32,339 nt of DNA from Balneolaceae bacterium (lineage in GTDB: Bacteria; Bacteroidota; Rhodothermia; Balneolales; Balneolaceae), in the NCBI GenBank assembly GCA_007693395.1, contig REDS01000067.1:1-32339 (forward strand), read 5' to 3'. The notes beneath the pieces are model-generated. The model was not told the DNA's origin and ran no database searches. It saw only the letters and a program-made list of their open reading frames with translations. The translations under genes and the position numbers were made by a program. Shown here in pieces: positions 1-32,339 of the stretch. Each line of letters begins with the position of its first letter. The first letter of the stretch is position 1.

Positions 1-42
1 ATACTGACCAGGCAGTTAACATTAATAAAATAGGAATTAGAT

Positions 43-82
43 GTGAGTCGTGAGTCTTGAGATACTCAGGACAAGGACTCAC
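43..82. repeat. Inverted repeat at window start
   Basis: GTGAGTC (43-49) is the exact reverse complement of GACTCAC (76-82), and shorter GAGTC and CTCA units lie between them. The arms could form a 7-bp hairpin. It resembles small intergenic palindromic repeats, but no second copy is visible in this window, so its family is unknown. It lies just before the small ORF at 135. Confidence 0.35.
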
Positions 83-134
83 TACTTGCTACCCAAAGAT
101 CAAACGAAATTTAAATCCGAAAGAACAGAATCCC

Positions 135-242
135 ATGAACGCATCAGAAAAACAAGACTGGCAAACACCGCATATAACAAAGCTTGAGATTACCGAATCC
201 ACAAAGCAATTACCTCCGCCGGATGAGCCGCTGCTGTCGTAA
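135..242 (+). CDS. Small orphan ORF resembling a lasso-type RiPP precursor
   Basis: This would be a 35-residue peptide starting MNASEKQDWQTP. I use the internal ATG at 135 because the 26 residues upstream in the longer frame look like non-coding sequence. The pattern W9-x2-P12-x-I14-x2-L17 followed by a Thr (T23) resembles the leader of lasso-peptide precursors (aromatic-x2-P-x-L, with a penultimate leader Thr). The segment after the Thr (QLPPPDEPLLS) is proline-rich and lacks the usual first-residue Gly, Ala, Ser or Cys, so a lasso ring is not obvious. No maturation genes lie downstream, and the upstream side is cut by the window edge. The ribosome site is weak. It could be a stand-alone short secreted or degraded peptide, or not a gene. 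Confidence 0.3.
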   Translation: MNASEKQDWQTPHITKLEITESTKQLPPPDEPLLS

Positions 243-393
243 ACGGTTTGGTAATACATTCGGTAGTGATCCGGAAAGCAGGGTGTTTTACGTGTTAACA
301 TCTGGTGCTGCGCTGCAGGAGCGATTGTTGCAGTGTGGTACGTAGTACTACTGAGAAGAAATAGCATGTGTAGGAGCTGGCTTTGGGATTTTG

Positions 394-1173
394 CTACTTC
401 CTTTCCTGAATTTTCCGAACAGCAGCGGTAACCCATCTTCGGGGTACAAGGCTGATGAATTTCGGTGCAATTTTATTGGCAATTCCATAGATGGCAACCC
501 GTTTTCCCTTCATCAGGCTTTTAAACCCATATTCCGCAACTTCTTTTGATGATGCTACCGGAAAACGGTCAAAGAGTTTCGATTTTTTCATATTTGCCAC
601 ATCCTGAAATTCCGACTCTGTAGGCCCGGGGCATAAAGCAGATACGTTGATATTGGTGTCGGCAAGTTCATTTGAGAGGGCTTCACTGAAAGCGAGTACG
701 TAATTTTTGCTGGCATAGTAAACGCTCATCAGCGGGCCGGGCTGGAAAGCAGCTGTAGAAGCCACATTCATGATATATGCCTTATCGTATTTCATCAATT
801 GAGGCAGAAAAAGATGGGTTAAATGCGTAAGCGATTTTATGTTCAGATCTATCATCACAGAGAGCCTGCTCCAGTCAGCGTCCTTAAAAAAACCATAATC
901 ACCAATGCCTGCATTATTGATGAGGGCATTGATCTCTATTTTTTCTTCTTTCACAAAATCGAAAATGGCAATGGGGGCATCATTCAAAGAAAGATCAACA
1001 GTGAAGGTGTGAACATGAATACCAAACTCCTTTTCTAACTCCTGTTTCAGGGATAGCAAGCGTTCTTCGCGCCTGGCAGTTATAAGCAGATTGAAGCCCT
1101 CACGTGCAAATATTCGGGTTAATTCCAGCCCGATTCCACTGGATGCCCCTGTAATTAATGCTGTCTTCTTCAT
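394..1173 (-). CDS. Short-chain dehydrogenase/reductase (classical SDR, DltE-like)
   Basis: This is a 259-residue Rossmann-fold NAD(P)-dependent oxidoreductase. The cofactor motif TGASSGIG is at residues 8-15, NNAG at 86-89, the catalytic Ser139, and the YxxxK pair Tyr152/Lys156, followed by the PGPT loop typical of the family. Arg residues after the second beta strand (around 34-38) suggest NADPH preference. Length and motif spacing fit the cytoplasmic COG0300 group. The substrate cannot be deduced. It stands alone on the minus strand, separated from the upstream stress-protein gene by a strong terminator, so it probably has its own promoter in the short gap before 1173. Confidence 0.9.
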   Translation of the reverse strand: MKKTALITGASSGIGLELTRIFAREGFNLLITARREERLLSLKQELEKEFGIHVHTFTVDLSLNDAPIAIFDFVKEEKIEINALINNAGIGDYGFFKDADWSRLSVMIDLNIKSLTHLTHLFLPQLMKYDKAYIMNVASTAAFQPGPLMSVYYASKNYVLAFSEALSNELADTNINVSALCPGPTESEFQDVANMKKSKLFDRFPVASSKEVAEYGFKSLMKGKRVAIYGIANKIAPKFISLVPRRWVTAAVRKIQERK

Positions 1174-1221
1174 TATAAAATGTGACTTGAATTTTGAAAA
1201 GATAGATGGGGAAAAATATAT

Positions 1222-1256
1222 AAAAAAACCCTCCCGATTGGTAAACCGGGAGGGTT
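1222..1256 (-). terminator. Rho-independent terminator of the stress-protein gene
   Basis: AACCCTCCCG (1227-1236) and CGGGAGGGTT (1247-1256) form a perfect 10-bp stem with a 10-base loop. Read on the minus strand it is followed by seven T (plus-strand A 1222-1228, overlapping the stem end). It sits 23 bases after the stop of the gene ending at 1279 and insulates the SDR gene. Confidence 0.85.
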
Positions 1257-1278
1257 AGATGTGCGTTCTTGCACTGTT

Positions 1279-2118
1279 CTACTTTTCACCAACCAAAACC
1301 AAAAGGGGTATTTTAGAATAAATTCGCATTTTCTTGGTGTGGTTTTCATCAAGAAGTGATCGAAGAACAGACTTTTTGTATCTGTTTAAAACCACTAAAG
1401 ATATCTTTTTAGAGTCTACGAATTTTGTCATGGTTCCAACGATATCCTCGTCTATAATCAGGTCAAATTTGAGTTTATTCAGAAGTTCTTCCTCGCTGGC
1501 AAGTTCCTTAATTCCTCTGAATTTAATTTCTGTTTCAAGGTTTTTTTCTTTAGTAACATGCAACAGATGAACAGTTGAGCCAAATAATTTTGCAAAACTT
1601 GCTGTTTCTTTGAGATTTCTAAAATCGCCCTCTCTGAAATTTGTTGTAAAAAGGAAGTTTTCAAACTTCAGCTCTTTGGCATATTCAGGTACAGACAGAA
1701 CAGGTACAGTAGAACTCATCATGATATCTGCTGAAACGCTGCCAAAAAGTAATGTGCGGCTGCTCTCTTCAGCTCCACTTCCCATTACTACCAGGTCAAC
1801 TTTAGAATCACCTATAGCTTCGATAATCTGGGATACCGGTTTTCCAATGCGCAATTGTTGCTTCAGTTTAATGTTTTTACCGGCAAATTTTGTATAAAAC
1901 TCTTCTTCCATTCTGTTGAGATGCTGTTCGGCATTCTCCTTCAGGTAATCAATTACACCCTCCACATTAGTGGGAAAATTAAAGGGTGGCTCAATCACAT
2001 TTAGAATGGTTAATTTCGCTCCTGTTTTTTCAGCAATATGGCCGGCATACATCAAAGCCATTTTGGAGCAGGCAGAAAAATCCGTAGGGATAAGTATATG
2101 TTTTGCTGATGAAATCAT
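1279..2118 (-). CDS. Tandem-domain universal stress protein (UspA family)
   Basis: The 279-residue cytoplasmic protein has two Usp domains in tandem. The first (about 1-145) begins ILIPTDFSACSKMALMYA and carries the VVMGSGAEESSRTLLFGSVS nucleotide-loop region followed by TVPVLSVP, the usual end of a Usp domain. The second (about 150-279) keeps the fold-like strands (NFLFTTNF, LVVLNRY) and the final IPLLVLVGEK, but its glycine loop is lost, so only the N-terminal half looks able to bind ATP. Two-domain Usp proteins with one degenerate half are common. Such proteins act in tolerance to starvation and oxidative stress, but the specific role here is unknown. It is a single-gene unit with its own terminator. 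Confidence 0.9.
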   Translation of the reverse strand: MISSAKHILIPTDFSACSKMALMYAGHIAEKTGAKLTILNVIEPPFNFPTNVEGVIDYLKENAEQHLNRMEEEFYTKFAGKNIKLKQQLRIGKPVSQIIEAIGDSKVDLVVMGSGAEESSRTLLFGSVSADIMMSSTVPVLSVPEYAKELKFENFLFTTNFREGDFRNLKETASFAKLFGSTVHLLHVTKEKNLETEIKFRGIKELASEEELLNKLKFDLIIDEDIVGTMTKFVDSKKISLVVLNRYKKSVLRSLLDENHTKKMRIYSKIPLLVLVGEK

Positions 2119-2315
2119 AAGTCTCCTGTTTGTTTTTTATTATAATATGGTTGATGATTTGTTATCTCTCTGTAAAATTTAAAAATAAATTAAATAACCA
2201 GCTATACATCAACAGATGAGGCACAGGTAGGGAAATCCCTGATTAGAAAATCATTACTATCCCTCTACAAAATAATGGACTTAACTGTTAGTGACAATCT
2301 GCCGAGGTTAAGGAG

Positions 2316-2349
2316 AAAAACGGAACCGAATCACACTAACTCAGTTCCG
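2316..2349 (-). terminator. Probable terminator after the collagen-like gene
   Basis: CGGAAC (2321-2326) pairs with GTTCCG (2344-2349). On the minus strand the stem is followed directly by five T (plus-strand A 2316-2320). It lies 9 bases beyond the stop at 2358. The stem is short and the loop large, so this is moderately confident. Confidence 0.6.
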
Positions 2350-2357
2350 CTAAAATG

Positions 2358-3006
2358 CTATTTAGTACCAAAATATTTAGCAACGGCATAGTAATCAGAG
2401 AGATCAGGGAAATCCGGACCAGCTTTTGCAGGCATTCCCCCCGGGATAATTACATAGCGATGATAGTTGCCAGATGCTATTGTTTGGGGATCTGCATCTC
2501 CGGCCAGGTCGTGAAAGATAAGTACAATCTTTTCGGGTGCAAGTTCAGAGTTCAAAAACTGAGTGGTATTCTTAGAAATTGATTGAATAATTGAAAGGGC
2601 ATGCGTTCTTGTGGATGTACCCGTACATCGAACATACACCATCACAGTACCGCTATCAATAATTTCCTCGTCAATAGCTGGCTCAGTAATGGGATATTCT
2701 CTTCTGGTTTGTCCAAAGAAATTAAATGCACTTGTTCAAACTGAAATTTCGAATTCTATCCACTCAGAGAAGATTACATTTGCAGTACCAGGCTCTCCCT
2801 GCGGCCCACGGTCACCAGTTGGTCCACGGTCTCCCTGAGGGCCTCTTTCACCCTGTGGTCCGGGGTCACCTTGTTGCCCATGAACTCCCTGCGTTCCCGG
2901 TTGGCCTTGTGCTCCTTCAGGACCGGCCGGGCTTTCACATGCAGCGCTAAAGAAAAACAAAGATAGCAGCAAGAGAAAAAGTATGCTTGTGGTTTTTTTT
3001 AATCAC
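2358..3006 (-). pseudogene. Collagen-like lipoprotein gene with a start-proximal frameshift and an internal stop
   Basis: On the minus strand a good ribosome site (GGAGGT, 3011-3016) precedes a GTG at 3006 that opens ATT and then a run of eight A. Reading seven A instead of eight joins it to [21 protein letters not shown], a typical lipoprotein signal with lipobox SAAC. Fifteen Gly-X-Y collagen-like triplets follow (GPE to GEP), then [17 protein letters not shown], an in-frame TGA at 2736-2738, and a second stretch in the same frame, from TSAFNFFGQTRREYPITEP to AVAKYFGTK at 2358. The repaired product would be about 215 residues: lipid-anchored, collagenous stalk, globular C-terminal domain. 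UGA is a normal stop elsewhere here (for example the genes ending at 8267 and 9204). The gene is therefore probably inactive, unless the A-run slips and the stop is read through. A sequencing indel in the A-run is possible. Confidence 0.75.
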
Positions 3007-3254
3007 AATCACCTCCGTTTGTAATGTTAAAGTTGTACTTACATAAACTAAATATGTTGCTTCTAATCAATAGTATATCAGCAAATAGATGTGATTTAAT
3101 TCTCCGACATAAAAGTGCGGTGAAATAAAAATTGTGAAAATTAATTGACCTCTGTTTGCTGAAAAAATCGTGTTAGATAGTAAGCTGCTTAATTGCTGTA
3201 CAATATTTTGTATTCACTTAAATCCGCCGATAAATTAAAAATATCTATAAAACC

Positions 3255-3689
3255 ATGAAAAAATATTACTTACTACTATTCACTTTACTTTTTTCACTAA
3301 CTCTGTTTAGTTGCAGTGATAACAGTGTTGGCACATCGAACGACGAGCTTGATGAATGTTTTGGCACATCCATTCCATTTCCGGCTACGGCAACAATAAC
3401 GGCTTGCATAGGGCGGCAGGCAGGGTCCGATTTGATACGAGGTGCAGTTTTTGAGCCGGGTATATCATGGTCAGAAACGCTGAAATTCTTCTCTGATAAT
3501 TACAGCTCAGGCAGATGGAATCTTGTGAAAGAAGATATACCCACTACAACAGCTGGTGAGCGTACCGCAGAATGGGACATTATCGGGCCAGACTTCGATG
3601 TACTTATCTCTGTAACTGCTTTTGGCGAAGGAAGCAGCACATTTATGGTTGGCACCATTGGAATGTACGATTCGGGTGTGGTTAACTAA
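3255..3689 (+). CDS. Small secreted lipoprotein of unknown function
   Basis: This 144-residue product has a Lys-rich start, a hydrophobic core and the lipobox LFSC with Cys20, so it should be lipidated and attached to a membrane. The mature part starts SDNSVGTS and has two further cysteines (in DECFG and ITACIG), possibly a disulfide. The rest is a compact domain containing SWSETLKFFSDNYSSGRW and a C-terminal VGTIGMYDSG. The middle (W-x-E-x-L-x-F-F-x2-N-Y) is reminiscent of small domains that recur in bacterial lipoproteins, but I do not recognise the family. It is the first of six exported proteins on the same strand with gaps of 20-58 bases, suggesting co-transcription. Confidence 0.8.
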   Translation: MKKYYLLLFTLLFSLTLFSCSDNSVGTSNDELDECFGTSIPFPATATITACIGRQAGSDLIRGAVFEPGISWSETLKFFSDNYSSGRWNLVKEDIPTTTAGERTAEWDIIGPDFDVLISVTAFGEGSSTFMVGTIGMYDSGVVN

Positions 3690-3747
3690 TTCAATAAACC
3701 ATCAATAAACAAATAGACGTATTCCACCAACAAAACCACAACATACC

Positions 3748-4458
3748 ATGAAAAAGCTACTCACATACACAGGTTTGGCCATTTTGCTGGTTACAGGAAT
3801 GGCAATAGCACCTATCACATTAGAGAGTGATAAGGGAGAGGAAATAGAGCAACAAACAACTGAGGAAATCAAGGTGACATATGTGCTTCGATTTGATGAA
3901 TCATCCTATGGAAGTTTTGTTCGCCAAACTGGAGAACGCGGTGTCTCCCCAGCAGATTTTGGCAGATGGATTGCCGGTAATGGAACCGGAAGCGTACAGA
4001 TTGGCAGAGATGGAGGCTACGCTCAAATAGAAAATTCAAAGCTTATCATCATGAAGATCGACAGAAGCGGAAGAATACTGGCAGAGCAGTCGGTGAATGT
4101 TTCACTTTCTGAACGGGGAGAGGTGCTGCGTTCTCCTCAAATTGCAGCAGTTATCGATAGAATGTTTCCGGGTAATATACTATACATGGGTGATTCCCTC
4201 ATTTCTGATGGATTGTTTGCCTATGATGCTTTTTACCCGGTTCGCTCAATAGACAATGCAAAGAGAGCCTTTCAACAAAACGCAACCCGATACTTAGGCA
4301 GGCCACCGGGAAATGTTATGTCGGAGACGGCAGATCTGGATAACATGGTAGGAATAGGAATGATGCTGTGGCCCGATACAAGCCGCATGGATGATGCAGA
4401 TAAAATTTCTGTACAGCCCTCGGGCGGCTTGTTTATTCTTATTCCTGATCAATTTTAA
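3748..4458 (+). CDS. Secreted protein of unknown function
   Basis: This 236-residue protein begins MKKLLTYTGLAILLVTGMAIA, a classical signal peptide probably cleaved after Ala21, with no lipobox cysteine. It is the only non-lipoprotein of the cluster. The mature protein opens with an acidic stretch (ESDKGEEIEQQTTEE), then a mixed alpha/beta region with FGRWIAGNGTGSVQIGRDGGYAQIENSK-like strands and a hydrophobic end, GGLFILIPDQF. There are no cysteines and no known catalytic motif. It lies 58 bases after the preceding lipoprotein gene and 20 bases before the next, so it is probably in the same transcript. Function unknown. Confidence 0.75.
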   Translation: MKKLLTYTGLAILLVTGMAIAPITLESDKGEEIEQQTTEEIKVTYVLRFDESSYGSFVRQTGERGVSPADFGRWIAGNGTGSVQIGRDGGYAQIENSKLIIMKIDRSGRILAEQSVNVSLSERGEVLRSPQIAAVIDRMFPGNILYMGDSLISDGLFAYDAFYPVRSIDNAKRAFQQNATRYLGRPPGNVMSETADLDNMVGIGMMLWPDTSRMDDADKISVQPSGGLFILIPDQF

Positions 4459-4478
4459 AGAAATACGATGGTGCGGAA

Positions 4479-5063
4479 ATGCATAAACCATTGAAAAATT
4501 ATCTGCTCATTGTGCTTTTTACGGCTGCATTTATTTGGTCATGCTCTGATGCAAACTCAGCAAATGAATTAGACGATGAGGACATAGGTGAGGTTACCTT
4601 CACAATTAGCGGAGATTTAGAAGGTACATCGTCAGGCGCTGCTTTTTTTGATAATAATACATCAGGCAATGGTGGTGATTACTACTTCGAACTGATTTTC
4701 ATGGACGGAATAGACGGCCCCGAAACGTTTCGCTTTACGATTGGCCGGTATCGTGGTGAGTCGTTCTCGGCGCCCACACCCGGAACATACGAAATCGATG
4801 GGCGGCCATTCAATTTTACAGCAGCTTACGAGTATACAACCGGTAGTTTTACTGGAACCGAACAATATACAGACCAGTATTGCGAGGATGCCTTCGAAAC
4901 CGGCGGCGAACTGGTCATAAGTTCTGTTTCCGATTCTCAAGTGAGTGGCAGTTTTAATTTTACAGTTGCCGGTTTTGATGATTTAACCGATTGTAACCTG
5001 CTTGGTTATGTAGAAATCTCCGGCAATTTCAGAGCTGTACCGTACGATAAATTATTCTTATAA
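4479..5063 (+). CDS. Lipoprotein of unknown function, paralogue A of a tandem pair
   Basis: This 194-residue lipoprotein has a signal ending IWSC (Cys22). The mature part is rich in beta-type segments: GEVTFTISGDLEGTSSGAAFF, then PGTYEI, FTAAYEY, GSFTGTEQY, a Cys pair, GELVISSVSDSQVSGSFNFTV and GYVEISGNFRA. The same ordered blocks occur in the next gene (5090-5689), so the two are a tandem duplication that has diverged strongly. The SGD-x2-G-x4-A-x-F opening and VSGSF near the end resemble the general layout of exported beta-sandwich lipoproteins of this phylum, but I cannot name a family. Confidence 0.8.
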   Translation: MHKPLKNYLLIVLFTAAFIWSCSDANSANELDDEDIGEVTFTISGDLEGTSSGAAFFDNNTSGNGGDYYFELIFMDGIDGPETFRFTIGRYRGESFSAPTPGTYEIDGRPFNFTAAYEYTTGSFTGTEQYTDQYCEDAFETGGELVISSVSDSQVSGSFNFTVAGFDDLTDCNLLGYVEISGNFRAVPYDKLFL

Positions 5064-5089
5064 CCATCAAGCAAAACAAATAGTTAGTT

Positions 5090-5689
5090 ATGATACGACA
5101 CATCGTTCAATATCTGTCAATAGTAACAGGAGTGTTAATTTTAATATCCGGCTGTTCAGACAGCTCCTCAGACCCTGACCTGGGAGGTGATCTTGGTCAG
5201 GTTTCACTTACTGTGAGTGGTGATGTTCAGGGTGAAAAAACCGGCATGGCCGATTTTTATGGCCAAGATCTTGGTAGTTTACACTATTGGGAGCTAAGTT
5301 TTAATGACTTTAGTCCGCAAACTTACTCTTTACAACTATCACTTCAGGATTTTGAAGAAATTGAAAGGCCAGCTCCAGGTAGTTATGAAATAGGTTTTAA
5401 CTCACCAAATCCATTTGGTGAGTCAGGCCCTCCGGTATTCACAGCAATCTATACACATATACCAAATGGAAGTTTTACGGATGCCGTAGAATATAGCAGC
5501 GGCATACTTTGCGGTGATGATAGAACTCAATGGGGCACACTGGTGATTTCAAGCTCAACTTCCTCAGAGGTGAGCGGATCATTTACTTTTTTTGCAATCG
5601 ATATTGATATCGACAACTCCGGTAACTGTGTAATTCTCGGCGAGATCGAAGTTGCCGGAGAGTTCAGTGCAAGGGCGCGTCAATTCTGA
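5090..5689 (+). CDS. Lipoprotein of unknown function, paralogue B of a tandem pair
   Basis: This 199-residue lipoprotein has a clear lipobox LISGC (Cys22). It follows its neighbour by 26 bases and shares its block order: GQVSLTVSGDVQGEKTGMADF, PAPGSYEIGF, FTAIYTHIPNGSFTDAVEY, a conserved Cys (ILCGDD), GTLVISSSTSSEVSGSFTFF, a second Cys (GNCVILG) and IEVAGEFSARA. The two cysteines sit at matching places in both paralogues and may form a disulfide in the periplasm or at the cell surface. Function unknown. The pair are best read as one family of about 170 mature residues, probably all-beta. Confidence 0.8.
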   Translation: MIRHIVQYLSIVTGVLILISGCSDSSSDPDLGGDLGQVSLTVSGDVQGEKTGMADFYGQDLGSLHYWELSFNDFSPQTYSLQLSLQDFEEIERPAPGSYEIGFNSPNPFGESGPPVFTAIYTHIPNGSFTDAVEYSSGILCGDDRTQWGTLVISSSTSSEVSGSFTFFAIDIDIDNSGNCVILGEIEVAGEFSARARQF

Positions 5690-5726
5690 TTTTTTTCAAA
5701 CAAAAGATTAAAAAAACATCAAAGCT

Positions 5727-6263
5727 ATGAATAATAAAGTTATTCGATACCTGAAAACTATCACGATAATCGCACTGCTTACCTTCTTTGCGTCTTGTGC
5801 AGGGAATGGAGACAGTTCGGATGCCACAATCAGCCAAGAAAATGACCTTGCAGAACAGCGAACTCCACAAGTTACTTCTGAGGAAGTTTTCGGTATGGCT
5901 GACTGGGGAACCGGAGAACCAAAACCAATACATATGGTAACTTGTGGTTTTGATGGACATGGCTTATACAGCATTTGGGGCCGGGGTGAACTGTTCTCTG
6001 TGAGAGTGGAGTTTCCGGAGTCCGATGGTGAGGTTGATTTTGAGAATCCTCAAGATGTAATTCTCAATTTTGAACGTGACCACGAGTATGGCCCCTTCAG
6101 GTTTCACATGTTAGGCTCGATGGGTATGACGGGAGAAGTTTCTGCATCGCTTGAGGGGGCGAGTGGAGAAGCAGTGTTACAATATAGCAATTTAGAAATC
6201 GACGGTTCTCTTCTAACCTATGATTTAACCTGTTCACATGATCGAAACCGGCGCCGTCTTTAG
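5727..6263 (+). CDS. Lipoprotein of unknown function
   Basis: This 178-residue protein has a signal ending FASC (Cys24), followed by a low-complexity Ser/Asp/Gln linker. The folded part starts around residue 65 with IHMVTCGFDGHG and ends TYDLTCSHDRNRRRL. The two terminal cysteines, each in a strand ending V/L-T-C, suggest a disulfide closing a beta sandwich. The outline (VTC near the start, TCS at the end, a glycine-rich strand between) loosely recalls LpqH-type lipoproteins of actinobacteria, but this is only a resemblance in layout. The C-terminal RNRRR tail is unusual for a secreted domain. It is co-oriented with its neighbours at gaps of 37 and 55 bases. Confidence 0.75.
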   Translation: MNNKVIRYLKTITIIALLTFFASCAGNGDSSDATISQENDLAEQRTPQVTSEEVFGMADWGTGEPKPIHMVTCGFDGHGLYSIWGRGELFSVRVEFPESDGEVDFENPQDVILNFERDHEYGPFRFHMLGSMGMTGEVSASLEGASGEAVLQYSNLEIDGSLLTYDLTCSHDRNRRRL

Positions 6264-6318
6264 AGTGCCAGTCTGAATTAAATTGATTCACAAATAACAA
6301 ACCAAAACAGACAGAAAA

Positions 6319-7080
6319 ATGATAAGGATATCAGAAGTAAACAGATTACCTGCTGTGGGGGTTTTCATAACAATAATTGCGTTTTTATTGATCTCCTGTG
6401 GCACCGAAAGTAACGATATTGATGAGACCGATGGTTTTAGAGATGGAATTTTAAACGAAATTTGGGAGCTGCTGGATGAAGGTATGATCAGTTCCTTAGA
6501 GAATGATCTTGGCATGCCAATCCATCGTGGGGCAAATCCTCCTGACTTTTCTGCATTTTTTGATGAAGAAATGAGGGGTGATGGCGTTACATTTGAGATG
6601 GCACCTCACTTATTACATAGATCAACTGTTGAAAGTGATCAAGGCAACAATGAGCCGGGAACTCCCTGGGCGCCTCGTGCTTTTCGGTTCAGCAATCAGA
6701 ATCTGCAAAATTATACCATCAATTTTGCAACAAGAGCATCCCAGACTGATGACAATACAGTCGCTGCAAACGGATCATACATTATTGGCTTCGATAATCA
6801 CTTCACCATGTTTGCATTTTTGGAAAATGTTCGAGGTGAAGGAGTTGTAAAAAGCCTGCGCATGTTTTCGGGTATTCTGACAGATCAGGGAGTATCCGAA
6901 CCGTATACCAGTACATTTATGATTGATAATAGTGGAATAAGAGGAGTTATACCCAATGGTACGGGGCGCTCATTTGTGGATGGAGACGACTTCGCAGAGA
7001 TCATACCATGGCCGGAAGGAAATTCCATGAGCATAGAAAATCAAGTTTATACAGATCTTGAAAATGAGATTTATAAGTAG
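6319..7080 (+). CDS. Lipoprotein of unknown function, last gene of the secreted-protein run
   Basis: This 253-residue protein has a lipobox LISC (Cys27) after a somewhat long N-region. The mature part begins with an acidic linker, then a helical segment (FRDGILNEIWELLDEGMISSLENDLGMPIHRG), and a beta-rich C-terminal domain with repeated polar strands (YTINFATRAS, GSYIIGFDNHFTMFAFLENVRGEG, TSTFMIDNSGIRGVIPNGTGRSFVDGDDF). No catalytic motif was seen and the family was not recognised. The second half resembles a small ligand-binding beta fold more than an enzyme. It closes the six-gene run; no good hairpin terminator follows. Confidence 0.75.
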   Translation: MIRISEVNRLPAVGVFITIIAFLLISCGTESNDIDETDGFRDGILNEIWELLDEGMISSLENDLGMPIHRGANPPDFSAFFDEEMRGDGVTFEMAPHLLHRSTVESDQGNNEPGTPWAPRAFRFSNQNLQNYTINFATRASQTDDNTVAANGSYIIGFDNHFTMFAFLENVRGEGVVKSLRMFSGILTDQGVSEPYTSTFMIDNSGIRGVIPNGTGRSFVDGDDFAEIIPWPEGNSMSIENQVYTDLENEIYK

Positions 7081-7189
7081 CTGATGTAGTGATAATTAGT
7101 TGATGAAATAACTGAATCCACGCTGCGATTAAATTTTAGCTGCTCTCACGATCTCACGTATGGATAGTATTCTCGTTTGCCGGTTTAAA

Positions 7190-7212
7190 TATATGTACAA
7201 AATATGTACATT
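7190..7212 (+). promoter_or_regulatory. Candidate CarH/LitR-type operator: two 11-bp direct repeats
   Basis: TGTACA occurs at 7194-7199 and again at 7205-7210, exactly 11 bp apart, with ATA before each copy (ATATGTACAA, ATATGTACAT). The B12-dependent light-responsive MerR-type regulators CarH/LitR recognise 11-bp-spaced direct repeats containing TnTACA, and these two copies fit. The second copy ends 7 bases before the start codon at 7218, so a bound protein would block transcription or translation start. The regulator itself is not in the window. Another MerR-like factor is possible. Confidence 0.45.
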
Positions 7213-7217
7213 CATGC

Positions 7218-8267
7218 ATGGCAAAACCTCTTCGTGGGCGCGGATCAGCCCATAACCCTAAAAATCGGTTCAGGAACACGCACCTTCAATATGATATTAA
7301 TGAAGAGACCGGAATCCTTCAAAAGCCAAAAACACAACTTTTAAAAGATCACACATCCGGAATCATCTCCAGAAACAATAGTCCGGATATCGGCTTTGAC
7401 GTGAGTGTAAATCCATACCGTGGCTGTGAACATGGGTGTGTGTATTGCTATGCCCGTCCCACGCACGAATTCCTGGGAATGAGCGCCGGGCTCGATTTTG
7501 AGTCGAAAATCGTAGTGAAGTGCGATGCACCGGATCTGCTTCGAAAAGAGCTGGCCAAAACATCCTGGAAGCCGCAAACCCTGGTGATGAGTGGTGTGAC
7601 CGATCCCTATCAGCCCATCGAAAAAAAACTGGAGATAACCAGGGGTTGTGTTGAAGTGCTGGCGGAATGTTATCATCCACTGGTCATCATCACAAAAAAT
7701 TACCTGGTTACACGGGATATTGATTTACTATCAAAACTGGCTGAAAAATATGCTGTGCGGGTGGTTCTCTCCATTACATCATTGGACCCATCCATCACAG
7801 AAACCATGGAGCCAAGAACATCAAGACCCCAAAAACGCCTGAAAGCGGTGCGTGAACTCACAGCTGCAGGAATACCGGTTCATGTAAACATCGCCCCGGT
7901 CATTCCCGGTTTAACGGATGATGAAATTGTGCCAATTATGGAGGCAGCGGCAGAAGCCGGGGCAAATTCGGTATCACTGGTTAATCTGAGATTGCCGTTG
8001 GGTGTAAAGGATCTGTTCATCAAGTGGCTGGAGGACCATCACCCAAACCGAAAGGAGAAAGTTCTGAACCGAATTAAAAGCCTGAAAAATGGAAAGCTAA
8101 ACAGATCAGAGTTTGGCGAAAGGTTTCGCGTTGAAGGCCCATATGGAGAGCAGGTGCGGCAGCTTTTGAACATACATTCAAAAAGGCTTGGGTTAAATCA
8201 AGATAAAGTGTCTTTGAATCCCAATGAATTTATAAGACCGGAGATGGGTCAGCTGCGACTGTTTTGA
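7218..8267 (+). CDS. PA0069-family radical SAM protein
   Basis: This 349-residue cytoplasmic iron-sulfur protein has the radical-SAM cysteine triad at Cys70, Cys74 and Cys77 (CEHGCVYCYARPTHEF), preceded by the family-specific NPYRGC. Other family signatures are MSGVTDPYQPIEKKLEITRG and EPRTSRPQKRLKAVREL. Length and order match the PA0069/Rv2578c group, whose substrate has not been established to my knowledge. It is often called a spore-photoproduct-lyase-like protein only because of the radical-SAM domain. It stands alone, with a candidate 11-bp repeat operator right before the ATG and no evident Shine-Dalgarno, and is followed by a structured repeat element. Confidence 0.9.
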   Translation: MAKPLRGRGSAHNPKNRFRNTHLQYDINEETGILQKPKTQLLKDHTSGIISRNNSPDIGFDVSVNPYRGCEHGCVYCYARPTHEFLGMSAGLDFESKIVVKCDAPDLLRKELAKTSWKPQTLVMSGVTDPYQPIEKKLEITRGCVEVLAECYHPLVIITKNYLVTRDIDLLSKLAEKYAVRVVLSITSLDPSITETMEPRTSRPQKRLKAVRELTAAGIPVHVNIAPVIPGLTDDEIVPIMEAAAEAGANSVSLVNLRLPLGVKDLFIKWLEDHHPNRKEKVLNRIKSLKNGKLNRSEFGERFRVEGPYGEQVRQLLNIHSKRLGLNQDKVSLNPNEFIRPEMGQLRLF

Positions 8268-8622
8268 ATGTTGACGATTGTGATGTCAATTATAAAATGA
8301 CGAACTAGACCTGACAGCATTCCCTGTGTTTTTCAGGGTATCTGTCAGCGTCGGTAACTTTGAGTAAAAAGTTCGCTCAGAAATCAACGCTGTCAGATCC
8401 AGTAGGTGCTGACAGGTTTTGATTAACATTTTATACAAAGGCTATGGTTAAACAGAGAGCGATTACCACTTTCAACAAAACATTTTCATCGACACACAAT
8501 TGACAAGTTATCACTCTACTGAGAATGATTAGCAGATTGTAACTGAGAAAATTGGATTTAATTTTCCTTATTTTTTGTTTCAGGAAGAGCATATATACAA
8601 TCAAAAACAGAATTCAATTTTT
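8268..8622. other. Intergenic stretch between radical-SAM and thioredoxin-like genes
   Basis: Apart from the CTGACAG palindromes at 8311-8415, this 355-base gap is AT-rich and holds no convincing ORF. A TTG near 8575 would extend the downstream thioredoxin-like gene, but the added residues look non-coding. The promoter for the 8623-10515 cluster must lie in its 3' half; I could not identify the boxes with confidence. Confidence 0.5.
8311..8419. repeat. Structured element built from four CTGACAG/CTGTCAG units
   Basis: CTGACAG (8311-8317) pairs with CTGTCAG (8342-8348), enclosing a second stem CCCTG (8322-8326) / CAGGG (8334-8338). CTGTCAG (8390-8396) pairs with CTGACAG (8409-8415), followed by GGTTTT. 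CTGTCAGCGT (8342) can also pair with ACGCTGTCAG (8387) with one central mismatch, so alternative folds exist. The last hairpin with its T-run could end transcription of the radical-SAM gene. The whole looks like a mobile or repeated intergenic palindrome family. No second copy was noticed in this window. Confidence 0.5.
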
Positions 8623-9204
8623 ATGGCAGCAGTACAATCAACGATGCTCGAACTCGGTACAAAAGCTCCCGGCTTTTCGCTAAAAGATGCCGTTTCGGGC
8701 AAAACCGTATCACTTCGCGATTACAAGGGAAACAGGGGAGTTCTGGTTATGTTCATATCGAACCACTGCCCGTATGTAAAACTAATCAAAGAACATTTGG
8801 CTCAATTTGCAGCCGATTATATGCCAAAAGATGTGGCGGTGGTTGCAATCGCATCAAACGATGTTGAAAACTACCCGGATGACAGCCCCGAAAAAATGAA
8901 AGAGGATGCCGAAAAGTTTGGATACCCGTTCCCCTATCTTTTTGATGAAACACAAGAGGTGGCAAAAGCTTACAAAGCCGCCTGTACACCCGATCTCTTT
9001 CTGTTTGATGAAAAGCACGAACTCTACTATCGGGGACAGTTTGATGATGCCCGGCCAAAGAACGATATCAAGCCAACAGGTAAAGATTTAAGAGAAGCCA
9101 CAGACCTTATGCTGGCCGGTAAACCTGCACCTGAAACTCAGATTCCAAGCATAGGCTGTAATATTAAATGGAAAAAAGGGAATGAACCGGAGTACTTTGG
9201 CTGA
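8623..9204 (+). CDS. Thioredoxin-like (AhpC/TSA-type) redox protein
   Basis: The 193-residue protein starts at the ATG at 8623; the reading frame extends to a TTG at 8575, but those residues are not family-like. It has a thioredoxin fold with the peroxiredoxin-like start LGTKAPGFSLKDAVSGKTVS, and the motif FISNHCPYVK with a single Cys49 in place of a CxxC pair. Further cysteines are Cys121 in AACTPDLFLFD and Cys179 in IPSIGCNIKWK; the TPD cis-proline region fits the fold. This matches the single-domain thioredoxin family whose members carry NHCPYVK, with no signal peptide. Peroxidase or reductase activity is not established. Its stop is 4 bases before the pdxH start, so the two are translationally linked. 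Confidence 0.85.
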   Translation: MAAVQSTMLELGTKAPGFSLKDAVSGKTVSLRDYKGNRGVLVMFISNHCPYVKLIKEHLAQFAADYMPKDVAVVAIASNDVENYPDDSPEKMKEDAEKFGYPFPYLFDETQEVAKAYKAACTPDLFLFDEKHELYYRGQFDDARPKNDIKPTGKDLREATDLMLAGKPAPETQIPSIGCNIKWKKGNEPEYFG

Positions 9205-9208
9205 TAGC

Positions 9209-9850
9209 ATGACAACGGATATTTCCTCCCTGCGAGAACGATATACAAAAGGCACCCTGGATGAGTGCAACCTTCCCGTTAACCCTGTTCATCTTTTTCG
9301 GAACTGGTTTGACGATGCCATACAGGCCGGCATACATGAGCCTAACGCTATGGCACTTGCCACAGTTGATGCCGGGTGCAATCCGAATGTACGGTACGTA
9401 TTGATGAAAGGGTTAAGTGAAGCATCCATCCGGTTTTTCACCAATTATGAGAGCAGAAAAGCCACAGAAATTGAGGCAAATCCCACTGTATCTGTTCTCT
9501 TTTGGTGGGGAGAACTGGAGAGACAAGTACGCATTCGCGGTTCAGTGAAAAGAATATCAGAAGCTGAAAGTGAGACATATTTTAATTCCAGGCCTGCCGA
9601 GAGTCAAATCGGGGCGTGGGCATCGCCGCAAAGCAGTGAAGTTAAAAACAGGGAAGAGCTGGAAAGCCGTTTTCAAGAAACAAAAGAGAAATTTGCTGAT
9701 GGAAACATACCGAAACCTCCGTTCTGGGGAGGATATGAGATTCTTTTTTCATCGATGGAATTTTGGCAGGGGAGGCCCGGAAGAATGCACGACCGTGTAG
9801 AGTTTATCCTACAAAATGGAGAGTGGACCAGGCGAAGGCTGGCACCGTAA
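9209..9850 (+). CDS. pdxH: Pyridoxamine 5'-phosphate oxidase
   Basis: This FMN-dependent enzyme oxidises pyridoxine or pyridoxamine phosphate to pyridoxal phosphate, the last step of the B6 salvage route. The 213-residue product from the ATG at 9209 matches the family end to end: LRERYTKGTLDE at the start, RYVLMKG and NYESRKATEIEANP for FMN and phosphate contacts, RPAESQIGAWASPQSS, PPFWGGYEI, EFWQGRPGRMHDR with active-site residues, and the terminal RRLAP. An upstream in-frame ATG at 9182 would overlap the preceding gene by 23 bases; 9209 fits the usual length better. It is tightly packed with the thioredoxin-like gene and trmB. Confidence 0.96.
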   Translation: MTTDISSLRERYTKGTLDECNLPVNPVHLFRNWFDDAIQAGIHEPNAMALATVDAGCNPNVRYVLMKGLSEASIRFFTNYESRKATEIEANPTVSVLFWWGELERQVRIRGSVKRISEAESETYFNSRPAESQIGAWASPQSSEVKNREELESRFQETKEKFADGNIPKPPFWGGYEILFSSMEFWQGRPGRMHDRVEFILQNGEWTRRRLAP

Positions 9851-9852
9851 CC

Positions 9853-10515
9853 ATGGGCAAGAAAAATAAAACCGGCCGCATTGCAGAGGTAAATCAGTTT
9901 CCCCATGTGATTCAGTATGTGGATTTTGAAGATGAACATGAACTGAAAGGAAAATGGGCAAGCGAGGAGTTTAATCATGAAAACCCGATTACCCTTGAAC
10001 TTGCCTGTGGGAAAGGGGAATACAGTGTTAATCTTGCGAAAAAATTTCCCGGGCGTAACTTTATTGGCGTTGATATTAAAGGCCCCAGAATTTGGGTAGG
10101 CGCTAAAGAAGCCGTAGAGCAAAACATCACCAACGTACGGTTCCTGCGCGCATTTATTGACCATCTCGAGAATTACTTTTCAAAAGGTGAAGTGGAAGAG
10201 ATCTGGATTCCATTTTCTGATCCCTACTTAAAAAAGCCGAAAAAGCGGCTCACATCACCAAAATTTCTGAATATTTATAGAAAGGTTTTAAAACCGTGGG
10301 GTACTATACACCTGAAAACAGACTCAAAAGTGCTGTACAATTATACACTTGATGTAATCAAGAGAGAAGATCTGAATGTTATTACCCGAATAGATGATGT
10401 GTATCGGGATGCACCGGAGCACGAATTGCTTACCTCCATTCAAACCTATTACGAAAAAATGCATCTTAAAGAAGGCAAAACGATTCACTATGTAGCCTTT
10501 CAGCTCACACCTTAA
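9853..10515 (+). CDS. trmB: tRNA (guanine-N7)-methyltransferase
   Basis: This enzyme uses S-adenosylmethionine to methylate G46 in the variable loop of many tRNAs. The 220-residue protein starts at the ATG at 9853, two bases after the pdxH stop; the frame is open farther back, but that part overlaps pdxH and is not family-like. The SAM motif LELACGKGEYSVNLAKKFPGRNFIGVDIKG is near residues 48-78, RFLRAFIDHL follows, and the TrmB signature is WIPFSDPYLKKPKKRL, close to the family DPWPKKRH with Tyr-Leu for Trp-Pro. TSPKFL and a C-terminal YYEKMHLKEGKTIHYV also fit. No hairpin terminator is evident before the TetR gene. Confidence 0.93.
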   Translation: MGKKNKTGRIAEVNQFPHVIQYVDFEDEHELKGKWASEEFNHENPITLELACGKGEYSVNLAKKFPGRNFIGVDIKGPRIWVGAKEAVEQNITNVRFLRAFIDHLENYFSKGEVEEIWIPFSDPYLKKPKKRLTSPKFLNIYRKVLKPWGTIHLKTDSKVLYNYTLDVIKREDLNVITRIDDVYRDAPEHELLTSIQTYYEKMHLKEGKTIHYVAFQLTP

Positions 10516-10610
10516 CAGGATGATTTTGTCTGCTCACGATTAATTCATTACTGAAAATCCTGCCTGCTTCTTGACTTTAAACACAATTTTGATAAATTAA
10601 TGCTGTTTAC

Positions 10611-10623
10611 TTAACAGTGTTAA
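10611..10623. promoter_or_regulatory. Candidate operator of the TetR gene (palindrome TTAAC-N3-GTTAA)
   Basis: TTAACAGTGTTAA is palindromic except for its centre and lies 11 bases before the TetR start codon. TetR repressors usually bind a nearby palindrome and repress themselves and the adjoining operon, so this is a plausible site for autoregulation and control of the acyl-CoA dehydrogenase. It is short and AT-rich, so chance occurrence is possible. Confidence 0.35.
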
Positions 10624-10634
10624 CCTTTGTTTAA

Positions 10635-11222
10635 ATGGCATTACGGGAAGAAATTTTAGAAGTCAGCAAGGATATTTTAATCCAGGATGGGTTCAGTAAA
10701 ATGTCGATGCGCCGAATTGCCCGTCGTGCCAACGTAACCGCTACAAGCATCTATCTCTATTTCGAGAATAAAGATGACCTGCTTTTGGCACTTATTGAGG
10801 AGAGTATCAATGACCTTAAAAGTGCACTGCAAGAAGTTGTGGTTCCCGGAAAAGATTTTATTCAACAGCTTGAAGATATGGCTAAGGCGTACATCCGCTT
10901 TGCTTTAGAGCACCCGAAAGAGTATGAAATTATTTATATGGTCAGGCCCGAAGAGATGCCGAAATATCCACGTGAAAAGTTTAACGAAGTAAGAAGTGCA
11001 TACGAACTTCTTGCGGGAATTATAAGCAGAGGTAAGGAGCAGAACCTGATTGAGGTGGACGACCCGCTTATTTCAGCCTATACCATCTGGGCGCAGATAC
11101 ACGGTGTGGTTTCTGTGATAATAAATAAGAGGCTCGATACCCGTATACAACGGGAGAAATTCACTGAACAGGCTGTTGATCACATTATTAAAGGATTTAT
11201 TATACAAAAAACACCGGCATAA
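10635..11222 (+). CDS. TetR-family regulator, likely of fatty-acid oxidation
   Basis: This 195-residue protein has an N-terminal helix-turn-helix (LIQDGFSKMSMRRIARRANVTATSIYLYFENKDDLLLALI, about residues 15-54) ending in the YxYFxNKxxLL signature of the TetR family. The C-terminal ligand domain has AKAYIRFALEHPKEYEIIYMV, typical of the WHG-type TetR C-terminal region. It ends 12 bases before the fadE start and is in the same orientation, so the pair probably forms one transcript. By analogy with FadR-type TetR repressors it could sense an acyl-CoA and control the adjacent gene; this is inference from position only. Confidence 0.9.
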   Translation: MALREEILEVSKDILIQDGFSKMSMRRIARRANVTATSIYLYFENKDDLLLALIEESINDLKSALQEVVVPGKDFIQQLEDMAKAYIRFALEHPKEYEIIYMVRPEEMPKYPREKFNEVRSAYELLAGIISRGKEQNLIEVDDPLISAYTIWAQIHGVVSVIINKRLDTRIQREKFTEQAVDHIIKGFIIQKTPA

Positions 11223-11234
11223 CAGGAGGAAACT

Positions 11235-13733
11235 ATGGAATCACTAATTCAGCAGTACGCATTTTTTCAGAACCTGCCTTTATGGGCATCAATTGCATCT
11301 GTTTTAATCGTTTTTTTGATCATGGCATACAGGGGGCTGCCACTCTGGGTATGGGCTGTAACAGGTTTTGTTGCACTTACAGGTTTCAATGCGCCGATAT
11401 GGCTGTTAAGCGTATTCGCTGCACTTATAGTGCTCTTCAATGTGAAGCCGGTGAGGAGAACGCTTCTTTCATCTCCCATCATGAAAACACTGGACGCACT
11501 GAATATTTTGCCTGCCATATCAGAGACGGAACAGACAGCTATCGATGCGGGTACTGTTTGGGTAGAGGGCGAACTTTTTTCCGGAAAACCCAACCTGAAA
11601 CGGCTCAGTGAAGAAGAATATCCTGAATTAACTGAGGCTGAGCGTGCGTTCATGGATGGCCCGGTGGAAAAACTTTGTTCGATGGTTTCTGATTGGGAGC
11701 TATATCAGCGAAAGGATTTTTCAGAAGAAACATGGAAATATTTAAAAGAGAAACGCTTTCTTGGGCTCATTATCCCGGAAAAGTATGGCGGCTACGGTTT
11801 CTCCGCTAATGCACATAGTGCCATTGTTGCAAAACTTGCATCACGCTGTGGCCCTCTCGCGACAACTGTAATGGTGCCAAACTCATTGGGGCCTGCTGAG
11901 CTGTTAATGCACTACGGTACCGAAGAGCAAAAAAATCACTATTTGCCAAAACTGGCCAAAGGTGAAGAAATACCATGTTTTGCACTTACGGAGCCGAATG
12001 CAGGCTCTGATGCAGGTGCCATGCAGAGCCACGGTGAGGTTTTTAAAGGAGATGACGGTGCTCTTTATTTACGGCTGAACTGGGATAAGCGCTACATCAC
12101 ACTGGCAGCCATCTCTACAGTAATTGGCCTGGCCTTTAAACTTTCTGACCCGGAAAATCTGCTCGGAAAAGGAACGGAGCTTGGAATTACATGTGCCTTG
12201 GTACCGAGTGATACGAAAGGGGTAGAACTTGGCAAACGCCATGATCCGCTTGGAGTGCCATTCTACAACTGCCCAACTCGCGGAAAAGATGTGGTTGTTC
12301 CGGTTGATGCTATTATCGGCGGAAAAGAGGGTGCGGGCAATGGCTGGAGAATGCTAATGGAATCACTTGCTGTAGGGCGGGGAATTTCACTGCCGGCGCA
12401 GGCCATTGGCGGAGCAAGAACGGCAACACGAGCCGTGGGCGCATATGCTGCAATCAGAAAACAGTTCGGCATCAATATTGGTAAATTTGAGGGAATTGAA
12501 GAACCAATGGCACGCATCGGGGGGTATACCTACCTGATGGATGCAGCACGCGGATATATCTGTGCCGCACTTGATAAAGGAGCAAAGCCGGCTGTTGTTA
12601 CCGCAATTGCCAAGTACAACTTCACAGAGTTGGGCCGCGAAATTATTAACGACTCCATGGACATTGTTGGCGGTGCAGGTATTTCAAGAGGGCCGCGGAA
12701 TATTTTTGCCCACTCATATATTTCAACGCCAATTGCAATTACAGTTGAGGGTGCAAACATCCTTACCCGTACGCTTATGATCTTTGGTCAGGGCGCTATC
12801 AGAAGCCATCCGTATGCGCTGAAAGAGATTGAAGCACTGATGAACAAAGATGTAAAGCAGTTTGATGATAATTTCTGGAGCCACATAGGCCATGTAGTGC
12901 AAAACAAAGTACGTGCACTTATGCTGAGCGTAACCCGCGGGCGATTGGCAACATCCCCGGTAAAAGGCCCGGCTGCCAAATATTACAGAAAGCTGGCATG
13001 GGCCTCTGCTTCGTTTGCTTTTATGGCCGATATCGCTCTTGGCTCGTATGGGGGAGGATTAAAAATGAAAGAAAAAATTGCCGGCCGTTATGCAGATATC
13101 CTCAGCTGGATGTTTCTCGCCACGGCTACACTCAGACGATATGAAGCAGATGGCAAGCAAAAGGAAGATCGCGAGTTCTTCGAGTGGGCAATGCAGCATG
13201 CGTTCCACAGAATACAGGTTGCTTTCGATGAGATCTATTCCGAAATCCGTATGCCGGGATATAGCTGGGCCTTCCGCGGTCCGATAGCGCTATGGTCCCG
13301 AATAAACAGAATTGGTAAAAAACCATCTGATGACCTCGGGCAGAAAGTTGCGCAGGCTATGCAGATGCGTGGTGACCAGCGAGACAGGCTCACAGCGGAT
13401 ATCTACCTGCCACTAAGCCGAAACGAGGCAATTGGGAAGTATGAGTATGCCATGAAGCAGATCGAAAGTTCGTACCCGATTTACAAAAAACTGTACAAGG
13501 CCACCAAGGCAAAAGAGATCGCCAAAGATCATGTACTGAAGCAGCTTGAACCGGCTCTTGCCAAGGGCATTATCACACCGGGGGAAGCTGAACAGGTACA
13601 AAAAACCGAGGAAGCCAGGTTCGATGCAATTTTGGTGGATGAATTTACACTTGAAGAGTACGATCGCGGTACAGCAGCCGTTCCGGAATCAAAGGGCTAT
13701 GTTAATCCTGAAAAGGATACGGTTCTGCTTTGA
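11235..13733 (+). CDS. fadE: FadE-type acyl-CoA dehydrogenase
   Basis: This protein catalyses the first, FAD-dependent step of fatty-acid beta-oxidation, making trans-2-enoyl-CoA. It is 832 residues, close to the enterobacterial FadE length, with two N-terminal hydrophobic segments (about 15-33 and 40-68) that probably anchor it to the membrane. It has the family blocks VPNSLGPAELLMHYGTEEQK, IPCFALTEPNAGSDAGA, RLNWDKRYITLA, ITCALVPSDTKGVELGKRHDP, GWRMLMESLAVGRGI and the catalytic Glu505 in ITVEGANILTR. A C-terminal domain of about 280 residues is typical of FadE and absent from the short dehydrogenases. A strong Shine-Dalgarno AGGAGG precedes the ATG. It follows the TetR gene by 12 bases. Confidence 0.95.
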   Translation: MESLIQQYAFFQNLPLWASIASVLIVFLIMAYRGLPLWVWAVTGFVALTGFNAPIWLLSVFAALIVLFNVKPVRRTLLSSPIMKTLDALNILPAISETEQTAIDAGTVWVEGELFSGKPNLKRLSEEEYPELTEAERAFMDGPVEKLCSMVSDWELYQRKDFSEETWKYLKEKRFLGLIIPEKYGGYGFSANAHSAIVAKLASRCGPLATTVMVPNSLGPAELLMHYGTEEQKNHYLPKLAKGEEIPCFALTEPNAGSDAGAMQSHGEVFKGDDGALYLRLNWDKRYITLAAISTVIGLAFKLSDPENLLGKGTELGITCALVPSDTKGVELGKRHDPLGVPFYNCPTRGKDVVVPVDAIIGGKEGAGNGWRMLMESLAVGRGISLPAQAIGGARTATRAVGAYAAIRKQFGINIGKFEGIEEPMARIGGYTYLMDAARGYICAALDKGAKPAVVTAIAKYNFTELGREIINDSMDIVGGAGISRGPRNIFAHSYISTPIAITVEGANILTRTLMIFGQGAIRSHPYALKEIEALMNKDVKQFDDNFWSHIGHVVQNKVRALMLSVTRGRLATSPVKGPAAKYYRKLAWASASFAFMADIALGSYGGGLKMKEKIAGRYADILSWMFLATATLRRYEADGKQKEDREFFEWAMQHAFHRIQVAFDEIYSEIRMPGYSWAFRGPIALWSRINRIGKKPSDDLGQKVAQAMQMRGDQRDRLTADIYLPLSRNEAIGKYEYAMKQIESSYPIYKKLYKATKAKEIAKDHVLKQLEPALAKGIITPGEAEQVQKTEEARFDAILVDEFTLEEYDRGTAAVPESKGYVNPEKDTVLL

Positions 13734-14215
13734 TTTACATCATCGAATAGATGCAATCTCCGGAAGCCTAAAATATGCACTAAACTTTGAAGTGTGAACA
13801 ATTTGATTTACTAAAGAATACAAATCATTCTGCTTCGTTAGTAAACAAGATAATTTCCCAATCCCAACCTGCAGGTCTTTTGGACTGCGGGTTTTTTTAT
13901 TGTTTCTGACAATTCATTAACCTGAGTTCGGGATAAAATCTTTGAATTTGGCAACCAAAAAGTCCCTCCTTCTCAAGGAAGGGCTCCGAGCGTTAGCGAT
14001 TCCCGCGAAAGCGAAACGCTTTTTCCAAATTCTTTTATTGATCTCACGTTAATTACACTAATTTAAACCTGCAATCGAAACAGGATCCTGGAATTTTTTA
14101 ACGTCTTACCATTCGACTTTCCAGACGTGTAAATCAACGCAACGCAATCTAAGCATGAATAGATCGGGTTAACTAATGTGTATTCAAAAGCTGGATTCTT
14201 TGTCTATATTTTTGA
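13734..14215. other. Intergenic stretch between fadE and proC
   Basis: This 482-base gap contains the fadE terminator at 13866-13898 and a hairpin-rich patch at 13970-14030: CCTT-CTC-AAGG near 13973-13985, and AGCGTT/AACGCT arms enclosing GCG-rich triplets. A weaker inverted repeat ACGTCT/AGACGT is near 14101-14128. No protein-coding signal was seen on either strand. The patch at 13970-14030 looks like a repeated intergenic element, but no other copy is recognisable in this window. Confidence 0.45.
13866..13898 (+). terminator. Rho-independent terminator after fadE
   Basis: AACCTGCAGGTC (13866-13877) and GGACTGCGGGTT (13882-13893) form a stem with one mismatch and wobble pairs, a loop of four T, and a run of seven T ending at 13898. 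It lies about 130 bases after the fadE stop. Confidence 0.75.
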
Positions 14216-15025
14216 TTAGTATAGCTTTTCTGCTTTCTCAGCGGATGTGAGAATTCCTTTTATCATTGCTGAGCTGAAACCACCGTGTTCCATCTGGTTG
14301 AGACCTGAAATTGTGCACCCTTTTGGCGTTGTAACCCTGTCAATTTCATATTCAGGGTGATTATGCATGGCATTAAGAAGCGAAGCTGCACCTTTTGCGG
14401 TTTGAGCTGCCATAGCCAGTGCTTCCTGCGCGTTAAAACCAATTTCAATACCTCCCTGCGAAGCTGCCCGGATCGCTCTAAGAAAGAAGGCTATGCCGCA
14501 GGCGCAAAGAGCCGTGGCTGAGGTCATCTGCTCTTCACGGATTACCTGCGTTTGTCCAACGGTATCGAAAATAGCTTTGGTTATATCGATTGCAATTTTA
14601 CCTGTGGCATCAGAGCAGATGCAGGTCATCGATTCCCTGATGGCAATGGCTGTGTTCGGCATGGCTCTCGCAATAGGCACACTCGCAGGCACTTTCCCTG
14701 CTATATCTGAAATTTTAGCACCAGACACTACAGAGATGAGGATATGCTTTTCAGGCTCTATTGCTGATGAAATTTCATCAAGCAATCCATCAAGCTGGTG
14801 AGGTTCAACACAAAGAATAATGACATCCGAATTGTTAACGGCTTCGAGATTGTTGGAGGTAACCCGGAAATCTTTTTCTTTGAAAGAGTGCAGTTTTTCC
14901 ACACGCCTTCTTGTAAGGTACATCTGCTCGGGCGAAAAGACTCCGGAGGCATGTAGTCCATTTGCGATAGAGCACCCAAGATTACCAGCTCCCAGTATAG
15001 CTGCTTTTTTAGAGTTTAAATCCAT
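14216..15025 (-). CDS. proC: Pyrroline-5-carboxylate reductase
   Basis: This NADPH-dependent enzyme makes proline from 1-pyrroline-5-carboxylate. The 269-residue length is normal. Rossmann motif AAILGAGNLGCSIANGL is near residues 8-24; AMPNTAIAIRESMT and the C-terminal dimer region with TTPKGCTISGLNQMEHGGFSSAMIKGI are diagnostic. It is cytoplasmic and transcribed divergently from the threonine operon, with about 300 bases between. The same enzyme type is known to reduce the six-carbon analogue piperideine-6-carboxylate, relevant because a lysine 6-aminotransferase is encoded 12 kb away. Confidence 0.95.
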   Translation of the reverse strand: MDLNSKKAAILGAGNLGCSIANGLHASGVFSPEQMYLTRRRVEKLHSFKEKDFRVTSNNLEAVNNSDVIILCVEPHQLDGLLDEISSAIEPEKHILISVVSGAKISDIAGKVPASVPIARAMPNTAIAIRESMTCICSDATGKIAIDITKAIFDTVGQTQVIREEQMTSATALCACGIAFFLRAIRAASQGGIEIGFNAQEALAMAAQTAKGAASLLNAMHNHPEYEIDRVTTPKGCTISGLNQMEHGGFSSAMIKGILTSAEKAEKLY

Positions 15026-15322
15026 GTTGTTTCACCTCATGTTATGGTTTGTTTGCATCAACTAACTAAATACTTCAGGAATCAGCAAGAAGTTGTTGAC
15101 TAAAAAATGATGGAAAAGATGGAAGCGCTTTTAATCTACGGGCAAAGATAACATCAGAATTATCTTATAGTAAGCAGGTGATATGATGAAAATTTCTTAT
15201 TTTTACTGCCTATAAATTTTCCTGAAAAATAGTTTTTGGAAGCAGAAACAAGATTGAAAAGTAAGGGTTGATCAACTATTTCTATTAAAAAAGGAAAAAT
15301 CCTTACAGGCAATGAGAAGAAC

Positions 15323-17797
15323 ATGAGAATCTTAAAATTTGGCGGCAGCTCAGTAGGAACACCCGATGCACTAAGCCGTGTGATGGAAATCATTGAAAGC
15401 AGAAAAGAAAGCGGCCGGCTTGTGGTTGTGGTTTCTGCGTTTCGGGGAGTTACAGATCAACTAATTGGGATGGCAACATTTGCTGCAATGGGGAAAGAAG
15501 ATTTCCGCCCCATGCTTATCGAAATAGAACAGCGCCATATCGAAACAATCAACACACTTATCTCAGCGAAAAACAGGAGCGAGGTAATCACATCGTTCAA
15601 AATGATGCTCAATGAGCTTGAAGATGTGTTGCAGGGAGTTTTTCTGATTCGTGAACTTACCAAAAAAACACTGGATTTCGTGGTTGGTTTTGGTGAACGG
15701 TTCTCAGCAAGGATTTTATCAGCCGCATTGGTTGACCGCGGACTCCCGGCACTATTTACGGATACCAGATCGCTGATTAAGACGGATAGTACATTTGGTT
15801 CTGCCCGTGTACTCACTGCACAAACATTTCAAAATATCAGGGAATATCTTGAGGATAATGAAACCTCGATTGTGATTGCCACAGGCTTTATCGCATCAAC
15901 CAATATCGGGGAGTCAACCACTCTCGGAAGGGGAGGCTCCGATTATACCGCTTCCCTTTTTGGTGCAGCAGCACAAGCAGATGCCGTTGAAATCTGGACC
16001 GATGTTGATGGTTTGATGACGGCAGATCCCCGCAAAGTGAAACACGCATTTTCTGTTGAGTATGCATCATACGAGGAGGCAATGGAACTTTCCCATTTTG
16101 GTGCAAAAGTGATTTATCCGCCAACAATTCAGCCTGCATTAAAATCGGGCATTCCCCTCGTCATCAAAAATACCTTTAAGCCGGAACACCCCGGCACCTG
16201 GATTAAGAAAGAGGTAAAGGAGAAAAAGGGAATAATTCGGGGAATTTCATCCATCGAAAATACATCTCTTATTACCATAAAAGGAAGCGGGATGATTGGA
16301 GTATCGGGCGTGTCGGCGCGTCTTTTTGGTGCGCTTGCGAAAGAAAATATCAACATCATTTTGATCACTCAGTCTTCATCAGAACACACCATTACACTGG
16401 CAGTTATGCCATACGATGCAGACACCGCCAAGTGGATGATTGAGGAGGAGTTCAGCGAAGAGATAAAAGCAGATGTTATTGATGAGATTCGAATAGAGAC
16501 CGACCTCTCTGTGATAGCCGTTGTGGGTGATAACATGCGCCAGATTCCCGGAATTGCAGGCAGGGTGTTTCAATCACTCGGCAGAAACGGAATCAACATT
16601 GTGGCGATAGCTCAGGGCTCATCCGAAAGAAATATCAGTTTTGTGGTAAACCGCAGAAATGAGAAAAAAGCGATGAATACGTTGCACGATGCTTTTTTCT
16701 TGTCCGGCGTGAAGACGATGAATCTGTTCCTGGTAGGAACAGGGCTTATCGGCAGTAAATTACTTGAGCTTATCAGTGAGCAAAGCGGTGAATTATATGA
16801 AAACTATCAGATAGATCTTAAGCTTAAAGGGTTGGCCAATACCCGGAAAATGGTTGTGACGGATCAATCTATTTCTCTCACAGATTGGCGGGATGAACTT
16901 GATGAGATTAACCTTGAAACCGATTTATCTTCGTTTATTTCTGAAATGATAGATATGAACCTGCCAAACACGGTTTTTATTGATTGTACGGCAAGCGGGG
17001 ATATTAAAGAGTATTACGAAGATATTTTAAAAGCGAGTATCTCTGTTGTTACGCCGAACAAAATGGCGAACACATCGAAACAGGAGTTTTTTAACCTACT
17101 GCATCAAACAGCCCAAAAACATAACAGCGGTTTCCGGTACGAAACCAATGTAGGGGCAGGGCTCCCAATTATAGGAACCATTAACGAAATGGTTTCAACC
17201 GGTGATAATATTGAGCGAATTGAAGGGGTGCTCTCCGGTACGTTGAGTTATCTGTTTAATTCGTATGATGGCTCCATGAGCTTCAGCGAGCTGGTAAGAC
17301 AGGCAAAAGAGATGGGTTTTACAGAACCCGACCCGAGGGAAGATCTGAACGGGCACGATGTAGGCCGGAAACTATTGATTCTGGCACGTGTTGCAGGATT
17401 TACGCTTGAATTCGATGATATTGAAATCGAAAATCTTGTGCCTGAAAAAGCGCGGGAAGCTGAAGATATCGATGAATTTTTTACCAAGCTGAAACTGTAC
17501 GATGATGAATTTAAAACCCTTGTAAAAAGTGCCGCTGATGCAGGGAAAAAATTATGCTACATTGCCCGTTTTGAAAAAGGCAAAGCAGAAGTTAAACTGA
17601 AGCAAGTTGATGTTTCACATCCATTTTATAATCTAACAGGCACCGACAATATTCTCGCTCTATATTCATCGCACTATAATGAGAATCCGCTGGTTGTAAA
17701 AGGGCCCGGTGCCGGCGCCAGTGTAACCGCAGCAGGGATTATTGCTGATATTCTGAGGGTTGCAAACACCAAGGCTTACAGTAATGCCGGTTGGTAA
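15323..17797 (+). CDS. thrA: Bifunctional aspartokinase / homoserine dehydrogenase I
   Basis: One polypeptide performs steps 1 and 3 of the aspartate pathway: phosphorylation of aspartate and NADPH reduction of aspartate semialdehyde to homoserine. It is 824 residues, close to the enterobacterial ThrA (820). The kinase domain opens with KFGGSSVGTPDAL (residues 5-17) and includes TTLGRGGSDYTAS; two ACT domains follow (about 315-460; VSGVSARLFGALAKENINI and VAGRVFQSLGRNGINI-type blocks), implying allosteric control by threonine. The dehydrogenase begins LFLVGTGLIGSKLLELI around 466 and includes TPNKMANTSKQEF, GAGLPIIGTINEM and GTLSYLFNSY. First gene of the thr operon. Confidence 0.97.
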   Translation: MRILKFGGSSVGTPDALSRVMEIIESRKESGRLVVVVSAFRGVTDQLIGMATFAAMGKEDFRPMLIEIEQRHIETINTLISAKNRSEVITSFKMMLNELEDVLQGVFLIRELTKKTLDFVVGFGERFSARILSAALVDRGLPALFTDTRSLIKTDSTFGSARVLTAQTFQNIREYLEDNETSIVIATGFIASTNIGESTTLGRGGSDYTASLFGAAAQADAVEIWTDVDGLMTADPRKVKHAFSVEYASYEEAMELSHFGAKVIYPPTIQPALKSGIPLVIKNTFKPEHPGTWIKKEVKEKKGIIRGISSIENTSLITIKGSGMIGVSGVSARLFGALAKENINIILITQSSSEHTITLAVMPYDADTAKWMIEEEFSEEIKADVIDEIRIETDLSVIAVVGDNMRQIPGIAGRVFQSLGRNGINIVAIAQGSSERNISFVVNRRNEKKAMNTLHDAFFLSGVKTMNLFLVGTGLIGSKLLELISEQSGELYENYQIDLKLKGLANTRKMVVTDQSISLTDWRDELDEINLETDLSSFISEMIDMNLPNTVFIDCTASGDIKEYYEDILKASISVVTPNKMANTSKQEFFNLLHQTAQKHNSGFRYETNVGAGLPIIGTINEMVSTGDNIERIEGVLSGTLSYLFNSYDGSMSFSELVRQAKEMGFTEPDPREDLNGHDVGRKLLILARVAGFTLEFDDIEIENLVPEKAREAEDIDEFFTKLKLYDDEFKTLVKSAADAGKKLCYIARFEKGKAEVKLKQVDVSHPFYNLTGTDNILALYSSHYNENPLVVKGPGAGASVTAAGIIADILRVANTKAYSNAGW

Positions 17798-17813
17798 CTT
17801 GAAAATATAAACT

Positions 17814-18761
17814 ATGCCATCAACTAAATCGGTTCGGGTTTTTGCACCAGCTACAGTAGCCAATGTGGCTTGCGGGTTTGATGTGCTCGGTTTCGCAATC
17901 CACGGGCTGGGCGATTATGTAACGGCACGCTTTGTTGATCAAGGCGGACTCGGCATTGAATCCATCACCGGCGATGGCGGAAGGCTGCCTAAGGAGACAT
18001 CAAAAAATACGGCGGGGCTTGCGGCTCTGGCACTGTTGAAAAAAGCCGGCAAAGAGAGTGGGGCGAATATTCAGTTATCGATTGAGAAAAATATGCCGCT
18101 TGGCAGCGGGCTTGGTTCAAGTGCGGCAAGTTCAGCAGCTGCAGTTGTTGCGGTCAATGAACTTATCGGCAAGCCATTTTCTGTACAGGAATTGCTCCCC
18201 TTTGCGGTTGAGGGAGAAATGGCCGCAAGTGGTTCTGCTCATGCAGACAATGTTGCTGCGGCACTTTTTGGCGGATTTATTCTGGTAAAAACTCACAATC
18301 CGCCCGATGTAATTTCACTGCCAACACCTTCTAAACTGCACTGTACCATTATACATCCTTCCATAGAAATACAAACCCGCAACAGCCGCATGATCCTCAA
18401 GAAAGATGTGCTCCTTGAGAAAGCTGTTACGCAATGGGCAAATCTTGGTGCACTTGTGGCCGGGCTCTATACTGAAGATTATGAGCTGATTAGCCGCTCT
18501 CTTCATGACGAAATAATTGAACCTGTTCGATCCATTCTGATACCCGGTTTTGCTGATATGAAACAGGCAGCGATCGATGCAGGCGCACTGGGGTGCAGTA
18601 TTTCCGGGTCTGGCCCATCGATTTTTGCACTTAGCATATCGAAAAAAGAAGCAGAAAGTATTGGTAATAGTATGGGCAGTGTTCTTAAGAAAATAGGGCT
18701 GGAGTATCACACTCATGTATCAGAAATTAATACTACCGGAGCGCACGTAGTAAAAGCATGA
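17814..18761 (+). CDS. thrB: Homoserine kinase
   Basis: This GHMP-family kinase phosphorylates homoserine with ATP. It has 315 residues. VANVACGFDVLGFAI near residue 14 is the family start, and the ATP loop PLGSGLGSSAASSAAAV is around 97-113. A C-terminal GCSISGSGPSIFAL completes the fold. It starts 16 bases after thrA and its last codons overlap the thrC start (ATGA, 18758-18761), so the three genes are one translationally coupled operon. Confidence 0.97.
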   Translation: MPSTKSVRVFAPATVANVACGFDVLGFAIHGLGDYVTARFVDQGGLGIESITGDGGRLPKETSKNTAGLAALALLKKAGKESGANIQLSIEKNMPLGSGLGSSAASSAAAVVAVNELIGKPFSVQELLPFAVEGEMAASGSAHADNVAAALFGGFILVKTHNPPDVISLPTPSKLHCTIIHPSIEIQTRNSRMILKKDVLLEKAVTQWANLGALVAGLYTEDYELISRSLHDEIIEPVRSILIPGFADMKQAAIDAGALGCSISGSGPSIFALSISKKEAESIGNSMGSVLKKIGLEYHTHVSEINTTGAHVVKA

Positions 18762-20062
18762 GGTTTGTAAGCACAAATAGAGAAGCCCGTCCGGTTGGTT
18801 TTCTGGAAGCGATGAAGCAAGGCCTCGCACCTGATGGCGGCCTCTATATGCCTGAGGCTGTACCTACACTTGAGAATAATTTCTGGAAATCACTTCATCA
18901 GCATTCATTCCATGAAATTGCCTTCAGAATGGCGCTTCCCTATCTGGAGGGTGAACTTTCAGAAGAAGTAATCCATGCTGTAATAACCGATGCAATTGAT
19001 TTTCCTCTTAAGCTGAAAAGCCTTGAGAACAGCCATTTTGTACTGGAGCTTTTTCACGGCCCCACACTCGCTTTTAAGGATTTTGGAGCCAGATTTATGG
19101 CGCGTCTGTTTTCTGAAAGTGCCGGAAAGAAGCAGAAAGAAGTTACAATTCTTGTTGCTACATCGGGTGATACAGGAAGTGCTGTGGCTCGGGGATTCTA
19201 TAAGGTGCCCGGAGTAAGAGTTTGCTTGCTCTACCCGAAAGGGAAGGTGAGCCCACTGCAGGAAAAACAGATGGCCACACTTGGAGAAAACATCACAGCA
19301 CTTGAAGTTGAAGGTGTATTTGATGATTGCCAAAGGCTTGTTAAAGAGGCTTTTGTGGATGATGATTTGAACCGGACATTACAGCTCAGTTCTGCTAATT
19401 CCATAAACATTGCTCGTCTTTTGCCGCAATCTTTCTACTATGCGTATGCCATCGCTGAACTGCAAAAAAAAGGTATTAACGATGTGACTTTCTCTGTTCC
19501 AAGTGGAAATTTTGGAAACCTGACCGGTGGCCTTTTAGCAAAAAAAATGGGATTACAGGTTCAGAAGTTTATCGCCGCAACCAATGTGAATGATGTGGTT
19601 CCTAAATTTCTAAAAGGATCAGGATTCTCTCCCAAAGCATCTGTTCAAACCATATCAAATGCAATGGATGTTGGCAATCCAAGCAATTTTGTGAGGATGC
19701 TGAATCTTTATGGCGGCTCTGAAGATGCACTTCGCAGTGATCTTCCCGGCTATTCATATAGCGACTCAGAAACCATCGAAACAATTCTCAGTGTTTATGA
19801 AGAGGAAAATTATCTTCTTTGCCCGCATACGGCAGTTGGCTATCGGGCGGCTTCTGAACTTAAAGTTTCAGATCCGGATGCTCTAACCACTGTTACTCTG
19901 GCAACGGCACATCCAATAAAATTCCGTGACGTTATTGAAAAAGAGCTGAATACTAAACTGGAAGTGCCGCAACAACTGATGAGCGATCTTCAGCGTGAGA
20001 AAAAAACCATACCAATGAGTAGCAACTTTGATGAGTTTAAATCATTTCTGCTTGGATATTAA
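18758..20062 (+). CDS. thrC: Threonine synthase
   Basis: This PLP enzyme converts O-phosphohomoserine to threonine, closing the pathway begun by thrA and thrB. It is 434 residues, the length of the ThrC type found in enteric bacteria and Bacteroidota. The start MRFVSTNREARPVGFLEAMKQGL and GGLYMPEAVP are typical. The PLP lysine is Lys107 in GPTLAFKDFGARF, and the cofactor phosphate region is VPSGNFGNLTGGLLAKKMG; TSGDTGSAVARGF also matches. Its start overlaps the thrB stop by four bases. Confidence 0.97.
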   Translation: MRFVSTNREARPVGFLEAMKQGLAPDGGLYMPEAVPTLENNFWKSLHQHSFHEIAFRMALPYLEGELSEEVIHAVITDAIDFPLKLKSLENSHFVLELFHGPTLAFKDFGARFMARLFSESAGKKQKEVTILVATSGDTGSAVARGFYKVPGVRVCLLYPKGKVSPLQEKQMATLGENITALEVEGVFDDCQRLVKEAFVDDDLNRTLQLSSANSINIARLLPQSFYYAYAIAELQKKGINDVTFSVPSGNFGNLTGGLLAKKMGLQVQKFIAATNVNDVVPKFLKGSGFSPKASVQTISNAMDVGNPSNFVRMLNLYGGSEDALRSDLPGYSYSDSETIETILSVYEEENYLLCPHTAVGYRAASELKVSDPDALTTVTLATAHPIKFRDVIEKELNTKLEVPQQLMSDLQREKKTIPMSSNFDEFKSFLLGY

Positions 20063-20139
20063 CCGGCGCAACTCCGGCGGTAAACCGATGCAGGTTTTTG
20101 GTATCTTGTCTTATCTAATTTTCATTTCCATCATAAATA

Positions 20140-20841
20140 ATGAAACCCGAATTCATCTACTTCGACCTTGATAATACACTGCTTGATCACTCATCGGCAG
20201 AAAAAGAGGCCCAAACCGATATTTATCACTCCTACCCCGAACTGCAGCAAGTTCCGCTCGATGAATGGCTCTCTGCCTACAAAGCACTGAACCATCAGCT
20301 ATGGCTAAGTTATCAAAACGGGATGATTGACCGGCAGGAGCTTCAAAGAACAAGATTTAAGGGAAGTATGGAGCAGCTGGGCCTCGATACTGCACGCAGC
20401 GAGGAAATCGGTTCAAACTACATGCAGCAGTACAGAAAACATTGGAACTGGCTTGATGGCGCCCGTGATGCGTTCGATGCCATTCGCCGGCACTACCCTG
20501 TTGGTATCATCACAAATGGTTTTACAGAAACACAGCAGAAGAAGTTCGAATTCATGGGGCTAAAGGAGTATTGCGAGATATTTATCATCTCCGAAGAAGT
20601 GGGTGTTATGAAACCGCATCATAAGGTTTTTGATGTAGCCACCGAAAAGGCCGGGGTTAATCGTGATAGTATTTTGTACGTGGGCGATTCCTACTCATCT
20701 GACATTAAAGGGGGGAGGCAAGCGGGTTGGAAAACGGCCTGGTATACTGCCTTCACGAATGGCATGGATTCTTCACACCATTCAGAAGCTGATTTTTCTT
20801 TTGACGAATTCCCCGAACTTGTCAGCTTTCTTACCGCATAG
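20140..20841 (+). CDS. HAD-superfamily hydrolase, YjjG-like nucleotidase
   Basis: This 233-residue haloacid-dehalogenase-type phosphatase carries motif I FDLDNTLLDHSS (residues 7-18; nucleophile Asp8, acid Asp10), motif II ITNGFTETQ, a lysine in the VGVMKPHHKVFD region, and motif IV YVGDSYSSDIKGGRQAGWKTAWY. The order, length and ITNGF-x-ETQ motif match the YjjG/YfnB group, which removes phosphate from nucleoside monophosphates, often non-canonical pyrimidines. The substrate cannot be assigned from sequence. It lies 77 bases after thrC and 79 before purL and may have its own promoter; GTATCTTG just upstream (20101-20108) could be a -7-like box. Confidence 0.85.
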   Translation: MKPEFIYFDLDNTLLDHSSAEKEAQTDIYHSYPELQQVPLDEWLSAYKALNHQLWLSYQNGMIDRQELQRTRFKGSMEQLGLDTARSEEIGSNYMQQYRKHWNWLDGARDAFDAIRRHYPVGIITNGFTETQQKKFEFMGLKEYCEIFIISEEVGVMKPHHKVFDVATEKAGVNRDSILYVGDSYSSDIKGGRQAGWKTAWYTAFTNGMDSSHHSEADFSFDEFPELVSFLTA

Positions 20842-20920
20842 CTAAGGAAATAATCTATGATCGGGAGATCATCTTTTCTTATTTTTCTTCACCATTTCTT
20901 ACAAAAATTAAATCAATCAG

Positions 20921-23161
20921 ATGTCGCAACGAACCACTCAGGAACCGGAAGTAACTCTCGAACTTGCAATTGATCACGGTCTGTTGGCCGAAGAGTTCGA
21001 AATGATAAAAAATTACCTGGGCAGAGTGCCTACGTTTACCGAGCTGGGTGTCTATTCTGTGATGTGGAGTGAGCACTGCTCCTACAAAAACTCCATTCTC
21101 GAAATCAAGAAACTGCCCCGTGAGGGAGAGCAGCTTCTGGTGGAAGCCGGGGAGGAGAATGCCGGTTTGGTAGATATTGGCGACGGCCTTGCGTGTGCGT
21201 TCAAAGTTGAAAGCCACAACCATCCCTCGGCCATTGAGCCCTATCAGGGTGCGGCTACCGGTGTGGGGGGGATTCATCGCGATATTTTTACGATGGGAGC
21301 TCGCCCTGTTGCTTCTCTGAACTCTCTGCGGTTCGGAAATATGGACAATCCACGGGTTCGCTACCTGCTTGATGGCGTAGTGAGAGGTATTTCTGATTAT
21401 GGCAACTCGTTTGGAATACCAATGGTTGGCGGTGAAATCTATTTTGATGAAGCGTATGAGGGTAATCCGCTTGTGAATGCCATGAGCGTGGGTATTGTGA
21501 AGGTTGGCGAAACGGCATCTGCAATTGCAAAAGGAATTGGAAACCCGGTACTAATTGTAGGTTCCAGCACCGGCCGGGATGGCATTCACGGTGCAACGTT
21601 TGCATCGGAAGATATTAGTGCAGAAAGTGAAGCAAAACGGCCAAGTGTGCAGGTTGGTGATCCGTTTACTGAAAAACTGCTGCTCGAAGCAAGCCTCGAA
21701 GCATTAAAAACCGGTGCTGTGGTTGGGATGCAGGATATGGGTGCGGCGGGGATTGCATGCTCCACATCAGAGATGACAGCCAAAGGAGGCCAGGGGATGA
21801 AAGTTGATCTGGACAAAGTACCCGCCCGCGAAGATGGGATGACAGCCTACGAGCTTCTGCTGAGTGAAAGCCAGGAACGTATGCTTGTGGTGGCAGAGAA
21901 GGGCAGAGAACAGGAAATTATTGATGTGTATGATAAATGGGATCTTCACGCAGTGGTAATTGGTGAGGTGGTTGATGGCGAAGATGTAACTTATTGGAAA
22001 GATGGTGAAATCAAGGCACAGATCCCCGCCGATTCACTCGTGCTTGGCGGTGGTGCACCGCAGTATGTACGTGAAGCCGAACGGCCTGCATATCTTGATG
22101 ATGTTCAGGGATTTGATGTTGACAGCCTGAATCATCCTGATGATCATAACGAAATTGTAAAGAAATTGCTGAGTTCTCCAAATATCGCTTCCAAGCGATG
22201 GGTACATGAGCAGTACGATACAATGGTACGAACAAATACTGTAAATGCCCCGGGCGCTTCAAACTCCGGTGTTATCCGAATTAAAGGATCGAAAAAAGGA
22301 CTGGCAGCCAAAACAGATTGTAACGGCCGTTATGTGTACCTGAACCCACGAAAGGGCGGACAGATTGCTGTTGCAGAATCTGCCCGAAATGTGGTATGCA
22401 GTGGTGCAAAGCCGGTTGCCATTACCAATTGCCTTAATTTCGGGAACCCCTACAAACCCGATGTTTACTGGACATTCAAAGAAGCTCTTGGTGGTATGGG
22501 AGATGCTTGCCGTGCTCTCGGTACTCCGGTAACCGGTGGGAATGTGAGTTTATATAATGAAAATCCAAAAGGGGCAATTTTCCCTACTCCGGTAATTGGT
22601 ATGCTGGGAATAGTTGAAGATGTGGAGAAGCACACCATGACTCCCGGCTTTAAAAACGAGGGAGATACTGTATTCTATGTAGGGGCAGACCGTAAAGGCC
22701 TCGGTGGAACAGAATATCTGAAAGCCATCCATGGATTAACCATTGGTGATGCACCGGATATTGATCTGGATTTGGAAGTTAAATTACAGGAAATTCTGCT
22801 CGAGCTGATTAAATCAGGCATGGTCAATGCCGCCCATGATTGCTCGGATGGAGGACTGGTTGCCACACTTTGCGAAATGGCAATCTTCTCTGGTATTGGA
22901 GCGAATCTTTCTCTTGATGATCTTAACGGAACAGTTTATGAAAAACTCTATAGTGAAGCACAGTCTGGTGTGGTTGTAACTGTGGCACCTGCCAACCTAC
23001 CGACTTTTGAGAAAAAGCTTGCAGAAAGTCAGCTTTCGTACACAAAAATTGGAAAAACCGGTGGAACAGCACTGAGTATAGATTCATATCTGAATCTTTC
23101 AATCGAAGAACTATCTATGCCTTACGAAGCCGCAATTCCTGAAGCTATGGAACAGAATTAA
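20921..23161 (+). CDS. purL: Phosphoribosylformylglycinamidine synthase, large subunit
   Basis: This cytoplasmic enzyme catalyses the fourth step of purine synthesis (FGAR to FGAM, using ATP and ammonia). It is 746 residues, the short PurL form (about 740) that works with separate PurS and PurQ subunits, neither of which is in this window. Motifs include [39 protein letters not shown] (active-site His and nucleotide contacts), [21 protein letters not shown] and [10 protein letters not shown] in the C-terminal AIRS-like repeat. It starts independently of the thr operon. Confidence 0.96.
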
Positions 23162-23172
23162 TTTTAACAGGT

Positions 23173-23215
23173 ACCGTGGCTGAATACTATAAGTCACGGT
23201 GTGTCATGTTTTTTT
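23173..23215 (+). terminator. Probable terminator after purL
   Basis: ACCGTG (23173-23178) pairs with CACGGT (23195-23200), and a run of seven T (23209-23215) follows after eight bases. It lies just after the purL stop and before the convergent cytochrome gene. The distance from stem to T-run is long, so this is moderately confident. Confidence 0.5.
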
Positions 23216-24008
23216 GCTACCTGCTCCCAGTTGCCCGTGGCGGGAGAGACTGCAGATATTCAAACAGCCCCGAGAGCTCTTCGTCGGTCATGTAGCCAAA
23301 CACCTGCCACGGCATAAATTCCTGCTCCATCACGTGTCCTTCAAGGTTAATTCCATCCCGCATAGCTCTGAAAAAATCTTCCTCTGTATAATCGGCAAGT
23401 ACTCCTCCAATTGTTAAATTAGATGCTTCCGGCCAATGCGGGGGTACTCCGGGTATTTTTCCTCCACCGTAGTTGTCTCCATGGCAGCCAATGCAGGTGG
23501 TAGCTACATAAGCGCCCAGTTGTCTTGGCGTTCGCACAGCCACCGGCTCTGGAATTTCAACAGAGTGATCAATAAGGCGTGCCGGGAAAAGGTGTATATC
23601 ACTTAGTACATACATCAGCCGGAAGGGAAACCCAATTTTAGTCTCCGGTAAATGTGTACTGTCTACAGGAACCTTGCTGCGAATATAGGCAATTAACGCA
23701 GCGAGGTCGTCGGCATCAATAACATTATATTCATGGGAAGGCATGAATACAACCGATTTCCCATCTTTACGAACTCCGTTTCGTATCGCTTTTATAAAAT
23801 CCTCATCGCTGTATGTGCTGCCAATGCCGCCGGGGCCATCAGTCAGGTTGGTTGCTACTAAGGTGCCTACCACAGGATCTTCAATGAAAATCCTGCCACC
23901 TAAATTTTCACCATGACATTCCACACAGGCACGGATCGTGGCAACATGTTTACCTTTTGCAAGAAGATTTTCATCACTATAATCAATTGAAAATGCAGGT
24001 ATTTCAAT

Positions 24009-24017
24009 ATGATATAA
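24009..24017. repeat. Left target-site duplication
   Basis: ATGATATAA, identical to 25331-25339, is at the left outer edge of the IS. It is the 9-bp duplicate made on insertion. Confidence 0.9.
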
Positions 24018-25330
24018 CAGTAGTGTCCGGTTAAAAGTCGAAGAGCCCCAATTGGTTACAGTTTTGGGTCTCCAAGTTCGTGAGTGACTGGTCTGAAAAT
24101 AGCTGCTTGAGCGTCATACGCTCCAGTATAGCTACACTCAAAACTTGCATCATCGTGTGTAAACTGACGTTAAATTGATTGGTTTTATGGCATATTATCA
24201 TGATCAAATAGGTACATATAGCTGTCCATATCTGTGTTTTCACGGCATTGATGCTTTGTCCATAGAATGCTTTGATTCTCAGGTTTTGTTTAATCCATTT
24301 GAAAAACAACTCGATTTGCCATCGGCTTTTATAATAGTCGCCAATCCGGGCAGCGTCACAATCGTTAATATTGGTCAACAATACAATGTTCTGATTGTTC
24401 TGCTGGTCAATCAAACGAACACGCCGCAGAAACTCCGGATAACGATGCTTGGTATTGTACCCTGTCAACCGGATAATCTGGTCGCATTGCAAGCCGGTCG
24501 ACGTATCAACCGGTGTGGAGGATTTTCGGTAGAACTGCAGATTGTTTTTTGCCCGGATGACAAACCGCCCGCCTTGACTGTGCAGATGATACAGCCGCTC
24601 GAAATCCAGATACCCCCGGTCCATAATGTAGATGCTGCCGGCAAGGATCGGGATCATATCCAGGATCTTCATGTCGTGGGTCTTACCATCGGAAATATGG
24701 ATAAATGTGGGGATAGCACCCTGCAAATCCATAATGGTATGTATTTTGATGGCGGCTTTTTGCTTTCGAAATACAGCCCACGGAAACAGCGACAGGCACA
24801 GGTCGATCGTCGAGGAGTCCAGGATTTTAATCGATTCGGTCACCTCGTCTTCGCCATACAGTTGCTGTGCATGGGCAACCAATACCATAGCCAGGTCCTG
24901 ATAGATTTGCCACGGGCGTGTAGCGTTGGCATCAGAAAGTGTACTCAATGGTACGGCTTGCTTGATACCCATGTGGTAACGACGAGTACCCAGTGCGTTC
25001 AGCGTAGACGTCAGATCTCGCAGACTGTCACGAAAGGTCAGTTGCCCGAAACACATACACAGCAATTGATGCCAGCATTTGAATCGTCGCACACGATAAT
25101 CTCCATGATAGTGACCCACTATTTTTTGAAATTCGTATTTGGGAATAATATCCATAAGTTGTGAAAAAATGATCCGGCCAGTGTTCATAACACGTATAAG
25201 ATTAAGAAAATTGAACTGCGTAAACACTGGCAAGCTACAAGTTCAAATCGATAAATAATTTAATAGCAATTAACTCATTGAACAGCAATCAATTAATAGA
25301 TTTTACAAATTGCTTAACCGGACACTACTG
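24018..25330. mobile_element. Complete IS4-type insertion sequence, 1313 bp
   Basis: The ends carry inverted repeats of 17 bp: CAGTAGTGTCCGGTTAA at the left and its reverse complement ending in CTACTG at the right. The element is flanked by 9-bp direct repeats, ATGATATAA, at 24009-24017 and 25331-25339, a typical target duplication. One long gene on the minus strand encodes a DDE transposase whose stop overlaps the left inverted repeat. The element has intact ends and an intact reading frame, so the insertion is probably recent. Confidence 0.93.
24031..25188 (-). CDS. IS4-family transposase
   Basis: The 385-residue protein starts at the ATG at 25188; a TTG 15 codons earlier is possible but less likely. 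It has an N-terminal DUF4372-like region (FSQLMDIIPKYEFQKIVGHY, FKCWHQLLCMCFGQLTFRDSLRD) and the DDE catalytic triad: Asp124 in KILDSSTIDL, Asp190 in IYIMDRGYLDFERL and Glu293 in the YKSRWQIELFFKWIKQNL motif (the Y-x2-R-x3-E-x6-K signature of IS4 transposases). No frameshift is present, so it should be active. It is the only gene in the IS; a long open frame on the other strand is a shadow. Confidence 0.93.
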   Translation of the reverse strand: MNTGRIIFSQLMDIIPKYEFQKIVGHYHGDYRVRRFKCWHQLLCMCFGQLTFRDSLRDLTSTLNALGTRRYHMGIKQAVPLSTLSDANATRPWQIYQDLAMVLVAHAQQLYGEDEVTESIKILDSSTIDLCLSLFPWAVFRKQKAAIKIHTIMDLQGAIPTFIHISDGKTHDMKILDMIPILAGSIYIMDRGYLDFERLYHLHSQGGRFVIRAKNNLQFYRKSSTPVDTSTGLQCDQIIRLTGYNTKHRYPEFLRRVRLIDQQNNQNIVLLTNINDCDAARIGDYYKSRWQIELFFKWIKQNLRIKAFYGQSINAVKTQIWTAICTYLIMIICHKTNQFNVSLHTMMQVLSVAILERMTLKQLFSDQSLTNLETQNCNQLGLFDF

Positions 25331-25339
25331 ATGATATAA
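25331..25339. repeat. Right target-site duplication
   Basis: ATGATATAA, identical to 24009-24017, is at the right outer edge of the IS. In the intact cytochrome gene only one copy existed, encoding Leu-Tyr-His on the minus strand. Confidence 0.9.
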
Positions 25340-25444
25340 TTGATTTTCATGCTGCTTACTTATTATATAAAGAGCTGCTATTACGATTGTAAGAATCAGT
25401 AAAGTACTCCCGAGTATTATCCCAAACCATTTCAAAAATTTCAT

Positions 25445-25717
25445 ATCTATCTAATTAGAGGTGAGTAAGTTGAAGTAACTGATAGATAGAAAACATTCAC
25501 ATCTTGTTTCTATTTAATATCAAATAAAATGAAAATAAAATTATAAAACAAACTTGAGGTACTATTGGATTTTATAATGCTTATTCGTCTTTCTTAATTT
25601 CATCTTTTACGATAATTGAAATTAAATAGTTGGTTCTACGGAGAAATAATTGTGCTGAACGATAATCTGTCTTAAATGTTTCAGAAGAAGAATCTTAAAC
25701 AAAACGAAACAAATAAC
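25445..25717. other. Intergenic region upstream of the split cytochrome and the SDR
   Basis: This AT-rich 273-base stretch separates divergent genes and should carry both promoters. The SDR frame extends 14 codons into it (MFQKKNLKQNETNN) but is more likely non-coding. No palindrome or riboswitch-like fold was recognised. Confidence 0.4.
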
Positions 25718-26437
25718 ATGAAAGATAAAGTAGTACTTATTATTGGTGGCTCAGGTGGAATTGGGCAGGCCTGTGCAGATCTCTTTTCCAAGGCCGGCGC
25801 TAAAGTTGTACTTGCAGCAAGAAACAAGAAGAAAGCAGAAGAAAAAGCAAAACAGCTAAATGAGAACGGGGGCAATGCATATGTTATTGAAGTTGACGTA
25901 ACCGATCTTGCATCTGTTTCTGATATGGCCAGAGAGGTTACAGACAATCTTGGCGAAATAGATGTGTTAGTAAATGCTTTTGGGACAGGAATTATCCAGC
26001 CACTGCTCGATATTAAACCTGAAGATGCCAAAACCGTTTTCGATACCAATGTATATGGCACATTCTTAACCACACAAACAGTTGCCCGCTATATGGCAAC
26101 CGCAAAGAAGGGCAGAATTATTATGTTTCCGGGTATTCTTGGGAAGGCAGTGATGAAAAATACCTCGGTTTATTCGGCATCAAAATTTGCTATCACAGGA
26201 TTTACAAAGGCACTTGTAGAGGAGAACAGAAGGTCAGGAATTCAATTCTCACTGCTCTATCTGGGAGGTGTAGCAACCGAATTCTGGGACAATCCGGTTG
26301 TGGAGATGCGTGTTCAGAAAGATAAGATGCTCACTGCCGAAGAAGTTGCTAAAGCTGTCTATTACGCTGCCAGCCAACCCGGCCAGTCAGTGCTTAACGA
26401 ACTTGTTATTCAGCCCGAATCTCATCAAATGGTTTAA
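25718..26437 (+). CDS. Short-chain dehydrogenase/reductase with Gly replacing catalytic Ser
   Basis: This 239-residue SDR starts at the ATG at 25718 (MKDKVVLIIGGSGGIGQACA); an upstream start at 25676 would add a lysine-rich tail. The GGSGGIG cofactor loop (10-16), NAFG at 86-89 in place of NNAG, Asn111, and the YSASK active site (Tyr152, Lys156) are present. The Ser that normally sits 13 residues before Tyr lies in a GRIIMFPGILG segment, where this protein has Pro138-Gly139, so the catalytic triad is incomplete. It may be a non-catalytic homologue, use a neighbouring residue, or be a subfamily with an altered mechanism. A hairpin terminator follows. Substrate unknown. Confidence 0.85.
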   Translation: MKDKVVLIIGGSGGIGQACADLFSKAGAKVVLAARNKKKAEEKAKQLNENGGNAYVIEVDVTDLASVSDMAREVTDNLGEIDVLVNAFGTGIIQPLLDIKPEDAKTVFDTNVYGTFLTTQTVARYMATAKKGRIIMFPGILGKAVMKNTSVYSASKFAITGFTKALVEENRRSGIQFSLLYLGGVATEFWDNPVVEMRVQKDKMLTAEEVAKAVYYAASQPGQSVLNELVIQPESHQMV

Positions 26438-26474
26438 AAAATCACCATTTATAAAGAAACAAGCAGAAGTGATA

Positions 26475-26507
26475 CTTCCTCTTCTTCAGGAAGGGGAGGT
26501 TCTTTTC
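26475..26507 (+). terminator. Probable terminator after the SDR gene
   Basis: CTTCCTCTTC (26475-26484) pairs with GAAGGGGAGG (26490-26499), including two G-T wobbles, with loop TTCAG and then TTCTTTT. It is 38 bases after the SDR stop. Confidence 0.6.
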
Positions 26508-26596
26508 CAGCTACATATCTCGAAGTGACGTTGATTTATAAACATTCCAAAGAATCAGTCTTTCAGGCTCAAGATAATCATTACAGCCTTGATGAC

Positions 26597-27142
26597 TTAA
26601 TCGGTAATTGAATTGCCGTAACCCTCATGGGCGAGCATCCGGCCGGTTTCATCGTATGCTGCATCCTCAACCGGTGCCCATGTTCCAAGGCCATCAACGT
26701 AGCGGTTATACATACAGAATGCTGCTGCAATCAGAACTGTATCATGAATTTCCAGATCTGTTGCACCTTCATCTTTTGCGGCATCTATATCATCCGGGGT
26801 TACTTTATTCCCTAAGATTTGCACTTTCTCGGCGATGTTGAGTAGTGCGCGAAGTTTGGCAGAAATACTGGTGGTCTTAAAATTATTTTTAATATCCCTA
26901 AGGAGGTCAAGATCACCATCAATGTGGTGAGCTGCAGCTGCGCCGTGACAGGAATGGCAAAAATGGCATTCATTTCTGTATGAAACATGGGAAGCTATCA
27001 TTTCACGTTCGGCCGAGGATAGTGTGGAAGGTCCTCTCAAAAGTATTTCAGCAAGTTCATTTAAAGGCTTTGCAGTTTCAGGCCGGTAGTGCATGAGGCC
27101 TACTATTCCGGGAAGATCATTGTTTATGTTGATGTATGCCAT
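26597..27142 (-). CDS. AhpD-like carboxymuconolactone-decarboxylase-family protein
   Basis: This 181-residue protein starts at the ATG at 27142 (MAYININNDLPGIVG); four extra residues from 27154 are less likely. It has the AhpD-like motif EREMIASHVSYRNECHFCHSCHGAAAAHH with Cys59, Cys62 and Cys65, and His66. Proteins of this group form a disulfide between the motif cysteines and act as peroxidase-like or thiol-disulfide enzymes. The conserved Glu before the cysteines (around 45-47) fits. There is no signal peptide, so the two overlapping CxxCH strings are not haem sites. It is a single-gene unit; a terminator at 27226 separates it from lat upstream. Confidence 0.85.
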   Translation of the reverse strand: MAYININNDLPGIVGLMHYRPETAKPLNELAEILLRGPSTLSSAEREMIASHVSYRNECHFCHSCHGAAAAHHIDGDLDLLRDIKNNFKTTSISAKLRALLNIAEKVQILGNKVTPDDIDAAKDEGATDLEIHDTVLIAAAFCMYNRYVDGLGTWAPVEDAAYDETGRMLAHEGYGNSITD

Positions 27143-27220
27143 AGCGAATAACATGTTCGTGATATGTTTCTATTCAAGTCAAAGAAATGCTTTTTTCTTT
27201 ACAATTAAAATTACTTTGTA

Positions 27221-27247
27221 AAAAAAAAGCCGGAAATATCCGGCTTT
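27221..27247 (-). terminator. Rho-independent terminator after lat
   Basis: AAAGCCGGA (27226-27234) and TCCGGCTTT (27239-27247) form a perfect 9-bp stem with a four-base loop. The minus-strand side is followed by a T-run (A 27220-27228 on the plus strand). It sits 20 bases after the lat stop. Confidence 0.8.
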
Positions 27248-27267
27248 CAAAGCAAGCAATTATATTT

Positions 27268-28611
27268 TTAGCTCGCTACCGGACATTTTTCCAGAGCGGT
27301 TTTATAGCTTTTTTTGATGATTTCAAGGCCTTCATCAAGGTGCTCTTTTGTGATATTTAACGGCGGCCTGAAGCGAAGTGTATGAGTACCGCAGCCCAAA
27401 ATCATCAGTTGATTTGCCATACACTCCTTAATGATGGCGTTTCTTGCATGGGTATTCGGAAGATCTATAGCACAAAATAAACCTTCCCCGCGTGCATTAC
27501 TGAAATACTCGTGCTGCTGGGCAAGTTCTGACAATTTTTTCTGCAGATAGTTCCCGGTTTCATGAGCGTGGTTTACAAGATTATCTTCTTCTATCACCTC
27601 AAGAATTCTGTCGAAACGTACCATATCAACAAGGTTGCCGCCCCATGTTGAGTTTATTCGGGATGACACATGGAAGCAATTTGTTTCAATATCGTCAATA
27701 CGTTTGCTGGCAAGGATGCCGCATACCTGGGCTTTCTTCCCAAAGGCGATAATGTCGGGTTTTACGTAATGTTCATGTGCCCAAAATTTTCCGGTTAAGC
27801 CAACACCGGTTTGTACTTCATCATAAATCAGCAGGGCGTCATATTCATCAGCCAGATTTCGCAGGGCTTTGTGGAATTCCAGGCGAAAGTGATTGTCACC
27901 GCCCTCTCCCTGAATGGGTTCAAGAAGTATGCATGCAATATCATCCTTATGTGTTTCAAAATATTGCCGAGCCTGTGCGAGGGCCAGGTTTTCCTGCCTT
28001 TCAGTCTCTTCAATGCTCTCTTTTGTGAGCGGGAATTTCATAGCCGGATTGTGGATTCGAGGCCAGTCGAACTTCGGAAAATATTTAACTTTTGTTGGAT
28101 CTGTGTTCGTAAGGGATAGTGTGTATCCACTGCGTCCGTGAAATGCTTTATCGAGATGAAGTACTTTGTGGCCCTTTTCAGTTCGGTATCCTTTTCTGAA
28201 ATTTTTCTGAACTTTCCAGTCGAAAGCTACCTTTAAAGCGTTTGCAACAGCAACCGCTCCGCCGGATACGAAAAAGGTATATGGCAAATACTCTGGTATG
28301 CCAACCCGAGAAAAAGTTTGCACAAAATGTGCCATCTCTTCAGTATATACATCAGAATTTGAGGGCTTATTAATTGCAACCTGACCAAGTTTCCCTACAA
28401 AGTCTGGATCTCCCGCCATCCGATCATGATTCATTCCAAGCGGATTTGAGGCGAAGAATGTGAAAAAATCGAGATAGTTTTTTCCCGTTACAGAATCATG
28501 CAGATATGGGCCTTTGCTTTTTTTAAGGTCAAGAACCATCTCAAAACCATCAGCAAGAAGGTGCTTCTGAAGGGTGAGGCGTACATTATCAGGTGTTATG
28601 GTATTCGGCAT
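27268..28611 (-). CDS. lat: L-lysine 6-transaminase
   Basis: This PLP enzyme transfers the epsilon-amino group of lysine to 2-oxoglutarate, giving 2-aminoadipate semialdehyde, which cyclises to piperideine-6-carboxylate. The 447-residue protein matches the lysine-specific family: FFTFFASNPLGMNHD, GGAVAVANALKVAFDWK, HGRSGYTLSLTNTDP, EPIQGEGGDNHFR and the PLP lysine Lys292 in AFGKKAQVCGILAS. That last motif distinguishes it from ornithine and GABA aminotransferases. It is the second gene after rocD on the minus strand, 130 bases downstream, with its own terminator. Products could go to lysine breakdown or, with proC, to pipecolate. Confidence 0.93.
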   Translation of the reverse strand: MPNTITPDNVRLTLQKHLLADGFEMVLDLKKSKGPYLHDSVTGKNYLDFFTFFASNPLGMNHDRMAGDPDFVGKLGQVAINKPSNSDVYTEEMAHFVQTFSRVGIPEYLPYTFFVSGGAVAVANALKVAFDWKVQKNFRKGYRTEKGHKVLHLDKAFHGRSGYTLSLTNTDPTKVKYFPKFDWPRIHNPAMKFPLTKESIEETERQENLALAQARQYFETHKDDIACILLEPIQGEGGDNHFRLEFHKALRNLADEYDALLIYDEVQTGVGLTGKFWAHEHYVKPDIIAFGKKAQVCGILASKRIDDIETNCFHVSSRINSTWGGNLVDMVRFDRILEVIEEDNLVNHAHETGNYLQKKLSELAQQHEYFSNARGEGLFCAIDLPNTHARNAIIKECMANQLMILGCGTHTLRFRPPLNITKEHLDEGLEIIKKSYKTALEKCPVAS

Positions 28612-28741
28612 ATAGATGTCTGGTAGATGTTAAATTGTTTTGTAATGTCTAAGGATAAGAAAGTACAGTATCAAAAGACAAAGGCACGTATTGAAAAGTA
28701 AAAAAGTGAAGAAAATAAGGTGCAATGCAGAAGTTTTACTC

Positions 28742-30019
28742 TTAAGCTGCAAACGATAAAAAAGTTTTTCTGATAATGGCCACGCAGTCACGAAGTTGTT
28801 CTTCGGTCATTACAAGCGGCGGTGCAAACCGTATGATATTTCCGTGAGTAGGCTTTGCAAGAAGTCCGTTTTCCTTCAGCGCTACACAGATATTCCAGGC
28901 TGTACTGCTATCTGTTGAGTCGTTGATCTCAACAGCGTTCAGTAACCCTTTGCCCCGTACTGTTTTTAAGAGCTTGCATTCACTTTTTAACTGTTCCATC
29001 TCTTCTCTGAAAATCTTGCCAAGTTTACGAGCGTTCTGTGCAAGCTTTTCTTCAATTACTACGTCCAGAGCAGCCATTGCAATTCTACAAGCCAATGGAT
29101 TGCCGCCAAACGTTGAGCCATGCTGCCCCGGTTTAATGACATCCATTATACGGGCATCTGCAAGTACCGCAGAAACGGGATAAACACCACCGGAGAGCGC
29201 TTTGCCAAGAATGAGAATATCCGGACGGGAATAATGTTCTGGCTGACGCTCACAGGAAGATGAACAGGTACAATTACCGCATGTTGCTAAAAGACTGCCT
29301 GTGCGCGCAATTCCTGTTTGTATCTCATCACAGATAAACAGCACATTGTTTTCCTTGCAGAGTGAGGATGCTTCGCTAAGAAAATTCTCGTCCGGCACCA
29401 TAACGCCTGCTTCGCCCTGAATGGGTTCTACCAGAAAACCGGCAACATCTGGATCTTGTAAAGCGCTCTTAAGTTGTTGAAGATTGTTATACTCAATCTT
29501 AACAAAACCGGGAGTATAAGGGCCAAAATTGTTGTGAGCTCCTGAATCATTAGAAAAAGAGATTATAGTAGTAGTTCTGCCATGAAAATTATTAATACAG
29601 ACAATAATTTTTGCGTCACCTTCCGGGATACTTTTCACTTCATAACCCCATTTACGTGTAATTTTTATGGCCGTTTCTACAGCCTCAGCTCCCGAGTTCA
29701 TGGGTAAAACTTTTTCAAATCCAAACATTTCACATACATACTTTTGATATTCTCCAAGCACATTATTATAAAAAGCACGTGATGTAAGTGTAAGGGTTTC
29801 TCCTTGTTCTTTCAGGGCTGAGATAATTTTTGGGTGGCAGTGCCCCTGGTTAACGGCGGAGTAAGCCGAAAGAAAATCGAAGTAACGGTTGCCTTCAGGG
29901 TCCCACACAAAAACCCCTTCCCCCCTGGCAAGTACCACCGGCAACGGATGGTAATTATGGGCTCCATATCTGTTTTCAAGGGAGATTGCTTCTTTGGATG
30001 ATATCATAAAGTAGTGCAA
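28742..30019 (-). CDS. rocD: Ornithine 5-aminotransferase with a four-cysteine insertion
   Basis: This class-III PLP aminotransferase converts ornithine and 2-oxoglutarate to glutamate semialdehyde and glutamate. In the 425-residue frame (the start may be Met5) the motifs include [71 protein letters not shown] and the PLP lysine Lys273 in [17 protein letters not shown]. Between the QTGIARTG loop and the PDILILGKA strand there is an extra stretch with Cys247, Cys250, Cys252 and Cys256 ([10 protein letters not shown]) where typical enzymes have only a few residues. This could bind a metal or be a surface loop. rocD and lat sit together and probably share lysine/ornithine metabolism. Confidence 0.93.
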
Positions 30020-30088
30020 ATATTTTAATTCATTCAGAATTTGCTAAGATAGGTAAATGGCAACAAAATTTGGTGATTTCTGAAAACG

Positions 30089-30123
30089 AAAAAAGGCTCA
30101 ACTGTTTGAGAACAATTGAGCCT
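30089..30123 (-). terminator. Terminator of the initiator tRNA gene
   Basis: AGGCTCAA (30094-30101) pairs with TTGAGCCT (30116-30123), with extra inner pairing (TGTT/AACA), followed on the minus strand by six T (plus-strand A 30089-30094). It is 11 bases after the tRNA 3' end. Confidence 0.85.
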
Positions 30124-30134
30124 ATAAGTGATAG

Positions 30135-30207
<73 letters not shown>

Positions 30208-30387
30208 ATGTTAATTTTCAATAAATAAATACGGATTCAAATCTGCGTCCGCCTCAGGCGTATATCAACTCAGGATAAAAACTTTATTGGAAAATCCGCT
30301 TTGTATTGAGTTTTATAAATTAAGGAAAATTGTTTGCGAAGTCAATATGCTGAAGTGAGATAATCGACTTTGATGGCAATTGAGTAC

Positions 30388-32004
30388 TTAACTCTGCTCA
30401 ATGGATGTGAGAGGTATTGAGAATTTAAATGTTGTACCGGTTTTATTGCTTTTCAGGTCCATCTTGGCTTTCAGCTGTTGTGTAAAGCTTTGTACCAGCA
30501 TCATTCCCAGAGAATTACTTTGTGAGAGATCTATCTCATCAGGTATGCCTGTACCATCATCTTTTATGGTTAGCACAAGTGATTTTCCCTTCACTTTTGA
30601 TACTACTTTCAGTACCCCTTTGTCGGTGCTGTTAAATGCGTGTTTATGAGCATTTATCATGATTTCACTGATCATGAGTCCAAGCGGGATTGCGCGTGAC
30701 ATGTTAAGGTGTATATCATCTATATCATATATCAGTTCTATCTCTTTTCCTTCATCCAAAAACGACTCATGAGTTATTTCAGCAATCTGCTCGAGGTAAT
30801 ACTTTAAGCTTATATCAGTTAAATCGTTATTTTTATACAATGCTTCATGTGCTAGGGCCATTGTATGAATACGCGACTTTGAAACCTTCAGCAGCTTTAC
30901 GACCTCATCGTTGTCTATCATTGCTTCTTGCAGTTCGAGCATTCCATGTACCTGTGCAAGATTGTTTTTTACTCTGTGCTGAAGCTCTTTAAAAAGGATA
31001 TCTTTTTCTTTGAGAGATTTTTTTAACTTTTCCCGGCTTTCAAGCAAATCGCGTGTTTGACTTATCACTTCAGCGCGTAATGTTTTGTTCCAATTTGCAA
31101 GCAGGTAGATTGCTGTAAACCCTGTAATTACGATAAGTCCAATAGCGGTCCATGCAATAATTTCAAATGCCTCGAGTGAGCCCATCACATCTTGTGAGGC
31201 GATCATCTGCTGGGTTCCTATGATCTCTGCAATGTTAATTCGCCCAAGCTGATAGCCAGAAAAAATGAAAAGTGCCAGCGTAACAGCAACTGTAATTACA
31301 GAACCGTAAATCCACTTTATGGATACATTTCGCTCTTCAGGCAGTTTGAAATAAGTAGATTTAATCTCATCGATTTTTCTTGAAAACAGATATAGCAATG
31401 GGCCAACAATAATTATGGACTGAAAAAACATCCCTGTCCACCAGCTCTTCCAAACAGTTAGCATATCGGTTGCAGATAGTTGCTGAAAAAAGCTCCATAT
31501 AAACGACCCCATACTGCTTGCAAGGGCAGATAGAAATGAGACTACAACAAAAAGTACAACGCTTTTGAGGCTGCGCATTGAAAAGTCTACCCTGAAACTG
31601 TGATATGCTAATGCATAAAAACCCATTCCCATGATGAAGGAAAGACCCACAAGTGTTGCCCACATAACTTCAATACCTGATACGTAGGCAATAAAAAATG
31701 ATGAGAGATAGACAGGTATGAAACCCCACTCAAATCCTACCCAAAAGAGTAATAAAATACCGAGTATATACGCCGGGTTAAATACAAAATAGTCAACAAT
31801 TTCGATACGGCTGAGTGTTACAGATATAAAATCTTTCTCATAAATAAGTGCCGTTGAATAAAGTGCGGCTGCAATAAGTATCAGCCAGCCTGAAAATAGC
31901 AGATATACCCGGGGCGAAGAGAACGTATAGTTCGATAACAGATATTCAAATGATATTGGCTTCCATGTTACACCGCCATCGCCATTATGCACAGTGTTAT
32001 TCAT
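30388..32004 (-). CDS. Membrane sensor histidine kinase (HisKA_2 type)
   Basis: This 538-residue protein has an N-terminal sensor of about eight hydrophobic helices (roughly 33-300) resembling MASE1-type membrane domains, a short coiled linker (LLESREKLKKSLKEKDILF), and the phospho-accepting His343 in FKELQHRVKNNLAQVHGMLELQ, the HisKA_2 motif. The HATPase_c_2 domain includes MISEIMINAHKHAF (N box), KDDGTGIPD (G1) and GMMLVQSF (G2). HisKA_2 kinases often signal to stand-alone or two-component partners not next to them, and no response regulator is in the window. The signal is unknown. It is transcribed alone, toward the tRNA gene. Confidence 0.9.
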   Translation of the reverse strand: MNNTVHNGDGGVTWKPISFEYLLSNYTFSSPRVYLLFSGWLILIAAALYSTALIYEKDFISVTLSRIEIVDYFVFNPAYILGILLLFWVGFEWGFIPVYLSSFFIAYVSGIEVMWATLVGLSFIMGMGFYALAYHSFRVDFSMRSLKSVVLFVVVSFLSALASSMGSFIWSFFQQLSATDMLTVWKSWWTGMFFQSIIIVGPLLYLFSRKIDEIKSTYFKLPEERNVSIKWIYGSVITVAVTLALFIFSGYQLGRINIAEIIGTQQMIASQDVMGSLEAFEIIAWTAIGLIVITGFTAIYLLANWNKTLRAEVISQTRDLLESREKLKKSLKEKDILFKELQHRVKNNLAQVHGMLELQEAMIDNDEVVKLLKVSKSRIHTMALAHEALYKNNDLTDISLKYYLEQIAEITHESFLDEGKEIELIYDIDDIHLNMSRAIPLGLMISEIMINAHKHAFNSTDKGVLKVVSKVKGKSLVLTIKDDGTGIPDEIDLSQSNSLGMMLVQSFTQQLKAKMDLKSNKTGTTFKFSIPLTSIEQS

Positions 32005-32339
32005 TTGCAGTATGTGTTAAGAATATGAGCAATTTTTACAATAACTTACGAAGTAACCAGGCTTATATTCTGTAATGCCTGGTACCAAAAAAAGATAGTG
32101 TAGATGCTGTTCGAAGTAATGTAATTATTTCTATGACAAAATTTCGACCCTATAAATAAAAAATATTTTTGGTTAAAATATAGCCACTAATCAAATGTAA
32201 ATTCATTTAAATCTATGTTTATTGTATATATAAAAACATGTAGAGTAGTACATAAATACATATAAAGGGGGCTTTGAAAAACCTCATTTAAATTATGGTT
32301 TTATTTCTCAATAATTTTGGTTTTTTGTATCTTGTAAGC
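32005..32339. other. AT-rich region upstream of the histidine kinase
   Basis: No coding sequence is supported. An inverted repeat ACCAGGC (32056-32062) / GCCTGGT (32077-32083) lies about 50 bases upstream of the kinase start and could be an operator or weak hairpin. The remaining 250 bases are extremely AT-rich. The last bases, TTTTTTGTATCTTGTAAGC, contain a TATCTTG resembling the -7 box of Bacteroidota-type promoters and may lead to a plus-strand gene beyond the window. Confidence 0.4.

What the first reader, a model, noticed from the sequence alone, without database searches (positions are those of the whole stretch)
3255..7080. Six-gene run of exported proteins of unknown function, with a tandem paralogue pair
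Five lipoproteins and one Sec-type secreted protein lie on one strand with gaps of 20-58 bases, and two of them (4479 and 5090) are clear but divergent duplicates with matching cysteines. None has a recognisable enzyme motif. Such a compact block suggests a surface or periplasmic assembly or a set of secreted effectors not yet described. The block sits next to a decayed collagen-like lipoprotein, so the locus may be a variable surface-protein region.
Basis: inference. Interest (0 to 1): 0.6.

Follow-up and report, generated by a model that had tools for sequence, protein, structure and literature searches.

The report
Shuffled lipoprotein island beside core genes
This is a run of six small exported proteins, five of them predicted to be lipid-anchored, in an uncultured soda-lake bacterium; related species swap, lose and mix these genes one by one, so it looks like a variable cell-surface region rather than a fixed machine.

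Summary
In detail: six co-directional genes (A 3255, B 3748, C1 4479, C2 5090, D 5727, E 6319) encode five predicted lipoproteins and one Sec-exported protein, with gaps of 20-58 bp. C1 and C2 are divergent paralogues (35% identity, paired cysteines). The inferred single assembly is not supported. In 79 related genomes A, B and D occur only in one genus of Balneolaceae; several species keep a similar order (A, C-type, B, C1, C2, D) before a conserved radical-SAM gene. Content varies, the site is empty in other species, and E, B and C relatives occur elsewhere. Gene trees conflict strongly: C1 groups with one relative (100/100); C2, D and the flanking Usp gene with another. Synonymous divergence jumps between neighbouring genes. 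Best reading: a recombining hotspot carrying exchangeable, purifying-selected lipoproteins, probably on the surface. C1/C2 are related to DUF6252 but score below its cut-off; C1 is modelled as a meander of beta strands. A new lead: relatives of C, E and another family from this locus recur behind a ~2,000-aa plus ~690-aa secreted protein cassette elsewhere, so they may be exchangeable partners of a large surface protein. Surface exposure, ligands and co-transcription are untested.

The parts
3255..3689 (+). Gene A: 144-aa predicted lipoprotein, no known family; most conserved member of the block (62-90% identity in six relatives)
3748..4458 (+). Gene B: 236-aa predicted Sec-exported protein without lipobox, no known family; relatives also outside the locus, once next to two C-family genes (G017:C178)
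4479..5063 (+). Gene C1: 194-aa predicted lipoprotein, DUF6252-related (below cut-off); AlphaFold2 model is a beta meander, mean pLDDT 81.7
5090..5689 (+). Gene C2: 199-aa predicted lipoprotein, paralogue of C1 (35%), separate ancient clade of the same family
5727..6263 (+). Gene D: 178-aa predicted lipoprotein, no known family; two allele types (76% vs 37-40% identity) among relatives, remnant in G010
6319..7080 (+). Gene E: 253-aa predicted lipoprotein, no known family; at this locus in G010 and G020, otherwise unlinked in relatives of several families
7218..8267 (+). Right flank: radical-SAM gene; in five relatives the site just upstream of it is empty, in others it holds other cargo
1279..2118 (-). 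Left flank: universal stress protein gene, conserved left flank in G003, G007, G013, G025
2358..2972 (-). Decayed collagen-like lipoprotein gene (in-frame TGA at 2733-2735); neighbour, not part of the block

Best explanation
The block is a lipoprotein island: a recombination and gene-turnover hotspot upstream of a conserved radical-SAM gene, holding small exported proteins of several families not shown to be related (A, B, C, D, E and, in relatives, X and F). Shown by computation: gene content varies between congeneric species, orthologues at adjacent positions have conflicting ancestry, the site is empty in other species, copies decay, and the retained genes are under purifying selection. Inferred: homologous recombination through the flanking core genes and through shared neighbouring genes moves the genes between species; the products are lipid-anchored in the outer membrane, probably on its outer face, and work singly or in small sets as binding or shielding proteins, C1/C2 through the loops of a small beta-structured domain stiffened by a disulphide. 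Variation would then reflect changing ligands, competitors, predators or phages in soda-lake sediments.
For: Similar order A-(X)-C3-(B)-C1-C2-D in G007, G013, G025 with altered content, and rearranged in G003. Empty sites with 59-274 bp between the aminotransferase-like gene and the radical-SAM gene in G018, G023, G008, G011, G002; other cargo in G016, G015, G004. Conflicting trees: C1 joins G000+G007 at 100/100, while Usp, C2 and D join G000+G013 at 99.9/100, 99.5/100 and 100/100. Synonymous difference to G007 is 0.48, 0.44, 0.43 for A, B, C1 against 0.70 for Usp, 0.65 for C2, 0.76 for D and 0.60 for the radical-SAM gene. The C paralogues at the locus form separate, mostly well-supported clades rather than recent copies. 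Decay: D remnant of 76 codons in G010, C1 remnant in G020. Purifying selection. No tRNA beside it, no PHROG match, C1 absent from phages and E from plasmids, which fits hotspots that lack mobile elements and show recombination at flanking core genes (PMC5635113).
Against: Surface exposure is not shown: the residues after the lipobox cysteine (SDNS, SDAN, SDSS, AGNG, GTES) only loosely resemble the S-D-D type export signals tested in Bacteroidetes (PMC5080379), and that signal is not established for Balneolaceae. Genomes are draft MAGs, so some absences and joins may be assembly errors. No solved fold matched C1 significantly (best E 0.02), and D could not be modelled (pLDDT 43.5). The partly conserved order with C1-C2-D in four relatives leaves room for some joint function.
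Confidence: 0.66

Rival explanations
1. The lipoproteins are exchangeable partner subunits of a large surface complex. Elsewhere in these genomes a ~2,000-aa Ig/carboxypeptidase-regulatory-like protein (GIANT) and a ~690-aa fibronectin-III protein (FN3) lie in tandem, followed on the same strand by C-, E- or F-family lipoproteins; the window block would be a detached store of such partners.
For: C or E genes directly behind FN3 in G000:C104 (two E), G020:C166 (C array), G012:C259 (C1-C2 relatives, 48 and 46% identical to the window pair) and G017:C330 (C); a 443-457-aa F lipoprotein in G011, G003, G007, G004. F is homologous (E down to 2e-54) to the 454-aa lipoprotein at the window locus of G003. 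4 of 11 informative loci have C or E as next gene, against about 0.03 expected at ten such genes per 3,300. A C gene also lies two genes upstream of the second cassette of the window genome (G000:C134).
Against: The pattern was noticed in three loci before the other eight were checked; of those eight only one has C or E, so the probability is inflated. Three of 11 cassettes have no such lipoprotein behind them. A, B and D were not found there. No cassette lies in the window.
Confidence: 0.2
2. The six genes form one operon encoding a dedicated periplasmic or surface machine.
For: One strand, gaps of 20-58 bp, no + strand terminator-like site in the block; C1-C2-D order kept in four relatives, with A upstream.
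Against: E and B are missing from most copies of the locus, A, B and D are confined to one genus, C1-C2 and A lie on different contigs in G012, and E occurs unlinked.
Confidence: 0.1
3. The arrays are collections of immunity lipoproteins against toxins of competing bacteria, kept as insurance and varied by recombination.
For: Tandem divergent paralogues in a variable locus; five C genes close together in G020:C166.
Against: No toxin gene is seen paired with them; the C-terminal part of GIANT is conserved (51% over 825 aa), not polymorphic; no PADLOC or PHROG match.
Confidence: 0.04

Closest known systems
DUF6252 (Pfam PF19765), family of unknown function
   Same: 12 of 17 C-family members match the model weakly, over its C-terminal half in C1 (best E 8.7e-6; C1 itself 3.3e-4)
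   Different: C1 scores 21.3 bits against a cut-off of 27.2; C2 has no match; so related, not a formal member
Gene-turnover hotspots between core genes (Oliveira et al. 2017, PMC5635113)
   Same: Variable content between conserved core neighbours, empty sites, recombination without visible mobile elements
   Different: Seen here across draft genomes of different species of one genus, not strains of one species; cargo is mostly small lipoproteins
Small beta-barrel surface lipoproteins such as fHbp, NHBA and the barrel domains of TbpB/HpuA (review PMC7857515)
   Same: Lipid-anchored, beta-strand-rich domain; works-like comparison only
   Different: No sequence relation found; fold search not significant (an fHbp chimera ranks third at E 0.029, probability 0.12); ligand and surface exposure unknown
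Surface lipoproteins of Bacteroidetes carrying a lipoprotein export signal (PMC5080379)
   Same: Polar residue and an acidic residue after the lipobox cysteine in A, C1, C2
   Different: One acidic residue where the tested signals have several; no SusC/SusD pair seen in the block

Membership tests
Bacterial lipoprotein (lipobox) | Signal peptide ending in a lipobox with invariant cysteine | tested here: met
   A, C1, C2, D, E by sequence and by conserved cysteine in alignments; B lacks it
DUF6252 (PF19765) | Score above the curated cut-off | tested here: not met
   C1 21.3 bits against 27.2; C2 no match
Gene-turnover hotspot | Variable gene content between conserved core genes in relatives | tested here: met
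Gene-turnover hotspot | Recombination signal in or next to the spot | tested here: met
   conflicting gene trees and jumps in synonymous divergence
Mobile genetic element or genomic island with integrase | Integrase, tRNA or attachment repeats, phage or plasmid relatives | tested here: not met
   only tRNA at 30134; no PHROG match; C1 absent from phages, E absent from plasmids; repeats weak
Surface lipoprotein with Bacteroidetes export signal | S-D-D type or K-(D/E)2 signal after the cysteine | tested here: inconclusive
   SDNS, SDAN, SDSS in A, C1, C2; AGNG in D, GTES in E; signal unknown in Balneolaceae
8-stranded beta-barrel surface lipoprotein (fHbp/NHBA type) | Significant structural match | tested here: not met
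   no PDB match below E 0.001
Single operon | One transcript | not testable with these tools
   only spacing and absence of terminator-like sites

The most novel reading that the evidence does not exclude
C, E and F lipoproteins are exchangeable partner subunits of a giant secreted surface complex of Balneolaceae (GIANT, ~2,000 aa, and FN3, ~690 aa) for which I found no description; the window island is a satellite store from which partners are swapped by recombination, changing the specificity of the complex.
Probability: 0.2. Interest if true: 0.55.

Novelty: new member of a known kind. Interest (0 to 1): 0.34.

Why it matters
It gives four protein families without any database match (A, B, D, E) and a sub-threshold relative of DUF6252 a genomic behaviour: recombining, purifying-selected, variable between species at one site. 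That makes them candidates for what soda-lake Balneolaceae show to their surroundings. The recurrent link of C, E and F relatives with a giant secreted protein cassette offers a first functional handle.

Tried and rejected
Pfam, NCBIfam, PADLOC and PHROGs for the six proteins: no family above cut-off. PDB sequence profiles for C, E, A, D and phmmer for B: nothing meaningful. Foldseek with the C1 model against PDB and viral libraries: only weak matches to beta barrels, none below E 0.001. AlphaFold2 of D with five sequences failed. Profile comparisons D-X, C-E, C-D align only over the signal peptide, so the families are not shown to be related. Palindromic repeat where the radical-SAM gene is missing in G013: found in that genome's locus only among the DNA held. 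Apparent in-frame stops in some genome-search hits: the one checked (G000:C101) is the gene's own terminal stop. Literature search for DUF6252: no paper.

Full report
1. What is there. The six ORFs are at the stated coordinates on the + strand with gaps of 58, 20, 26, 37 and 55 bp. I call them A (3255), B (3748), C1 (4479), C2 (5090), D (5727) and E (6319). A, C1, C2, D and E have a hydrophobic signal ending in a lipobox-type cysteine; B has a signal peptide without cysteine. C1 and C2 are paralogues (35% identity, E 3e-21). Their two mature cysteines (C1 135 and 172) are both present or both absent in every one of 24 family rows.

2. Families. Pfam and NCBIfam give no match above cut-off. C1 scores 21.3 bits against DUF6252 (cut-off 27.2), and 12 of 17 C-family members match that model weakly. 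No PDB sequence relative was found. An AlphaFold2 model of C1 from 24 sequences has mean pLDDT 81.7 and consists of about ten sequential beta strands. Foldseek finds only weak matches, several to designed and natural beta barrels, none below E 0.001. D failed to model (pLDDT 43.5).

3. Who has it. The window lies in a 227-contig genome of 3.56 Mb. Records holding the same loci are MAGs named Balneolaceae bacterium, most of them from the CSSed16 sample series. CSSed-type sample names are used for soda lake sediments of the Kulunda Steppe, with Cock Soda Lake among the sampled lakes, in PMC6146748; that these particular MAGs come from that lake is my inference. Among 79 genomes, A is in 7 including its own, D in 6 and B in 9, all of one genus; C1 relatives are in 23 genomes and E relatives in 17, from several genera. 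In a sample of 198 genomes of the phylum the C profile hits 11 and the E profile 6.

4. The locus in relatives. Between Usp and the radical-SAM gene, G007 has A-X-C3-B-C1-C2-D, G025 A-X-C3-C1-C2-D, G013 A-C3-B-C1-C2-D (its radical-SAM gene is missing), and G003 F-C3-A-C1-C2-D-C4. E is at this locus only in the window, G010 and G020. In G012, A and C1-C2 are on different short contigs. In G018, G023, G008, G011 and G002 the radical-SAM gene directly follows an aminotransferase-like gene with 59-274 bp between: an empty site. In other species the site holds a TPR kinase (G016, G019), a large protein of 761 aa (G015) or an AbiEii-like nucleotidyltransferase (G004). The left flank of the window group (Usp) differs from that of the empty-site group, so a rearrangement also took place. 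Decay: a 76-codon remnant of D in G010 and a C1 remnant in G020.

5. Recombination and selection. The C tree shows C1, C2, two C3 types and C4 as separate, mostly well-supported clades, so the tandem copies are old. Codon-based trees conflict: Usp, C2 and D join the window with G013 (99.9/100, 99.5/100, 100/100), C1 joins it with G007 (100/100). Synonymous difference to G007 is 0.43-0.48 for A, B and C1 but 0.60-0.76 for Usp, C2, D and the radical-SAM gene; to G013 it is 0.49-0.52 for SDR and Usp but 0.63-0.85 for A to D. These jumps between neighbours a few dozen bases apart are hard to explain without recombination. dN/dS is 0.03-0.24 where not saturated (core genes 0.045-0.066), so the genes are maintained; A is among the most conserved, and B and E have the highest ratios.

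6. No mobile element. The only tRNA in the window is at 30134, repeats are weak, C1 has no relative in 50,697 phage records and E none in 72,556 plasmid records, and PHROGs and PADLOC are silent. No ORF between the flanks reads as an integrase. [quoted passage not shown]

7. A second context. C or E genes also follow a tandem of a ~2,000-aa protein with carboxypeptidase-regulatory-like domains (GIANT) and a ~690-aa fibronectin-III protein (FN3): two E genes in the window's own genome (G000:C104), a C array in G020, C1-C2 relatives in G012, one C in G017. In G011, G003, G007 and G004 a 443-457-aa lipoprotein (F) takes that place, and F is homologous to the 454-aa lipoprotein at the window locus of G003. 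By chance about 0.03 of 11 loci would have C or E next; four do. Three of these four were seen before the rest were examined, so the number is not a clean test.

8. Interpretation. Shown by computation: predicted export, old paralogy, variable content, recombination, empty sites, purifying selection. Inferred: outer-membrane anchoring, surface exposure, single or small-set function in binding or shielding. The kind of locus is known; for the protein families I found no description.

Noticed in passing
L063:1441-9449; L160:254-10030; L161:2661-12395; L162:165-9899; L138:5260-9922: Conserved cassette in Balneolaceae: ~580-aa protein (seen in three copies), ~1,960-aa Ig/carboxypeptidase-regulatory-like secreted protein, ~690-aa fn3 protein, then variable lipoproteins; distant fn3 relatives in other genomes sit beside a ~1,100-aa protein and a ~670-aa protein (TPR in the one searched).
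   Followed up: partly
L138:947-4902 (G020:C166): Array of five divergent C-family lipoprotein genes on one strand, with one further ORF between them, directly behind the giant/fn3 cassette.
   Followed up: partly
window:2358-2972 (-): Decayed collagen-like lipoprotein gene (Gly-X-Y repeats) with an in-frame TGA; collagen-like CEGPxG lipoprotein genes flank an E relative in G011 (L067:7791-8342, 9200-9739).
   Followed up: partly
L055:6160-6260 (G013): Where the radical-SAM gene is missing, the sequence carries inverted copies of a GACTTCSGAAG motif, possibly a small repeat element; no strong radical-SAM match in the rest of that genome.
   Followed up: partly
window:24031-25233 (-): ORF of 400 aa that reads like an IS4-type transposase, away from the block; not searched against family libraries.
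   Followed up: no
L128:6716-7382 (G004), upstream of the radical-SAM gene: AbiEii-like nucleotidyltransferase gene with a small neighbouring ORF at the same hotspot site, a possible toxin-antitoxin or defence cargo.
   Followed up: partly
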